In this document: positions 1 to 64,000 of the stretch, in pieces
How positions within the stretch are numbered: the first letter of the stretch is position 1
How the letters are laid out: each line of letters opens with the position of its first letter
From: Leeuwenhoekiella parthenopeia
Lineage (GTDB): Bacteria; Bacteroidota; Bacteroidia; Flavobacteriales; Flavobacteriaceae
NCBI RefSeq assembly: GCF_020782115.1
Contig: NZ_JAJGMW010000004.1
Location: 186,001-250,000 of the forward strand
DNA length: 64,000 nt
Direction of reading: 5' to 3'
The notes under the pieces: model-generated
What the model saw: the letters and a program-made list of their open reading frames with translations, nothing else
Databases searched by the model: none
What the model was told of the DNA's origin: nothing
Translations under genes and position numbers: made by a program

Positions 1-725
1 CTCATTTCGGTTTTATAGGCATAATCCTGAAGCCAATTGTGTAAGCCCCACCAGGCAAAAGGCACCGCAATGAGATAGGCCAAAACCACCAGCTTCAAAA
101 AGTCTGTACACAACAATAAATTAAGTTGCGCCAGAGAGGCCCCGAGAACCTTGCGTATACCTATTTCTTTGGCGCGACGTTCGGTCGTATGAATCACAAG
201 CCCCAGAAGTCCCAGACAACTTATCAAAACGGACAGTCCGGTAGCCCAGTTGAGCAGACCTGCGATGCGCTGCTCCTGTTCGTAGAAGTTTGCAATTGTC
301 TCATCAATAAAGGTCATTTTAAAATCTTCGCCCGGATATACTTTTTTGTACACCTGCTCGACCTGAGCTATAGTGCTACTCCAGCCGTCGGGTTTATCAT
401 CCAATACCAAATGGACAGTCCTGAAATTTGTACGGCGTTCTCTGCCGGTATCTCCGGTAAGCACCAAGGGTATAACTTCGGTTTTAAGAGAGCGTTGCTT
501 AAAGTCTTTCATCACGCCCACGATCAAGCGCGTATTGCTATTCAGCTCTATATACTTTCCAACTATGCCTTCTGGATCTTGAAAACCAAAAGCCTTCATT
601 CCGGTTTCATTAATCACATATTCTTCAATAGTATCGTTCAATGGTTTTCTTCCCGCAAGAAGATCAATATTATAAACATTTAAATATTCGCTGTCTCCAT
701 TGAGAATCTGAAGTTCCTGAATCAC
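1..725 (-). pseudogene. C-terminal part of FtsX/MacB-like permease 1, beyond an internal stop; leaves the window
   Basis: Read on the minus strand in the same frame as the gene at 726-2327, this stretch stays open from the TAA at 726-728 to the window edge. It encodes the expected second half of the permease: the end of the second periplasmic domain, a membrane helix (LLNWATGLSVLISCLGLLGL), the family signature RRAKEIGIRKVLGAS, and a helix ending FAWWGLHNWLQDYAYKTEM. All these blocks align with the intact paralogues downstream in the array. It is therefore one gene interrupted by a single nonsense codon, not a separate gene. A GTG lies immediately after the TAA, so re-initiation is conceivable. 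A sequencing error would also explain it. Confidence 0.8.
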
Positions 726-2327
726 TTACTGATCTTCGGTTTTGTAGATTCCCATCCGGGTAGCCATATTGTGTGAAGCCGGAGGCATTCCCCCCAAACT
801 ACTATTAGAAATCCCCGGTAGTTTCCTGATTTCCTGTTCCAAAACGAGTCGCTTGCTAACGTTTTGATCCTCCCACGGAGTTTGCAGATATGCCACGGCA
901 TCGGTTCTAAAACCCAAATCACTGTGCATCATAAAATACAATTGCTTGCTTACAAGCAGAGTGGCAATCACAAAAACCTGAGCAATGACAAATTGCGACA
1001 CGGTTAATACTTTTCGTAAAGAAGCCTTATTTGCAGTGTTTGTGACCGTTCCTTTAAAAACTCGAGTCGGTTTAAATCTTGACAAAACCACTCCCGGGTA
1101 AAAACCCGATAAAAACGTAAGAATAACTAGAAGTCCAAGCACGAGACTAACAAACCACGGACTTGCCATAAGCCCCGCATCAACCCCATCGGGGATGAAA
1201 TCATTAAACAACCTTAAAGCGAGGATCGCTATCAAAACCGAAGAAATAGCCGCCAGCAGGGTAAGCAAAAAGGTTTCTCCCAGAAACTGCAGAACCAATT
1301 GCCTTTTTGAACTCCCCAGGGTTTTACGAATACCTATTTCCTTTGCGCGCTGCGTCGCCTGGGCTGTATTGAGGTTGATAAAATTGATACTTCCTAAAAG
1401 CAGCAGAAAAATGGCTACGAAAATAAGGCTGATCAATATATTCTTATCAGCTTCAGGCCGTGAATAATCGTATATCCCATACTCCTGATCAAAATGCAAC
1501 TCCGAAAGGGGCTGCAGATGAAACGTACGCTTATTGTTGTACTTTATCATATCTGCATCTACGTGTTGCTTACTTAATGCTGCTAACTGGCTTTGAATCT
1601 GCGCTTCGGTGCTATGCTCCGAAAGTTTAATATAAAGCTGAGAAGCATTGTTTGTCATAGACCAACTCTCGCTGAATACCTGATCTTTACTATCGGTTTG
1701 CCTGACGGTTTCTAAAGAAACAAATTCATCAAAGTAAAGGTCAGAACGTTTATCAAAATCTTCAACAATACCCGAAACCACACCCTGCACCTCGGCATTA
1801 TACACAAGGGTCTGCCCCATTACTGCGGTCAAAGGCAGGTTGGGAAAGTATTCTAAAGCACGTTTGCGGGTAAGTACAACCTGATTGGGTTTTTGTAGTG
1901 CAGTTTCTTTAGAACCGGCAATCCAGTCATACTCAAAAATGTCAAAATAGCTGGCCTCGGTAAGTATGATTTTTTCGGGATCACGAAAAATCTGTTCGCC
2001 GGAAGCAGCTTTAGATTCGCTGATCCACCAGTTAAAAAAGTAAGCCGATTGTTCAATGCCTGTTAATTCTTCACGCGCAGCAAGACGCATAGGCGGGGTT
2101 ACTCCACCATTCTTAAAATTTCCCTGGGGGGTTTCAAAATCGGTCACCACCCGGTAAATACGATCCCTGTCTTTATGAAATGTATCAAAGGTAAAATCAT
2201 AATACACCATAAGACCTATCACAAAAGATGCGCTAAAGCCAATGGCCAGACTGATGACGTTAATGAAGGAAAACAACTTATTGTTCCAAATATTCCGCCA
2301 GGCGATTTTGATATAGTTCTTTAACAT
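726..2327 (-). CDS. FtsX/MacB-like ABC permease 1, truncated by in-frame TAA
   Basis: This is the N-terminal 533 residues of an ABC-type permease of the FtsX/MacB superfamily. It opens with the array's common start MLKNYIKIAWRNIW, followed by a first membrane helix (about 21-43), a large periplasmic domain, and a three-helix FtsX core from about 300 with the signature RAKEIGIRKTLGSS. The frame ends within the second periplasmic domain at KTEDQ, whereas intact paralogues here are 785-803 residues. The missing part continues in frame at 1-725. It is the last gene of a minus-strand run of five permeases. It has no ATPase domain and presumably uses the shared ATPase at 12522-13226. Loss of the C-terminal helices should inactivate it unless the stop is suppressed or an error. 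Confidence 0.85.
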   Translation of the reverse strand: MLKNYIKIAWRNIWNNKLFSFINVISLAIGFSASFVIGLMVYYDFTFDTFHKDRDRIYRVVTDFETPQGNFKNGGVTPPMRLAAREELTGIEQSAYFFNWWISESKAASGEQIFRDPEKIILTEASYFDIFEYDWIAGSKETALQKPNQVVLTRKRALEYFPNLPLTAVMGQTLVYNAEVQGVVSGIVEDFDKRSDLYFDEFVSLETVRQTDSKDQVFSESWSMTNNASQLYIKLSEHSTEAQIQSQLAALSKQHVDADMIKYNNKRTFHLQPLSELHFDQEYGIYDYSRPEADKNILISLIFVAIFLLLLGSINFINLNTAQATQRAKEIGIRKTLGSSKRQLVLQFLGETFLLTLLAAISSVLIAILALRLFNDFIPDGVDAGLMASPWFVSLVLGLLVILTFLSGFYPGVVLSRFKPTRVFKGTVTNTANKASLRKVLTVSQFVIAQVFVIATLLVSKQLYFMMHSDLGFRTDAVAYLQTPWEDQNVSKRLVLEQEIRKLPGISNSSLGGMPPASHNMATRMGIYKTEDQ

Positions 2328-2330
2328 GAT

Positions 2331-2482
2331 CTATTGTTATTGCTATTGTTATTGTTATTGCTATTCCTTATTGAATTTGGAGTTGATCTTTTAAATAACT
2401 CAGTAACCTAATAACCCAATTAACCATTAACATTTAACCGATTTCCATTAATTCCACCTTTGGGGGTTAGGGGGCTCGGGGC
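2331..2482 (-). repeat. Conserved intergenic repeat of the permease array, copy 1
   Basis: This gap is nearly the same as those at 4897-5032 and 7436-7590. A block beginning at the words TTGAATTTGGAGTT and running through a run of TAAC-type words to the GGGGGTTAGGGGGCTCGG tail is shared. Next to the downstream gene's start codon lies a tract of TATTGT/TATTGC hexamers, about five or six units here. The gaps were evidently duplicated together with the permease genes. Confidence 0.85.
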
Positions 2483-4894
2483 TCATTCGGTACGCAGCGA
2501 TTCCACCGGATTCTTAAGCGCTGCCCGTATGGTCCTGAAACTTATCGTAAACAGGGCTATAAAAACCGCCAGCAGACCGGCTGCCAGAAAAATCCAAAGA
2601 TGCAATTCAATACGGTATTCATAATCCTGCAGCCATTGTGATAACAGCCACCAGGCAACCGGGGCGGCAATTACAAAAGCGACGCCTACGAGTTTCAGAA
2701 AATCTTTAGTCAATAAAAATGTGATTTGCGCGACACTGGCGCCTACCACTTTACGGACCCCGATTTCTTTGGTTCGTTGCGTCACTACCAGCATCGAGAT
2801 CGCAAAAAGTCCGATACAGCTTAGGATAATGGCAATCAGCGAACCGCTGCTGATGATGGTGGTCATCGTGCGCTCGCGTTTAAAGGTGCGGTCGATGTTT
2901 TCATCTAAAAAAGAGCCGAGAAATTCGGCGTTGGGCTCAATGCGTTTCCAGGCATCTTCGATGCTTTCAAAAGTCTGGGCCATATTTTGAGGAGCCACCT
3001 TTACAAAAGCATAATACAAATCCCAATCGCCTTTCATAAACAGACTTATAGGTTCGATTTTTTTGTTGAGCGACTGAAAGTTGTAATCCTTCAGGACGCC
3101 CACCACGGTATATTTGATGGAATCGTCAATAATAAGTTGTTTGTTTAGGGGATCTTCTTCCTGAAGTTCGCGCGCCATCGCTTCATTGATTACAATAGAA
3201 AGGCTGTCGCCGGAATAACTTCGGCTAAACGTACGCCCCTCTTTCAACTGAAGGCCTAAAGTTTCCGGGTAATCATAGTCAACTACCAGCATATTGGTAG
3301 AAACGCCACGGCCTTTATAATCAAAGCCCATCCGGCTAAAATAGGTGCTTCCGTCTTTCCCGAGACCCAGGTTGTTGTCTGAAGCCGTAACCGAAAGAAT
3401 ACCCGGTTTCCCGGCTAGTTCGTTGCGCAGCAAAGCCACATTCTGGCGGTTGGTGCGCTTTCCGTTTAAAGGAATAGCAACCACCTGTTCCTTATTAAAC
3501 CCAAGGTCTTTATTCCGCATATAGTCCAGCTGCTTCCCCAGGACCAAAGTCCCGGAAATCAACACAATCGCAATGCTAAACTGCACCACCATCAGCGCAT
3601 TGCGCACCCGGTTTTTACCGGCTAAATCAAGCTTTCCTTTTAAGGCTTTGAGTGTGCCCAGTTTGCTCAAAACCAAAGCCGGATAGCCGCCCGCAATAAA
3701 CGTGATCAGGATAAATGAAATTAAAAGGGTGATTACAAGTGTTGACGAACTCATATCTGTAAGTCTCGCCGGGGTGTTGAAGAGCTGGCGAAAAGGGGAT
3801 TCTAAAGCCAGACTAAGACCTATCCCCAGCAGGAGTGCAATTAAAAAGATCCAGACGCTTTCGCTCCAAAACTGAAAAAACAACTGTTTTTTAGCCGCGC
3901 CGAGGGTTTTACGCATACCTATTTCCCGCAGGCGCTGGGCACTACGCGCAATGCTCATATTCACAAAATTGATCCCCGCAATAAACAGAATGAGTAACCC
4001 AATCCCTAAAATCATATAGGGATAAGCCCGACTCACTTTTAAGTAATCTCCTTTAAAATCAGCAAAATGAATGTCTTTAAAAGGAAGGAGATTAAGTTCT
4101 AAATAATTGCCGTTTGCATTGGGTTGCGCGCCGTCACGTTTAAGATCTTCAATGTTTCCCTGATAATGCAGGTTGTTAAAGGAAACCGCGCTTTGCGTGA
4201 GTGCCTCTGGGGTGGTATCTGCACTAAGCTGAATAAAAACCGAATGATTTCGGGAATCCCAACGGTCAACATTTTCGGCATAATTGGGAGAATGGGTGAA
4301 ATTAACTGCCGCGTCAAACCGAAGCCCGCTGGTTACCGGAATATCTTTAAGAATACTTCCTACGGTAAACACCTCGTTGCGCCCGTTTACAAGCAGGTTT
4401 AGGCGTTCGCCCAGCACTTCGGTCTTGCCAAATAAACGTTGGGCGGTCTCTTCGGTAATGCTTATTTGTGAATCGTTTTTCAAAACATCAACCGGACCTC
4501 TGAGCGTTTCAAAACTAAACATCTCAAAAAATTCAGGATCTGTAAAGATCAATCTCAAATCAAGCTCCTTACCTTCCTCCAGATTGAGGGCGTGATCGCT
4601 GATGTAGCGGGAAATGTGCTTGATATTGGGCAGTTCCCGCTCCAGTGCAGGCGCAAAAGGCACCGGCATAGAGGTCGCCAGTTCCTGACCATCGGGGGTC
4701 TGCTCGCTGTAATACACCTGAAAAAGGTCTTCCTTATTTTCGTGAAATTGATCGTACGACAAATCAAAAAAAGCATACATCCCCAGCAGCAGCGCTGCCG
4801 CAAATGCGACACTCAGTCTCAGCAGATTAAGCAGGGTAAAGCTTTTGTCTTTCCACAGATTCCTAAACGCGATTTTGATATAGTTTTTTAACAT
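2483..4894 (-). CDS. FtsX/MacB-like ABC transporter permease 2
   Basis: The 803-residue membrane protein has the full two-module layout of this Bacteroidota permease family. Helix 1 is at about 21-42 and is followed by a periplasmic MacB_PCD-like domain. A three-helix FtsX core at about 290-430 carries RLREIGMRKTLGAA. A further helix near VRNALMVVQFSIAIVLISG precedes a second periplasmic domain, and the final FtsX core has QRTKEIGVRKVVGAS and ends NPVESLRTE. It lacks an ATPase domain. By family knowledge such proteins partner a LolD/MacB-type ATPase and an adaptor to move lipids, peptides or drugs across the envelope. The substrate cannot be read from sequence. It is separated from permease 3 by a repeat-bearing gap. 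Confidence 0.9.
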   Translation of the reverse strand: MLKNYIKIAFRNLWKDKSFTLLNLLRLSVAFAAALLLGMYAFFDLSYDQFHENKEDLFQVYYSEQTPDGQELATSMPVPFAPALERELPNIKHISRYISDHALNLEEGKELDLRLIFTDPEFFEMFSFETLRGPVDVLKNDSQISITEETAQRLFGKTEVLGERLNLLVNGRNEVFTVGSILKDIPVTSGLRFDAAVNFTHSPNYAENVDRWDSRNHSVFIQLSADTTPEALTQSAVSFNNLHYQGNIEDLKRDGAQPNANGNYLELNLLPFKDIHFADFKGDYLKVSRAYPYMILGIGLLILFIAGINFVNMSIARSAQRLREIGMRKTLGAAKKQLFFQFWSESVWIFLIALLLGIGLSLALESPFRQLFNTPARLTDMSSSTLVITLLISFILITFIAGGYPALVLSKLGTLKALKGKLDLAGKNRVRNALMVVQFSIAIVLISGTLVLGKQLDYMRNKDLGFNKEQVVAIPLNGKRTNRQNVALLRNELAGKPGILSVTASDNNLGLGKDGSTYFSRMGFDYKGRGVSTNMLVVDYDYPETLGLQLKEGRTFSRSYSGDSLSIVINEAMARELQEEDPLNKQLIIDDSIKYTVVGVLKDYNFQSLNKKIEPISLFMKGDWDLYYAFVKVAPQNMAQTFESIEDAWKRIEPNAEFLGSFLDENIDRTFKRERTMTTIISSGSLIAIILSCIGLFAISMLVVTQRTKEIGVRKVVGASVAQITFLLTKDFLKLVGVAFVIAAPVAWWLLSQWLQDYEYRIELHLWIFLAAGLLAVFIALFTISFRTIRAALKNPVESLRTE

Positions 4895-4896
4895 TA

Positions 4897-5032
4897 TCTA
4901 TTGTTATTGTTATTGAATTTGGAGTTAGTCTTTTAAATAACTCAGTAACCTAATAACCCAATTAACCATTAACATTTAACCCATTTCCATTAATCCCCCC
5001 TTTGGGGGTTAGGGGGCTCGGAGGCTCGGGGC
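4897..5032 (-). repeat. Conserved intergenic repeat of the permease array, copy 2
   Basis: This gap has the same block as copies 1 and 3, including the TTTGGGGGTTAGGGGGCTCGG end beside the upstream gene's stop. Only two or three TATTGT hexamers precede the downstream start codon, so hexamer number differs between copies. Confidence 0.85.
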
Positions 5033-7432
5033 TTATTCGGTTCTTAATGATTTTACAGGGTTAGCTATTGCGGCTTTTACAGCCTGAAAGCTTACCGTTA
5101 CAAACGCGATGAGTGTTGCTCCCAGACCTGCAAGACCAAATACCCACCAGTGTATAGGCGTACGGTAGCTGAAATTCTGTAACCAGGCGCTCATAATCCA
5201 GTATGCCACTGGAGACGCCAGTAAAAAGGCCACTCCTACCAGTTTTAAAAAATCTTTGGAGAGCAGTCGTGTTACTCCCGCAACACTGGCACCTAAAACT
5301 TTACGCACCCCGATCTCTTTGGTGCGTTGTTCTGCCATAAAGGCCGCGAGACCAAAAAGACCCAAACAGGCAACAAAAATGGCCAGCACCGAAAATAAGG
5401 TTGCCGTACGTGCTGTGCGCTCTTCTGAAGCGTAAAGCTGCGCGACATGCCTGTCTACAAAAGCGTAGTCAAAAGCTGTATTGGGCAAATTTTCATTAAA
5501 GGTTTGCTCTAAATCGCTGATTAATTGTTGCAGGTTTTGGGTATTGTAGCGTATCAGGAGGGTGCGTATACCTTCAGGGGCATCATTGGCTTTGTAATAC
5601 ATGTACCCGCCACTGTCTTCTTTAAGTGAATTGAAGTTGAAATTTGCCACCACGCCCGTGATAATGGCTTTACCGCCCAGCTCTGTATTTATGGGTTTAT
5701 TTACCGCATCTTCAGGGGTTTTATAATTCAGGTAGTGGAGTATCTTTTCGTTTATCAACGTATACACAAGCGAATCTCCCTCGGGAATGTTTTGCGGAAG
5801 CTCAGAACCGGCAAGAAGCTTCAGTTTTAAGGTTTCAACCACATTACCTTCGGTACGGCAACTCGCGATGGGCATTCCCGTTTGATCTGTGCTTAAACGG
5901 CTTACAGACCTGCCGCTTTCATCGGCCCCGGGTATAGATTGTACGGCTGCAATACCCGCTACATAAGTCTTTCGGTTTAAAGCGTTTTGCAGATTTTGAA
6001 CCTGCTGCCTGTTTTCGGCAGATTTTACCGAAACCGCAACCACGCCATCGGGATTATAACCCAGGTCTTTATTTTTTATAAAATCCATTTGCTGCACGAT
6101 CACGGTAACCGCAATAATTAAAATGATAGAAGCCGCAAACTGAAACACCACGAGACCCTTTCGCACAACTTCTGAGGCGGTATGCTTTTTTGTGGATTTA
6201 TTCACCAGCGAAAGCGGCGAAATTCCGGTCATAGAAAGCGCTGGATAGCTACCCGCAACGAGGGTAACCAGCAGCCAGATAAGAGCTAAGCCAATTAAAA
6301 TAGGTGTAGCTAACAGATCACTGTAATGCAGCGTATTACCGGTGAAATTTTTAAACAGAGGCAGTACCAAAAATGAAATCCCAAAAGCGAGAACCACGGC
6401 TATAAAAACCAGAATCGCGGTTTCTACATAAAACAGGGAAAGCATATGCTTCCGGCTGGCGCCCAAAACTTTATTAACCCCTATGCTCTTTCTGCGCTTC
6501 TGCGAATTTGCTGTCGCCAGATTCATATAGTTGATGCAGGCGATTAGCAATACCAGTACAGACAGAAATACCAAACTTCTAACAGTGGTAATACTTCCCA
6601 GCTTTGAAGAATATCCGTCGCCAATTCCTGCTGAGTACAGGTGTATTTTGGTTAAGGGTTGCAGGTAAAACCGGGTGAAATACTGTCCTTCTTTAGCAAC
6701 ATATTTATCGATCAACCGGGTTGCCTGAGATTCAATTTGTGCCACGGGAGTTTCGGGTTGTACTTGCACATAGGTCTCATAGCTGGCATTGCTCCAATAC
6801 TCATTTTGCCCCATCCACGAGTCCATGATATTGTAAATCAGCTCGCAGTCTATCACACTGTTACGGGGTAGGTTTGTGTAGACTCCGGAGACCTGAAGCG
6901 TATCGCGGTTGTTTACAGTGATAAATTCACCCAGAGCAGATTTAGTACCAAAAAACCGTTCTTTAGCAGCCTGAGACAGTACCACCGAGTTGGGGTTGGC
7001 AAATGCATTTTTTGAGTTTCCTTCTAAAAATTTAAAGTCAAACATCTCAAACACCGTAGAATCTGCAAGGTAAAGTCCGTCTTCTGTAAAGTTTTTAGTC
7101 CCAATTTTTAAAGAGGCCGTGACTCCAAAATCGTCTTTAATGAGCCGCGTCATTCTTTTAACCTGCGGAATGTCTTTGACCATCGCCGGACCAACGGCGT
7201 TGGGTAGTTCGGCCCAGGTTTCAAAGTTGTATACTTCGGAAGTCTTCATATTCACACGGTAAATGGCTTCAGCGTGCGAATACATTTTATCAAAGCTGAG
7301 TTCGGTATTTACAAAGGAAAACAGCACAATACAAACACATAAGCCAACCACCAGGCCAATGATGTTTAAACCCGTAAACAGGCGGTTTGCTTTGATATTC
7401 CGCCAGGCGATTTTGATATAGTTCTTTGACAT
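5033..7432 (-). CDS. FtsX/MacB-like ABC transporter permease 3
   Basis: This is a 799-residue paralogue of its neighbours. It begins MSKNYIKIAWRNIKANRLF with helix 1 at about 20-43, then a periplasmic domain, an FtsX core from about 285 (RKSIGVNKVLGAS), a middle helix (VVFQFAASIILIIAVTVIV), a second periplasmic domain, and a final core with QRTKEIGVRKVLGAS ending NPVKSLRTE. The signature in the first core is RRKSIGVNK rather than the usual KEIGIRK, a divergence not seen in the other copies. Its last ~60 bases resemble those of permeases 4 and 5, suggesting recent duplication or gene conversion at the 3' ends. The substrate is unknown. Confidence 0.9.
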   Translation of the reverse strand: MSKNYIKIAWRNIKANRLFTGLNIIGLVVGLCVCIVLFSFVNTELSFDKMYSHAEAIYRVNMKTSEVYNFETWAELPNAVGPAMVKDIPQVKRMTRLIKDDFGVTASLKIGTKNFTEDGLYLADSTVFEMFDFKFLEGNSKNAFANPNSVVLSQAAKERFFGTKSALGEFITVNNRDTLQVSGVYTNLPRNSVIDCELIYNIMDSWMGQNEYWSNASYETYVQVQPETPVAQIESQATRLIDKYVAKEGQYFTRFYLQPLTKIHLYSAGIGDGYSSKLGSITTVRSLVFLSVLVLLIACINYMNLATANSQKRRKSIGVNKVLGASRKHMLSLFYVETAILVFIAVVLAFGISFLVLPLFKNFTGNTLHYSDLLATPILIGLALIWLLVTLVAGSYPALSMTGISPLSLVNKSTKKHTASEVVRKGLVVFQFAASIILIIAVTVIVQQMDFIKNKDLGYNPDGVVAVSVKSAENRQQVQNLQNALNRKTYVAGIAAVQSIPGADESGRSVSRLSTDQTGMPIASCRTEGNVVETLKLKLLAGSELPQNIPEGDSLVYTLINEKILHYLNYKTPEDAVNKPINTELGGKAIITGVVANFNFNSLKEDSGGYMYYKANDAPEGIRTLLIRYNTQNLQQLISDLEQTFNENLPNTAFDYAFVDRHVAQLYASEERTARTATLFSVLAIFVACLGLFGLAAFMAEQRTKEIGVRKVLGASVAGVTRLLSKDFLKLVGVAFLLASPVAYWIMSAWLQNFSYRTPIHWWVFGLAGLGATLIAFVTVSFQAVKAAIANPVKSLRTE

Positions 7433-7435
7433 TGT

Positions 7436-7590
7436 CTAGTGTTATTGCTATTGTTATTCTTTATTGAATTTGGAGTTAGTCTTTTAAATAACTCAGTAAC
7501 CTAATAACCCAATTAACCATTAACATTTAACCCCTTCCCCTTTCCATTAATCCCCCCTTCGGGGGTTAGGGGGCTCGGGGGCTCGGGGGC
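7436..7590 (-). repeat. Conserved intergenic repeat of the permease array, copy 3
   Basis: This is the third copy of the shared gap. It holds about three TATTGC/TATTGT/TATTCT hexamers next to the permease 3 start. Its C/G-rich end (CCCCCCTTCGGGGGTTAGG) is expanded relative to the other copies and can form a short hairpin. Confidence 0.85.
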
Positions 7591-9948
7591 TTATTCGGTT
7601 CTCAAGGATTTTACGGGGTTGGCGATTGCGGCTTTAATGGCCTGAAAGCTTACGGTTAACAGGGCAATTCCTATAGCGGCAATACCCGCAACTACAAATA
7701 CCCAGACGTTAATCGATATGCGATAGGCAAATCCCTGCAGCCAGCTGTACATAATATACCAGGCCAATGGGACTGCAATTACTATGGAAACCAGTACCAG
7801 AACTATAAAATCTTTAGACAGTAAGCGCACGATACCGGCGACACTCGAGCCTAACACTTTGCGCACCCCTATTTCTTTGCGCCGTTGCTGTGCGGTGTAA
7901 GCCGAAAGTCCAAACAGACCCAGGCAGGATATCAAGATGGAAAGCGCCGCAAAAATTTGGGATAACGAACCCATCAACTGTTCGTTTTTAAACCGCCGGT
8001 CAAACGCGGCATCTACAAACTCGTATTCAAAGGGATAACCCGGGTTGTAGGTTTTGAGGGTTTGCTCTATGGTACTCAAGATTTCATCTGCCGGGTAGTT
8101 GGGATTGGTCCTCAGATACATGTATTGGGCCTCAGACGGAAAGTTGAAAAACATAACCGGATCACTGGTGCCATACATATCACCATATAAATAATCATTA
8201 GTCACTCCAACAACGGTAACCGTATCGCCAAACCAGTCTATGGTTTTACCCAGTGCACTGCCTGCTCCCATTAGTTTTGCAAATGATTCGGTGATAAGTA
8301 CGTGCGTGCTGTCTTGTGCTACGCTTGTACTGAAACCCCGACCTTCAAGAATCTTAATCCCGGTCGTTTCTAAATAACCATCAGTGACATACCTGAAAGA
8401 CACCAAAACATCTTCTGTATCGGTTCCTCCCTGCCATCTCAAACCCGAACCGTTATTACCGGCAGACATTATGTTTGAATTTGATAAACCCAAACTGCCT
8501 ACCATCCCGGTATTCTTCAGGCTTTCTGCTATCGCATTCCTGTTTTTAATCAAATCTCCATTTACAGGTATTTCAATCAGGTTTTCTTTATTTAGGCCTA
8601 AATCCCGATTTTTTACGTGCTGCACCTGCTGATAAACCAGAAGGGTGCTTATGATGAAAACAATAGAAACCGAAAACTGGGTTATCACGAGCCCCTTCCG
8701 CACAAAACCGGCTCCTTTAGCCTGTATGCGATTGCCTTTTAAAACCGCTATGGGCTTAAAAGAAGAAAGGTAAAACGCAGGGTAAAGGCCTGCCAATATT
8801 CCGCAGGTAAGCGTTATTCCTAATAATGAAATTAAATGTGAGGGTACTGTAAGACCTAATGAAAGCTGCTTTCCTATAAGTCCGTTAAAAGCAGGAATGA
8901 TGAGCAGCAGTACCAATACACTCAATACCGCAGCCAATAGAGCAGTAAGCATCGCCTCGGTTATAAATTGAAGAATCAGCTGCTTTTTATCTGAACCCAA
9001 AGTTTTACGCACCCCTACTTCGTTTGCCCGTTTCTCGCTTCGGGCGGTTGACAAATTCATAAAATTGATGCAAGCAATGATTAAGATGATCAGGGCCACA
9101 AAACTGAATAAGCGCACGTACTCTATTCTTCCGCCTACCACTTCTCCGTTTTTAAAATCAGATCTCAGATGCCAGTCTTTTGCTGCATGCAGAATGGCCT
9201 GGGTATCTGCATCGTCGGTCTTTGCCGGTAAAACCTGCTTTACTTTGGCATTAACCGTGTTGAAATCAGCACCCGGCGCCAGCATCACAAAGGTGTCTGT
9301 AAAATTGCTGCCATAGTCCTGAGTCCAGGGTTTGTCCTGAGTAAAGTTTTCAAAAGGTACAAGCCAGCTAAAACCGTAAGTGGTATTTTTGGGAAGATTT
9401 TCAATTACTCCGGTTATTTTAAAATGTTCCTTCTGGTTAATCTGAACACTCTGTCCGTATAGATTGTTTGGATTTTCAAAAAGAATTTGAGCCAACTCCT
9501 GCGTAATAACGATTCCGTCTTTACTCTTAAACGCTTCAGATGCATTGCCCTCAATAAATTTCAGGTCGTACAGATCCAAAAAATCGGCATCAGTGTAGGA
9601 ACCGCTACTAACAACCGAAGAATTATTCACGCTAAACAAAAAGTCGGCATTACGAAAGCGCGCTGCCCTGGTTATTTCAGGAATCTCAGCTTTTAAAGCT
9701 GCAGCTAAAGGTCCCGGTGTCGCCTGAAAAAACGTACGTGTTTGCCCTTCATAGACCTGATTGGTAGGCACACTGTACACCCGTTCCTGATCTGTAACTA
9801 CAGTATCATAACTCATCTCATCTTCAACCCAAAGCAGAATGATGCTGGCACAGGTGATTCCTATGGCAAGGCCAAAAATATTGAGTGCGCTGTATCCCTT
9901 GTTCTTCCAAAGGTTTCTAAAGGCGATTTTGAAATAGTTTTTAAGCAT
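7591..9948 (-). CDS. FtsX/MacB-like ABC transporter permease 4
   Basis: This is a 785-residue permease. It starts MLKNYFKIAFRNLWKNKGYS with helix 1 (LNIFGLAIGITCASIILLW). It has a first periplasmic domain, an FtsX core at about 285-410 with ANEVGVRKTLGSD, a middle helix (VITQFSVSIVFIISTLLVY), a second periplasmic domain, and a final core with QRRKEIGVRKVLGSS ending NPVKSLRTE. The architecture is complete with no internal stops. It lies 89 bases downstream of permease 5, and that gap holds a strong hairpin. The transported substrate is unknown; it most likely works with the adaptor and ATPase encoded upstream. Confidence 0.9.
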   Translation of the reverse strand: MLKNYFKIAFRNLWKNKGYSALNIFGLAIGITCASIILLWVEDEMSYDTVVTDQERVYSVPTNQVYEGQTRTFFQATPGPLAAALKAEIPEITRAARFRNADFLFSVNNSSVVSSGSYTDADFLDLYDLKFIEGNASEAFKSKDGIVITQELAQILFENPNNLYGQSVQINQKEHFKITGVIENLPKNTTYGFSWLVPFENFTQDKPWTQDYGSNFTDTFVMLAPGADFNTVNAKVKQVLPAKTDDADTQAILHAAKDWHLRSDFKNGEVVGGRIEYVRLFSFVALIILIIACINFMNLSTARSEKRANEVGVRKTLGSDKKQLILQFITEAMLTALLAAVLSVLVLLLIIPAFNGLIGKQLSLGLTVPSHLISLLGITLTCGILAGLYPAFYLSSFKPIAVLKGNRIQAKGAGFVRKGLVITQFSVSIVFIISTLLVYQQVQHVKNRDLGLNKENLIEIPVNGDLIKNRNAIAESLKNTGMVGSLGLSNSNIMSAGNNGSGLRWQGGTDTEDVLVSFRYVTDGYLETTGIKILEGRGFSTSVAQDSTHVLITESFAKLMGAGSALGKTIDWFGDTVTVVGVTNDYLYGDMYGTSDPVMFFNFPSEAQYMYLRTNPNYPADEILSTIEQTLKTYNPGYPFEYEFVDAAFDRRFKNEQLMGSLSQIFAALSILISCLGLFGLSAYTAQQRRKEIGVRKVLGSSVAGIVRLLSKDFIVLVLVSIVIAVPLAWYIMYSWLQGFAYRISINVWVFVVAGIAAIGIALLTVSFQAIKAAIANPVKSLRTE

Positions 9949-9991
9949 GATCTATTGTTATTTTCATTGCTATTCTTATTGTACTTAGAGC

Positions 9992-10024
9992 AAACCTCAC
10001 AGGTTTCTAAAACCTGTGAGGTTT
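9992..10024. repeat. Perfect 15-bp inverted repeat between permeases 5 and 4
   Basis: Arms AAACCTCACAGGTTT (9992-10006) and AAACCTGTGAGGTTT (10010-10024) pair perfectly around a three-base loop. On the minus strand, where the operon is read, no T-run follows, so it is a poor intrinsic terminator. It could stabilise or partly attenuate the transcript, or be a mobile extragenic palindrome. Confidence 0.8.
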
Positions 10025-10037
10025 AGCCAATAGGGAT

Positions 10038-12434
10038 TCACTCTGTTCTCAAGGATTTTACAGGGTTAGCGATTGCGGCTTTAATGGCCTGAAAGCTTAC
10101 GGTAATCAAGGTTATTAAAAGAGCTCCAAATGCAGCAGCTATAAATATCAACGGGGAAATATCGGTTCGATAGGTGAATTTTTGAATCCACTCCTGCATC
10201 AGGTAGAATGCGACCGGTGAGGCGATGAGCAAAGCAATCACAACCAGCAAAACAAAATCTTTAGACAGCAGCAGCCACAGGTTAGCCACGGAAGCACCCA
10301 ACACTTTACGCACGCCTATTTCTTTAGTGCGTTGCGCTGCTACAAACGAAGCTAAGCCAAACAAGCCTAAACAACTGATTACTATGGCAAGCACGGTAAA
10401 TATTTTTGCAAGGCTCGCTACGCGCTCCTCCTCGGCAAACTTTCTGGCATATTCCTGATCTACAAAATCATAACTAAAAGGAGTATTTGGAAAGTTGCGG
10501 GTAAACACCTCTTCAATCTGCGCCAAATTTTCACCCGCACTTTGACCCGGGTTTAAGCGTAAATTCCAGTAGCTGGCGTTGCCGTATTTATCCAGAACAT
10601 AAACAGCCTGCTTTACCGGTTCATAGGGTGACTGTACAACCGCATCTTCCACAACGCCTATCACACGTAAAAGCGTTGGGTTTTCCTCACTTCCCTGACG
10701 AATGATTTTGCCCACAGGATCTTTTAATCCCATATATTTAACTGCAGCTTCATTAAGAAGAATTGCACTGGAATCTGTAGCAAATGCTCTGGAGAAACCC
10801 CGACCTTCCACTACTTTCAGTCCCAAAGTCTCTACATACTCATAAGACACTTCGGTAAAGGCGAAGTCTTCCTGAAAACCTTCGGGTTTACCTTCCCAGT
10901 CGTAGCCGCTTCTGTTAGACCATACATCTGTGCTGGGACTGCTGGAAGTAGCCATCTCCATCACTGCTCCCGAGGTTAAAAACTGCTGACGCATCAAATC
11001 ATCTTTTCCTACGAATTCATAACTCATTACTGGAATTTGAATCAAACCTTCCGTTTGATAACCTATCGGTCTGTTTTTGCTGAATTCAATCTGAGACATC
11101 ACAATAAGCGTCCCAATTATCAGAGCGATTGAAACGCTGAATTGAGTTACTACCAATACCTTTCGAGGTAAGGCAGCCATTTTTCCGGCTTTAAATGTTC
11201 CCTTCAAAACTTTAACAGGTCTAAACGAAGACAGATAAAGAGCAGGGTAACTACCTGAAATAAAAGCAGTAAGACTAATAAATAAAAAAGCTGCAACCCA
11301 GAAGATCGTACTGTTCCAAGGGAAATCTATCGCTTTGCTGGCCAGCTCGTTGAAGCCGTCTAAAAACAGCAGTACCAACCCTAAAGCAATACCAAAAGCA
11401 AAAAATACAACTAGAAAGGATTCGCTGAGAAACTGCCCTATGAGTTGGCTTTTTGAAGAACCGATGGCTTTCCGAATACCTACCTCCATCGCACGCTTTT
11501 CAGATCGTGCGGTACTTAGATTCATAAAATTGATGCAAGCTAACAACAATACAAACGCTCCTATAATGCCAAAAAGCCATACATTTTCTATACGTCCTCC
11601 GCTGGAAATCCCATTCTCAAAATCAGCGTATAAGTGCCATTTTTCCATAGGCCACAGAAAAAATTTTGAGTTAAACTGAACCGAATTCGGGTTTTTTTCC
11701 TGCTTTATGTTTGCTATAGCCTGAGAAACCTGGTTTAAATCTGCCTGCTCTTTTACTTCTACAAAAAGCTGAAAAGAATTATTCCCCCACTGGTCAGCTG
11801 CATTTTTTAACCAGGGTTCAGACACGATGTAGTGTTTCCACGGGATAAAAAAGTCGATAGCGTGAAACGAATTATTATTGGGAATATCCTCATACACCGC
11901 AGTAACCATCATGTTGTCCCGGTCATTCAAATTGATGATTTTACCTAAAGCCGATTCAGTGCCAAAGAGTGCTTTGGCACAAGACTGTGAAATCATAACA
12001 GCATTCTGTTCCTTTAATGGATTAAGCTCTCCTTGGGTAATCTGCAAATCAAGCATTTGGGGAGCCTCTTCTTGAATACTCATTCCGTTTTTATTCACAA
12101 CATTATCTCCCACGCGCAAGGTCATAGACTGTTCCCAGGAAGCCATTACAATGTGTTCAAAATTATCTGCATACTCTTCAGGCAGGACAAACTCAAGCGG
12201 TCTGGATATTGCCACACCCGTATTAGTCTCCCCGTTGTAAGTTTCGGTTTGATAGATTTGGGCAATGCGCTCTTTATTTTTATAATAGGCATTATAATTT
12301 AACTCGTCTGCAACCCAAAGGCCTATCATAAGTGTTACTGCCATTCCCAACGCTAAACCTAAGATGTTGATAACCGAGTAACCCTTGTGCTTGAGTAAGT
12401 TTCGCCAGGCGATTTTGAAATAGTTTTTAAGCAT
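10038..12434 (-). CDS. FtsX/MacB-like ABC transporter permease 5
   Basis: This 798-residue permease is the first of the five in transcription order, 87 bases downstream of the ATPase gene. It has the usual order: helix 1 (LNILGLALGMAVTLMIGLW), a periplasmic domain, an FtsX core at about 285-410 with RAMEVGIRKAIGSS, a middle helix (VVTQFSVSIALIIGTLIV), a second periplasmic domain, and a final core with QRTKEIGVRKVLGAS ending NPVKSLRTE. The start is supported by the MLKNYFKIAWRNLL motif shared with permease 4. The gap before it lacks the hexamer tract seen before the later copies, consistent with being the ancestral member. Confidence 0.9.
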   Translation of the reverse strand: MLKNYFKIAWRNLLKHKGYSVINILGLALGMAVTLMIGLWVADELNYNAYYKNKERIAQIYQTETYNGETNTGVAISRPLEFVLPEEYADNFEHIVMASWEQSMTLRVGDNVVNKNGMSIQEEAPQMLDLQITQGELNPLKEQNAVMISQSCAKALFGTESALGKIINLNDRDNMMVTAVYEDIPNNNSFHAIDFFIPWKHYIVSEPWLKNAADQWGNNSFQLFVEVKEQADLNQVSQAIANIKQEKNPNSVQFNSKFFLWPMEKWHLYADFENGISSGGRIENVWLFGIIGAFVLLLACINFMNLSTARSEKRAMEVGIRKAIGSSKSQLIGQFLSESFLVVFFAFGIALGLVLLFLDGFNELASKAIDFPWNSTIFWVAAFLFISLTAFISGSYPALYLSSFRPVKVLKGTFKAGKMAALPRKVLVVTQFSVSIALIIGTLIVMSQIEFSKNRPIGYQTEGLIQIPVMSYEFVGKDDLMRQQFLTSGAVMEMATSSSPSTDVWSNRSGYDWEGKPEGFQEDFAFTEVSYEYVETLGLKVVEGRGFSRAFATDSSAILLNEAAVKYMGLKDPVGKIIRQGSEENPTLLRVIGVVEDAVVQSPYEPVKQAVYVLDKYGNASYWNLRLNPGQSAGENLAQIEEVFTRNFPNTPFSYDFVDQEYARKFAEEERVASLAKIFTVLAIVISCLGLFGLASFVAAQRTKEIGVRKVLGASVANLWLLLSKDFVLLVVIALLIASPVAFYLMQEWIQKFTYRTDISPLIFIAAAFGALLITLITVSFQAIKAAIANPVKSLRTE

Positions 12435-12521
12435 AGCTTTAAGAAATTTGGGAGTGATGAAGTCCCGTTTTTGATTGATTGTTTCGGCTGCTGCCGATTG
12501 ATGAATGAATCCCCTGAAATC

Positions 12522-13226
12522 TTAAACCTCTAAGGTTTTGCTTTTGTATTCTGAAAGTACATTTTCGGTGACCTTCTGACCGTCTAGCATCCTGATGATG
12601 CGGTGGCTATACTTGGCGTCGTGCTCGCTGTGCGTCACCATAATGATGGTCGTGCCGGCTTCGTTGAGTTCGGTAAGCAAATCCATCACCTCGTTACCGT
12701 TGCTGCTGTCCAGGTTACCCGTAGGTTCATCGGCAAGTATAAGCTTGGGATTGTTAACTACGGCCCGGGCTACGGCCACACGCTGCTGCTGCCCTCCCGA
12801 TAATTGCTGCGGAAAGTGCTTGCGGCGGTGCATGATTTGCATTTTTTCGAGCACCTCGTCTACCCGCTTTTTGCGCTCGGCTGGTTTAACGCCGGTATAA
12901 ATCAACGGAAGCTCTACATTTTCAAAAACCGTGAGTTCGTCAATCAGGTTAAAGCTTTGAAAAACAAACCCGATGTTGTGCTTGCGCAAATCGGCCCGCT
13001 TGCGTTCGTTAAAACCGGCTACTTCAATACCGTTGAAGATAAAGCTGCCGCCATCCGGGTCATCCAGCAATCCAAGAATATTGAGCAAAGTCGATTTACC
13101 GCAGCCCGAAGGACCCATTACGGCTACAAATTCGCCTTCCTGCACCTGAAAAGACAGTTTATTGAGGGCGATGGTGCGCACCTCTTCGGTGGCGTAATAC
13201 TTTTCTAAGTCTGTTATTTTGATCAT
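12522..13226 (-). CDS. ABC transporter ATPase, LolD/MacB type
   Basis: This 234-residue nucleotide-binding subunit has Walker A GPSGCGKST at 38-46, the Q-loop FVFQSFNLI near 88-96, the ABC signature LSGGQQQR at 142-149, and Walker B LILADE at 162-167 with the catalytic Glu at 167. The H-loop lies in MVTHSEHDAKYSHRI. It belongs to the MJ0796/LolD/MacB clade that energises FtsX-type permeases by mechanotransmission. It is the only ATPase in this stretch, so one ATPase may serve five permeases. It lies between the adaptor (54-base gap) and permease 5 in the same orientation. Confidence 0.95.
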   Translation of the reverse strand: MIKITDLEKYYATEEVRTIALNKLSFQVQEGEFVAVMGPSGCGKSTLLNILGLLDDPDGGSFIFNGIEVAGFNERKRADLRKHNIGFVFQSFNLIDELTVFENVELPLIYTGVKPAERKKRVDEVLEKMQIMHRRKHFPQQLSGGQQQRVAVARAVVNNPKLILADEPTGNLDSSNGNEVMDLLTELNEAGTTIIMVTHSEHDAKYSHRIIRMLDGQKVTENVLSEYKSKTLEV

Positions 13227-13280
13227 CTAAGAAAGGATTAGGTTTATAAATGCTAAGAGTAGTGTTGTCATATTTTTGTT

Positions 13281-14552
13281 TTAATCCTGAAGTACCAGTT
13301 CCTGCACTTCATCATAATTATCGTAACTGCTGGTGATCACGCGGTCTCCCGGCTCCAGGCCACTTAAAACCTCGTAATATTCGGTGTTCTGGCTGCCCAG
13401 CGAAATGTCTGCTTTATAGGCAGTGTTTCCGTCTTCGCTCACTTTAAAAATCCAGTTGCCGCCGGTTTCCTGAAAGAATCCGCCTTTGGGGATGAGCAAA
13501 GCCTGTTTTTCCTGACTCAGCGCCACCCGTATTTGCAGGGTTTGACCGCGGCGTATCCCTTCGGGCACATCCGATTCAAATTCCATATCTACCTGAAATC
13601 TTCCGTTTGTTACCTGAGTAAAGACCTTTTTGATGACCAGTGTATAGCTTTTTCCGTCGAAATCAAAAGAGCCTTTTTGCCCGGTATAGATTCGGGAAAT
13701 GTAATGCTCGTCAATATCCACACGCACTTTATAGCCGCTCAACACGTCTATCTGCCCCAGGCGCTCGCCTTTGTTTTTAGACTGACCTATTTCGGCATCA
13801 AGCGAAGTAAGCTGCCCGTCTACCGGCGCCCGCACCACGAGGTCCGCCACTTTACGACGCATCAATTCCAGAGCGTTCTGCGTACGTGAATACGAACTGG
13901 AAACCTGATTTTTCTCCTGCTTCACCGCAATTGAATCCTGAGCCAGAATCTGTTCGGCCAGCTGCATACGCTCTTTCTGATAATTGTAATCATTTTCAGA
14001 TTTGATCAGATCCTGACGCGCAATCGCGTCTTTGTTGTAGAGCTTTTTGTTGAGTTCGTACACCCGTTTCGCTTCGATGAGGCTGTTTTCCACATCGGTG
14101 TACTGGTTGAGTTTTACGATGGTATTTTGACGCGCGGCGTTCTGCGAAATCTGCATTTGCGTCAATAAATTGTACACCTGCGTTTCCTGATTCACCAGGC
14201 TCAGCTCGAGATCGGTATTGGACAGGCGTAAAATGGGTTCGCCTTTTTTCATCACCGCGCCGTCTTCCACAAACTTTTCTTCAACCCTTCCGCCCTCAAG
14301 CACATCGAGGTAAATGGTGGTAATGGGCATCACTACCCCGTTTACCGGAATGTTTTCCTGAAACACATCTTGTTTTACTGTCGCGATGCTCAGACGTTCT
14401 TTTTGAACGTTGAGTTTTGAGGTTCCGGTGGTGGAAAGAATCACAAAAACAATTAAAGCTGCAAGGGCAATACCGCCTGCGATCATGAGTATTTTCTGTG
14501 TGGTAAAACGTTTCTTTTCTAAAGGGATGTCCATAAAAATTTTTGTTTGCAC
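13281..14552 (-). CDS. Periplasmic adaptor (membrane fusion) protein, HlyD/MacA type
   Basis: This 423-residue protein has a short cytoplasmic tail, one N-terminal membrane helix (about 21-41), and a periplasmic part. That part contains a lipoyl/barrel-sandwich half (VNGVVMPITTIYLDVLEGG...), a long alpha-helical hairpin (about 115-220, rich in Q, N, K and E), the second lipoyl half (LVVRAPVDGQLTSLDAEIGQ), and beta-barrel and membrane-proximal domains. Adaptors of this class bridge an inner-membrane ABC complex to the outer membrane or the lipid layer. It is the first gene of the minus-strand export operon, facing the two-component regulator. The start at 14552 is supported by a -7-like TAGTTTTG box about 24 bases upstream. 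Confidence 0.92.
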   Translation of the reverse strand: MQTKIFMDIPLEKKRFTTQKILMIAGGIALAALIVFVILSTTGTSKLNVQKERLSIATVKQDVFQENIPVNGVVMPITTIYLDVLEGGRVEEKFVEDGAVMKKGEPILRLSNTDLELSLVNQETQVYNLLTQMQISQNAARQNTIVKLNQYTDVENSLIEAKRVYELNKKLYNKDAIARQDLIKSENDYNYQKERMQLAEQILAQDSIAVKQEKNQVSSSYSRTQNALELMRRKVADLVVRAPVDGQLTSLDAEIGQSKNKGERLGQIDVLSGYKVRVDIDEHYISRIYTGQKGSFDFDGKSYTLVIKKVFTQVTNGRFQVDMEFESDVPEGIRRGQTLQIRVALSQEKQALLIPKGGFFQETGGNWIFKVSEDGNTAYKADISLGSQNTEYYEVLSGLEPGDRVITSSYDNYDEVQELVLQD

Positions 14553-14563
14553 TTAGTTACAAA

Positions 14564-14583
14564 GCAATATTGTGCCAAAACTA
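14564..14583 (-). promoter_or_regulatory. Candidate overlapping promoters of the export operon
   Basis: On the minus strand TAGTTTTG (14583-14576) matches the Bacteroidota -7 consensus TAnnTTTG. It has no clear -33 partner and would give a leader of about 20 bases. Overlapping it is TTGGCACAATATTGC (14578-14564), which resembles a sigma-54 -24/-12 element, but its GG and GC are nine bases apart instead of ten. The divergent regulator is sigma-54-type, so the imperfect element is notable but unproven. Confidence 0.35.
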
Positions 14584-14629
14584 TAAGTTATTGATTATTA
14601 ATTATTTAAAAATAATACGCTTAATCAAA

Positions 14630-14672
14630 GTGTTCGGTTTTGATACACTTCATGTACGCTTCCGATACACTT
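14630..14672. promoter_or_regulatory. Tandem 21-bp direct repeat, candidate response-regulator binding sites
   Basis: Two 21-base copies at 14630-14650 and 14652-14672 begin TGTTCGG/TGTACGC and both end GATACACTT. They are 22 bases apart, about two helical turns. Each is partly dyad-symmetric (GTGT...ACAC). They lie in the divergent gap, upstream of both the export operon and the regulator, where an NtrC-type activator site is expected. Confidence 0.5.
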
Positions 14673-14740
14673 TTGGCACAGCCAAAAATTAGCCGCTTTC
14701 TGGCCGTTACTCAAAAACCGAAAATTGTAATATTGTAGCT

Positions 14741-16087
14741 ATGCAACTCAAAGACGCCCACATACTGGTCATTGACGATGATGAAGATGTACTTACCGCG
14801 CTTCGTCTTTTGCTCAAGCCTCAGGTAAAACTGGTTGTGGTTGAAAAAAATCCCAACGCCCTGCAGGCTATTCTGAGCAAACAGGATTTTGACGTGGTGA
14901 TTCTCGATATGAATTACAACGGACTCGTAAATACCGGTAACGAAGGGATTTTTTGGCTCAACAAAATCAAGTCGCTAAAACCTGAAATTGCCGTGATGCT
15001 TATTACGGCCTACGGTGATATCGATCTGGCCATTCGATCACTTAAAGAAGGAGCGTCTGATTTTTTGGTCAAGCCCTGGAAGAATGAAAAACTGCTGGAG
15101 TCTATTGCTGAAATTTTAGCCAAAAAGAAAAAAGCGGGAAGTCCAAAAATTAAACTCGACTCGGAAACCAAAATTATAGGTGATAGCGAACCCATGCAGG
15201 AGGTTTTTGTAAAGCTGAAAAAAGTGGCGCCTACTGATGCCAATATTTTGATTTTGGGCGAAAACGGAACCGGGAAAGACCTGATTGCACGCTCTATTCA
15301 CGAAAATTCACTGCGTAAAAACAAGCCTTTTGTAAAAGTAGATGTAGGTGCCCTGACTGAAAGTCTCTTTGAAAGTGAACTCTTCGGGTACAAAAAAGGA
15401 GCCTTTACCGATGCGCGTGAAGACCGCAAAGGCCGTTTTGAAACTGCAGATGGGGGCACGCTGTTTTTGGATGAAATAGGAAACATCAGCCTGCGGCAAC
15501 AGGCGCGTTTACTCACCGTTTTACAGAATCGCCAGGTAACACCGCTAGGCTCTAATGAACCTGTAAACGTAGACATCCGGCTTATTTGCGCAACCAACCT
15601 GAGCCTGAAAGATCTGGCAGATGAAGGCAAATTCCGGAAAGATTTGATTTACCGCATCAACACGGTTGATTTGATGATTCCGCCGCTGCGGGATCGCGGT
15701 ACAGACCTGAGCCTGCTGGCCCAGTATTTTGTAAAGCTGTATGCCGAAAAATACGGCAAGGCAAGCTTCAGCCTGGATCCCGGCTTCATCAAAAAATTGA
15801 AAGAACACAGCTTTCCGGGCAACGTTCGCGAACTGCAATATGCTCTGGAACGTGCTGTGATTATGGCCGAAGCTTCGGTTTTGGTAGCCGAAGATTTAGC
15901 CTTTTCGCCCATAGAACAGCAATCGGAAACCGAGCATAAACTCAAGACCACCAACCTGGATGCGGTAGAAAAAAATACCATCCTCAAGGTGATTGAAAAG
16001 AATAAGGGCAACATTTCCAAATCGGCTAAAGAACTGGGCATTACCCGTACCGCCCTCTACCGCAGACTCAATAAATATGATCTATAA
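14741..16087 (+). CDS. Sigma-54-dependent response regulator, NtrC/AtoC family
   Basis: This 448-residue regulator has three domains. The receiver domain has an acidic pocket D12-D14 and the predicted phospho-acceptor D56 in VVILDMN. The AAA+ domain has Walker A GENGTGKD at 173-180, and its sigma-54 contact loop reads GAFTDA at 220-225 where GAFTGA is canonical; to my knowledge this is a common Bacteroidota variant. Walker B-like GGTLFLDEI follows. The C-terminal Fis-type helix-turn-helix reads ISKSAKELGITRTALYRRL. It is divergent from the export operon and overlaps the kinase gene by 11 bases. By analogy with other NtrC-type systems it probably activates the adaptor-ATPase-permease genes. 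Confidence 0.95.
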   Translation: MQLKDAHILVIDDDEDVLTALRLLLKPQVKLVVVEKNPNALQAILSKQDFDVVILDMNYNGLVNTGNEGIFWLNKIKSLKPEIAVMLITAYGDIDLAIRSLKEGASDFLVKPWKNEKLLESIAEILAKKKKAGSPKIKLDSETKIIGDSEPMQEVFVKLKKVAPTDANILILGENGTGKDLIARSIHENSLRKNKPFVKVDVGALTESLFESELFGYKKGAFTDAREDRKGRFETADGGTLFLDEIGNISLRQQARLLTVLQNRQVTPLGSNEPVNVDIRLICATNLSLKDLADEGKFRKDLIYRINTVDLMIPPLRDRGTDLSLLAQYFVKLYAEKYGKASFSLDPGFIKKLKEHSFPGNVRELQYALERAVIMAEASVLVAEDLAFSPIEQQSETEHKLKTTNLDAVEKNTILKVIEKNKGNISKSAKELGITRTALYRRLNKYDL

Positions 16088-17420
16088 AAGCTACATCGCC
16101 GGCCTTTTGCTGCGGGTGTTGCTTTTACTGGCCGCACTTACGGGCATCGCCTGGGGAATAGTCAACACGAGTCTGCTTTTTTCGCTGATTGGCGGCGGTA
16201 TTACGCTGATCATTCTGTACGACCTATACCGCTATTTGATACGGCGCTTTGTCGCGATTGATGACTTTTTTGAGGCTGTAAAATACCGGGATTTCTCCCG
16301 CTGGTTTTCCGAAAAACACGGGCCGCAGGATTTACGCAACCTGCACAGGGGCTTTAATAACGTCAACAAGACCATCAAAGCCATCAACAACGAGCGGCAG
16401 GCGCAGTTTGTGTACCTGCAGAAAATTCTCGAAATGGTTGAAGTGGGCATCATCGCCTACAATCTGGATACCGGCGAAGTGCTGTGGGTCAACGAGTCGC
16501 TGCTTAACACGCTCGATTTGCCCACTTTTAAAAACATAGGTTTTGTCGAAAAGCGCAGACCGCAATTGTACACTGAATTGTTTGACACCTACCGTACCGA
16601 AGCGGTATCGGTTAACCTCAGCCTGCGTAACGAACAGTTAAAAGTGCTGATTTCCGAAACGGTTTTTCAGCTGGAAGAAGATGCGTTTAAGCTCGTGGTG
16701 CTTCAGAATATTGAAAATACGCTCAACCAAAACGAGTCTGACGCCTGGAAAAAACTCCTGAGTGTGATGACCCACGAGATTATGAACAGCATTGCGCCCA
16801 TCTCGTCGCTCGCCGAAACGTTACAAAACCACATTCAAAACAACCAGCAAAATGCAGAATTACATCCGCTGGAATTGGATGACCTCAACGCGGGCATCAG
16901 CAGTATTAAAAAACGTAGCGAAGGCCTAATGAAATTCGCCAAAACCTACCGCAGCCTGAGTAAAGTAACGCATCTCAATCTGGAAACGGTTAAGGTAAAT
17001 GAACTCTTTAAAAGCATCAGCGACCTCATGCAACCTTCACTGGCTGATAAGCCGGTGGCACTTCATTTTAAAACCGAAAATCCGGAAATGGCTTTCGAGA
17101 TTGACAGCTATCTCATTGAGCAGGTTTTGATCAACCTGATCCTGAATGCGATTGATGCGACGCAGGAGGTCGAAAAACCAAAGATCGTGGTAACGTCTTC
17201 TCAAAACAGTAAGGGCAGGGTGCAAATAAAAGTACGCGACAACGGCGGCGGCATACCCGAAGAAATACGGGAAAGTATTTTTATTCCGTTTTTTAGCACC
17301 AAAAAAACCGGAAGCGGCATTGGTCTCAGCCTCAGCAAGCAGATTATGACCCTGCATAAAGGTAAAATTCAGCTTAAAAGCGATGCTGAAAGGGGAACGG
17401 AGTTTACGCTGCAGTTTTAA
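16077..17420 (+). CDS. Sensor histidine kinase partner of the sigma-54 regulator
   Basis: I chose the ATG at 16077, overlapping the regulator's stop, because it begins directly with a hydrophobic helix; the longer frame from 15993 would read through the regulator's 3' end. The 447-residue protein has two N-terminal helices (about 8-30 and 33-54), a linker and a PAS-like region (about 112-215). The H-box is MTHEIMNS with H233. The N-box is [10 protein letters not shown], the G boxes are DNGGGIPEE and [11 protein letters not shown], and the C-terminus is EFTLQF. It is a membrane-bound NtrB/AtoS-like kinase with almost no periplasmic loop, so it may sense a membrane or cytoplasmic signal. Decayed copies of its 3' end occur at 21401-21463 and 23575-23697. 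Confidence 0.93.
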
Positions 17421-17438
17421 AGTCCGAGGACTAAAAAC

Positions 17439-18269
17439 CTATTTATCTTTATCCTGTTCTTCCAGTTTATCGTCTTTCCAAATACCGCTGGCGATTACTT
17501 CACCATCCTTACCATAAAAAACGCCCTCCCCGTTACGGAGGTCGTCTTTCCACTCACCCGTGAATTTTTCGCCGTTAGGCCAATAATAGGTACCCATACC
17601 GCTGCGCATATCATTTACATAATTCCCTTCATAATGCTCCCCATCTATCCAATAAAACGTGCCTTTACCGTGTCGCATTCCATTGCGCCATTCCCCTTCG
17701 TAGCGGCTACCGGTATCGAGAATGGCAATTCCCAATCCGTTAGCTTTTTTGTTTTTTACCTCGCCCACATAATGCAGTCTGTTTCCTTTTTTGCTCTTAA
17801 AAGTCAGGTATTCACCAAAGACTTTTTGCTGCATTTGCATTCTGATATTCTTGAGTTCCAGTTGGGCTTTAGTCAGGGCAAAGTTCAGAGAATCTACCTC
17901 CTGCAATTCTATATCCTCATTTTTTGTAAGCGTTGTATCTGTAACAGTATTGAGCGATTTCTTGTTTTTAGTGTAGCGCAATTGATTGTCCAGGTCGAGG
18001 ATTTTTGTGGAAATCTTCCGCCGCAATTCCCTTTCAAGCCCTACACTTTCGGGTAAGTTGTCGTAGGCGCTTTGTGCCTCTTCATACGATCCCGCTAGAA
18101 GCAACGAATCTGCACGGGCAATCTCGTTGCGCTGCTCAACAGAAAATCCCAGGGTATCTGCATCCCCTTCTGTTTCAGCATTACTTTTAAGATGTTGATT
18201 TTCTATGAATAGATACACAGCTACTGCCGTGACAATACCTGTGAGTATATAGGGTAAAATCTTTTTCAT
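17439..18269 (-). CDS. MORN-repeat protein with N-terminal membrane anchor
   Basis: This 276-residue protein has an N-terminal helix (about 4-21) and a charged, helical middle region (about 40-165). The C-terminal half holds four to five MORN-type repeats of about 23 residues, for example RYEGEWRNGMRHGKGTFYW and HYEGNYVNDMRSGMGTYYW. MORN repeats form extended beta-hairpin ribbons, often linked to membranes; no enzymatic activity can be assigned. It is convergent with the kinase gene (18-base gap) and last in a run of three minus-strand genes. The helical middle may be a coiled coil. Confidence 0.8.
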   Translation of the reverse strand: MKKILPYILTGIVTAVAVYLFIENQHLKSNAETEGDADTLGFSVEQRNEIARADSLLLAGSYEEAQSAYDNLPESVGLERELRRKISTKILDLDNQLRYTKNKKSLNTVTDTTLTKNEDIELQEVDSLNFALTKAQLELKNIRMQMQQKVFGEYLTFKSKKGNRLHYVGEVKNKKANGLGIAILDTGSRYEGEWRNGMRHGKGTFYWIDGEHYEGNYVNDMRSGMGTYYWPNGEKFTGEWKDDLRNGEGVFYGKDGEVIASGIWKDDKLEEQDKDK

Positions 18270-18345
18270 AAGTTCACTAAACTTTTTAGTAAGACAGATC
18301 GGTTTAAGCTACCGTTCCGTTACAGCTTATTAAAACTTCTGTATT

Positions 18346-19185
18346 CTAGTCTCTAAAATGTACAGAAGGTAGTTTGTTCTTAACCTTGCGTAGATCTGGT
18401 GAGAAATACATGTGAATTCTAAAGGTATAATTCTGGTTATAAACAGAACCGTCATCAAGGGTTTGGCCAAAACTGTACATAAATCCGGCAGCTACAGTTA
18501 GTCTTGGATTTATGATATAGCCTAAAGTTGTATTGAGCCGTACATCTTCTAATGGACTGTCAATAACCTGTTTTCCGCTTTGTAAGATCACCTCTGATTC
18601 CGGAGCTACGTATAGCGCGCCCGGCTGCAGACTGGGCTTGTTTAAAGGCACTTTGAGTCTAAACATATAGCGGTACCGATTCCTGAAAATATATTCATCC
18701 TCTTCACCAAAACTTTTTGACCATCGGTGTTCAATGCGTATCCTGTGATAGGCCATAGCGTTATAAACCGGCATCGCAAACTGGTATTGATGCCATATTC
18801 GGTATTCCGGCAATAAATCAGGGCCTTCGCTGTCAGGATCTGTATTGAAATTAAGTCGCAAAACTCCACCCAGGGCAAAATTGGTTTTCTTATCGTAAAT
18901 GTACCCAATGGCGTGCCTGTTGTAAATCTGGCCAATTTGACCCACATAGGGAGTACCGGCTGTCTCCTCAAATCTAAGATGCGTTTGCGCGATCCAGAAC
19001 AAGCGTTTTGAGATGCGTATGTTGCCATACGTATTAAACCAGAATTTCCTCTTGACGTCTTTATACTTAGACTCTCTGGTTTCTGCTTCAGAGTCCATGT
19101 CAGGACTATCCTGACTCCTGACGGGATTAACAAAGGCCAGAGTGAGTGCTAACAAGAAAGGTAAAATGATCTTTTGTGAGGGCAT
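18346..19185 (-). CDS. DUF2490-like outer-membrane beta-barrel protein
   Basis: This 279-residue protein has a signal peptide (LPFLLALTLAFVNPVRSQD, predicted cut after about residue 24). The rest is rich in alternating aromatic residues (FWFNTYGNIRISKRLFWIAQTHLRFEE..., RIRIEHRWSKSF, RNRYRYMFRLKVPL), typical of a small beta-barrel. The length and the IEHRW...RYRYMFRL region match my recollection of the DUF2490 family, of unknown function. It starts nine bases after the stop of the 653-residue gene and is probably co-transcribed with it. Confidence 0.7.
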   Translation of the reverse strand: MPSQKIILPFLLALTLAFVNPVRSQDSPDMDSEAETRESKYKDVKRKFWFNTYGNIRISKRLFWIAQTHLRFEETAGTPYVGQIGQIYNRHAIGYIYDKKTNFALGGVLRLNFNTDPDSEGPDLLPEYRIWHQYQFAMPVYNAMAYHRIRIEHRWSKSFGEEDEYIFRNRYRYMFRLKVPLNKPSLQPGALYVAPESEVILQSGKQVIDSPLEDVRLNTTLGYIINPRLTVAAGFMYSFGQTLDDGSVYNQNYTFRIHMYFSPDLRKVKNKLPSVHFRD

Positions 19186-19194
19186 AGCTGGTCT

Positions 19195-21156
19195 TTATTG
19201 AGTAACGCCCAAAAGTCTTAGAACTTCCTGAGGGTTATCTTCTCTTTTTAACTTCCGTTCCAGGCGGCCGGTATCTTCGTTGCGAAGTTTGAATAAACGA
19301 TCCTGAATATTTCTATAGGTGGTCATCCAGGCTTGAATTCCGGTGCAGGGCAAACCTTCCCGCAACTGCTTAAGGAGTTCAGGAAGTATCTGCTCATCAT
19401 ATGAGTTAATAATGTGTTTTTTTACTTGCTCCTCCATTGTAGTTGCCGTAAAGATCACATATACCTCTTCTGTGTATGCTTCCTTAAGCCTCTGTTGATC
19501 CTCTGGTATCTGGATCAGGAGATCTACTAACTCCCGCTTTTCGGCAAAGCAAACGTTGAGTTCCTGTGCCGTCCTGTTTTTAGTTTCTACACTATCCTGG
19601 GCTATCACGGCATACTGCTGCAATTGCTTATCTGTGTTTTCTTTTAACGCCAATACTGTTTTTTTGATATCATCGCGTTGAGGCTTAGCGATAGAATCAA
19701 TATATGTTTTGAGCTGTGTGGCTTGTTTGACCAACTCGTCTTCTTTAGTATCAGCGTTCTTTTGCGGCGTCAAATCATTTGAAGAAAGTCCTAAATCATC
19801 TTGTATCTCAGTAAGAAGTGCTTCCGTAAAATGAGCCATATCCTCTACATCCTGTAAATTGTCTGTTATCGTTTTATACGTTAAATCTGTTTGTATAGGA
19901 TAAGTAATTTCACGTCCGGATGTATCCTGACTCATAACCACCCGGGGAGGCAATCCTGATGGCCACAGACCTTTAATCAGGTCATCACGTTTAATAAAGC
20001 TAATGACCTGATCCTTTCTGTACTCAAGCAGTTTTCCCAACTTTTCCAGATATCTAACTTGTATGTCTTCAGCGGAATTGTAAAACAGAGCTACTTTCTG
20101 ATCTGTAAGCTTTTTCAATACAAGCCGGGTGTCTGTTAGAACGGTATTGGCTATAGATTGGGACTTTTGATAATGGTCGGCGATGGCATCAAGATTCCTT
20201 TCTTCTTCTCTTGACAATTCATATTTTGGCACCTCCACTTTCATGCCCGCCAATTTGACCGATGCGCCAAGATCAGACATCATATACTCTACCTGATGTT
20301 GATAAGCAGCATTCTCCTTAAGCAAACTGCTTAATCCGTGATCAAATACGTGTGTGGTATCGCGGTTTTGCAAACCAAACTCCATTATGGTCAGGTAGTT
20401 TTCATCCAGATCAATAACCTCAACATCCTCTATTCCGTCCAGATTAAAAGATATCGTCTTTTCTAAACTATCATTAATCCGTATGTGCACTTCTTTTAGC
20501 ACCCCGTTATCAAAAACCCAGTTTTCTAGTTCATTGATGCCATCTTTAGTGAAAAGCGTCCAGGTATCGTGTGCATAACCATTGCGCAAAAGTCTCCCCG
20601 CAAGTAAATTTTCGGTTGTTTCTATTGTAAAGGATAACTGAGGTATTCCTTCTTTATAAGTGATTTCACTTTTAAACTGATTGGAAGACAACTTAGAATT
20701 CCTGATACTGTCGAGTTGAATAGTCCACGTGCTATCTGGTTTACCTTCGAGGTAATTGCCGCTAATGGCTTTTTTTAATCCATCAAGTTTGGTCACATAA
20801 GAAAAATCAACAAACTCCTTTTCCTTCTGCGGAACGTAGTTACCGCTGGAATACTCCCATAAACCTACCGGAATATCCTTCTCAAAGCTTCCTTTAATTT
20901 CAATAGGGTCAATATTATCCTGAGATGTATGCTGAAATAAAAAAGGACCGGTTTTTAGGGTATCGCCCTTTTTAAGGGTATACGTGTATGTAGCTGTGCC
21001 CGAAAAATCAGAGATCTCGTAATCACCCTCATAAATCTCCTGGGCAAAACATAGGTTACAGAAGCATATCAGGCAACAGACACACCAAAAACCCTGACCT
21101 TTTAAACCAAAAAAGGGCAAATGGAACATTCCTAATTTTGTTAGTAATTTCTCCAA
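19195..21156 (-). CDS. Secreted protein of unknown function with MORN-like N-terminal region
   Basis: I do not recognise a named family for the whole protein. Its 653 residues begin with a long signal region (hydrophobic FWCVCCLICFCNLCFAQ, likely cut after about residue 39). An N-terminal domain of repeated short strands follows (GDYEISDFSGTATYTY, GSFEKDIPVGLWEYSSG, GNYLEGKPDSTWTI), resembling degenerate MORN/YwqK-type repeats. From about residue 280 onward it is highly charged and helical, probably coiled coil. It heads a three-gene group with the beta-barrel and MORN proteins, hinting at a shared envelope role. A -7-like box lies at 21174-21181. Confidence 0.65.
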   Translation of the reverse strand: MEKLLTKLGMFHLPFFGLKGQGFWCVCCLICFCNLCFAQEIYEGDYEISDFSGTATYTYTLKKGDTLKTGPFLFQHTSQDNIDPIEIKGSFEKDIPVGLWEYSSGNYVPQKEKEFVDFSYVTKLDGLKKAISGNYLEGKPDSTWTIQLDSIRNSKLSSNQFKSEITYKEGIPQLSFTIETTENLLAGRLLRNGYAHDTWTLFTKDGINELENWVFDNGVLKEVHIRINDSLEKTISFNLDGIEDVEVIDLDENYLTIMEFGLQNRDTTHVFDHGLSSLLKENAAYQHQVEYMMSDLGASVKLAGMKVEVPKYELSREEERNLDAIADHYQKSQSIANTVLTDTRLVLKKLTDQKVALFYNSAEDIQVRYLEKLGKLLEYRKDQVISFIKRDDLIKGLWPSGLPPRVVMSQDTSGREITYPIQTDLTYKTITDNLQDVEDMAHFTEALLTEIQDDLGLSSNDLTPQKNADTKEDELVKQATQLKTYIDSIAKPQRDDIKKTVLALKENTDKQLQQYAVIAQDSVETKNRTAQELNVCFAEKRELVDLLIQIPEDQQRLKEAYTEEVYVIFTATTMEEQVKKHIINSYDEQILPELLKQLREGLPCTGIQAWMTTYRNIQDRLFKLRNEDTGRLERKLKREDNPQEVLRLLGVTQ

Positions 21157-21173
21157 AATGAGTTTCTTTTTCG

Positions 21174-21181
21174 CAAAAGTA
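21174..21181 (-). promoter_or_regulatory. -7 promoter box of the 653-residue gene
   Basis: The minus strand reads TACTTTTG, a perfect match to the Bacteroidota -7 consensus TAnnTTTG, 18 bases upstream of the ATG. No convincing -33 TTTG is visible. The stretch 21182-21400 otherwise shows nothing recognisable. Confidence 0.4.
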
Positions 21182-21400
21182 TGGTTTTAGAACCTGTTTG
21201 GTCTGAATACCGGCCTCAATTCACCTTTTTTTAAGAGAAAACGTTTGAGTTTAATTTTATGATATGAAGGCAGTTTACTTCACTTTATGAGTTTCCGGCA
21301 GCACACCCATAAGCTTGTCGTAAATTACTGGTTTCGAGGGTTTATACTCAAAGTCACAAAGAGTTTTACTACAAACACATTTTCATTCGCCTTCAGGCAG

Positions 21401-21463
21401 AAATGGAAATGTCAGTTGCAGAGCACTGCCGAAACCGGAACGGAGTTTACGCTTCAGTTTTAG
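21401..21463 (+). pseudogene. Decayed 3' end of a histidine kinase (remnant 1)
   Basis: From 21413 the plus strand translates [16 protein letters not shown] followed by TAG. This matches the last 17 residues of the kinase at 16077-17420 ([17 protein letters not shown]) in frame and including the stop position. The preceding codons (QKWKC) still align weakly with HKGKI. Further upstream the homology is lost. There is no start or catalytic core, so it is a fragment left by duplication and deletion. Confidence 0.75.
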
Positions 21464-21520
21464 GGTTAAAAAACCCATAAATTGATTCAAAACCAGAACT
21501 GAACATCCTTCTAAAATCCA

Positions 21521-23494
21521 CTAGTTGCTCGTTCGTGGAAAACGTTCGGTAAGTAAGCCAAGGCGGTACGAGTTTAATAGGTCTTTGAGGTCTGCTATCT
21601 GTTCCTTTATCTTGTTGCCGTCCCTGATATCTTCCACCTTTAAGGGCTTGTCTTCATACGAATAGATGGTTTCCGCTTCCAAAATATCCAGCTCTTCGGT
21701 AATCGCCTTTTCCGTAGATTCAAAAGGAAGATGCGCGATGATTTTTTTACCGATATGATCAAAAATGAGCGTATAACCCGCGATACCCGTTTGTTCCTGA
21801 TAGGCTTTTGCAAAACCCCCGTCTATGACCAGTAATTTACCTTCCGCTTTGACCGGACTCTCCCCTTTTTTGACAGCCACAGGCACATGACCGTTTATGA
21901 TGAGGCTGTTTGCAGGATCAAGGCCAAAATTCTTAAGGATTTTATCGGCTGTTTCGGGCAGATCCCTGTACTGGTAATACGGACTCTTGGTTTCTTTATG
22001 CAGCTTTTCATCGGTCACAAAATACCGCTCAAAAGTGGCCATTTTATCTTTTCCGAATAAAGGTGAGTCTGGTCCTGCCCAGAGATACCACATCATGTCT
22101 TTTGCCAGTTCATTTTCACGTGTTCCTGAAACCCCGGAATAGGCCTCGCGGGCAAGTTTATCTAAAAAATCCATATACTCCCGGCCAGTTCTTTTTTTAC
22201 CCAAAAGTTCTATTGCAGCCAGATTGCCGTCTTTGTCTATAGGAATGCACCCGTGAAACAACAGGCAATCATTTGCGATGTGGTACATACTTCCCTTTTC
22301 GTATAAGAACTGTACGTGTTCCTGAAGACGCACACTCTGTTCAAAGGATTCGGCAAGTTGCTGCATAAGCTCCTGCTCCCCTTTGGAAAGCCCGGTAGGA
22401 TTTTCCGGATCGATAGTAGGAAAAAAATCATCTTTCATCGCATAGGTTTCACCTTCAACTGTGAGTTCATTTTTAGAGAAATCTATACATTCCAGCATTT
22501 TACGGTGTTCCATCCGCAATTCCGGTCTTCTGCTTATCAGCTGCTCTTCCAGCTTAAACTGAATAATACTGATGGCTTTATGCATAATGCGATTGAGCCA
22601 GCCCTCACTTTCGTTAAGCAAATCCTCAGGAGCAACTTTCGGATTAAAAGCCAGGCTGCTATCATCGCGGTAATGTTCAAGTGCAAACGACGCCAGAGGC
22701 AACAAATTGATGCCATACCCATTCTCCAGGGTTTGGGTGTTGCCATATCGTAGCGAAAGCCGGATCACGTTTGCCATACAGGCGCGGGAACCCGATGCTG
22801 CACCCATCCATACAATGTCGTGATTGCCCCACTGTATGTCTACCGAATGGTATGCGATGAGACTGTCCATAACCTGTTCTGCACTGGGACCGCGGTCATA
22901 GATATCACCGATCACGTGTATTTTTGCAATAGCCAGCCGCTGTATGAATTCTGCAAGGGCAATAATCAATTGATCACCCTCACCAATCGCGATGATGGAG
23001 CGCAACAAATTTTGACGGTAAGCAAATTTCTGTTCCGGGGCAGATTCCCCGTCAAGCAGTTCACGAATAACTACTTTATAATTTACCGGTAACAACAGAT
23101 CCAGTTTGCGTGTGGTATAAATTGCGGTAAACCGATGCGCGACTTTCAACAGGCGTTTTACCGCGATTGTATAAAATTCTTCGAGATCCGAATTTTTGGA
23201 TTTCAAAATATCCAGTTTTTCCTGCGGATAATAAATCAAGGTAGCCAGGCTGCGCAGGGAATCTTCGGTGAGTTCGTCCTCAAAAAGCGTCAAAAGTTCG
23301 TGCCGAATACGACCGGATGCATTCTTGAGCATATGCCGAAAAGACTCGTGCTCCCCGTGTATGTCGCTTATAAACAATTCGGGGCTTTTGGGCAGCGAAA
23401 GCAGGGCCTCAAGTAAGACAACCTCTTTTGCCACCGCGGCTGTATTGGGATACTGCTCAGAAAGCAGTTTTAAATATTTAATATCGTTTTGCAT
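21521..23494 (-). CDS. fbp: Fructose-1,6-bisphosphatase class III
   Basis: This 657-residue enzyme hydrolyses fructose 1,6-bisphosphate to fructose 6-phosphate in gluconeogenesis. The length and motifs fit the class III (Firmicutes/Bacteroidota) family with a calcineurin-like metallophosphatase fold. The metal-binding blocks are ELFISDIHGEHESF near 39-52, HVIGDIYDRGPSAEQ, and WGNHDIVWMGAASGS. Near the C-terminus come NGHVPV and LVIDGGFAKAYQ. It is a stand-alone gene placed between two decayed kinase fragments. It neighbours the inorganic-carbon uptake genes but faces away from the DAB operon, so a functional tie is speculative. Confidence 0.95.
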   Translation of the reverse strand: MQNDIKYLKLLSEQYPNTAAVAKEVVLLEALLSLPKSPELFISDIHGEHESFRHMLKNASGRIRHELLTLFEDELTEDSLRSLATLIYYPQEKLDILKSKNSDLEEFYTIAVKRLLKVAHRFTAIYTTRKLDLLLPVNYKVVIRELLDGESAPEQKFAYRQNLLRSIIAIGEGDQLIIALAEFIQRLAIAKIHVIGDIYDRGPSAEQVMDSLIAYHSVDIQWGNHDIVWMGAASGSRACMANVIRLSLRYGNTQTLENGYGINLLPLASFALEHYRDDSSLAFNPKVAPEDLLNESEGWLNRIMHKAISIIQFKLEEQLISRRPELRMEHRKMLECIDFSKNELTVEGETYAMKDDFFPTIDPENPTGLSKGEQELMQQLAESFEQSVRLQEHVQFLYEKGSMYHIANDCLLFHGCIPIDKDGNLAAIELLGKKRTGREYMDFLDKLAREAYSGVSGTRENELAKDMMWYLWAGPDSPLFGKDKMATFERYFVTDEKLHKETKSPYYQYRDLPETADKILKNFGLDPANSLIINGHVPVAVKKGESPVKAEGKLLVIDGGFAKAYQEQTGIAGYTLIFDHIGKKIIAHLPFESTEKAITEELDILEAETIYSYEDKPLKVEDIRDGNKIKEQIADLKDLLNSYRLGLLTERFPRTSN

Positions 23495-23574
23495 AGGTAC
23501 ATTTGAAAAAAACCAACAACTCCAAGATACTTTTTTTGATTGGGAATTCTGCCTTTAAATAGATGTAACGCCGG

Positions 23575-23697
23575 TTCTATTTTGAAGGAGGGGGCATAGG
23601 CCTGAATATCAGCAAGCAGATCATGAACTGGCATAAGGGTAAAGCTCAGCTGCTGAGCACTGCCTAAAGAGAGACGAGGTTTATGCTGCGGTGGTAG
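23575..23697 (+). pseudogene. Decayed 3' end of a histidine kinase (remnant 2)
   Basis: The plus strand translates GGGIGLNISKQIMNWHKG followed by KAQLLSTA, a TAA, and then RETRFMLRW with TAG. It aligns codon by codon with the C-terminal [18 protein letters not shown] region and final residues of the kinase at 16077-17420, with the TAA replacing a Glu codon. It covers only the last ATP-binding box. Together with the remnant at 21401-21463 it brackets the fructose bisphosphatase gene. Confidence 0.8.
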
Positions 23698-23712
23698 GGT
23701 TTTTAGCCCCTC

Positions 23713-24630
23713 CTATTCCAGATACTCAAAATGTTCTGCAATAATGCCCTCCTTTTCAGCTTCCAGATATTCCACAAAAGCTTTGGCTATGGGCGACAGG
23801 TTTTTAGCCTGCAACCAGACCAGATTCCAATAGGTATTAATGGGTAAGCCCTTAACCGAAATGATTTTCAGTTTCTGGCTTTTCAGTTCGTTACGCAATC
23901 CAATGATTGGCATAATCGAACAGCCCAGACCGGCAAGAACCGCTTGTTTGACCGCCTCGTTTGAGGTAAGCTCCATCGTCTTTTTTACCGTGTACTTGCG
24001 CTGGGCTATAAAATGTTCCATCGCAGCCCGGGTGGCCGACCCCGCCTCCCGCGAAATAATCGGCACCTTTTCGAAGAGCACCTTTTTGGGGGTGGTGACG
24101 CTAAGGTTCATCGTGCTGCCCGCCACATAATACAGACTGTTTGGCATCAGCCTTACGGTATTTACCTTCAGTTTTTCAGGAAGTACCGAGACCAGGGCAA
24201 AATCTACTGCATTGCGCTCCAGACTTTCAACCACCAGCGATTTATTGGTCACATCCATAACCAAATCGACACCGGGATGCTTTCGCAGAAAGCCTGACAG
24301 AAAATAAGGCATCACATACTTGCCCGTAGAAGCCACCGAAATGGTCAATCTGCCCGAAAGTTCGCCCTGAAATGCCCGCGTTTTGTAGTTTATTGCCTCT
24401 ACTTCCCTTAAAATTTTTGAAGCCGTCCGGGCAATTTCCATCCCAAATTCAGTCACGTACAACTGCCTGCCCACTACCTCGGTAAGCGGAATGGGAAATT
24501 GCTCCTGAAAATTCTTAAGCTGAATAGACACAGCGGGTTGCGTGAGATGCAACTCTTCTGAAGCCTTGGTAATACTCTTCAATTCTGCGATTTTTTGAAA
24601 GATCTGAAGCTGATGCAAAGTGTAGTTCAT
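23713..24630 (-). CDS. LysR-family transcriptional regulator next to the DAB genes
   Basis: This is a 305-residue LysR-type regulator. I preferred the ATG at 24630 (MNYTLHQLQIFQKI), the usual start of the family's winged helix; nine more codons upstream are possible but would overlap the promoter-like box. The N-terminal helix-turn-helix reads KASEELHLTQPAVSIQLKNF and a periplasmic-binding-protein-like effector domain follows. It is divergent from two small genes and dabB-dabA. LysR regulators (CbbR, CcmR/CmpR) commonly control carbon fixation or bicarbonate uptake, so control of the DAB operon is a reasonable inference. Confidence 0.9.
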   Translation of the reverse strand: MNYTLHQLQIFQKIAELKSITKASEELHLTQPAVSIQLKNFQEQFPIPLTEVVGRQLYVTEFGMEIARTASKILREVEAINYKTRAFQGELSGRLTISVASTGKYVMPYFLSGFLRKHPGVDLVMDVTNKSLVVESLERNAVDFALVSVLPEKLKVNTVRLMPNSLYYVAGSTMNLSVTTPKKVLFEKVPIISREAGSATRAAMEHFIAQRKYTVKKTMELTSNEAVKQAVLAGLGCSIMPIIGLRNELKSQKLKIISVKGLPINTYWNLVWLQAKNLSPIAKAFVEYLEAEKEGIIAEHFEYLE

Positions 24631-24654
24631 AAATAATTTTAATGTATTCGATAA

Positions 24655-24675
24655 CAAATATAAATAAAAATTTAT
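24655..24675. promoter_or_regulatory. Divergent lysR/DAB promoter region with palindrome
   Basis: The minus strand reads TATATTTG (24662-24655), a perfect -7 box for lysR with a leader of about 20 bases. Overlapping it is the perfect inverted repeat ATAAAT-AAAA-ATTTAT (24660-24675), a plausible LysR operator for autoregulation. On the plus strand the best -7 candidate for the DAB operon is CAACTTTG at 24689-24696, with no clear -33 box, as for activator-dependent promoters. Confidence 0.45.
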
Positions 24676-24722
24676 GCCTTAGATGTTTCAACTTTGTAAC
24701 CGAATTTAAACGCAACTGCATT

Positions 24723-25028
24723 ATGAAAACCGAGAACAACGCCCTTACCTCAAACAAAACCGAAACCTTCCAGCTCATCGACGGCGAATTTAGTCCGGCT
24801 GAAGCTTCTACCGTGATTATGAATTTGCTTGACGAAAAAATCAATTTCCACAAAATCAGAAAACTACAGATCTGGGAAAAAGATCACACCATCAACACCG
24901 ATAAAATCAATGCGCGTATTGAAGCTTTGGAAGCCGAAAAAGCAAAAGCTCAGCAAACCTTCAAAAAACTTGCTCAGACCAATACCCGCCTTAAAGTAGA
25001 TGGTGCTATTAAAATCACATTGCTTTAA
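24723..25028 (+). CDS. Small conserved-looking protein, first gene of the DAB operon
   Basis: This is a 101-residue soluble protein. The ATG at 24723 starts MKTENNAL; an upstream in-frame ATG would run through the promoter region. It contains GEFSPAEASTVIMNLLDEKINFHKI and a charged helical segment (about 45-90, with IEALEAEKAKAQQTFKKL) likely to form a coiled coil. I recall similar flavobacterial proteins with the LIDGEFSPAEA motif but know of no assigned function. It is followed after 21 bases by a small membrane protein and then dabB-dabA, so it may be an accessory or regulatory partner of bicarbonate uptake. Confidence 0.8.
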   Translation: MKTENNALTSNKTETFQLIDGEFSPAEASTVIMNLLDEKINFHKIRKLQIWEKDHTINTDKINARIEALEAEKAKAQQTFKKLAQTNTRLKVDGAIKITLL

Positions 25029-25049
25029 CAGCCTCCCGAATTCGATTTG

Positions 25050-25253
25050 ATGAAAATCTTAACCTTCCTCCAGACCGTGATTTTTATACTTCTGCTGCTT
25101 GTCCCAAGCCTTGCAGATGAGTTTATAAAAAACCCGGTTATCCTTGAAAAACTGACCCTCGCCACCGGAATTACGATACTGGCTGTACTTATAAAATTGG
25201 CAAAATCAGCAAGCCCAACCGGTGAAACTGCTCAAAAATCAATTAACTCCTGA
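25050..25253 (+). CDS. Small membrane protein preceding dabB
   Basis: This 67-residue protein has two predicted membrane helices (about 3-22 and 37-55) and a short polar tail. The ATG at 25050 directly follows an in-frame TTG, which is a less likely start. Its stop lies two bases before the dabB start, implying translational coupling. The function is unknown. Possible roles are a stabilising subunit of the DabAB complex or an assembly factor. No close family is recognised. Confidence 0.7.
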   Translation: MKILTFLQTVIFILLLLVPSLADEFIKNPVILEKLTLATGITILAVLIKLAKSASPTGETAQKSINS

Positions 25254-25255
25254 AG

Positions 25256-26734
25256 ATGAATACGCAATACGCAACACATACACACTCGCTTAAACAGGAC
25301 TCCGGTGCTGCTGCAGTAAAAAGCAATGGGATTGCCCGTCTGGTAAGCATCCTTTTATGGCTGTTATTTATCGCCAATCTCGCAGGCCTTATCTTTATGG
25401 CAAACCAGCCTTTGCTGCTCAAAGCTGGTGATTTTATCATCTTTAACCATTTTAGCCTCCTGATCTGGACTACGGTCACGTTTTTTGGAGCCGTAGTAAG
25501 CACCTATGCTGCAAACTACCTCAAAGGTTTCCGATACCACGGCCGCTTTATGGGGCTTACTTTTGTCTTTACGGCAACCGTTATGCTTCTGGTAGTCTCT
25601 AACCACCTGGGCTTGTTGCTCACCAGCTGGCTGCTCATGGGGGTTTTAATGTCGCGCTTAATAGGCATTGACAGGGACCGGGCAGAAGCTCGCGCAGCTT
25701 CCCGGTTTACGCTGAGTTATTTTCTTACAGGCAGCTTATTTTTGGGCCTTGCCGTGGTAGGACTGGCGCTGTACACCGGTGAACAAAGCCTTACAGGTCT
25801 TTCAGCCAGTATGGCCAGCTTACCTAAATACGTCACCCTTCCGGCAGCTTTGCTTATCATTCTTGCCGCTTTGGTACAGTCTGCGATTTACCCTTTTCAC
25901 CGCTGGCTGATGAGTGCGATGACCGCGCCCACACCGGCTTCGGCGTTAATGCACGCGGGTTTTGTAAACGGTTCGGGTATTTTACTAACGCTTTTTGCCA
26001 CAGTACTTTTCGCATCAAACACACTTACGCTCCTGTTTATCATAGGCGGTCTTACCGCGATCATCGCGCAGTTTGCAAAGCTGCTTCAGGTACACGTTAA
26101 ACAAAAACTGGCCTGCTCTACCATTGCGCAAATGGGCTTTATGATTATGCAGTGTGGTCTCGGATTTTTTAACGCGGCTATTGCCCACCTCATCCTGCAC
26201 GGTTTTTACAAGGCCTACCTGTTTTTATCTTCAGGAGAAGAAATCGCGCAAACCAAACCCGAAAAACCGGCACATTTGCACATCAAGCCGCTGCAGGCCG
26301 TCGTGGTCTCTATCTACGGAATTCTGGGAGCTATGCTCTTTGCTGTACTCACCGGTAAAGGTCTTAACCTCAACAGCAGCGTTTTCTTAACCCTTATTGT
26401 CGCCATCACCGTAGGCCAGGCAACCTACAATATTGTTAAGGAACAAAGCCTGAGCACCCTTCAAAAAACATTCATTCCGCCGGTGCTGTTTTTTCTGGGA
26501 ATTGGGGCCTACGCGCTCATCTATAACGGCATCACCTTCCTGATGCGCGATCTGCCCAGACCCGAGCAGGCTCTGCCGCTTTCGTGGCCACAGATCATCT
26601 TTGGTATTATTTTCCTCATTGGCTTTTTTGCGATGAAACTGGGACTGTACCACAGATTGCCCTGGCTATACGTAAAGCTGCTCAACCTCACACAGCCCTA
26701 TAAAAAAACAATTCTCCTTTCTAAATCAAAATAA
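25256..26734 (+). CDS. dabB: DabB-like proton-conducting membrane subunit of an inorganic-carbon transporter
   Basis: This 492-residue membrane protein is related to NuoL/MrpA proton channels. About 12 to 13 helices follow a 25-residue polar N-terminus. The proton-conducting signature YPFHRWLMSAMTAPTPASAL and MHAGFVNGSGILL lies near 215-245, as in the Proton_antipo_M family. It is shorter than true NuoL and has no other complex I genes around it. Being followed two bases later by a DUF2309 gene identifies it as the DabB-type partner. In characterised DAB systems the ion flux through DabB drives CO2 capture as bicarbonate by DabA. Confidence 0.9.
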   Translation: MNTQYATHTHSLKQDSGAAAVKSNGIARLVSILLWLLFIANLAGLIFMANQPLLLKAGDFIIFNHFSLLIWTTVTFFGAVVSTYAANYLKGFRYHGRFMGLTFVFTATVMLLVVSNHLGLLLTSWLLMGVLMSRLIGIDRDRAEARAASRFTLSYFLTGSLFLGLAVVGLALYTGEQSLTGLSASMASLPKYVTLPAALLIILAALVQSAIYPFHRWLMSAMTAPTPASALMHAGFVNGSGILLTLFATVLFASNTLTLLFIIGGLTAIIAQFAKLLQVHVKQKLACSTIAQMGFMIMQCGLGFFNAAIAHLILHGFYKAYLFLSSGEEIAQTKPEKPAHLHIKPLQAVVVSIYGILGAMLFAVLTGKGLNLNSSVFLTLIVAITVGQATYNIVKEQSLSTLQKTFIPPVLFFLGIGAYALIYNGITFLMRDLPRPEQALPLSWPQIIFGIIFLIGFFAMKLGLYHRLPWLYVKLLNLTQPYKKTILLSKSK

Positions 26735-26736
26735 TT

Positions 26737-29106
26737 ATGAATCCACAACTGGCCCATACCATCACTAAAGCCGCCCGCACGGTTGGCAACACCTGGCCGC
26801 TCTACACCTTTGTAGCTTCAAACCCGCTTACGGGATATGAGGATATGAGTTTTAGAAAAGCCGGACTTTTAGCAGGAGAATACCGCTCTGCACAGGCATT
26901 TCCGGGTGTAAAAGCACTACGCAAAGCCTGGGAAAACGGAGCAATTGATGCGAAACTTTTAAAAGCTGCTCTTAAAAAAGAAGGCTTTACCGAAACACCG
27001 GACCATTATCTGAACTTTTTAGAAGCCCAAAAGCCCGAAATTTCAGCAAATGCCCACCAGGAGCTGGACCGGGTTATGGTAAAATGGCTTGCTGCCTTCC
27101 TGGATGAAGGTCTGGCCGAATGGTCTATGCCCTTTAAAACCGAAGGTTTTTATACCGCCTGGAGGTATCTCGCCATTTACGACACCGAAATCGGAAGAGT
27201 AAGTCTCAAAGACATTCCCAAAACCCCGGAAAAAACCCTTGAAAACCTGTTGCAGGAATACAGCCCTGAAGAGCAGGAAGAGATTTTTACACGTCATCTG
27301 GCCGCATTACCGGGCTGGACGGGCTATATCAGACAACGGGTGCAGGCAGCGACCGACTGGCAGCAGGAATACCCCATAAGTCTGGAAGAATATCTGGCGG
27401 TACGCCTCTGGACCTGCGACCGCTTAAACCTTCCGTTTTTTGTGGATATTGCCCGTCAAAAAGAAGAAAGTGAAGCCCAGCAGCTGCAATACCTGTGGCT
27501 CAAAGCCTGGGAAGAAAGCTGGCAGAAAAACCTGCTGAGCAAGCTCGAAAAAAGTGGTATTTCCGCAGAGCGAAAAGAAGCAAACACACGACCTGATGCC
27601 CAACTGGTATTTTGTATTGACACCCGCTCAGAAGCCATACGCCGCAATATCGAGGCTCAGGGTAACTATGAGACTTTTGGCTACGCCGGTTTCTTCGGTA
27701 TCGCGATGGATTATGAAAGTACCCGCGACGGTATTACGCGTAAAGCCTGCCCTCCCATCGTAGAATCGGCTTATACGGTTACCGAAAAACCCCGGGAAGA
27801 AGAACAGGCGGCCTTCAAAAAATACGCGCAGAAAAACCGCTTGAAAAACTTTAAAGACTATGCCTTTAAACGGATGAAAAACATGCTGCCTTCTGCCTTT
27901 GGTTTCGTCGAAGGATCTGGGGTTTTCTACGGAATCGCCCTAATGGGACGCACCTTGTTTCCTGCGAGCATCTATAAAGGAAAGGAGCAACGGGCAAATG
28001 ACCTGGAATCCTGCTGCGAACCCGATATGCACAAAAATGCACACGGAGATGAGCCTGTTTTAAACATCAGTCTGGCTGAAAAAACAGCGATTGTTAAAGG
28101 CGCCTTTGACCTGATGGGCTGGAAGACTTTTGCCCCAGTGGTTGTTTTTGCCGGTCACGGAAGCCACTCGGCCAACAATCCCTTTAGCTCCAGTCTTGAT
28201 TGTGGCGCCTGCGCAGCCAGCCCCGGCAGACATAACGCGCGTATGCTGGCTGCTCTGGCCAACCTGCCCGAGGTACAGCGGCAGTTAAAAGAGCAGCACG
28301 GGATTGAAATCCCACAGGACACGCTGTTTGTAGGTGCCGAGCACAACACCACCACCAACGCGATTGTCTTGTTTGACAGTGCCTTCACCAAAGCCCGGCA
28401 AGCTCAGCTGGAGTCTTTAAAAGCAAGTTTGAAAAAGGCGCAGCAAACAGCCAATGCCGAAAGCTTTCAAACTGCAGGCAATACCAATCTCAAGGCATTC
28501 AAAAAAGCCAATAATTGGAGTGAGACCCGCCCGGAATGGGGCCTCTCTAAAAATGCAGGCTTTATAGTAGGGCCACGTGCACTTACCCAAAATATGGATC
28601 TGGACGGGCAGTGCTTCCTGCACTCCTACGACTGGAAAACCGATACCGAAGGCAAAGCCCTTGAAGCTATTATGAAAGGCCCGATGACGGTAACGCAGTG
28701 GATCAACAACCACTACTACTTCTCTGCGGTAGACAACGAGCAGTATGGTGGCGGTTCTAAAATCACGCACAACATCACCGGAAAATTTGGAGTCGTACAG
28801 GGCAACGGCGGCGACCTGAAAGTAGGTTTACCCCTGCAGTCGCTCTTTAGTTCAGATGATGAGTTGTACCACTTACCCCTTCGGCTTTCGGTAGTGATAC
28901 AGGCACCGGTATCGCGGGTATCGCAGATTCTTATCGACAACCCACAGCTGAAAAGCCTGCTCGATAACAAATGGATTCACCTGCTGGTAATTGATCCGCA
29001 GCAAAATGAGGAAGTTTTCCGCTACGCGAAAGGATTAGACTGGAAAACGGTAGAGAAATCTTTTTCAGCTAAAAGTTCAAAACCGGAACAAGCGGTGATG
29101 GCTTAA
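26737..29106 (+). CDS. dabA: DabA, DUF2309 zinc protein for energy-coupled CO2/bicarbonate accumulation
   Basis: This 789-residue cytoplasmic protein of the DUF2309/DabA family carries a beta-carbonic-anhydrase-like zinc site: C293 and D295 in VFCIDTRSE, H474 in VFAGHGSHS, and C489 in LDCGACAASPGRH. The 15-residue spacing between the His and the second Cys matches what I recall for the studied Halothiobacillus protein. With DabB it converts CO2 to bicarbonate vectorially. In heterotrophs this supplies bicarbonate for anaplerotic carboxylations and growth at air CO2 levels. The operon ends in a palindromic element at 29133-29253 that could also terminate transcription. Confidence 0.93.
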   Translation: MNPQLAHTITKAARTVGNTWPLYTFVASNPLTGYEDMSFRKAGLLAGEYRSAQAFPGVKALRKAWENGAIDAKLLKAALKKEGFTETPDHYLNFLEAQKPEISANAHQELDRVMVKWLAAFLDEGLAEWSMPFKTEGFYTAWRYLAIYDTEIGRVSLKDIPKTPEKTLENLLQEYSPEEQEEIFTRHLAALPGWTGYIRQRVQAATDWQQEYPISLEEYLAVRLWTCDRLNLPFFVDIARQKEESEAQQLQYLWLKAWEESWQKNLLSKLEKSGISAERKEANTRPDAQLVFCIDTRSEAIRRNIEAQGNYETFGYAGFFGIAMDYESTRDGITRKACPPIVESAYTVTEKPREEEQAAFKKYAQKNRLKNFKDYAFKRMKNMLPSAFGFVEGSGVFYGIALMGRTLFPASIYKGKEQRANDLESCCEPDMHKNAHGDEPVLNISLAEKTAIVKGAFDLMGWKTFAPVVVFAGHGSHSANNPFSSSLDCGACAASPGRHNARMLAALANLPEVQRQLKEQHGIEIPQDTLFVGAEHNTTTNAIVLFDSAFTKARQAQLESLKASLKKAQQTANAESFQTAGNTNLKAFKKANNWSETRPEWGLSKNAGFIVGPRALTQNMDLDGQCFLHSYDWKTDTEGKALEAIMKGPMTVTQWINNHYYFSAVDNEQYGGGSKITHNITGKFGVVQGNGGDLKVGLPLQSLFSSDDELYHLPLRLSVVIQAPVSRVSQILIDNPQLKSLLDNKWIHLLVIDPQQNEEVFRYAKGLDWKTVEKSFSAKSSKPEQAVMA

Positions 29107-29132
29107 CCGGAATTCTTAAAAATGAGAGGAGG

Positions 29133-29253
29133 CTGTCTAAAAAGTCTTAATAACTTGAGTTGTCAGGTTGAGCCTGTCGAAACCGATTTTAATAATCAGT
29201 AAGTTGAAAATAGTTCGACAGGCTCAAGAGGACACGCCCTGCTTTTTAGACAG
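29133..29253. mobile_element. Nested palindromic MITE-like element
   Basis: Outer arms CTGTCTAAAAAG (29133-29144) and CTTTTTAGACAG (29242-29253) are perfect inverted repeats. Inside them TTGAGCCTGTCGAA (29168-29181) and TTCGACAGGCTCAA (29214-29227) form a second perfect pair. The 121-bp element has no coding capacity and sits between convergent genes. Related but degenerate copies lie at 31057-31144 and 58971-59112. It may also act as a two-way terminator. Confidence 0.75.
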
Positions 29254-29262
29254 TTTCCCTTT

Positions 29263-31056
29263 TTAAGGTTTTAGCTCAAGCGCTTCCAGAATACGCTGAA
29301 AAATTTCGGTGTTTTCATATACCCCGCGGAAGAGTTGGGCGCCGGGACCATAGGCAAAAACCGGTACCATAACTCCACTGTGATCTGTTGAAAGGAAATC
29401 GCCCCGCACGGTTTTTTGATCGAGGTCTCCCCCCATTATCCCAAAACCTGAAGTCTCGTGATCTGCCGTAATCACCACCAGCGTATTTTTATGGGTGTCT
29501 GCAAATTGTAATGCCCTTGCGATGGCAACATCAAAATCAAGCATTTCCTGAATAATTCCGGCGGCGTTATTGGTATGCCCGTTGCTGTCTATTTGAGCAG
29601 CTTCGGCCATCAGGAAGAAGGGCTTTTCGGCAGCCTTGAGTACCGAAAGTGCCCGGGTCAAACTCTGCGGAAACAACTCCCCACGCCCGTTGGCTATCGA
29701 GGGTACTTTGCTTTCGCCCAGAAAAACGGCGGTTTTTACAGTCAAATCTGTAAACGAGTCGAGACTTTTAATCGTAAATGCCGCTGAAATACGATCGGCT
29801 TTTGCCTTGCCGCCTGCCATAAAGAAGTTGATCCTGCTCGCTTTCAAATCGGCTAAAATACCCTCTGAGTCATCCCGCTCAGCACGATGCGCATAAAAAG
29901 ATGCCGGTGTCGCGCCGTCAATAGCATCTGTACTTATCAAACCCGTATTAAAGCCCCGAAGTGAGAGTATTTCGGTGATGTTTTGCAGGGGTTGGTCATA
30001 CGAGTCCACACCTATCGCGCGGTTGTGTGTTTTTTGACCGGTCGCCATCGCGGTACCACCTGCGGCAGAATCGGTTACCAAATCATCTGCAGAGGCCGTC
30101 TTTGAAAACCCGATATCAATCAATTGGGTTAAGCTCAGCGATCCTCCATTTGCGATTTGCGCCGAAGTAATCTGCGTAAGCCCGTTGCCATCCCCTATAA
30201 GTAAAATCACGTTTTGGGGGCGGGCACTGTAATCAAAAGCAAAAGCAGGTTTGTAAACCTCAACCTGTCCGGTATTGGTATAGGTATTCGGCTTCAATTG
30301 ATTCAAAAAATCGGTAGCCCGGGCGGGTGTGTCGGTATTGATGTAGTCTACTCCCAGATTTGCCAAAGTAGCCCAGGCTGTTTTGGTATCGGGACTTGCC
30401 CAGAAGCGTACCGGTTTTCCGGCAGCGTGCGCGGTATTGATAACGGCTTCTACCCGTTGTAAATCTGCAGCGACCATACGCCCCAGACCATTCCAAACTG
30501 AGTAGTTTTTAAAATTTACACTCACGAGTGCGACGTTACTCAGGTCGATGCTTTTTAAATCATCTGTATTTTGGTGATCAAACTGAATAAAATCAGGGTA
30601 CTTCCCGTAATCTTCCGGTTGCGGTCGATTTCCCGAAATCACCAACTCCAGATTTTCAGACTGCGTAAGCGCCGGGTAATTTTCAAGGAGTTGTACCAAA
30701 GCCTTCAGCGTAGGTTCGGCAGCAGATTTGATATCGATAAGCAACTGAAGCTTTCGCAGGTCACCGGTGCGGGCCAATTCGGCTAAAGGTTTTAAATACA
30801 AACGTTCCAGCGTGTTTTCCGGAAGAATTTCGGCCTCGCTGTGCGTAACGTAAAGCCTGTTTTCCTTTAAGAACACATCTGCCTCGATGCTTGCCGCGCC
30901 ACCCACATAAGCTCCCCAAAACGGAAACTCCTGTGCATAATCGTTGTGCGCGTGCACCTGATACGGGGTTTCACGCTGTGCATAACTTCCGCTAAAGACG
31001 AAAAGCACACACAGAAAAAATAGCTTTTTCACAAAAATAAATTTTAAGGTTTTCAT
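29263..31056 (-). CDS. Secreted fusion of a GDPD/PLC-like domain and alkaline phosphatase
   Basis: This protein has about 597 residues with a signal peptide (KKLFFLCVLFVFSGSYAQ). The N-terminal domain (about 30-265) resembles PLC-like/glycerophosphodiester phosphodiesterases, with YQVHAHNDYAQEFPFWGAY, SIEADVFL and LLIDIKS. The C-terminal domain (about 285-597) is an alkaline phosphatase with the metal motif LLIGDGNGL, the nucleophile region VTDSAAGGTAMATGQ, ITADHETSGFG and STDHSG. The fusion suggests release and hydrolysis of phosphomonoesters from phosphodiesters in one protein. I start it at the second ATG (31056), directly before the signal peptide. It is the last gene of the SusC-SusD-phosphatase group, downstream of a second phosphatase. 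Confidence 0.88.
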   Translation of the reverse strand: MKTLKFIFVKKLFFLCVLFVFSGSYAQRETPYQVHAHNDYAQEFPFWGAYVGGAASIEADVFLKENRLYVTHSEAEILPENTLERLYLKPLAELARTGDLRKLQLLIDIKSAAEPTLKALVQLLENYPALTQSENLELVISGNRPQPEDYGKYPDFIQFDHQNTDDLKSIDLSNVALVSVNFKNYSVWNGLGRMVAADLQRVEAVINTAHAAGKPVRFWASPDTKTAWATLANLGVDYINTDTPARATDFLNQLKPNTYTNTGQVEVYKPAFAFDYSARPQNVILLIGDGNGLTQITSAQIANGGSLSLTQLIDIGFSKTASADDLVTDSAAGGTAMATGQKTHNRAIGVDSYDQPLQNITEILSLRGFNTGLISTDAIDGATPASFYAHRAERDDSEGILADLKASRINFFMAGGKAKADRISAAFTIKSLDSFTDLTVKTAVFLGESKVPSIANGRGELFPQSLTRALSVLKAAEKPFFLMAEAAQIDSNGHTNNAAGIIQEMLDFDVAIARALQFADTHKNTLVVITADHETSGFGIMGGDLDQKTVRGDFLSTDHSGVMVPVFAYGPGAQLFRGVYENTEIFQRILEALELKP

Positions 31057-31144
31057 TGAGCCTGTTGAAATGCAGACCGTCACATGGAGCCTGTCGAAAT
31101 GCAGACTAATCCAATCGTCTTCGACAAGCTCAGACTGACAGTCC
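31057..31144. repeat. Degenerate palindromic repeat between the two phosphatase genes
   Basis: It holds two copies of a GAGCCTGT(T/C)GAAATGCAGAC word facing one TTCGACAAGCTCAGACTGAC word. The words belong to the same family as the elements at 29133-29253 and 58971-59112. It fills nearly the whole gap and abuts the start codon of the fusion gene. Confidence 0.7.
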
Positions 31145-31146
31145 GT

Positions 31147-32265
31147 TTAGCGAGCGTTTATCGCTTTTAAAATTTTATGGTAAATCGCGGAGTTTTGATA
31201 GATCCCTTTAAAGTTTTCGGCTCCCTTTCCTTTCGCAAAAACAGGGATGAGTTCACCACTGTGCTGATCGGTGATAAAATACACAGCTACTTTTTCGGGG
31301 ATTTCGGTTTTCTTTCCGGTTTCGGCATCCAGCTCATAGTACTTGCCAATGCTGGCCCCGCCGGTCTCGTGATCGGCAGTGACCACAAGCAGGGTATTGG
31401 GATGGCTCTCCACATAATCGAGTACCGCACCTAGAGTCTTATCAAAATCGACCACCTCGCTGATCATCATTTCGGGGTTCCTATCGTGACCGCCCCAGTC
31501 GATGTACGAACCTTCGATCATCAGAAAAAAAGGTTTTTCGGCTTTGCCAAAATACTCCAGCGCCTCAAGACTGGCCTCTTTCAAGAAATCACCACGCCCC
31601 TCTAATTTAGATGGAAGCCCTTCGTCTTCAATAATAAAGGCGTTGCGCATTCCGGCTTTTGAATTGCCCAGTTTAAGGGTATCCAGATTGTAATTACGCT
31701 CCAATATCGTATTGAACAGGTTTTTACCATCGGCGCGCTGACTGAAGAATTTGCGGCCTCCACCCGCTAAAAAATCTACATCTGCTGTTGCGAGCTGCTC
31801 AGCGATTTCCTCGTGTAAATCCCGGTCTTTTACGTGTGCGTAAAAAGATGCCGGGGTCGCGTGCGTAATCGAAGTCAGGGAGATGAGTCCGGTTTGATAG
31901 CCTTCGTTTTTCAGTTTTTCTAAAATAGTCTCCTGCGGAATCGTGTCTTTTGAAACCCCAATCGCGCGTTTGTAGGTTTTTTGCCCTGTGGAAAAGGCTG
32001 TCGCACCGGCTGCCGAGTCGGTAATTAAATGACTGGTAGAATAGGATTTGTGCAGGCCTATTTCTTCAAAACGCTCAAAGTTGGGAGTCTCCTCACCAAA
32101 ATAAAAGGCGCTCGACACCTGTGGAATTCCCGTCCCGTCGCCAATCATTAAAATCACACTCAGGGGTTCTTCGGTTTGTTTTTCCTGAGCACTAACCGTT
32201 ACTGCACAGGCATTTACCAAAACTGCGCTCAGCACAGCCATACTTTTTTTAATACAATTCATCAT
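31147..32265 (-). CDS. Secreted alkaline phosphatase
   Basis: This phosphatase of about 372 residues belongs to the alkaline phosphatase (PhoA) superfamily. A signal peptide (SMAVLSAVLVNACAVTVSAQ) precedes the catalytic fold. Motifs are VILMIGDGTGI (metal), the nucleophile region ITDSAAGATAFSTGQKTYKRAIGV, ATPASFYAH, VTADHETGGASIG and ITDQHSGELIPVFA. The start at 32265 (a double ATG) is next to the signal peptide; upstream codons would overlap the promoter-like region. It is shorter than E. coli PhoA and similar to the C-terminal half of the next gene, so the pair probably arose by duplication. It liberates phosphate from phosphomonoesters outside the inner membrane. Confidence 0.92.
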   Translation of the reverse strand: MMNCIKKSMAVLSAVLVNACAVTVSAQEKQTEEPLSVILMIGDGTGIPQVSSAFYFGEETPNFERFEEIGLHKSYSTSHLITDSAAGATAFSTGQKTYKRAIGVSKDTIPQETILEKLKNEGYQTGLISLTSITHATPASFYAHVKDRDLHEEIAEQLATADVDFLAGGGRKFFSQRADGKNLFNTILERNYNLDTLKLGNSKAGMRNAFIIEDEGLPSKLEGRGDFLKEASLEALEYFGKAEKPFFLMIEGSYIDWGGHDRNPEMMISEVVDFDKTLGAVLDYVESHPNTLLVVTADHETGGASIGKYYELDAETGKKTEIPEKVAVYFITDQHSGELIPVFAKGKGAENFKGIYQNSAIYHKILKAINAR

Positions 32266-32329
32266 TCGGTATTTTTTAAAATTTGAAACGGCAAGGATCA
32301 CTCCCTGCCGTCTTCAAAACTAAATGTAC

Positions 32330-32341
32330 TACATATTATTT
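32330..32341 (-). promoter_or_regulatory. Element shared with the susC upstream region, copy at the phosphatase gene
   Basis: TACATATTATTT (plus-strand reading) is identical to 37280-37291 upstream of susC; over a 20-base window 16 positions agree. It is 65-76 bases upstream of the phosphatase ATG and nearly touches the susD stop. A -7-like TACATTTA lies just downstream on the minus strand (32328-32321). It may be a common regulatory site, for example for phosphate or substrate control. Confidence 0.4.
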
Positions 32342-32343
32342 AG

Positions 32344-34152
32344 TTAATAGCCTTCATTCTGTTCCAGATAGCCGGGGGTGTTTGAAGCCCCATCAATCGC
32401 AGTCTGTGGAATTGGGAACAGACGGTGTTTTACATCGGCATCGGTTTTTGAGGTCCAGGTGTCTTCGTATTTACCAAAACGGATTTGGTCTGTACGTCTC
32501 GACATTTCCCAGTAAAACTCAAAACCGCGTTCTCTAAAAAGCGTTTCAAGCGTGATCGACGTCCAGGGTTTCGGTGTCTGATCAGGTCTTGCCGTACGGG
32601 AAGCTCGTACAAAATTTACATCGGCCAGCGCACCGCCGTTGTCGCCCTTGCGCAATTTGGCTTCGGCACGCATCAGATACACGTCTGCCAGACGCAGTAA
32701 CACAAGATCTACATCACTGTAGTTGTTTCCATCAGGCGAAGTCTTTGAAAACTGCCATTTCGCGAAGCGGTAACCACCGGCGTAGCTGTTGGTATTTTGA
32801 ATACTGATGTCGAGTGTATGGTCAACATAATACACGATATCTTCAAGATCTGAACCGTTCTCACGTGCTTCAGCCAGGGGATAAATACGGTATTTGGTCT
32901 CTCCCGAACCGTCTGAACCGGTCATAAAATCGCCCGATCTAAACTTCTCTTTACGAGGCGCCCACATCGTACCGCGAATGATTCCACGGTCGATTTCAAA
33001 ATCGGCACCTGCCAGGAAATAATGATCCTTATCGGTTTTTAAGCCCAGGGTATCTCTGAAATACGGGGTAAGACCCGAAATATCTTCAAGCGCTGCCGGT
33101 ACCTGCGCATTCTTTTGGTAAAAACGGGCATCAGCATCTGCGGGATCCACATCTCCGTAAGCATCAACCCAGGTCTGGTAAAAATCGGGCGTGGCAGCAG
33201 GACCGTCGGTACCGTCCATACTCAGGTATTTATCGCCGGGTCTTGGGAACAAAGAACCCGACATAGACCAGTATGCCCAGCGGTTGTGATCACTGCTCAG
33301 GACACCGCGAAGGTCTAATGCAAAAATAAGTTCGGCATTATTGTGGTTTTCATCATTAAACAGGTCAAAATATTCCGGAGACAAGGCAAAGCTGCCCGAG
33401 TTGATCACCTTATCGGTATAGGTAATCACATTGTTCATATCGGCATCGGTAAAATTAGGCGTGCCGTAGGGATCGCGGTAAACCGCAGCGTTCAGGTATA
33501 ATTTTGCCAGAAAACCGTGTACCGCGGCCTGAGACATTCGGCCAGGAGCTTTATCGGTATTGATGTGTTCTAAAGACGCTAAAAATTCGGCTTCTATATA
33601 GTCAACCGCATCTGCACCGCGCAGGACTACAGAAGTTTCTGAAGTCGCTTCTTTTTGGAAGGCAAGCCCCCAGCTGTCTAAAAACAGCATATTCTCGTAC
33701 GCACGCAGCGCACGCATTTCTGCCAGCGCCTGAACAGCCTCGGCATCACCGGCTTCAGCCAATGGCTTCAACACGTCTATAGCTGCAACGGTTCTGAACA
33801 AAGCGGTGGTAAGATAGCTCCACGAGCTGCTTACCAGATCATTTCCTGCCGAAATAAGGTGGCGGTGTGTGGTGGTATAGGTATCGTTATCTGCCCATTG
33901 GGTACCGCCTAAACCGGTACGCGGTGGTAATATAGCCTCGTCTGAAGCGATTTCCTGCAGCCCAAAATACCGCGTGTGTCTAAAAGTACTGGGTAATATT
34001 CCGTAAGCGGCAGACAGCGAACCGGTGATGGGCTCGGTAAGACCGTCTGTCCCGGTGAGGGATTCGTCAATGATTTCTTCTTCAAGGTCGGTGCAATTCC
34101 ACAACAGTAGCGCGCTAAGACCAACAAAAAGGGTTTTTATATGGAAATTCAT
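32344..34152 (-). CDS. SusD/RagB-family surface glycan- or nutrient-binding lipoprotein
   Basis: This 602-residue lipoprotein has signal peptide MNFHIKTLFVGLSALLLWNC with the lipidated Cys at 20. SusD-type features include an N-terminal helical part (TPR-like), the stretch AEMRALRAYENMLFLDSWG, AVHGFLAKLYLNAAVYRDP, and the C-terminal DVYLMRAEAKLRKGD and RERGFEFYWEMSRRTDQIRFGKY. SusD proteins cap the SusC channel and deliver oligomers. It starts 18 bases after the susC stop, so the two are one unit. The linked phosphatases suggest a phosphorylated substrate. Confidence 0.95.
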   Translation of the reverse strand: MNFHIKTLFVGLSALLLWNCTDLEEEIIDESLTGTDGLTEPITGSLSAAYGILPSTFRHTRYFGLQEIASDEAILPPRTGLGGTQWADNDTYTTTHRHLISAGNDLVSSSWSYLTTALFRTVAAIDVLKPLAEAGDAEAVQALAEMRALRAYENMLFLDSWGLAFQKEATSETSVVLRGADAVDYIEAEFLASLEHINTDKAPGRMSQAAVHGFLAKLYLNAAVYRDPYGTPNFTDADMNNVITYTDKVINSGSFALSPEYFDLFNDENHNNAELIFALDLRGVLSSDHNRWAYWSMSGSLFPRPGDKYLSMDGTDGPAATPDFYQTWVDAYGDVDPADADARFYQKNAQVPAALEDISGLTPYFRDTLGLKTDKDHYFLAGADFEIDRGIIRGTMWAPRKEKFRSGDFMTGSDGSGETKYRIYPLAEARENGSDLEDIVYYVDHTLDISIQNTNSYAGGYRFAKWQFSKTSPDGNNYSDVDLVLLRLADVYLMRAEAKLRKGDNGGALADVNFVRASRTARPDQTPKPWTSITLETLFRERGFEFYWEMSRRTDQIRFGKYEDTWTSKTDADVKHRLFPIPQTAIDGASNTPGYLEQNEGY

Positions 34153-34170
34153 AACTATTCAGTTTTAAAA

Positions 34171-37100
34171 TTAGAAGGAAACATTTAGCCCAAACACAAC
34201 GGTGCGTGCTCTGGGATAGGTGAAGTAATCAATACCAAAAGACTTGGCATCAGAAGACGAACCGGTGTTGATCTCGGGGTCAAAGCCGGTGTAGTCTGTA
34301 AGCACAAACAGATTTTGCCCGGTGACCGAAAGGCGCAGGTTTTGAAACCAGTTTTCGAGTCCTAAAGCTTCCGGTTGCAGATTGTAAGCCAGGGTGGCGT
34401 TGTTCAGTCTTAAGAAACTGCCATCTTCCAGATAACGGGTAGACACGGTGTTTGAATTGTTCGGGTCTTCGTTAGGGAATTCTATAGCCTGATCTGTCGT
34501 GTTCAGCGAATTTGAAATTTGGGTTTTATTGAACAGGTTCATACGGGTATGGTTATACACTTCATTCCCGCTCACCCCGTTGAAGTTGAGTGCCAAATCA
34601 AAATTCTTGTAGTTGAATTTGAAGTAAAACGCATAGATCAGGTCCGGGATAGAGCTTCCGGCAGAGACGCGGTCGCTGTCATCAACCTGGCCGTCACCGT
34701 TAACATCTCTAAAAATATTAAAGCCGTCTTCGTCAATACCCAAAAACTCGCGCATATAGAAATTACCTATAGGCTCACCGTTGATGTACCCGTTAATGGT
34801 AGCCCCCGTTTGCCCCGAACCGCTGGCAGTACCGGTAGTCACGATGGTAAAAGGCGAATCTTCGATCTTGTTTTTAATATACGAGAAGTTTCCGCCAATA
34901 TTGAACGAAAAGTCCCGGCTGCGGTCACTTTGGTAGTCTAAAGCCACTTCGATACCGCTGTTTTTGATTTTCATTCCGGGGATGTTTTGCCACTTGAAGC
35001 CTACTTCATCAATAGGATCCTGAGTAGAGAAATACAGCAATACATCGGTGGTTTCTTTAGCGAAATAATCTACCGATCCCGAAAGGGCATAGTCTAAAAA
35101 GCCGAAGTCTAAACCGATATTCGTCTGTGTGGTTTCTTCCCAGCGCAGATCGGGGTTTGCGGTACGGGCAAAAACAAGACCGTAGTTGTAGTCGTCGCGG
35201 TTGACCACGCCATCGTTAAGCGGGTAGATATCATCATCTGCAAAGCTTTCGCCATAACTCAAACGCGTTTGCTTCGATGGGATTTCCTGATTCCCCGATT
35301 TACCCCAGCTGGCACGCAGCTTCAGGTTGTTGATGCCGCTGTCTGCCATAAACTCTTCTTTGAAGATATTCCATCCCAAAGCAACCGAAGGAAAGATCGC
35401 ATACCTGTTGTTGTCTCCAAACTTGGTAGAACCGTCTGAACGCAGGGTGGCAGTAATTAAATACTTGTCTGCAAAATCGTAGTTGATTCTTCCGAAGAAG
35501 GATTGCAGTTCGTTTTTGGTCGCGTTAGAATACTGGCTTTGCTCGCCTTTACCTTCGCCCAACTGATATCGTGGCTCGATGCCGTTATCCGGAAAATCTT
35601 CAATATAATAGCCCTTGGCGTGGATGAAGAATTTTTGATAGGAATGACCGGCTAGAAGGCTCAAACCATGACCTCCAAACTCCTTAGTGTAATTTAAGGT
35701 GTTTTCAACGAGTTGGTTTTCGTTTACGGTAAAGGTCGAATTGACAGAACCCAAACGGAAATCAGGATCTTCGGCATACGGAATGTACTGTACATCGCGA
35801 TCGGTCTTGGAGTAATCAACCCCCAGATTGAGTTTGTAGGTAAGCCCCTCAAGGATCTCAAGCGAAGGCGAAATGTTTGCGATCATCCGGTTATTGGTAG
35901 CATAATCTCCGTAGATACGCTCAAAAGTAAGCGGATTCAAACCGGTTCCAAAAACCGTAGGCTCTCCGTCTGTATAGGCCGGTGTAGTTGGATTCAGGCT
36001 GAGCATATTGCTTACCGCGTTGTTAATATTGGGGCGGTTATACTCGGTACGGGTGGCGCTTAGATTGATGTCTACCTTAAGACGGTCGTTAAGTCCGTTT
36101 TGAGAAACATTGGCCCGTGCCGAATAACGCTTTAAGCCGCTGTTGTTTAAAATACCTTCCTGATCGTTAACACCTAAAGAGGTGAAATACGAAGTTTTGG
36201 CAGTACCGCCGCTCATCGAGAAGTTGATGTCGTTACTTATCGCAGTGCGGGTAAGCTCATCCTGCCAGTCGGTATCTGCCCCGTTATCGTTAAGACTGCC
36301 GTCGATTTCCTGTACCACGCGTCTAAACTCGTCTGCCGAAAACACATCGATTTTATTGGCCAAAGTAGCGATTGCCGTACTGGCCGAAAAATTCATCTGG
36401 GTACGGCCTTCCTTACCTTTTTTGGTCGTGATGACTACCACCCCGTTTGCAGCACGCGAACCGTAAATCGCAGAAGCCGAAGCGTCCTTAAGCACGTTTA
36501 TCGATTCGATATCCTGAGAGTTGATGAAGTTAAGCGGGTTTGTAGGCACTCCGTTTGAAGAGTTATCCAGTACAAAACCGTCTATCACATAAAGCGGGGA
36601 AGTACCGGAACGCAGGGTTCCCACCCCTCTGATTACGATATCCTGACCGGCACCGGGCTCACCACTGGCATTAGTCACATTAAGACCGGCCACTTTACCC
36701 TGTAACAGGTTACCGGGGTTAGAAACCACACCCTGGTTAAACTCTTCAGAAGTCACCGAACTCACCGCGCCGGTAAGGTCAGATCGTTTTTGAGTCCCGT
36801 AACCAATGATCACCACCTCATCAAGCTCTGAGGTGTCTGCTTCTAGCTGAATGCTGTATTGGGTTTGCGCACCCACCGTCACTGTTCGGGTTTGAAAACC
36901 TACATAGGAAATTTCCAAAACCTCGCCTTCCTGGGCGTCAATCGTAAAATTTCCGTCAAAATCTGTGGTGACGCCACGCGTCGTGCCCTGTACTTTTACG
37001 GTAGCACCGGGCAGCAGTACTCCGTTATTGTCTGTCACCGTACCGGAAATTGACTGTTGTGCGGTCGCAGTGAAGGCAGGTGTTGCCGGTAACGAAGCTC

Positions 37101-37197
37101 CAAAAGTGGATCTCGCTTCAAGTGTAGGGGACAAAAGTATAAGTGAAGCGAAAACACCCATACTTTTAGACCGAATAGTCTTAATTTTAAAATTCAT
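34171..37197 (-). CDS. SusC/RagA-family TonB-dependent outer-membrane transporter
   Basis: This 1008-residue protein has a long signal region (about 1-45) and a carboxypeptidase-D-like regulatory domain (ISGTVTDNNGVLLPGATVKV, about 48-115). The TonB box region is DEVVIIGYGTQKRSDLTGAV, followed by the plug and a large beta-barrel ending ARTVVFGLNVSF. The plug contains the SusC-type motif LRSGTSPLYVIDGFV. It pairs with the adjacent SusD to import substrates across the outer membrane using TonB energy. The 575-base region upstream holds a hairpin with a T-run on the opposite strand and an element shared with the phosphatase gene. A weak -7 candidate on the minus strand is TAAGTTTA at 37374-37367. 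Confidence 0.95.
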   Translation of the reverse strand: MNFKIKTIRSKSMGVFASLILLSPTLEARSTFGASLPATPAFTATAQQSISGTVTDNNGVLLPGATVKVQGTTRGVTTDFDGNFTIDAQEGEVLEISYVGFQTRTVTVGAQTQYSIQLEADTSELDEVVIIGYGTQKRSDLTGAVSSVTSEEFNQGVVSNPGNLLQGKVAGLNVTNASGEPGAGQDIVIRGVGTLRSGTSPLYVIDGFVLDNSSNGVPTNPLNFINSQDIESINVLKDASASAIYGSRAANGVVVITTKKGKEGRTQMNFSASTAIATLANKIDVFSADEFRRVVQEIDGSLNDNGADTDWQDELTRTAISNDINFSMSGGTAKTSYFTSLGVNDQEGILNNSGLKRYSARANVSQNGLNDRLKVDINLSATRTEYNRPNINNAVSNMLSLNPTTPAYTDGEPTVFGTGLNPLTFERIYGDYATNNRMIANISPSLEILEGLTYKLNLGVDYSKTDRDVQYIPYAEDPDFRLGSVNSTFTVNENQLVENTLNYTKEFGGHGLSLLAGHSYQKFFIHAKGYYIEDFPDNGIEPRYQLGEGKGEQSQYSNATKNELQSFFGRINYDFADKYLITATLRSDGSTKFGDNNRYAIFPSVALGWNIFKEEFMADSGINNLKLRASWGKSGNQEIPSKQTRLSYGESFADDDIYPLNDGVVNRDDYNYGLVFARTANPDLRWEETTQTNIGLDFGFLDYALSGSVDYFAKETTDVLLYFSTQDPIDEVGFKWQNIPGMKIKNSGIEVALDYQSDRSRDFSFNIGGNFSYIKNKIEDSPFTIVTTGTASGSGQTGATINGYINGEPIGNFYMREFLGIDEDGFNIFRDVNGDGQVDDSDRVSAGSSIPDLIYAFYFKFNYKNFDLALNFNGVSGNEVYNHTRMNLFNKTQISNSLNTTDQAIEFPNEDPNNSNTVSTRYLEDGSFLRLNNATLAYNLQPEALGLENWFQNLRLSVTGQNLFVLTDYTGFDPEINTGSSSDAKSFGIDYFTYPRARTVVFGLNVSF

Positions 37198-37235
37198 GTT
37201 TAAGTTATTGATTGGACAATGCTTAATAATTGAGT

Positions 37236-37267
37236 GCGCAGTTGTTGGTAGCAGCTGCGCTTTTTTT
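37236..37267 (+). terminator. Rho-independent-type hairpin reading away from susC; possible antisense RNA end
   Basis: GCGCAGTTG (37236-37244) pairs with CAGCTGCGC (37252-37260), nine pairs with one wobble and a seven-base loop. Seven T follow on the plus strand. No plus-strand gene precedes it, since susC is on the minus strand. It would therefore end a transcript antisense to the susC 5' end. Plus-strand -7-like boxes TACTTTTA (37161-37168) and TAATTTTA (37182-37189) lie just before it. Confidence 0.5.
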
Positions 37268-37279
37268 GTGGATTTGTGT

Positions 37280-37291
37280 TACATATTATTT
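37280..37291 (-). promoter_or_regulatory. Element shared with the alkaline phosphatase promoter, susC copy
   Basis: TACATATTATTT here equals 32330-32341. It is 83-94 bases upstream of the susC ATG. The neighbouring bases are also similar (TGT at the same offset). This suggests co-regulation of susC and the phosphatase. Confidence 0.4.
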
Positions 37292-37772
37292 TACAGGACC
37301 ACGATTCTGACCGCTAAATAATCACAATCTTTACAGAAGAAATTTACGGGAAGGTTACCGCTGCGTTAAACTTATAAGGCTGCTAAAACCTTTTATCAAG
37401 GTGGAATGAGAGTATTTAAGTGTTTTATGTAGGACATACATACGATTTAAATTCAGGTGTTTAAAAGCCCTGAAGAAAGATCCGAAAGTCTGTTGACGCA
37501 TTTTAAATCTGATGTTAACTAAACCTATTTTAAATGGGCGAAAGGCTTTTGGTAACAATTTCTTAAAAAAGCGAAGTCAGATACGTGTATGTTTTACGTT
37601 TAAATAATTCGCAAAAAACTGAATTTCAACCCATAAGAAATCGATTTCGTAAAAAATAATCAACTTCACAGGACTGAAGCTACTACGTTCATAACCTAAT
37701 AATTATGAGTATTTTTCAAATCTGAAAAATGCTGAAGTTGTCAAAAACCCGAGCATCTAAAATCTGAATTCC
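37292..37772. other. Divergent intergenic region susC/DASS transporter
   Basis: No gene is seen. A perfect inverted repeat ATTTTTCA-AATC-TGAAAAAT (37711-37730) lies about 43 bases before the transporter start and could be an operator. A -7-like TACGTTTA is at 37595-37602. CAACTTCA and TGAAGTTG occur as a widely spaced inverted pair around 37660-37740. Confidence 0.4.
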
Positions 37773-39251
37773 GTGAAACTCGATACGCGTATTTTTTTAA
37801 TCGCAGGTCCGCTGCTTTTTGTAATCCTTCAGCTTTTGGGAGCACCCGAAGGTATGCCGCAGGCTGCCTATGATGTCTTGTGTGCCACCATCTGGATCGC
37901 CTTATGGTGGGTGACCGAGGCTGTGCCTATTGCTGTTACCGCATTGCTGCCCATCGTTCTCTTTCCGCTTACGGGAGCTCTCGATCTTTCTACCACCACC
38001 GCCTCTTACGGCCATAAATACATCTTTCTGTATATGGGTGGGTTTATGCTCGCCATCGCTATTGAAAAATGGAACCTGCACAAACGCATCGCCCTGCACA
38101 TCATCAGGCTAATTGGGACCAACGTTAAAAAAATCATTCTGGGTTTTATGGTAGCGACAGCCTTTTTATCGATGTGGATTTCCAACACTGCCACTTCGGT
38201 GATGATGCTGCCCATAGGCATGTCTATCGTTTCGCAATTAAAAGACAACCCCGCTACGATAGCAAACGAGCATAAGATCTTTGGGAAAGCCCTGATGCTG
38301 AGTATTGCTTACAGCGCTTCCATAGGCGGTATCGCAACCCTGATTGGCACGCCGCCCAATCTGGTTTTTGCCGGCTATATTCAGGAGGTTTACGGTATTG
38401 AAATATCGTTTTTAAAGTGGCTTAGCTTCGGTCTGCCTATTTCTATGATGTTACTTCTGGTGTCCTGGTATTATCTGGTAAACATAGCGTTCCGGTTTGA
38501 GCAAAAGGAGTTTCCGGGAGGTAAGACCGAAATTCAAAACCTGCTCACAGAACTGGGCCCTATGAAACGCGAGGAAAAAATGGTGCTTTCGGTTTTTATC
38601 ATCACCGCATTCTGCTGGATTTCCCGCTCGTTTATACTCGAAGAATTTCTGCCCGGAATTGACGACACCATCATCGCAATGATTGCCGGGATTACCCTGT
38701 TTACGCTAAGTGCAGGCGAACCCGGAAAACGCATCCTCAACTGGAAGGAGGCCGTAAAAATGCCCTGGGGTATCATTCTGCTTTTTGGCGGAGGGATGGC
38801 ACTTGCATCGGGATTTGAAATCACCGGACTCGCCGAATGGTTTGGCGTTAAAATCACCCTGCTCGATACCCTGCCGCTTTTACTGCTGGTTTTTATCGTA
38901 ATCTTCTGCGTAAACTTTATTACCGAACTCACCTCAAATCTCGCGACCACGGCGATGTTGTTGCCTATTTTAGCCCCCATAGCCCTGAAACTCGATTTAA
39001 ACCCTTATATGCTGCTGGTTGCAACCACGGTTGCGGCTTCCTGCGCGTTTATGCTTCCGGTAGCAACGCCGCCCAATGCGGTGGTTTTCGGCTCGGGATA
39101 CTTACGCATCCCCGATATGGTAAAATCGGGATTGTGGATGAATCTGATCTCAATCGTTCTGCTTACTGCAATGGTTTATTTTGCCTTACCGCTGCTTTGG
39201 GATTTTGATCCTTTCGGCTTTAGTCAAAAGTTTATACTCGATAAACCTTAG
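37773..39251 (+). CDS. DASS/SLC13-family sodium:anion symporter
   Basis: This 492-residue transporter has about 11 to 12 helices and is read from a GTG start (37773); the next ATG would cut into the first helix. The family's paired substrate-binding motifs are present: S137-N138-T139 in WISNTATSVMMLPIG, and S388-N389-L390 in ELTSNLATTAMLLPIL, where the second usually reads SNT or SNV. Relatives move di- or tricarboxylates, sulfate or phosphate with sodium. Next to SusCD and phosphatase genes, phosphate or an organic acid are candidates, but sequence alone does not decide. It is divergent from susC and precedes the GH43 gene. Confidence 0.9.
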   Translation: MKLDTRIFLIAGPLLFVILQLLGAPEGMPQAAYDVLCATIWIALWWVTEAVPIAVTALLPIVLFPLTGALDLSTTTASYGHKYIFLYMGGFMLAIAIEKWNLHKRIALHIIRLIGTNVKKIILGFMVATAFLSMWISNTATSVMMLPIGMSIVSQLKDNPATIANEHKIFGKALMLSIAYSASIGGIATLIGTPPNLVFAGYIQEVYGIEISFLKWLSFGLPISMMLLLVSWYYLVNIAFRFEQKEFPGGKTEIQNLLTELGPMKREEKMVLSVFIITAFCWISRSFILEEFLPGIDDTIIAMIAGITLFTLSAGEPGKRILNWKEAVKMPWGIILLFGGGMALASGFEITGLAEWFGVKITLLDTLPLLLLVFIVIFCVNFITELTSNLATTAMLLPILAPIALKLDLNPYMLLVATTVAASCAFMLPVATPPNAVVFGSGYLRIPDMVKSGLWMNLISIVLLTAMVYFALPLLWDFDPFGFSQKFILDKP

Positions 39252-39300
39252 CACATAAAAACCAAAAGCGACGCACTACGCATCCGGTTTAAAATAAGTG

Positions 39301-39396
39301 TTGTTTACACAATTACCACTATATTTAAAACTTCAACCTGTAAAACGGAACGCCGGGAGACTTATTTCCAGGCTTTTGCCCGGATTAGCCGTTTTA
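39301..39396 (+). promoter_or_regulatory. Candidate promoter and structured leader of the GH43 gene
   Basis: TTG (39301) and TATATTTA (39320-39327) resemble -33/-7 boxes 16 bases apart. Downstream a long hairpin can form: TAAAACGG (39341-39348) with CCGTTTTA (39389-39396), and inside it CCGGG (39353-39357) with CCCGG (39379-39383). The internal loops are of similar size. No T-run follows, so it looks like a leader structure rather than a terminator for the transporter gene. Confidence 0.4.
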
Positions 39397-39438
39397 AAAG
39401 TTGATTTGATCCCGGCACACCATTAAGTTCTTTTTACG

Positions 39439-41361
39439 ATGAAGTCTTTAAAATACATTCTTACCGCTCTGCTTTTCGCCCAAACCGCTATCCTGAGCGC
39501 TCAGGAAACCAGGGAAGGCTATCTTTTTGCCTACTTTGAAGGCAAGGGGCCCGGCGATAAACAGGAGCAAATACGTTTTGCCGTAAGCGACGACGCGGTA
39601 AACTGGAAAGCGCTGAACAACAACAAGCCCGTCCTGTCTTCTGCTGAAATCTCGGCTACCGGCGGGGTGCGCGATCCGCATATTTTACGCGGGGGCAAAA
39701 ACGACGGTTTTTATATGGTCGCGACCGATATGTTTACAAAGAAAAACGGCTGGGAGACCAATCCGGGTATTGTACTGCTGCATTCAGACGATTTGATCAA
39801 CTGGGACTCTTCGATCATCAATCTGGAAAAAACCTATCCCAAACCCTTTAAAAACACCAAATGGGTCTGGGCACCGCAAACCTTTTACGACACTAAAAAG
39901 CGCAAATACCTCGTGTATTTTACCGTTCGCTCTTACGACAACCTGAAGCTCGATTTTTATGCCGCTTATGCCAATAAAGATTTTACCGGTTTTGAATCGA
40001 CGCCAAAGCTGCTCTACAGTGCCAAAGACGGGGCGATTGACGGCGATATCATTTATAAAGACGGTCTGTATCACTTGTTTTATAAAGGAAATACCAAAGA
40101 CGAAAACGGAAAGGAAATCCGAAACGGAATCAAACAGGCTACCAGCAAAAAACTGTTGGGCCCGTATACCGAATCTTTTGAATACCTGGATGCCTATGCA
40201 GACGATCCCACGATGGTTGAGGGCAGTTCGGTCTTTAAGCTGAATGATACAGACGAATACATCCTGATGTACGACCTATATTCAAACGGCAGGTATGAAT
40301 TTCAACGCAGTACCGATTTGTTTCAATTCAATAAGGAAACCGAATCCTTTACCAAAGATTTTTTTCCGCGTCATGGAAGCCTTATCAGCATCACCAAAGC
40401 CGAAGCCAAACGCTTAGAGCAAAAATGGAGCGGTGTACCGCAGTCCCTGTTGACCGAAGCTGACGGCACCTATAAATTCACATCCAACGGCAATCCCATC
40501 ATCACGCATAAGTTTACGGCAGACCCGGCGGCGCTGGTGGAGAATGACACCTTGTGGCTGTTTACAGGTCACGATTACGAGGGCGATCAAAAGGGCTATA
40601 AAATGAAAGACTGGCTGGTGTTTTCAACCACCGATATGCAAGACTGGACTGAGCATCCCGTTCCTATGCAAATCACCGATTTCCCGTGGGCGACCAGCGG
40701 CGATGCCTATGCCGGTCACGTGGCTAAACGAAACGGAAAATACTACTGGTACATCAGCACCAACTGGAATGGAATCGGTGTCGCCGTGGCCGATAAACCA
40801 CAGGGGCCTTATACAGATGCGCTGGGTAAACCGCTTCTTACCAATGAAGATTGCTTCGCCTCAACCCACGCCTGGACCTGCATCGATCCTGCGATTTTTA
40901 TAGACCAAGACGATCAGCCCTGGATTTTTTGGGGTAATGGGGTTTGTTATTACGCAAAGCTTAAAGACAACATGATCGAGATTGATGGCGAAATCAAAAA
41001 AATAGATTTTGAAGGATTTGAATTTACCGAAGCGCCCTGGGTACACGAGCGTAACGGCAAGTATTATTTAACCTACGCCACCGGTTTCCCGGAGAAAATC
41101 GCCTATGCCATGGCAGACCGGGTTGACGGACCTTATGAATATAAAGGCATTTTAAACGAAGTAGCCGGAAACAGCAATACCAATCATCATGGCGTTGTTT
41201 CGTACAAAGACAACTGGTATTTTATTTACCACAATGGCAGCATTCAACCCGATGGCGGAAGCTACAGCAGATCGGTTTGCATCGATAAACTGGAATATAA
41301 TGAAGACGGAACAATCAAGCGGGTACACATGACTACCGAAGGGGTTTCCATTCCCGATTGA
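39439..41361 (+). CDS. Secreted glycoside hydrolase with two GH43-like propeller domains
   Basis: This 640-residue protein has signal peptide MKSLKYILTALLFAQTAILS. The N-terminal half (about 25-320) has five-bladed-propeller features with D79 in GGVRDPHIL, DGAIDGDIIYKDG and EGSSVF. The C-terminal half (about 350-640) has its own set: D362 in HKFTADPAAL, TCIDPAIFIDQ and TEAPWVHERNGKYYLTYA. GH43 enzymes cut alpha-L-arabinofuranosides and beta-xylosides using two Asp and a Glu, and both halves seem to keep such residues. Single-domain GH43 enzymes are about 300-350 residues, so this is a duplication or fusion. It is the only clear glycosidase beside the SusCD pair. Confidence 0.85.
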   Translation: MKSLKYILTALLFAQTAILSAQETREGYLFAYFEGKGPGDKQEQIRFAVSDDAVNWKALNNNKPVLSSAEISATGGVRDPHILRGGKNDGFYMVATDMFTKKNGWETNPGIVLLHSDDLINWDSSIINLEKTYPKPFKNTKWVWAPQTFYDTKKRKYLVYFTVRSYDNLKLDFYAAYANKDFTGFESTPKLLYSAKDGAIDGDIIYKDGLYHLFYKGNTKDENGKEIRNGIKQATSKKLLGPYTESFEYLDAYADDPTMVEGSSVFKLNDTDEYILMYDLYSNGRYEFQRSTDLFQFNKETESFTKDFFPRHGSLISITKAEAKRLEQKWSGVPQSLLTEADGTYKFTSNGNPIITHKFTADPAALVENDTLWLFTGHDYEGDQKGYKMKDWLVFSTTDMQDWTEHPVPMQITDFPWATSGDAYAGHVAKRNGKYYWYISTNWNGIGVAVADKPQGPYTDALGKPLLTNEDCFASTHAWTCIDPAIFIDQDDQPWIFWGNGVCYYAKLKDNMIEIDGEIKKIDFEGFEFTEAPWVHERNGKYYLTYATGFPEKIAYAMADRVDGPYEYKGILNEVAGNSNTNHHGVVSYKDNWYFIYHNGSIQPDGGSYSRSVCIDKLEYNEDGTIKRVHMTTEGVSIPD

Positions 41362-41390
41362 TACTTCTGTCTAAGCATATCTATAACTAA

Positions 41391-41423
41391 AAAAAGCTCC
41401 CGTAAACCGGGAGCTTTCTCGTT
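41391..41423. terminator. Bidirectional terminator between the GH43 gene and the DUF4374 gene
   Basis: AAAGCTCCCG and CGGGAGCTTT pair around a short TAAAC-type loop, with A-rich sequence before and T-rich after. It lies between two convergent genes and can terminate both. Confidence 0.75.
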
Positions 41424-41443
41424 TAATAAAACCATCTGAAGCC

Positions 41444-42808
41444 TTAGAAAGCACCTATAAAATGGCTTCCTGTTGTATTGACTAATTCTGCTCCTTTAGT
41501 GACTTCGCCGGTTTCGGTATCAATCACGTAGATGTTTCCATTTTTACCCACTGGAGCCTGAGTTACATAGATGTCAGTTCCATCTACGGCAAATCCCTGA
41601 TACTGGAATAGATAAAAATCAGGATCGTAAGGGATACCGGTAATTTTCTGAGCTGTTTTGGCATTGAGATCAACCAAAGCGAAAAAGCCCTGGGCTCCCG
41701 CTACGCCTTCTGCTGAGCCTGCATGACGGTAAGCCAGAACCGCTTTACCATTTGCTGCCGGTCTCCATGCCAAAATGTAGGCATCTTCAACACCCAAGGC
41801 GGCATCAAGACTGAATACATAGGAGTCATCGTACTCATTATTTGCCCCAATTTTCAGGATATGCGAACCCTGAGGATCTCCCTGATTGGCCTGATAAACA
41901 GCCCCATTATATTCAAATGCATTAATGCTTCGGTAGCCGTTTGTATTCCCAATTCCTACTCCGGAAGTAATCACTTTAGGATTGGTTAAGGATGGATAAT
42001 CGAGAACTATTGATTTTGAAGCCAGAATTTCTCCGTCCCGGTCTGTTTCTCCCGTTTCAGGGTTTACTTTACTTAAACGGGCACCGATGTATAATTTATC
42101 ACCGGCCGCATTAAGGGTAGGCATATCAATACGTGAGATGTAATAGCCCTTAGCTTCCTCTTCGGCACTGAGCGGCACACTGTGCTCTTCAAAATTGACG
42201 ATTTGAGAATTTACCAGATCCAGAGTCACGATTCCCATTGTGGCTTCGGTACGCTCGTAAAAATCATCGGTTTCATCTTCGGGCGTGTTGTTATCATTGA
42301 ATTGATTTTCGGTAGAAACATAAACCGCAGCTCCGGTTTTATCGCCATCAAATAGCTTAATCCAGCGTGGAGCAGAACCTACATAGGGCGCTATACTGAT
42401 TGCCGAACCTGTTTGTTCAAAATCCTGACCGCCCAGAACCTCATATTTCGTATAATTTCCTCCCGTATCACCGGCATAGCTGATGTTGAAAATGGTAGAC
42501 CCATCTTCAGAAGCCTGCAATCGTGCGGTACGGTTTGAAGGCACAATAAAGCCGTTGTCAAAAGGCTCTATCGATACCGAGGGATCTTTAGCATCCTCAC
42601 TACTTAACGCATAGATCAACGTTCCTCCGTTACCATCCCCGGGATTATCGCCCATTCGGGCAGCAGCGACAGTAATCCAGCGGCTGGTATCTTCAGGGTC
42701 TGTGATTACAGTTGTCCCATTGTCGTCATCGGTATTGCAGGATGCCATAAATAGGGAACCTATTGCGGCAAAAGCAAGGGTTTTAATGTTTAAAAATGTT
42801 CGTTTCAT
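41444..42808 (-). CDS. DUF4374-type lipoprotein linked to a TonB-dependent receptor
   Basis: This 454-residue lipoprotein has lipobox LFMASC with Cys 24. The rest shows beta-propeller-like repeats (RWITVAAARMGDN, TLIYALSSEDA, NGYRSINAFEYNGAVYQ, FQGFAVDGTDIYVTQ-type strands). This resembles DUF4374 proteins, which in Bacteroidota often accompany iron or siderophore receptors. It starts 21 bases after the receptor gene and shares its promoter. It is presumably a periplasmic or surface binding partner; no catalytic motif is seen. Confidence 0.75.
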   Translation of the reverse strand: MKRTFLNIKTLAFAAIGSLFMASCNTDDDNGTTVITDPEDTSRWITVAAARMGDNPGDGNGGTLIYALSSEDAKDPSVSIEPFDNGFIVPSNRTARLQASEDGSTIFNISYAGDTGGNYTKYEVLGGQDFEQTGSAISIAPYVGSAPRWIKLFDGDKTGAAVYVSTENQFNDNNTPEDETDDFYERTEATMGIVTLDLVNSQIVNFEEHSVPLSAEEEAKGYYISRIDMPTLNAAGDKLYIGARLSKVNPETGETDRDGEILASKSIVLDYPSLTNPKVITSGVGIGNTNGYRSINAFEYNGAVYQANQGDPQGSHILKIGANNEYDDSYVFSLDAALGVEDAYILAWRPAANGKAVLAYRHAGSAEGVAGAQGFFALVDLNAKTAQKITGIPYDPDFYLFQYQGFAVDGTDIYVTQAPVGKNGNIYVIDTETGEVTKGAELVNTTGSHFIGAF

Positions 42809-42829
42809 GATTTGTTTGGTATTTAAAGT

Positions 42830-45238
42830 TTAAAAAGAATTGATTGAATAGTTGAGTTTTAAGTAAAAGGCTCTTCCCGGTTTTTGCACAGACAGGTTAT
42901 CGTAAACCGGCCTGTCAAAAATGTTTTTGACATCAAAACTGAGTACAAAGCATTTATCGGGAAAGAAATAGCTCAGCCCCAGGTCCTGCGCCAATTGTTC
43001 AGGAACTTTAAAAAATTCGTCTCCAACGGTGTTAGATCCCTGCGGAACCAGGTAAGAGAATTCATCGGTGTAATAGAGGGTATAGAATAAGTCAAGCCGC
43101 GATTGCTTTTGAAGCAGGTTTTTAAGGGAGTAGCGCAGATTGCCATTCATCGTTAAGAAGGGGGTGTTCGGCACGGCTACTTCGGTACCCCGGTTTTCAA
43201 TTTTTAAATCGAATTTTGAAATATTAAAGTTGGCCGAGAGCTTGTCGTTGAAGTTGTAATTCAACTGCGCATCAAAGCCTTTTGAAGTTCCGCTGCCCTG
43301 ATTGACATATACGATCAACTCATCGTTTACATTGAGTGAGGTCTCGATTGGCAATCCTATGCGATCTTTGATGTTTCGGGTGAAAAAATTGGCAGACAAC
43401 GTGAGTTGATGCCAGTTAAAATCGAATGCTCCCAGACGGAAACCCAGATTGTAGTTGTTGCTCTGCTCGGGATTAATGCCGGAATTAGCCACTACATTAT
43501 CGCCGTCATTACCAAAAATTTCAGTCTCATTAGGAAGGCGAATGGCTTTTTCGGCCGAAGCCAGCACAAAGACCTTAGGGGTAATCCCATAAGATGCGGC
43601 AAAACCATAGCCTTCAAATTTTTTATTACTGCTTACCACCTCATCAACGATGACGCGGTTTCCGGCATCGTTGGTGACAAGCTCAGGATCTTTGCTTATC
43701 GTTTTTTGCTGATAGTATTTTCCAAACAAACTGGCTTTAAGCCGGTCATTAAAGGCATTTACTTCATAGGTTAAAGACAGGATGTTCTTGTGCAAATCCC
43801 GTGTGCCCACAAAGGTATTTTCAAGAAGGGGTCGCAAGGCATCGCTATCTTCCCGGTCGATACTGCTGTACACGTGATTAAACAGAACCTTATGAGCATC
43901 ATTAAAGGCATACGAAATCCCTGACCGCACCGATGCTACGTTACGGCTTATCTTTAAAAGCGTGGGACCACCTTCCTGCTGCGAACCCCAGGTATATTCG
44001 TATTCATCGCCTCTAAAATCAATGGCGCGCTCACCGTTCCAGCTGTAGGCCGCGGCCACGGTATCATTGAGTTGACGGTTTCGGCTTCCGTAATATCCGT
44101 TAACAGTGACGTCAAGACCTTCAGCAAACAAATCGCTTTTTTGGTAGCTCAGGTTTGCAAGCGCGACATCAGACTCATAAAACCTTCCTTTATAAGGCAT
44201 AATGGTCATAAAGGCGCCGTGTTGTACTTCCTTGTAGTCATCAGACCCGGTAAAGCCTACATAAAACTGGTCTGCCCAGCTCACATCGGTATAGCCTATT
44301 TGTACAATCCCGCCCGTAGAACGGTAGGCATCATTAAAACGTCTCGCGGTAATGGGCGTTTGTACACCTCCCAACCCGGTAACCACTATACTTCTGCCGC
44401 TTACTTCATAATCGTTATCTGAATAATTATGAAAGCCCGAAGCCTTGACGGTAAAACCCGATTTATCGAAACGGTAGAGTCCGTTTACACTGGCCTGAAA
44501 CGTGTTGAACGAACCATAAGACACCGAAGCATTCAGGTTTGTCGCGGCAGATTTATCTAAAACAATGTTGATGGCACCACCCAACGCATCGTCTGATAAA
44601 TGCCCCGGCACTACCCCTTTATACACCTCAATTTGCTGAATCATAGAAGGCGGAATGCTGTTGAGATTGAATGCAGAACCAAAAGTGGAAATGGGAATCC
44701 CATCTATAAAAATGCGCACCGCACTACCCGATAATCCGTTAAGGCTGTATTCTACGTTAGAGCCCAGGCCGCCATTTTGCCTGATTTTTACACCAACCGT
44801 GGTATTTAAAAGTTCGTTTGTCTGAATGTTGCGCTGGGCGGCTTCTTCGGTATTTACCACATTTACCGCAAAGCCCTGCTTTTCCATTTTGGTCTTTATC
44901 GATTCCGCGCGAATAGCAACCGCATCAAGCTCATAATCTCCAGCATTATCAAGCTGAATATCGTGGCGCAGGTTAGCATTTTTAATAACAACCTGATCAA
45001 AACCTATAAAATCCCCGCTTAGAATCTCAAGATTATACGTGCCCGATGGTAAATCCCGGAAGCTGTAAACAGCTGCATCATTGGTTTGGGTTTCCTTTGA
45101 AATCCCCGAACCGCTGAGCTTAATCTGCGCCTGAGGCACCAGATAGCCATTGGCATCTTTTACCACACCGCTAAGGTTAAATTGAGCACTTGCCGCAAAG
45201 CAAAAAAGTAGAAAAAAACAGGTTAGTTGTTGCTTCAT
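42830..45238 (-). CDS. TonB-dependent outer-membrane receptor, probably iron-type
   Basis: The protein has 802 residues from the ATG at 45238, whose signal peptide reads MKQQLTCFFLLFCFAASAQ; a start seven codons upstream is less likely. A carboxypeptidase-D-like domain (FNLSGVVKDANGYLVPQAQI) is followed by the TonB-box region and plug (NELLNTTVGVKIRQNGGLGS, FIDGIPISTFGSAF, IEVYKGVVPGHLSDDALGG). A beta-barrel ends FYLKLNYSINSF. The size and plug motifs fit FecA/CirA-like receptors rather than SusC. The promoter carries a metalloregulator-like palindrome, supporting a role in iron-complex or haem uptake. Confidence 0.9.
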   Translation of the reverse strand: MKQQLTCFFLLFCFAASAQFNLSGVVKDANGYLVPQAQIKLSGSGISKETQTNDAAVYSFRDLPSGTYNLEILSGDFIGFDQVVIKNANLRHDIQLDNAGDYELDAVAIRAESIKTKMEKQGFAVNVVNTEEAAQRNIQTNELLNTTVGVKIRQNGGLGSNVEYSLNGLSGSAVRIFIDGIPISTFGSAFNLNSIPPSMIQQIEVYKGVVPGHLSDDALGGAINIVLDKSAATNLNASVSYGSFNTFQASVNGLYRFDKSGFTVKASGFHNYSDNDYEVSGRSIVVTGLGGVQTPITARRFNDAYRSTGGIVQIGYTDVSWADQFYVGFTGSDDYKEVQHGAFMTIMPYKGRFYESDVALANLSYQKSDLFAEGLDVTVNGYYGSRNRQLNDTVAAAYSWNGERAIDFRGDEYEYTWGSQQEGGPTLLKISRNVASVRSGISYAFNDAHKVLFNHVYSSIDREDSDALRPLLENTFVGTRDLHKNILSLTYEVNAFNDRLKASLFGKYYQQKTISKDPELVTNDAGNRVIVDEVVSSNKKFEGYGFAASYGITPKVFVLASAEKAIRLPNETEIFGNDGDNVVANSGINPEQSNNYNLGFRLGAFDFNWHQLTLSANFFTRNIKDRIGLPIETSLNVNDELIVYVNQGSGTSKGFDAQLNYNFNDKLSANFNISKFDLKIENRGTEVAVPNTPFLTMNGNLRYSLKNLLQKQSRLDLFYTLYYTDEFSYLVPQGSNTVGDEFFKVPEQLAQDLGLSYFFPDKCFVLSFDVKNIFDRPVYDNLSVQKPGRAFYLKLNYSINSF

Positions 45239-45256
45239 CGTTAGGTTATGAGTGGA

Positions 45257-45291
45257 CAAATTTATATTTATTTAGATTAAATCCAAATAAA
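45257..45291 (-). promoter_or_regulatory. Promoter with overlapping palindromic operator, TonB receptor operon
   Basis: On the minus strand TTTG (45287-45284) and TAAATTTG (45264-45257) are perfect -33 and -7 boxes with a 19-base spacer. A 12-bp inverted repeat, TTTATTTAGATT-A-AATCCAAATAAA (45267-45291, 11 of 12 pairs), covers the -33 box and spacer, where a repressor would block RNA polymerase. Its A/T-rich form is compatible with Fur- or DtxR-family sites. Confidence 0.6.
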
Positions 45292-45618
45292 AATAGAATT
45301 AGTAAGTCCGTGATATCCCTCGCTACTTCTAGTCTCGCAGCTACGACGAAGCTCTATTAATTTGCGTATACATCTGTAAGTCAAAGCTCAACAAGCCATC
45401 ACTTAACTGTTTTTTATACGCTTATTTTTTCGTTAATGAGTGGAAGAATGAGGTTCCTGAATGGGATAGTTTTCACATAAGGACCCTATAAACAAATAAG
45501 ATTATACCAGATTTGGTATTTAGATTATACAAGACTGATTGATTTGAAAACAGAACTATATATTCAACGGAATAAGTCTAAAAAGAATCAGTAATTATCA
45601 GAAAAAACGGGAAATCTC
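45292..45618. other. Intergenic region without recognised gene
   Basis: This AT-rich gap lies between the TonB receptor promoter and the 3' end of the Crp/Fnr gene. I see no open frame with coding character, no clear hairpin with a T-run and no repeat from elsewhere in the window. Confidence 0.5.
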
Positions 45619-46320
45619 TTAAACCCCATCCCACAATTGGTCTAAGGCATCGTGATCACTGATTTTGATACGCTTGCCTTCGGTTTCGATAAGGCCTTCC
45701 TTTTTAAATTTGGTGAGTGTACGTATGCACAATTCGGTGGCGGTGCCCACCACGTCTGCGATATCATTGCGCGACAGCACCAGGCTTAGATAGCCGTCTG
45801 CATCGGTGCCAAAATGCGTGTCGAGGTACAGTAAAATTCCGGCGACGCGCTGGTTTACGGTTTTCTGCGCCATGTTGACGATGACATCATCGGCCAGTTT
45901 GAGTTCGTGCGCCATATTCTTCAGCAGCGCCTGAATAAACTCCGGATTCTTCGAAATGCTTTCGGTGAAGTTTTCTTTCGGAATAAAACACAGCTGCATA
46001 TCGTTTAACGCAATTGCACTGAGGTTTGCGGCTTCCTCGGCAATAAGCGATCGCTGCCCCATCACCTCTCCTTTAGAAGCAATCTTTACAATCTGATCTT
46101 TCCCATTTTCGCTAAGCTTAGACAGCTTGGATACCCCGTCGCGCACACAAAAAACGCCATTCAGCTTTTCGCCCTCCTTAAAAATAGATTCCCCCTTTTT
46201 AACCGTACGGGTCACCTTAGCATCTGAAATGGCTTTCAACTCCTCTTTTTTGAGGGATCTGAGCGCATTCAGTTCTCTGATGATACAGTTCTCGCAGCGG
46301 GACTCTTCGTGTGGGTTCAT
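45619..46320 (-). CDS. Crp/Fnr-family transcriptional regulator
   Basis: The protein has 233 residues from the ATG at 46320 (MNPHEESRCENCIIREL). It has an N-terminal cyclic-nucleotide-binding-like barrel and a C-terminal winged helix (SRNDIADVVGTATELCIRTLTKFKKEGLI). Cysteines are at 9, 12, 58, 111 and 198. C9 and C12 form a CxxC near the N-terminus and C111 lies where E. coli Fnr has its last cluster Cys, so an oxygen-sensitive Fe-S cluster is possible, though the exact Fnr pattern is not kept. It is divergent from ccoI. A TGAC-N4-GTCA site lies in the shared gap. It probably controls the cbb3 genes. Confidence 0.93.
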   Translation of the reverse strand: MNPHEESRCENCIIRELNALRSLKKEELKAISDAKVTRTVKKGESIFKEGEKLNGVFCVRDGVSKLSKLSENGKDQIVKIASKGEVMGQRSLIAEEAANLSAIALNDMQLCFIPKENFTESISKNPEFIQALLKNMAHELKLADDVIVNMAQKTVNQRVAGILLYLDTHFGTDADGYLSLVLSRNDIADVVGTATELCIRTLTKFKKEGLIETEGKRIKISDHDALDQLWDGV

Positions 46321-46404
46321 AGGCTCAAAATTAGCGAAGAGCACAGCCAAAAAAAAGGTTTTGGGAGGCTGAAATCAAAAACTTTCAAAAAAAATGAAAG
46401 CAAC

Positions 46405-46447
46405 TGACAAAAGTCATCTTTTTCGGGCATCGCGTTTAAGTCCTTTG
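46405..46447 (+). promoter_or_regulatory. Fnr/Crp-type box and -7 element of ccoI
   Basis: TGAC-AAAA-GTCA at 46405-46416 is a perfect dyad. Its centre is 29.5 bases before GTCCTTTG (46440-46447), a partial -7 box (TAnnTTTG). The ccoI ATG follows at 46476. The same geometry recurs at 48894-48936 and 59480-59522, placing the site near -41.5, typical for class II activation. Confidence 0.65.
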
Positions 46448-46475
46448 CATCAGGTATTTAGCAAATTAGAATAAA

Positions 46476-48881
46476 ATGGAATCATGTTATCACTGTGGCG
46501 ACTCCTGCGGGGAGCACGTCCTGGCGCATCGCAGCAAGTTCTTTTGCTGCAGTGGCTGCAAAACGGTTTACGACATCCTGTATGAAAACAACCTGTCGTA
46601 CTACTATGATCTGGACAAAAGTCCGGGCAACACGCCTAAAGATTTCAAAGGTCGGTTTGATTATCTGGACAACCCGGAAATCAAGGCCAAACTGCTTGAT
46701 TTTGACGAGCAGGCCACACAGATCGCATCGTTTACCATACCCGCCATACATTGCAGCTCCTGCATCTGGGTACTGGAAAACCTGAGCAAACTGCGCCCGG
46801 CTATCAAAAGCACTCAGGTGAACTTCCCTGAAAAAACCATTCGCATCACCTTCAATTCGGCTGAAATCAGTCTCAGGGAAGTGGTTGAACTGCTGTGCAT
46901 GTTGGGTTACGAACCGGTGATTTCGCTACAGGATTTCAACAAAAAAGAGCGCAAAAAAGACCGCTCCCTCATTTACAAACTGGGCATCGCAGGCTTTGCC
47001 TTTGGAAATATCATGTTTCTCTCCTTCCCCGAATATTTTGAGGTTGAAGAGTTTTGGCTAGACCGGTATAAACCCATTTTCAGGGCTTTGATGTTGGTAT
47101 TCTCCATTCCCGTGGTGCTGTACTCAGCCCGGGATTATTTTACTTCGGCCTTTAAATCGCTGCGCTCGCGTATGCTGAATATAGACGTGCCCATCGCTTT
47201 GGGCATTCTGGTACTCTTTCTGCGTTCGTGCTATGAGGTGATTACCAACACCGGGACCGGCTTTTTTGATAGTCTGGCGGGATTGGTTTTCTTTCTTTTA
47301 CTCGGAAAGTTTTTTCAGCAGAAAACCTACGCTTATCTCAGCTTTGAGCGCGACTACAAATCCTATTTCCCCATCGCAGTAACCCGCCTGGAAACCGAAG
47401 GAGCCCAACGGGAAAGCCAGATTCCGGTTTATGAGATCAAACCAAAAGATCGCATACTCATACGCAATGGCGAACTCATCCCGGTAGACGGGATCCTGAT
47501 TAAAGGAGATGCGCTTATCGACTACAGTTTCGTAACCGGCGAGGCCGAACCCGTATCTAAAAAAACAGGTGATACGGTCTTTGCGGGTGGAAAACAACAG
47601 GGCGGTATTTTGGAACTCAGCGTGACCAAAGCCGTCGAACAAAGTTACCTCACCCAATTGTGGAGCAACGAAATCTTTCAAAAAGAACGGCAAAACGAAC
47701 TCGACTCGCTTACGACCAAAATAAGCAAACACTTTACCCTCGGCGTTCTTGGGATTGCCCTGGCTGCGTCCCTGTTTTGGTGGTTTGTTGACCCCTCAAA
47801 AATACTCCATGTCTTTACCGCAGTGCTCATTGTCGCCTGCCCATGCGCCCTGGCCTTATCTGCTCCCTTTACCCTGGGCAATCTGCTGCGCATCACGGGT
47901 AAACACAAGTTCTACTTAAAGGATGCAGGAGTCATAGAACAACTGGCGGCCGTTGATACGGTGGTTTTTGACAAAACAGGCACGCTGACCTCAGCTTCCA
48001 AAGAAGCCATACGCTATAGCGGTGAAAGCCTTACCGAACATGAAGAATCCCTGCTTACCAGCACGCTCAGGGCTTCAAATCATCCACTGAGCCGCAGTTT
48101 GTACAGCATGTTTCAGGATTATAAAATCAAGGTTCTTGATGATTTTGAAGAAGAACCGGGAATGGGAATCACCGGCACGCTTAAAAAACAGGAAATCCGT
48201 GTGGGTTCGTATGCCTTTGTTAATGCGCTTCCGCCCGAAAAAAAACAGCTTGCAGACAGTCATACCAGCGTACACATCGCCACGCAAACCGGCTATAAAG
48301 GCTGCTACACTTTTCAAACCACCTACCGCAGCGCTTTAAAATCGGTGTTTCGGGAACTGAGCAAAAATGTCGAACTCGTTATTCTTTCGGGCGATAACGA
48401 CAGCGAGCAAAGCAGGCTGAACAGACTACTCGATGTTCCGGTGGCGATGCATTTCAATCAAAAACCCGAAGACAAGCTGAAGTTTATCAAAAGTCTGCAG
48501 CAACAGGGTAAAAAAGTGATGATGGTGGGTGACGGACTCAACGACAGCGGCGCTTTGGCACAAAGCGATGTGGGTATCGCCATTTCTGAAAATGTAAATG
48601 TCTTTTCACCCGCCTGCGACGGGATTCTGGATGCTTCGCGTTTTGAGCAATTGCCTGCCTTTATAAAACTTGCCCGGAATGGTAAACGCATCATCAAATG
48701 GAGTTTTGTCCTATCGCTGCTTTACAATGTGGTGGGGCTCGCGCTGGCCGTAAGCGGAAACTTAAAACCCGTCTACGCCGCGATTTTAATGCCCTTAAGC
48801 TCCATCAGCATCGTGGCATTTACCACATTATGCACCTATTATTTCGGCAGCAGTTTAAAAAATCCCGAAGAAGACGAATAG
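46476..48881 (+). CDS. ccoI: CcoI/FixI-type copper-translocating P-type ATPase
   Basis: This 801-residue P1B-type ATPase begins with a Cys-rich segment (CYHCGDSCGEH, then CCSGC, residues 4-26) of the kind seen in FixI/CcoI proteins. A heavy-metal-associated domain follows with C93-S-S-C96. Membrane helices come next, then the copper motif C455-P-C457, the phosphorylation site D499 in DKTGTLT, and GDGLNDSGALA. CcoI exports Cu(I) for cbb3 oxidase assembly rather than for detoxification. Its position directly before ccoS and the oxidase genes supports this role. Confidence 0.95.
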   Translation: MESCYHCGDSCGEHVLAHRSKFFCCSGCKTVYDILYENNLSYYYDLDKSPGNTPKDFKGRFDYLDNPEIKAKLLDFDEQATQIASFTIPAIHCSSCIWVLENLSKLRPAIKSTQVNFPEKTIRITFNSAEISLREVVELLCMLGYEPVISLQDFNKKERKKDRSLIYKLGIAGFAFGNIMFLSFPEYFEVEEFWLDRYKPIFRALMLVFSIPVVLYSARDYFTSAFKSLRSRMLNIDVPIALGILVLFLRSCYEVITNTGTGFFDSLAGLVFFLLLGKFFQQKTYAYLSFERDYKSYFPIAVTRLETEGAQRESQIPVYEIKPKDRILIRNGELIPVDGILIKGDALIDYSFVTGEAEPVSKKTGDTVFAGGKQQGGILELSVTKAVEQSYLTQLWSNEIFQKERQNELDSLTTKISKHFTLGVLGIALAASLFWWFVDPSKILHVFTAVLIVACPCALALSAPFTLGNLLRITGKHKFYLKDAGVIEQLAAVDTVVFDKTGTLTSASKEAIRYSGESLTEHEESLLTSTLRASNHPLSRSLYSMFQDYKIKVLDDFEEEPGMGITGTLKKQEIRVGSYAFVNALPPEKKQLADSHTSVHIATQTGYKGCYTFQTTYRSALKSVFRELSKNVELVILSGDNDSEQSRLNRLLDVPVAMHFNQKPEDKLKFIKSLQQQGKKVMMVGDGLNDSGALAQSDVGIAISENVNVFSPACDGILDASRFEQLPAFIKLARNGKRIIKWSFVLSLLYNVVGLALAVSGNLKPVYAAILMPLSSISIVAFTTLCTYYFGSSLKNPEEDE

Positions 48882-48893
48882 ATTTTCAAAAGC

Positions 48894-48936
48894 TGATTTA
48901 TGTCATCTTTTAAGCAAACACAGCCGGCTAATTTTA
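48894..48936 (+). promoter_or_regulatory. Fnr/Crp-type box and -7 element of the ccoS-ccoNO operon
   Basis: TGAT-TTAT-GTCA (48894-48905) matches the box at ccoI in seven of eight dyad positions and shares the following TCTTTT. TAATTTTA (48929-48936) is a near -7 box exactly 29.5 bases from the dyad centre. The ccoS ATG follows at 48956. Confidence 0.55.
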
Positions 48937-48955
48937 CAACCAAATTCAGGTAGGT

Positions 48956-49171
48956 ATGAGTATCATTTATATGCTTCTCGCGATAAGCGTGGTTGTGGCT
49001 TTAGTCTTCTTTGCGGCATTTATTTTCTCGGTGCGCAAGGGACAGTACGATGACACCTATACCCCTTCGGTACGTATGCTGTTTGAAGACGAACTCGTGA
49101 AAAACACAGGGTCTTCCGCAGACAAAAACCAACAATCCATTACCAATCATTCAGATCGCAAATCGAAGTAA
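48956..49171 (+). CDS. ccoS: CcoS, cbb3 oxidase maturation protein
   Basis: This 71-residue protein has one N-terminal helix ([24 protein letters not shown]) followed by the family's RKGQYDD motif and a polar tail. CcoS/FixS is needed for cofactor insertion into cbb3 oxidase. It lies between ccoI and ccoNO, two bases before the latter, the usual arrangement. Confidence 0.93.
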
Positions 49172-49173
49172 TT

Positions 49174-51378
49174 ATGCAAACAGAACAGTTTTATTACGAC
49201 AACAAAATCGTAAGAAAGTTTATCATCGCCACCCTGTTTTGGGGGCTCATCGGGATGAGCTTGGGCTTGCTGCTGGCCTTTATGTTTTTATTTCCCAACA
49301 TCACAGACGGCATCTCGTGGCTGAGTTTTGGCCGCCTGCGTCCGCTACACACCAATGCGGTGATTTTTGCTTTTGTGGGGAACGCCATTTATGCCGGGGT
49401 GTATTACTCGTCACAGCGCCTGCTTAAAGCCCGTATGTGGAAAGACTGGCTGAGCAACTTCAACTTTTGGGGCTGGCAGGCGATTATTGTCGCCGCAGCC
49501 ATCACACTGCCGCTGGGCTACACCACTTCTAAAGAATATGCAGAGCTCGAGTGGCCTATAGACATTATGATCGCGCTGGTTTGGGTGGCTTTTGGAGCCA
49601 ACCTCATCGGTACCATCCTCAAACGCAGACAGCGCCATCTCTATGTGGCCATTTGGTTTTACCTGGGCACTTTTGTGACGGTGGCCGTGCTTCATATTGT
49701 AAACAGTATCGAGCTGCCCATAAGCGCGCTTAAAAGTTATTCGTATTACGCCGGGGTGCAGGATGCGCTGGTACAATGGTGGTACGGGCACAACGCGGTG
49801 GCATTTTTCCTGACCACTCCGTTTCTGGGTCTGATGTACTACTTTGTACCCAAAGCCGCCAACCGGCCTATCTACTCCTACCGACTCTCGATTGTACACT
49901 TTTGGTCGCTGATTTTCATTTACATCTGGGCAGGGCCGCACCACTTGCTGTACACCGCACTGCCCGGCTGGGCGCAAAACCTGGGAGTTGCCTTTTCCGT
50001 GATGCTGATCGCGCCATCCTGGGGTGGTATGATCAACGGCCTGCTTACCCTGCGTGGCGCCTGGGATAAGGTACGTACCGATCCGGTTTTGAAATTTATG
50101 GTGGTTGCCATTACCGGTTATGGGATGGCCACCTTTGAAGGGCCGATGCTTTCGCTTAAAAATGTAAATGCCATTGCGCACTTCAGCGACTGGATCATCG
50201 CACACGTGCACGTAGGCGCCTTGGCGTGGAATGGCTTCCTGACTTTTGGGATGGTCTACTGGATGGTGCCGCGATTATTCAAAACGCAGCTTTGGTCTAC
50301 CAAACTCGCGAACGTACACTTCTGGGTAGGTACTTTGGGAATCATTATGTACGCGCTGCCTATGTATGTGGCCGGTTTTGTACAGGCTTCAATGTGGAAA
50401 CAATTCAATCCTGACGGAACCCTTACCTACGGAAACTTTCTGGAGACTTTAACCGAAATCATCCCGATGTACTGGATGCGGGCTATAGGTGGTTCGCTAT
50501 ACATCCTGGGTGCCTTTGTGATGCTCTATAATATTATTAAAACTATAAGAAGCGGAAGCAAAGTGACCGACGAACTCGCCGAAGCTGCACCGCTTAGCCC
50601 CGTGACCCCCAAACGTACCGCAAAAGAAGGCTACCATACCTGGCTGGAGCGTCGCCCGGTTCAACTCACCATCTTCGCCACCATTGCTATTTTGATTGGC
50701 GGTATGGTGCAGATCATTCCGTCACTGATTGTAGATGATTATGTACCCGTGATTTCTACGGTAAAACCCTACACCCCACTGGAGCTTGAAGGGCGTGACC
50801 TCTACATCCGCGAAGGTTGTGTGGGCTGCCACTCACAGATGATCAGACCCTTCCGCAGTGAAGTAGAGCGTTACGGCGAGTACTCCAAGTCGGGCGAGTA
50901 TGTCTACGATCATCCCTTCCTCTGGGGAAGCAAGCGCACGGGACCTGATTTATTTCGCGTAGGCGGAAAATATTCAGACAACTGGCACCTCAACCATATG
51001 TATGATCCGCAGAGTACCTCAGCCGGTTCAATTATGCCGTCTTACAGTTGGTTGATACGCAGCGAACTCGATAAGTCACAGACCGAAGACAAGATGAAAG
51101 CGATGAAGCAACTGGGCGTACCCTATACGGTTGAAGATATTGAGCGCGCCCAGCAATGGATGAGCGAACAGGGCGAACAGATTGAAAAAAATCTGTATGC
51201 CGACCCCGATTTTGCCAAAACCTATGAAGCCGATAAAAAAGCTGCTGCTCAAAACGGAGCTGATTTTGTCGAAATGCGCAACCGCGAGATCGTCGCGCTT
51301 ATCGCCTACCTGCAACGCCTGGGAACCGATATCAAGATTAAAACCGGTGCCGAAAATTCAACCGCAAAAACCGAATAA
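49174..51378 (+). CDS. ccoN: Cytochrome cbb3 oxidase subunits I and II as one fused protein (CcoNO)
   Basis: This 734-residue fusion has CcoN in the first ~480 residues: a haem-copper oxidase core with 12 helices, [29 protein letters not shown] (copper and haem His) and [13 protein letters not shown] linker and a helix lead to CcoO (about 520-734) with one c-type haem site C549-V-G-C552-H553 ([15 protein letters not shown]). In proteobacteria these are separate proteins; to my knowledge the fusion is common in Bacteroidota. It reduces oxygen at high affinity and pumps protons. It forms an operon with ccoQ, ccoP and ccoG. Confidence 0.96.
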
Positions 51379-51380
51379 CC

Positions 51381-51572
51381 ATGCTCAAATTTGTCAAACA
51401 AAATCTGGAAAACATAGACGGGGTGGCCATCTATCCCATCATCTCCCTGCTCATTTTCTTTGTGTTTTTTGTTGCCCTGTTTGCCTGGGTGATCACCGCA
51501 AAGAAGCATTATTTACAGGAAGTGAGTGCGCTTCCGCTTGAAGAAGACCTTTTAACACCAGACCAGCCATGA
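51381..51572 (+). CDS. ccoQ: CcoQ-like small subunit of cbb3 oxidase
   Basis: This 63-residue protein has one membrane helix (about 17-41, IISLLIFFVFFVALFAWVI) followed by a short cytoplasmic tail containing KKHYLQEVSALPLEED. The size, topology and place between ccoNO and ccoP identify it as the CcoQ/FixQ equivalent. Its stop overlaps the ccoP start (ATGA), indicating translational coupling. Confidence 0.85.
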   Translation: MLKFVKQNLENIDGVAIYPIISLLIFFVFFVALFAWVITAKKHYLQEVSALPLEEDLLTPDQP

Positions 51573-52552
51573 GAAGTATCGCATCTATACTACGCATTTT
51601 AGCTTTTGCGGGCTTTGCCTACCTCTTTCTAAATTATGTGGGTACACCCGAAAATGAAGCTTCGGTATTTACCACCCAAAACTGGCTCTGGGCCATCTAT
51701 GCCGTGCTCGTCTTTATGTACATCGCTTTTGAGATTTGTATTGAAAGCTTACGCGCCGTCCTCTTTAAGTCCCTAAAGCCGGAAGCCCAGGAACAGTACC
51801 AGGCTGAAGTTGAAGCCAAAAAAAGACGCATGGCGTCCTGGTTTAAAGGCCTGTACGGTAAACTCTGGAAAGCAAAGCCTGTAGAGCAGGAAGAAGAAAT
51901 CTTGCTGGACCATAATTATGACGGTATCAAAGAACTCGACAACCGTCTGCCACCCTGGTGGGTGTATGGCTTTTACGCTACTATTCTGTTTGCAGCGGTG
52001 TATTTGTTACGCTTTGAAGTCTTTGGCGATTACGACCAGATCGATGAGTATGAGCAGGCAGTCGCGCAGGCTAAACTGGATCTGGAAGAATACAAAAAAA
52101 CCGCTAAGGATCTGGTAGATGCCAACACCGTAGAGCTGCTTACCGATGCAAGCGATATCAAAGCAGGAGAAGTCCTTTTTACCGGGAATTGCATCGCCTG
52201 TCACAAAGCAGGCGGCGCGGGCGGAATTGGCCCCAACCTCACCGATGACTACTGGATTCTGGGTGGCGGTATCAAAAATGTCTTTCACACCATCGCCGAA
52301 GGAGGACGCGCCGGAAAAGGCATGATCTCCTGGAAAACCGACCTGAAACCCGGTGAAATCGCGCAGGTAGCCAGCTACGTATTGAGCCTGCACGGCACCA
52401 ACCCGGCAGATGCCAAAGAACCGGAAGGAGAAATCTGGATTGATGAAAACGCGCCCGTAGAAGCAGTGCAGGTACAGCAGGATTCTACCGGTATTGAGGT
52501 GATTTTAGAACAGGAACCGGTGATCGATGACATCATCACAAACGAAAATTAA
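51569..52552 (+). CDS. ccoP: CcoP, cytochrome c subunit of cbb3 oxidase, single-haem form
   Basis: This 327-residue protein has two N-terminal helices (about 5-25 and 40-65), a cytoplasmic charged segment, a third helix (WWVYGFYATILFAAVYLL, about 129-148) and a periplasmic cytochrome c domain. Only one haem-binding site is present, C208-I-A-C211-H212 (GNCIACHKAGGAGGIGPNL), with the likely Met ligand in GRAGKGMISW. Classical CcoP has two haems. The single-haem form shortens the electron path from the donor cytochrome. The C-terminus is an acidic tail. Confidence 0.94.
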   Translation: MRSIASILRILAFAGFAYLFLNYVGTPENEASVFTTQNWLWAIYAVLVFMYIAFEICIESLRAVLFKSLKPEAQEQYQAEVEAKKRRMASWFKGLYGKLWKAKPVEQEEEILLDHNYDGIKELDNRLPPWWVYGFYATILFAAVYLLRFEVFGDYDQIDEYEQAVAQAKLDLEEYKKTAKDLVDANTVELLTDASDIKAGEVLFTGNCIACHKAGGAGGIGPNLTDDYWILGGGIKNVFHTIAEGGRAGKGMISWKTDLKPGEIAQVASYVLSLHGTNPADAKEPEGEIWIDENAPVEAVQVQQDSTGIEVILEQEPVIDDIITNEN

Positions 52553-52557
52553 TAACC

Positions 52558-53979
52558 ATGGCCGCTCAGGATCAGGAACATTTTAGGGACAGCATAGGCA
52601 CCATCAACGATGCGGGCAAACGCGCGTGGGTGTATCCTAAAAAACCGGTGGGCAAACTCTACGAGTACCGCAAACTGGTGAGCTATGCGCTGCTGCTCTT
52701 TTTATTCGGTGCGCCGTTTGTACACATCAACGGCAACCAGTTTCTGATGTTCAATGTGCTGGAGCGTAGGTTTAATATTTTCGGCTTTCCGTTCTGGCCG
52801 CAGGATTTTCACCTCTTTGTGATGATGATGATCATCGGGGTGGTCTTTGTAGTGCTGTTTACGGTTGCTTTTGGCCGAATCTTTTGCGGGTGGATTTGCC
52901 CTCAGACCATATTTATGGAAATGGTCTTCCGCAGGATTGAATACTGGATTGATGGTGACCGCGGGAAACAAATACGCCTAAACAACATGCCCTGGAATGC
53001 CGAAAAAATACGGAAGCGTCTGCTGAAATGGTCGGTCTTTTTTGTGATCTCGTTTCTCATTGCCAATGTGTTTCTGGCCTATCTCATAGGCAGCGAGCGC
53101 CTGCTGCAGTACATCACCGACGGCCCGGCAAACCACGTAAGCACGCTTATCTCGCTGCTCATTTTCACCGGCGTGTTTTACTTTGTTTTCGCCTGGTTTC
53201 GCGAGCAGGTGTGTATCATCGTGTGTCCCTACGGCAGGTTGCAGGGCGTTTTGCTCGACACCAAATCTATCTTGGTGGCTTACGATTACAAACGCGGCGA
53301 GAAAGAAGCCGGCAGAGCCAAATTTAAAAAGACTGAAGACCGCGAAGCAACAGGCAAGGGGGATTGCATCGACTGCTTTCAGTGCGTAAATGTGTGCCCC
53401 ACCGGGATTGACATCCGCAACGGCACCCAGCTGGAATGTGTAAACTGCACCGCCTGTATTGACGCCTGCAACCAGATGATGGAGGCGGTAAACCTGCCCA
53501 AGGATTTGATTCGCTATGCCAGTGAAGAGAACATTGAGAAGAAGACGAAGTTTCAGTTTACTCCGCGTCTTAAAGGCTATACCGCCGTACTGATCATTCT
53601 AATTGGCGTATTAAGTGGGATGCTCTTTTTACGCAATGATGTGGAAGCAAACGTGCTGCGCCTGCCGGGTCAGCTCTATGAGCACAAAGCCGAAGATATC
53701 ATCAGCAATGTGTACACCTTTAAGCTCATCAATAAAACCACGCGAAAAATTGAAAACGTGCACTTTGAGCTGATTTCGCATAGCGGAAGTATTAAAGTGG
53801 TGTCGCAGGAAACACTTGAAGTACCGGCACAGGGACTTGCGGAAGGCACGCTTTTTATAGAAGTGAAAAGCGCTGATCTGGAAGGCGAAAAAGAACAATT
53901 AAAAATAGGGGTTTACAGCGGTGAACGGCTCATAGAGACCACCCGCACCATCTTTCTGGGGCCCCGAAGCTATAACTGA
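52558..53979 (+). CDS. ccoG: CcoG/FixG/RdxA-type ferredoxin membrane protein
   Basis: This 473-residue protein has several membrane helices. It includes the FCGWICPQTIFMEMVFRRIEY motif (GWICPQ) typical of the family. A double [4Fe-4S] ferredoxin segment has C270-x2-C273-x2-C276-x3-C280 followed by CVNCTACIDAC. The periplasmic C-terminal domain is of the IgG-like FixG_C type. CcoG is reported to reduce copper for cbb3 assembly. It follows ccoP by five bases and precedes the small Cys-rich gene. Confidence 0.95.
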   Translation: MAAQDQEHFRDSIGTINDAGKRAWVYPKKPVGKLYEYRKLVSYALLLFLFGAPFVHINGNQFLMFNVLERRFNIFGFPFWPQDFHLFVMMMIIGVVFVVLFTVAFGRIFCGWICPQTIFMEMVFRRIEYWIDGDRGKQIRLNNMPWNAEKIRKRLLKWSVFFVISFLIANVFLAYLIGSERLLQYITDGPANHVSTLISLLIFTGVFYFVFAWFREQVCIIVCPYGRLQGVLLDTKSILVAYDYKRGEKEAGRAKFKKTEDREATGKGDCIDCFQCVNVCPTGIDIRNGTQLECVNCTACIDACNQMMEAVNLPKDLIRYASEENIEKKTKFQFTPRLKGYTAVLIILIGVLSGMLFLRNDVEANVLRLPGQLYEHKAEDIISNVYTFKLINKTTRKIENVHFELISHSGSIKVVSQETLEVPAQGLAEGTLFIEVKSADLEGEKEQLKIGVYSGERLIETTRTIFLGPRSYN

Positions 53980-53986
53980 TACGATC

Positions 53987-54136
53987 ATGGAAACTACAAA
54001 GAAACACAACTGCTGCCTGGGCTGTCAAAACGGAAAACCCGGTCAGAACCAGCATTGCAGGGTACGCCTGTTTAAAGAAGAGCAAAAACAGAAAAAAGCC
54101 CTGAGTCAGGATGAATTGGCTAAAAAATATAATTAA
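53987..54136 (+). CDS. 49-residue cysteine-rich protein between ccoG and ccoH
   Basis: A short open frame beginning ATGGAAACTACAAAG lies seven bases after the ccoG stop and ends 46 bases before ccoH. The product starts METTKKHNCCLGCQNGKPGQ and has Cys at 9, 10, 13 and 24, with His at 7 and 23. The rest is basic and helical (KEEQKQKKALSQDELAKKY). The C-C-x2-C-x10-C pattern suggests a metal or Fe-S site, perhaps copper in view of ccoG, ccoI and the TauE-like neighbour. No family is recognised. Coding is supported by tight spacing and operon position, not by homology. Confidence 0.6.
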   Translation: METTKKHNCCLGCQNGKPGQNQHCRVRLFKEEQKQKKALSQDELAKKYN

Positions 54137-54182
54137 CCCCCGGCGGGGAAGGTTTTCATTTAAAAAATTAAAACACATCACT

Positions 54183-54629
54183 ATGAAATTCAATTGGGGA
54201 ACCGGGCTCGTCATCGGTATGCTAAGCTTTATGAGCTTTATCCTGTACTTTGTAATCACGATGTCTACAGACCAGAAATACAGCTATGATCTGGTTATCG
54301 AAGACTATTACAAGCACGAGATGAACCTGCAGGGCGCCATAGACGCCACCGAAAACAGCAATCAGCTCGAAACACCGGTAACCGGTACCAAAACCGAAGC
54401 GGGTTACCTCATTGCTTTTCCTGAAAATTTAGATCCTAAAGCCATTACCGGCTCAGTGTTCCTGTATAGACCGTCTGCCCGGCAACTTGATTTTGACATG
54501 CCTATACGCCTGTCATCTTCTAATTTGCTCATACCTGACAAACGCCTGGTTGGCGGTCGCTGGAACATTACCATTACCTGGGAATACGAAGGTAAAAACT
54601 ACCGCTTTGAGGATGAAATAACCTATTGA
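54183..54629 (+). CDS. ccoH: CcoH/FixH-type cbb3 assembly protein
   Basis: The protein has 148 residues from the ATG at 54183 (MKFNWGTGLVIGMLSFMSF). The alternative start at 54111 would overlap the Cys-rich gene. One N-terminal helix (about 7-30) carries the family's KFNWGTG and YYKHEMNLQ features (DLVIEDYYKHEMN). A periplasmic beta-rich domain of the FixH type follows, ending RWNITITWEYEGKNYRFEDEI. FixH/CcoH is required for stable cbb3 assembly. The next gene starts two bases after its stop. Confidence 0.9.
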   Translation: MKFNWGTGLVIGMLSFMSFILYFVITMSTDQKYSYDLVIEDYYKHEMNLQGAIDATENSNQLETPVTGTKTEAGYLIAFPENLDPKAITGSVFLYRPSARQLDFDMPIRLSSSNLLIPDKRLVGGRWNITITWEYEGKNYRFEDEITY

Positions 54630-54631
54630 TT

Positions 54632-55339
54632 ATGATCGCAACGGCACTTCTTTTCGGACTTTTGGGCAGTTTGCATTGCGTGGGCATGTGTGGGCCTATC
54701 GCGTTTTTGATGCCGGTAGATCACCGGAATCCGCTGAAAAAGTTCTTTCAAATACTCAGCTACCACAGCGGGCGGCTGCTTACCTATGCGCTTATTGGCT
54801 TTCTGTTTGGAGCCGTGGGAGAGCGTTTAAACCTCTTTGGCTTACAGCAGCAACTTTCTATCGCCGTAGGTGCCCTGATGATTACCGCGGTGGTAATCCC
54901 TTCCCGAATCTTTAACCGCTACAACCTGTCAAAACCTGCGTACAAACTGGTGGGACGTATCAAATCGGCCTTGGGTCAGCAGCTTAAAAGCAAACGCAAA
55001 AGCACCTTTTTTACCCTGGGCTTATTAAACGGTCTACTCCCCTGCGGACTCGTGTATATGGCGGTGTTTGGAGCTTTGGGCACCGGCGGCGCATTCCACG
55101 GAAGCCTGTATATGCTGCTCTTTGGATTAGGCACCGTACCCCTGATGACTTCAGCCCTCTATCTGGGAAATTTTATAAAAGGCAAAGCCAAAAAACAAAT
55201 TGTCAAGGTCATTCCTATTCTGGTGATCCTGATGGGTTTTTTGTTTATCCTCCGCGGTTTGGGCTTAGGTATTCCTTATGTTTCCCCTTCGGAAAAGGTT
55301 GCTGTGGCGCAGGTAGAGGCGAGGCAGAGTTGTCATTGA
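54632..55339 (+). CDS. TauE/SafE- or DsbD_2-like membrane protein of the cbb3 cluster
   Basis: This protein of about 235 residues has six helices. I use the ATG at 54632; a TTG overlapping the ccoH stop two codons earlier is possible. Paired motifs are GSLHCVGMCGPI near the N-terminus and NGLLPCGLVYMA in the middle, as in the sulfite exporter TauE/SafE and DsbD gamma-like (UreH-type) families. Homologues often close cbb3 operons and are suspected in copper delivery. The C-terminal tail ends QSCH, possibly metal-binding. It is the last gene of the run. Confidence 0.85.
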   Translation: MIATALLFGLLGSLHCVGMCGPIAFLMPVDHRNPLKKFFQILSYHSGRLLTYALIGFLFGAVGERLNLFGLQQQLSIAVGALMITAVVIPSRIFNRYNLSKPAYKLVGRIKSALGQQLKSKRKSTFFTLGLLNGLLPCGLVYMAVFGALGTGGAFHGSLYMLLFGLGTVPLMTSALYLGNFIKGKAKKQIVKVIPILVILMGFLFILRGLGLGIPYVSPSEKVAVAQVEARQSCH

Positions 55340-55359
55340 GAGATCGCCTCATCCCCCCG

Positions 55360-55547
55360 CCCTTCTCCCGCCGGAGAAGGGAGCCAATCCTAACTAGATT
55401 TTTGCTTTAAGACTAGGAAACAGTCTTCTTAGTCCTCTTTTTCTTCAGTATAGCAATGAGTCCCCGTTAAAAATTTTCGAAGCCTTGGAGAAAATTTAGG
55501 GGACTTATTGCGGTTTTGCCCCTAAGGGCAAAAATACCTAAGAAATA
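55360..55547 (-). repeat. Inverted copies of the 59.6-61.6 kb repeat modules
   Basis: 55429-55547 is the near-perfect reverse complement of 59662-59780, including the run around CCTAAATTTTCTCCAAGG. Upstream, a CCCTTCTCC-GGAGAAGGG hairpin segment (about 55360-55395) is the reverse complement of 61166-61220. The two sets thus face each other across about 4 kb containing the toxin-antitoxin pair, hemN and the small membrane protein. Between 55548 and 55805 I see only further degenerate repeat words. Confidence 0.8.
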
Positions 55548-55805
55548 AGCCTGAGAATAATTACAATTGAAAACTCAAATTATCATAGGCACATTATATT
55601 TGACCAAAACCAATAGGAGATACAGATAAAAAAGGCTCTTTTCTTTTGGCTAGGCCTGCCCTGAGCGGAGTCGATGGGTTTCTTTGGAGAAGCAAACCGA
55701 GGTACAAGGTTCACGAGGTCCATAACCAATAAGCGACAGCGAGCTAAAGAAAATGAACAGAGCATTCTAAAGAAACTCAAACATACAAATAGAAGATAGG
55801 GGATT

Positions 55806-56234
55806 CACTGTTCGCGAACGATTGGATCACGTGTAAGTCTTTCACTCATCCTTCGATTAGATGTCACTTCGAGTGGCTGGTGCATAGCGTTAGCGGAGCT
55901 TCAGGTATATAAAGAAGTCTGCTTAGTTGGGATGTTTATCGCTAACCGGGCTCCTCGATACAACCTTTGAAAGCCTGGACTCTCAGAAATTTAAGTTTTT
56001 CACTTCAAGCCATGTTCTGTCCCTTTTTTCCATCGATGAAAAAAGGAACCAAAAAAATCTAGGCTGACAAAGCTTTATCTAAATTTTTCATTCGCTCGCT
56101 AAATTTTAGAAACTCGCTTGATTATTCTCCTTAAAGATCAAAATACGTTTAACTCAAACAGTCTAAAATTTTTAACGCTCCCTCTTTTCAAATTTTACGA
56201 TAAATCTTTGTAGGCCAGTACTGGCGTTTTAATT
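55806..56234. repeat. ~430-bp direct repeat left of the toxin-antitoxin pair
   Basis: It matches 56880-57309 in the same orientation. The last ~245 bases (from about 55990) are almost identical, with a handful of differences; the first part is more diverged. It contains the hairpin CCTTTTTTCCATCGATG with its partner GAAAAAAGG. There is no coding character. Confidence 0.85.
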
Positions 56235-56283
56235 AGCTTTTTTTTAGAAACTGAATTAATTTTTATTCAAGACCTGTCGAAAA

Positions 56284-56577
56284 CTAAAGGTGTAATTTAA
56301 AATCCATCCGCTTACCCAGTACCCGAACCACAAAAATCTCATTTTGGTCTTCGACTAAATAAAAAATGGTATGTCCTTTAAACTGATAAAAAAATATGCG
56401 CTCTGCTATAAATGATGCTTTTCTAAGAAGTTCTGGTCTGGTCGCAAGCATCAGAAAGGTTTCTTCGAGTTCGAGTAAATAGTTTCGCGCAGGTAAAGAA
56501 CCAAAATGAGATACACCATATTTATAGATTTCAACTAAATCTTCTTCGGCTTTGGCAGAAAGCTTATAGCTCACCAT
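56284..56577 (-). CDS. ParE/RelE-family toxin
   Basis: This 97-residue protein begins MVSYKLSAKAEEDLVEIYKYG and contains RPELLRKASFIAERIFFYQFKGHTIFYLV split across strands, typical of ParE/RelE folds. It ends with VRVLGKRMDFKLHL. It overlaps the antitoxin gene by 14 bases and is second in the operon, as usual for type II pairs. ParE toxins act on DNA gyrase and RelE relatives on translation; the ParD-like partner favours ParE. The pair is enclosed by long direct repeats. Confidence 0.88.
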   Translation of the reverse strand: MVSYKLSAKAEEDLVEIYKYGVSHFGSLPARNYLLELEETFLMLATRPELLRKASFIAERIFFYQFKGHTIFYLVEDQNEIFVVRVLGKRMDFKLHL

Positions 56578-56806
56578 TATCTACTTTGGCTATGATATCT
56601 TTTATTTTAAGGGGACTCACCCCACTTTTTAAGCCGTCTTGAATTGCCCTTTTAAGCTCCAAAAGTTCTTCCGTTTCTTCCTGATCCTTTCGTACCAAGT
56701 CCCGTATATACTCACTATCATTAGTAAAATCACCATTTTCAACTTTCATCTTTATCCAGCGATCCTGCTTTTCTGTAAAAGTTATTGATTTTCGAATCGT
56801 GTCCAT
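56564..56806 (-). CDS. ParD-like antitoxin
   Basis: This 80-residue protein has an N-terminal ribbon-helix-helix-like segment (KSITFTEKQDRWIKMKVENGDFTNDSEYIRDLVRK, read in parts) and an acidic helical C-terminus that would wrap the toxin. TNDSEYIRDLV is typical of ParD/CopG-type antitoxins. It is first in the operon, presumably represses it, and its 3' end overlaps the toxin start. Confidence 0.88.
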   Translation of the reverse strand: MDTIRKSITFTEKQDRWIKMKVENGDFTNDSEYIRDLVRKDQEETEELLELKRAIQDGLKSGVSPLKIKDIIAKVDNGEL

Positions 56807-56879
56807 AAACTTTACTTTTGGTGCGTATCTGCACGTTTTTACACCACTAAGTTACGGTTTTTTTAGTTATTCTAATCTT

Positions 56880-57309
56880 CACTGTTCTCGTGCGATTGCA
56901 TCGCGTTCAAGTCTTTCCCTCATCCTTCGCTTAGATGTCACTTCGAGTGGCTGAGGCATAGCGCTAGTGGAGCTTCAGGCGTATCGAGAAGTCTGCTTAG
57001 TTTATCATTTTTATTACTAACCGGGGTTCTCGATATAACCTTTAGAAGCTTGGTCTCACAAAAATTTAAGTTTTTCACTTCAAGCCATATTCTGTCCCTT
57101 TTTTCCATCGATGAAAAAAGGAACCAAAAAAATCTAGGCTGACAAAGCTTTATCTAAATTTATCATTCGCTCGCTAAATTTTAGAAACTCGCTTGATTAT
57201 TCTCCTTAAAGATCAAAATACGTTTAACTCAAACAGTCTAAAATTTTTAACGCTCCCTCTTTTCAAATTTTACGATAAATATTTGTAGGCCGGTACTGGC
57301 GTTTTAATT
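56880..57309. repeat. ~430-bp direct repeat right of the toxin-antitoxin pair
   Basis: This is the second copy of 55806-56234 in the same orientation. Recombination between the copies would remove about 1.07 kb with the toxin-antitoxin genes. Nothing else recognisable lies between 57310 and the hemN terminator except degenerate words shared with 55620-55690. Confidence 0.85.
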
Positions 57310-57513
57310 GACCTTTTTACTCAAAACCTAAATTACTTTTCCATATCACAATCCTAAACGAATATTTTGTTCAGAATACTAAATCTGATTTGTTAGTCCT
57401 GTTTTTCTTCAGTATTGCAGTAAAAGGCTCTTTTCTTTAGGTAAGCTTGTCCTAAGCGCAGTCGAAGGATTTTTTTTGAAGCAAACTGCCGCTTTTAATC
57501 CCTTTGGCGGTGC

Positions 57514-57558
57514 CAAAAAACCCGCCAAAAAGCTGATAAATCAGCATTCAGGCGGGTT
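57514..57558 (-). terminator. Terminator of hemN
   Basis: On the minus strand AACCCGCC and GGCGGGTT pair around an inner stem GCTGAT/ATCAGC and a T-run follows. It lies 27 bases after the hemN stop. Confidence 0.85.
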
Positions 57559-57584
57559 ACCAACCAAATTGAGTCTAGGGACCC

Positions 57585-58952
57585 TTAAACAGTCATAGAA
57601 AAAAGTTTGGTTTCGGGTTTATTGCGTTGCAGGCGCAGGTCAAAAGCCAGGCAGATGTTGCGTACAAAGGCTTTTCCCTTTTCGGTGACGCGCAAACCAT
57701 TCAGTCTAAATTCCAGCAAACCGTCTGCTTCAAGTTCGCCAAGACGAATCAAGGTTTCGGCCAGACCATCGAAGCAGAGTTCGGGGGCATCCCAGCGGGT
57801 TTCAAAACGACACATCAGGTTGAGAATATGCTTTCGGATCACCAGATCTTCTTCGGTTAAAATATGCCCGCGGTACACCGGCAGAATATTATTCTCGAGC
57901 AGGTGATAGTATTCGCTCAGCCCTTTGACGTTTTGGGCGAAACTGTACCAGCTGTCGCTGATGGCCGACACGCCCAGCCCCAGCATCACCTTGGTTTTAG
58001 AAGCATTATACCCCATAAAATTGCGGTGCAGACGCCCTTCCTGCTGGGCGTAATACAAATCGTCTGTGGGTAAGGCGAAATGATCCATGCCGATTTCGAC
58101 ATAACCGGCTTCGAGTAGTAAACGCTTTCCGCTCTCATACTGCTCCCGCTTTGCTTCGGGCGTGGGCAGGTTGGCCTCATCGTAGCCCCGCTGGCCATTC
58201 CCTTTAATCCATGGCACGTGCGCATAGCTGTAAAAGGCAATTCGGTCCGGAAACAACTGAATGGTCTTTTCGATAGTATGCTTTACGTGATCAAGCGTTT
58301 GAAAGGGAAGTCCAAAAATGATGTCGTGCCCCACCGAAGTATAGCCCGCCCGGCGAGCCTGCCCGGTTGCCTGCTCCACATGCTCAAACGGCTGAATGCG
58401 GTTGATGGCCTTTTGCACCGTCTCGTTATAATCCTGCACGCCGTAGCAAACGCGTTTAAAACCCAAAGCCGCCAGGGTTTGGAGGTGTGCCAGCGTGGTA
58501 TTGTTGGGATGACCCTCGAAGCTCATTTCACAACCCGGCGCGCGGTCTGCAACCTTAAAAATCCCGTCGATAAGCATCTTAAGGTTGTGTTCGGTAAAAA
58601 AGGTGGGGGTGCCCCCACCTAAATGCACCTGCTGTATGACCGGTCGCTCCCCTAAAAACGAACGGTACAGAGCAAGTTCTTTTAGCAGCGCGTTGATATA
58701 CGGAGTCTCTACGCTGTGATTTTTGGTAATGCGTTTGGTACAGCCGCAAAAGGTGCACATCGACTCGCAAAAAGGCAGGTGAATGTACAGACTTATGCCT
58801 TCGGTCCTGTTACTCGCTTTAAAACTGTGCTTCAGCGTCTCTTTCCACAAAGCCAGGCTGAATTGCTCCCGATCCCAATAAGGCACCGTGGGATAACTTG
58901 TATAGCGCGGTCCGGGGACGTTGTATTTGGTAACCAAAGCCGTATCAATCAT
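57585..58952 (-). CDS. hemN: Oxygen-independent coproporphyrinogen III oxidase
   Basis: This 455-residue radical-SAM enzyme converts coproporphyrinogen III to protoporphyrinogen IX without oxygen. The Fe-S motif is C62-x3-C66-x2-C69-G-C71 in PFCESMCTFCGC. HLGGGTPTF, GVQDYNETVQKAINRIQP and the C-terminal HemN domain (FMGYNASKTKVMLGLGVSAIS) follow. The length fits genuine HemN rather than HemW. Together with cbb3 oxidase it suits life at low oxygen. No promoter is apparent directly upstream, so it may be read from the Fnr-type promoter of the 94-residue membrane protein across the repeat at 58971-59112. Confidence 0.95.
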   Translation of the reverse strand: MIDTALVTKYNVPGPRYTSYPTVPYWDREQFSLALWKETLKHSFKASNRTEGISLYIHLPFCESMCTFCGCTKRITKNHSVETPYINALLKELALYRSFLGERPVIQQVHLGGGTPTFFTEHNLKMLIDGIFKVADRAPGCEMSFEGHPNNTTLAHLQTLAALGFKRVCYGVQDYNETVQKAINRIQPFEHVEQATGQARRAGYTSVGHDIIFGLPFQTLDHVKHTIEKTIQLFPDRIAFYSYAHVPWIKGNGQRGYDEANLPTPEAKREQYESGKRLLLEAGYVEIGMDHFALPTDDLYYAQQEGRLHRNFMGYNASKTKVMLGLGVSAISDSWYSFAQNVKGLSEYYHLLENNILPVYRGHILTEEDLVIRKHILNLMCRFETRWDAPELCFDGLAETLIRLGELEADGLLEFRLNGLRVTEKGKAFVRNICLAFDLRLQRNKPETKLFSMTV

Positions 58953-58970
58953 AATTTGTACTGTAAAAAC

Positions 58971-59112
58971 GAGGCTGTCTAAAAAAGTAAGCTTAAGCTG
59001 TCAATCTGCCCTGATATTTCCGGGGGTCGAAGTTCTAGACTGCTGATAATCAAATAGTCTTCGACAGGCTCAGACTGACAGTCCAATACCGAATAACTTT
59101 TTCGACAACCTC
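58971..59112. mobile_element. Palindromic MITE-like element upstream of hemN
   Basis: The ends GAGGCTGTCTAAAAAAGT (58971-58988) and ACTTTTTCGACAACCTC (about 59096-59112) are imperfect inverted repeats. The interior holds TTCGACAGGCTCAGACTGAC. It is related to the element at 29133-29253, sharing the GGCTGTCTAAAAA end. It has no coding capacity. Confidence 0.7.
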
Positions 59113-59159
59113 GTATAATTAGACTTGAAAAAGGTCAATTAAAGCGGGGGTTGTTTCGG

Positions 59160-59444
59160 CTAGATAAGGAGTCCGCCAATGATTATAAGTACATTCAGCA
59201 CGGTACTGAAAACCAAAAGTTTAAAGATCAGATCCGGTTTTTGTACGGTAAGGATCGAGGCGTTATGCATACTGCAAGCCACCACGCTGAGCATTACAAA
59301 AAACATCTGTACCAAACCGTGCCCGTGCATTAAGGTGGTCATCACCGCGGCAGAACCTAAACAGGTACTTAAAATAATCCCGATGGCGGAATAGCCGATG
59401 ATGTTATGGGTAAAATCGTCCTGAAGTTTTGAAAAAGTGGTCAT
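59160..59444 (-). CDS. Small three-helix membrane protein in the Fnr-like regulon
   Basis: This 94-residue protein has three predicted helices (about 14-35, 45-62 and 70-93) and two short loops, one with MHGHGLVQMF. It carries His and Cys residues (HGHG, VACSMHNAS) that could bind metal or haem, though this is guesswork. No family is recognised. Its promoter carries a perfect TGAC-N4-GTCA box identical to that of ccoI, and hemN lies downstream on the same strand, so a role in low-oxygen respiration or haem metabolism is inferred. Confidence 0.8.
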   Translation of the reverse strand: MTTFSKLQDDFTHNIIGYSAIGIILSTCLGSAAVMTTLMHGHGLVQMFFVMLSVVACSMHNASILTVQKPDLIFKLLVFSTVLNVLIIIGGLLI

Positions 59445-59479
59445 ACCTGAAAAATTTTAATTACTATCAAATTACCCGG

Positions 59480-59522
59480 TAAAAGTACCGGGATGCTTCA
59501 GGGTATTTTATGACTTTTGTCA
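59480..59522 (-). promoter_or_regulatory. Fnr/Crp-type box and -7 element of the 94-residue membrane protein
   Basis: On the minus strand TGAC-AAAA-GTCA (59522-59511) is identical to the ccoI box. TACTTTTA (59487-59480) lies with the same 29.5-base offset from the dyad centre and is followed by the ATG at 59444. Confidence 0.65.
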
Positions 59523-59559
59523 GGTTACGGTTTTTTTCTTTAGGTATTATTTTTAGAGT

Positions 59560-61665
59560 TCGTTGATCTCCTAACGTCGATTTGCGTAATTAGAGGTTCT
59601 ATTGGTTCTTCCTTTCTTTTCTTTGCCTGTCCAAAGAAAAGAAACAAAAGAAAAGACACTTTTTCTTAGGTATTTTTGCCCTCAGGGGCAAAACCGCAAT
59701 AAGTCCCCTAAATTTTCTCCAAGGCTTCGAAAATTTTTAACGGAAACTTATTACTATACTGAAGAAAAAGAGGACTAAAGAACAATAAATCTAAAACATT
59801 AGATTATTTGCCAGTTATTGGAAAATTGTAAGTCATTTAACCCTTCGGGTTTGATTATATCAAAGCTTTCATCTGAGTTAAAATCTTACTGCCTTTTCCT
59901 TTGGAGAAGGGCTGGGGATGAGGAGAACGAGGACTTATTGCTATACTGAAGAAAAAGAGGGCTAAAGAATAAAACTCTTAGTCCTAATTTCAAAGACGGC
60001 CTACAAGAAGATATCGTAAAATTTGAAGTGAGCGCAGCGTCGCAGGCGGTTCTGTTTGAGGACGCGATAGCGGACGAGTTAACCGCCTGCAGCGCAGTGA
60101 ACGATAAATTTAGATATCGTCTTGTGAGCCTTGATCTTCCTGCCCGGCTGAATAGACGGGTTGGTTCTTTTGTATCAAGACAAAAGAACAGAAATGCTAA
60201 TTGAAGGTATAGTTTTGTTTTAAGTACTGGTAAATCTCCTAACGTCGATTTATGTAATAAGAGGTCCTACAGTTTGTCCCTTTCTTTTCTTTGCCTGTCC
60301 AAAGAAAAGAAACAAAAGAAAAGACACTTTTTCTTAGGTATTTTTGCCCTCAGGGGCAAAACCGCAATAACTTCCCTAAATTTTCTCCAAGGCTTAGAAA
60401 ATTTTTAACGGGAACTTATTGCTATACTGAAGAAAAAGAAGGCTAAAGAACAATAAATCTAAAACATTAGATTATTTGCCAGTTATTGGAAAATTGTAAG
60501 TCATTTAACCCTTCGGATTTGAATACTATAGATTTTAAATTTCTGAAAACAGTTACGATTAGGCTCCCTTCTCTCCCGAACCTTCGGGAGGAGAAGGGCT
60601 GGGGATGAGGAGAACGATAAATTTAGATATCGTCTTGTGAGCCTTGATCTTTTGGTTCTTTTGTATCAAGACAAAAGAACAGAAATGCTAATTGAAGTTA
60701 TAGTTTTGTTTTAAGTACTGGTAAATCTCCTAACGTCGATTTGTGCAGGCAATATTACCATAGCATGTTCTGTTCATTTTCTTTGCTTCTCCAAAGAAAA
60801 CGAACCAAAAGAAAAGAGCCCCTCGCTTAGGAATTTTTCGCCTCAGGGCGAAAACCGCCTTGTCAGCTCCGCGTCGCTAGCGCTCCTGTCCCTCGGAGCT
60901 GCCTGCGGCTATTCTGAACCGAGGGAGAGAAACTCGTTTAACCCTTCGGGTTTGATTATATCAAAGCTTTCTGAGTTAAAATCTGACTCCCTTTTCCTTT
61001 GGAGAAGGGCTGGGGATGAGGACAACGGGAACTTTTTGCTATACTGAAGAAAAAGAGGGCTAAAGAACAATAACTCTAAAACATTAGATTATTTGCCAGT
61101 CATTGGAAAAATGTAATCCGCTTAACCCTTCGGATTTGAATACTATAGATTTTAAATTTCTAAAAATAGTTAGGATTAGGCTCCCTTCTCCGGCGGGAGA
61201 AGGGCTGGGGATGAGGAGAACGATAAATTTAGATACCGTCTTGTCAGCCTAGCGTTTTTTGTTTCTTTTTTTTGGCAATGCAAACCGAGGCACGAGGTTC
61301 ACGAGTTCCCATATAATACAAATGACACGAGCTAAAAAAGAAAAGAACATACTTCAAACTATAAATATCTATGGGAAATTGAAATGTCAAGGTACGCGAT
61401 ACAATCGCGCACGAACGGAGGCTTAACCCTTCGGGTTTGAATACTATAGATTTTAAATTTCTGAAAAAAGTTAGAATTAGGCTCCCTTCTCCGGCGGGAG
61501 AAGGGCTGGGGATGAGGACAACGGGGACTCATTGCTATACTGAAGAAAAAGAAGGCTAAAGAAGAATAACTCTAAAACATTAGATTATTTGCCCGTAATT
61601 AGGGAATAGGCATCCAAACCTCAAGGTGCGCGATACAATCGCGCACGAACGGAGGTCAAAACCCG
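59560..61665. repeat. Gene-free array of interspersed hairpin repeats
   Basis: About 2.1 kb lacks genes and is built from modules that recur. CTCCTAACGTCGATTT occurs near 59567, 60235 and 60727. A CTATACTGAAGAAAAAGA block occurs near 59754, 59951, 60421, 61039 and 61533. A GGGCTGGGGATGAGG block occurs five times. TAACCCTTCGG occurs near 59839, 60506, 60938, 61123 and 61423. Several are hairpins, for example TTTCTTTTCTTTG with CAAAGAAAAGAAA (about 59616-59646) and GTTCTTTTGT with ACAAAAGAAC (about 60163-60188). Two large units (59565-60230 and 60231-60720) look like tandem, diverged duplicates. Confidence 0.85.
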
Positions 61666-61743
61666 AATCTACGGGCGCTGAGCGATTTAAAATTTTTAAG
61701 AAATACGGTCAAAAATTAGCAGCATCTTGTGAAAGTTTGGTCT

Positions 61744-61751
61744 TACTTTTG
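61744..61751 (+). promoter_or_regulatory. -7 promoter box of msrA
   Basis: TACTTTTG matches the consensus TAnnTTTG exactly and lies 70 bases upstream of the ATG at 61822. Its position inside the longer possible reading frame argues for the internal start. No clear -33 TTTG is seen. Confidence 0.4.
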
Positions 61752-61821
61752 CGTCCTAGTAATCGAACTTTGTAAAACGAAAGACGTGAATTACAGATTG
61801 GATTACCAAGCCCCGATTTTT

Positions 61822-62523
61822 ATGAAAAACAGAATCATTATAGCAGCCTTAATTGCGGGTACGCTGGCTTTGAGCCTCCTATTTAACGGGTGCGCCAATG
61901 CCAACCAAAACCGCGACAAAGCCCAGCTTACAGCGACAGCACCCGGTTCTGTGCAGGCCGATGCCCTTACAGACAAGCCGGGTCAGGAACAGGCCACCGC
62001 CTATTTTGCCAGCGGCTGTTTTTGGTGTGTGGAAGCCATATACGAAAGCGTAAATGGTGTGGAAGAAGCCGTTTCCGGGTATGCCGGCGGCCATACAAAA
62101 AACCCTACTTATGAGGAAAGCAACACCGGCCGCACCGGTCACGCCGAAGCGGTAAAGGTGATTTACGATCCCGCAAAAGTGAGTTTTAGCCAACTGGTAG
62201 ATGTGTATTTTGGTTCGCAAGATCCTACGCAGGTAAATGGGCAGGGACCCGATCGCGGTTCGCAATACCGCTCGATTATTTTTTACCAGAATGAGGCCGA
62301 AAAAGCAATCATAGATCAAAAGAAAGCCGCTTTAGCCGAACAACTGGGCGAGCCGGTAGCTGCAGAGGTAGAACCTTTTGACGTATTCTGGGAGGCCGAA
62401 GCCTACCATCAAAACTACGAGGTACAGCACCCGGAAAATCCATACATCCAAAACGTATCTATCCCCCGCTTAAACCGCTTTAAAGCCAAATTCCCCGAAC
62501 TTTTAAAAGCCAACACGCACTAA
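61822..62523 (+). CDS. msrA: Lipoprotein peptide methionine sulfoxide reductase A
   Basis: The enzyme has 233 residues from the ATG at 61822, whose signal peptide ends LLFNGC (lipid Cys 24). A start 31 codons earlier would hide the signal. The catalytic motif GCFWC has active-site Cys 66. EAVSGYAGGHTKNPTYEESNTG is split around GYAGG, and HAEAVKVIYDP, GSQYRSIIFY and YHQNY complete the family pattern. MsrA reduces methionine-S-sulfoxide in proteins. The lipoprotein signal places it in the envelope, protecting periplasmic or surface proteins. Confidence 0.93.
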   Translation: MKNRIIIAALIAGTLALSLLFNGCANANQNRDKAQLTATAPGSVQADALTDKPGQEQATAYFASGCFWCVEAIYESVNGVEEAVSGYAGGHTKNPTYEESNTGRTGHAEAVKVIYDPAKVSFSQLVDVYFGSQDPTQVNGQGPDRGSQYRSIIFYQNEAEKAIIDQKKAALAEQLGEPVAAEVEPFDVFWEAEAYHQNYEVQHPENPYIQNVSIPRLNRFKAKFPELLKANTH

Positions 62524-62544
62524 GCTAATGGCTATGAATAAGAT

Positions 62545-62575
62545 AAAAAACCCTTTCAGCAATGAAGGGGCTTTT
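62545..62575 (+). terminator. Terminator of msrA
   Basis: CCCTTTCA and TGAAGGGG pair (one wobble) around a GCAA tetraloop, flanked by A-run and T-run. It lies about 25 bases after the msrA stop. Confidence 0.8.
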
Positions 62576-62669
62576 TATTTCAAAAAAGAACGGGCGCAGG
62601 GCGCAGATCCAAATAGTAAGGTAAACCCTTCCTGTAATCCTTTCCGTTTAAGACCTTAATTAAAAGCTT

Positions 62670-63905
62670 ATGCACTTACGCGACGCTTCCCCCCAACGCA
62701 AAAAGATCGCAACGATACTCACCTTTCTGTCTATTCCCTTATCGGGGTTTATGACCGATATCTATTTACCCTCGTTTCCGGCGATGGCGCGCAACCTCAA
62801 CGTTTCGGAACAAAGCATACAACTTACCCTTACCTGTTTTTTTCTGAGCTACGGTTTTTCGCAATTGCTGGTGGGGCCGGTTATCGACCAGGTGGGGCGT
62901 CGCAAGCCCGTACTCTTTTCGCTAATCATCCTCCTGCTGAGCAGTCTCGCGGTCACCTTTACCGGCGAAGTACTGGTTATCAACCTGCTGCGCATTGTAC
63001 AGGGAATCGCCACCGCTTTTATTGTGGTGGCTAAACGGGCGTATTTTGTAGACCTCTACGACGACCGGGAGCGGAAACACTACCTGAGTTACTTTACCAT
63101 CGTCTGGAGCTGTGGCCCCATCATCGCGCCTTTTCTGGGTGGCTTTCTGGAAGAACACCTGGGCTGGCAGGCCAACTTTTACTTTCTCACCATCTACGCG
63201 GCGATCCTGTTTGCGGGCGAACTCGTTTTTAGCGGCGAAACCATTCGCAACTTTAAGAAACTGCGCCTGAAGAAAACCGGCCTGCTCTACCTGGCTATGT
63301 TGAAAAATCCCGGCTTTATCCTAGGGGTTTGGGTATTGGGCTGCGCCTACTCGGTCGTGATGGTGTTTAACATCGCGGGGCCTTTTGTGGTAGAGCAACA
63401 CTTTAACTACACCGCCGTGATCATCGGCTATTGTACGCTCGTGCTGGGCTTTGCCTGGATGATAGGCGGTATTTTAAGCAAACGCTATACCTCGACTAAT
63501 TTTATTCAAAAAATACGTACGGTAACGCTTATACAGTTGGTACTCATAGGCATTTTTATCGCGCTGGGCGGAATCGTGGACCATCTGGTATTGTTCGTAG
63601 GTTTTGCCTTTATCATTCACATCTGCTCGGGCTTTTTGTTTACCAACTACTTTACGCAAAACATGGTCTTCTTCCCCGGAAATGCCGGGATCGCAGGCGG
63701 ACTTATGGGCGGTCTGCTCTACATCATCACCTCGATGGGGAGTTTTGCGATTTCGCACTCGGGAGACATTACCGATACCTTTGATATGGCCCTGCGGTAT
63801 CTGATGATCGCCGTCCCGCTGGGTATGGTGGTCTTCTTTTCGCTACGCTATTTTAAAAAGCAGGATTTGAGGAAGCGTTCTTATAAGTTAAAAGGTAATG
63901 GGTAA
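62670..63905 (+). CDS. Bcr/CflA-type MFS drug exporter
   Basis: This 411-residue protein has 12 predicted helices. It contains the DHA1-family signals: FMTDIYLPSFPAMARNL in helix 1, the loop motif GPVIDQVGRRKPV (GxxxDxxGRR), RIVQGIATAFIVVAKRAYFVDLY and WSCGPIIAPFLGG (antiporter motif). This fits the Bcr/CflA subfamily of proton-driven exporters. The substrate is unknown. It is a single gene after the msrA terminator; nothing recognisable follows to the window end at 64000. Confidence 0.92.
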   Translation: MHLRDASPQRKKIATILTFLSIPLSGFMTDIYLPSFPAMARNLNVSEQSIQLTLTCFFLSYGFSQLLVGPVIDQVGRRKPVLFSLIILLLSSLAVTFTGEVLVINLLRIVQGIATAFIVVAKRAYFVDLYDDRERKHYLSYFTIVWSCGPIIAPFLGGFLEEHLGWQANFYFLTIYAAILFAGELVFSGETIRNFKKLRLKKTGLLYLAMLKNPGFILGVWVLGCAYSVVMVFNIAGPFVVEQHFNYTAVIIGYCTLVLGFAWMIGGILSKRYTSTNFIQKIRTVTLIQLVLIGIFIALGGIVDHLVLFVGFAFIIHICSGFLFTNYFTQNMVFFPGNAGIAGGLMGGLLYIITSMGSFAISHSGDITDTFDMALRYLMIAVPLGMVVFFSLRYFKKQDLRKRSYKLKGNG

Positions 63906-64000
63906 TGGGTGTACCTCCCTGATATAGGTTGACCACTTAAAAGTGAGAAGTTAAAGGTAAGAGGTAGAAGGCGGGATCATGATGACCGAAGTCTGAAAAC

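Follow-up and report, generated by a model that had tools for sequence, protein, structure and literature searches.

Positions 53987–54136 (plus strand) of the window analysed here, a stretch of 64,000 nucleotides from Leeuwenhoekiella parthenopeia, contain a real gene for a small protein, which belongs to the cbb3 oxidase operon and is found in a subset of Flavobacteriaceae. The frame runs uninterrupted from ATG to TAA; its product, METTKKHNCCLGCQNGKPGQNQHCRVRLFKEEQKQKKALSQDELAKKYN, is 49 amino acids long and has cysteines at positions 9, 10, 13 and 24. A preliminary description of the window had proposed a cysteine-rich gene of 49 residues placed between ccoG and ccoH with operon spacing, and both parts of this proposal hold: the frame is open, kept and dominated by silent change, it starts 7 nt past the end of ccoG, ccoH begins 46 nt further on, and both neighbours are confirmed by profile matches. 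The motif CCxxCxxGxxGxNxxC has a single occurrence in the six-frame translation of the window. The features of the operon are as follows:

46476–48881, plus strand: ccoI, copper-transporting type P1B ATPase, 801 amino acids (PF00122, PF12156, PF00403)
48956–49171, plus strand: ccoS (FixS, PF03597)
49174–51378, plus strand: fused ccoNO, with COX1 plus FixO matches in one ORF
51381–51572, plus strand: short ccoQ-like ORF, weakly matched (FixQ E 0.19, CcmD E 0.046)
51569–52552, plus strand: ccoP (FixP_N)
52558–53979, plus strand: ccoG, 473 amino acids, homologue of the Rhodobacter capsulatus cupric reductase CcoG (TIGR02745, E 5.2e-129)
53987–54136, plus strand: the small gene, a conserved 49-codon frame under purifying selection
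54183–54629, plus strand: ccoH, 148 amino acids (FixH, PF05751, E 1.6e-22)
54635–55339, plus strand: DsbD_2-type membrane protein, the last gene of the operon (PF13386, E 1.3e-52)

Selection on the frame and spacing in the operon

Purifying selection acts on the 53987–54136 frame. Two checks had been proposed with the preliminary description, namely the dN/dS of the frame and a search for its loss, or for stops at the same place, in relatives. The search found the frame in nine members of the genus, each time without an internal stop. Silent change is dominant, with a pooled pS of 0.687 versus a pN of 0.130 (Nei–Gojobori, the same nine members) and, wherever dS is finite (20 of the 36 pairs), an omega of 0.019–0.160, the remaining 16 pairs being saturated. 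The cysteine codons themselves show silent exchange of TGT and TGC between copies. Residues that are conserved while their codons change silently speak for a functional product. Every alternative frame, whichever the strand, is interrupted in at least one of the nine members, and the antisense ORF at 53930–54259 (109 codons) is broken within the small-gene stretch in six of the nine. A functionless frame that is open by chance could account for the short length, the absence of known domains and the lack of the gene in the majority of ccoG-bearing relatives; however, such a frame is highly improbable given the strong purifying selection on a conserved reading frame, the cysteines that are invariant in copies from nine genera and the constant position between ccoG and ccoH.

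The distance from the ccoG stop to the start of the small gene is 7 or 8 nt in the nine Leeuwenhoekiella copies and 35 to 199 nt in ten copies outside those nine. On the other side, the interval before ccoH varies between −11 and 210 nt across the 19 copies. In four of them, all among the ten outside the nine Leeuwenhoekiella, it is negative, the start of ccoH being overlapped by 4 nt (L089, L054 and L065) or 11 nt (L068).

Several further features of this region were observed. CcoN and CcoO are joined as one ORF of 734 amino acids at 49174–51378. In four of the nine Leeuwenhoekiella copies (L047, L048, L084 and L088) ccoH follows the small gene after 77–210 nt, as if a short intergenic element were inserted there, and in the other five after 10–46 nt. 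Downstream of the operon, at 55804–57306, direct repeats of 300 nt and 125 nt (95% and 86% identical, respectively) recur about 1075 nt apart, with a ParE/ParD-like toxin–antitoxin pair on the minus strand (56284–56577 and 56564–56806) between them; part of the 300-nt repeat has another copy (82%) elsewhere in the genome. A second direct repeat pair is located at 59544–60500 (289 nt, 91% identical, spacing 668), in a searched stretch that ended at 60500, so that the repeat may extend beyond this point.

Distribution in the Flavobacteriaceae

Within the genus, ccoG was found in 10 of 13 genomes, and the same 10 carry the small gene between ccoG and ccoH; the genomes G007, G008 and G012, the last of which is 81% complete, gave no good small-gene match. 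One of the ten carriers, G006, shows 9% contamination, and the CcoG found in it clusters with that of G318, a genome of another genus, at 100/100 support. Hence, its copy probably stems from a contaminant, so that the sound genus cases number 9 of 12. In the family, ccoG was found in 302 of the 397 genomes searched. Strong small-gene matches were obtained in 12 of the 397, belonging to nine genera, and all 12 are located in the ccoG–ccoH interval, whereas 290 of the 302 genomes with ccoG gave no strong match. The tie to this oxidase branch that the preliminary description had suggested is supported by position and by co-occurrence within the genus, but does not extend to flavobacterial cbb3 operons in general (12 of 302). 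The small gene lies inside the cco operon and co-occurs with the latter, and in this sense belongs to the accessories of the cbb3 operon; it would be needed for oxidase activity conditionally at best.

Outside the family sample, weak matches at E 0.02 or better were found, besides the window's genome, in 2 of 296 genomes drawn from the order and in 5 of 296 drawn from the phylum. The best of these, in G933 (E 7.5e-4), is free of stops, and six of the seven carry internal stops. Four further family genomes (G074, G230, G388 and G405; E 0.013–0.047) and a second, weak place in G276 were not counted; three of these frames (L033–L035) were inspected, and tblastn found neither ccoG nor ccoH at any of these five loci. 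In G230, a match with an E of 1.9e-4 (locus L034, about 1501–1569) adjoins a gene that by eye is clpB-like, again with neither ccoG nor ccoH. It resembles the CCxxC..G..G.N..C core, contains two in-frame TAA stops and may be a relic or a chance match (about 0.08 expected over 397 genomes).

The intergenic stretch itself was surveyed in 110 ccoG–ccoH spacers (30 + 80), taken from those closest to the window's CcoG among the 302 genomes, with the known carriers G276 and G277 excluded from the 80. The small gene is present in 10 of the 30, and a diverged copy was found in one of the 80, of which one spacer (L157) gave no ccoH match. The diverged copy (L095) occupies the same place and retains CC-x2-C with a fourth cysteine nine residues on, and its P-G-x-N core is gone. 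Among the 20 gene-less spacers of the first 30, 11 are just 4–57 nt long, and the relatives that lack the gene provide natural comparisons. The difference can be found within a single genus: G229 carries the gene, and its congener G396 has a 20-nt spacer at this place. With presence and absence mapped on a tree of CcoG (39 sequences), six changes are needed, of which three are imposed by branches with good support. The gene has therefore been gained or lost more than once, gains and losses being indistinguishable on this tree. At the cut-offs used, no CcoG column separates the 19 carriers from the 20 non-carriers, and all 12 cysteine columns of the CcoG alignment are common to both.

The small protein and its putative metal site

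The protein ranges from 41 to 57 amino acids in length. In an alignment of 19 copies, nine of which come from one genus and are not independent, M1, C9, C10, C13, G16, G19, N21 and C24 are invariant (M1 being a TTG start in one copy) and P18 and L28 are nearly so. The core CCxxCxxGxPGxNxxC is followed by a charged tail, which is well kept inside the genus and variable outside it. The preliminary description had pointed to the four cysteines together with flanking histidines; the cysteines are indeed invariant, but the histidines are not conserved, H7 being present in 6 and H23 in 5 of the 19 rows (counted by eye on the alignment). The protein is predicted to be soluble and cytosolic because no hydrophobic segment is visible by eye. 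AlphaFold2, run on the window protein with eight relatives, gives a cysteine loop followed by one helix (residues 22–48) at low confidence (pLDDT 61.3, pTM 0.33). Nothing in Pfam or NCBIfam comes near the cut-off for the window protein or for the 19 members, and PDB chain sequences gave no match up to E 10; the family has no name in the collections searched. Listed domain matches at E 0.068–0.15 were to unrelated families, one member each, and were set aside. The listed titles and abstract openings of papers on cbb3 and ccoG in Bacteroidetes and Flavobacteriaceae, on cbb3 in Leeuwenhoekiella and on small cysteine-rich proteins contain nothing on the gene.

The four fixed cysteines surround a Gly/Pro/Asn turn, an arrangement suggestive of a metal-thiolate or thiol site, and the location between ccoG and ccoH suggests a role in oxidase maturation. 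We infer from the sequence that the product is a metal-thiolate protein. The earlier proposal of a small copper chaperone or an Fe-S or zinc protein remains plausible because the four cysteines are invariant in all 19 copies. One possibility is a structural zinc or Fe-S mini-protein, whose cysteines would hold zinc or a cluster and whose helix would dock on CcoG or an oxidase assembly intermediate and stabilize it, with no transfer of copper. The cysteines around the turn, in an arrangement that we take to resemble a zinc-knuckle loop, the 4Fe-4S domains that the neighbouring CcoG of the window also matches and the single helix that the low-confidence model shows after the cysteine loop are consistent with such a protein. 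However, no zinc or ferredoxin model matched, and adjacent cysteines are less usual in zinc and Fe-S sites, and we regard this as possible, if on the doubtful side.

We tentatively prefer, at somewhat less than even probability, that the small protein is a cytosolic Cu(I)-handling accessory acting between the cupric reductase CcoG and the ATPase CcoI. For R. capsulatus, passages of two papers (PMC8475189, PMC7558416) describe a cytosolic reduction of Cu(II) by CcoG and the export of Cu(I) for the oxidase by CcoI. The small protein, whose gene stands precisely in the interval from the reductase gene to ccoH, is a candidate for the carriage of Cu(I) from the one to the other. Its CCxxC...C loop would bind the Cu(I) made by CcoG and would subsequently hand it to CcoI, or buffer it. 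The protein would then be a lineage-specific aid to the metallation of the oxidase and not an essential step, because most ccoG-bearing relatives are without the gene.

A possible acceptor site lies at the N-terminus of the window's CcoI, where the stretch FCCSGCK includes the CCxGC that the small protein also has. The best local match of the small-family profile in this CcoI is CCSGCK, over 12 columns (P 0.0065 in a single comparison, hhalign probability only 5.8%), and BLASTP gives an E of 0.076 for it. CCxGC is present in all 19 of the CcoI N-termini fetched, from 9 carriers and 10 non-carriers, and its occurrence in 10 of 10 non-carriers makes the link between the motifs a hint and not a specific one. 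The matching of ATPase and chaperone motifs appears important according to passages of PMC8475189 and PMC7558416. According to PMC8475189, the first N-terminal metal site of R. capsulatus CcoI (N-MBS1) has the motif CPAC, which differs from CCxGC, and a donor other than CopZ, for example glutaredoxin or glutathione, is proposed for it. The window's genome has three HMA matches at E up to 0.01, two in one frame of 924 codons and one in ccoI, and no free-standing HMA (CopZ-like) protein at that threshold. A replacement of CopZ by the small gene was considered and found no support: the matches listed for 27 genomes (12 carriers and 15 non-carriers) include HMA frames no longer than 110 codons for 7 of the carriers and 9 of the non-carriers. 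Such frames are unrelated to carriage, so the gene is no simple stand-in for CopZ. A stronger version of the copper reading, in which the cbb3 pathway would have in this protein its first dedicated cytosolic Cu(I) shuttle outside the HMA type, carrying copper from CcoG to the CCxGC site of CcoI, is unlikely; if it were true, copper for the oxidase would not mix with the CopZ/CopA pool that serves detoxification.

Comparison with known copper and oxidase accessories

The chaperones of the CopZ/Atx1 type (PF00403) resemble the proposed role of the small protein as a small cytosolic carrier that delivers Cu(I) to a P1B ATPase via a cysteine motif. However, neither the window protein nor any of the 19 members has an HMA match, the small protein has CC-x2-C-x10-C in place of the MxCxxC of CopZ, and it is 41–57 amino acids long, whereas CopZ has about 70. 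With the N-terminal region of CcoI encoded in the same operon (PF12156, ATPase-cat_bd) it has in common a CCxGC and, directly after it, a K or Q. The PF12156 model, in contrast, does not match the small protein in hmmscan, the alignment being confined to the roughly 12 columns given above; CcoI has an upstream CxxC that is missing from the small protein, and the GxPGxNxxC of the small protein is missing from CcoI. In Cox17, a tiny mitochondrial copper chaperone that serves a haem-copper oxidase, adjacent cysteines are followed soon by a third and, about ten residues on, by another, a spacing like that found here. Unlike Cox17, the small protein contains one C-x10-C and not a twin CX9C, and it has no Cox17 Pfam match and no PDB match up to E 10. 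Cox17 is given as absent from prokaryotes in a passage of a review (PMC7558416).

A small thiol-redox partner that keeps the cysteines of CcoI or CcoG reduced, or a subunit-like stabilizer of the oxidase, is quite unlikely. CC and CxxC pairs are present and a DsbD_2-type protein closes the operon, but a match to the thioredoxin or glutaredoxin families is absent. The small protein is hydrophilic and cysteine-rich and by eye has no hydrophobic stretch, unlike CcoM, which is a membrane subunit. Still, CcoM, a protein of 36 amino acids described as a subunit of the Pseudomonas stutzeri cbb3 oxidase in the part of PMC10433244 concerned with it, is a precedent for a tiny cbb3-linked protein.

CruR and CutF are likewise short cysteine-containing ORFs beside copper or oxidase genes, and both are described as sensing chains that act while still nascent and carry an arrest motif at the C-terminus; CutF is also exported. 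By analogy, the cysteines of the small ORF could sense the metal or thiol state during translation and set the expression of ccoH, with which the ORF, located directly 5′ of it, has a start/stop overlap in 4 of 19 copies. We consider such a regulatory ORF improbable. CruR homologues are the first genes of their operons according to the relevant part of PMC9426467, whereas the small gene lies mid-operon; a DUF2946 match is absent, and by eye none of the 19 sequences has a signal-peptide-like segment or a RAPP-like end. The variable distance to ccoH also speaks against it, and the conserved residues with silently changing codons already described argue for a product that works as a protein. Returning to the copper-handling accessory that we prefer, small operon-encoded accessories of haem-copper oxidases have precedents as a kind, such as CopZ and CcoM, and even if the metal were another, the protein represents a small-protein family, tied to a well-studied oxidase, on which the papers listed contain nothing.
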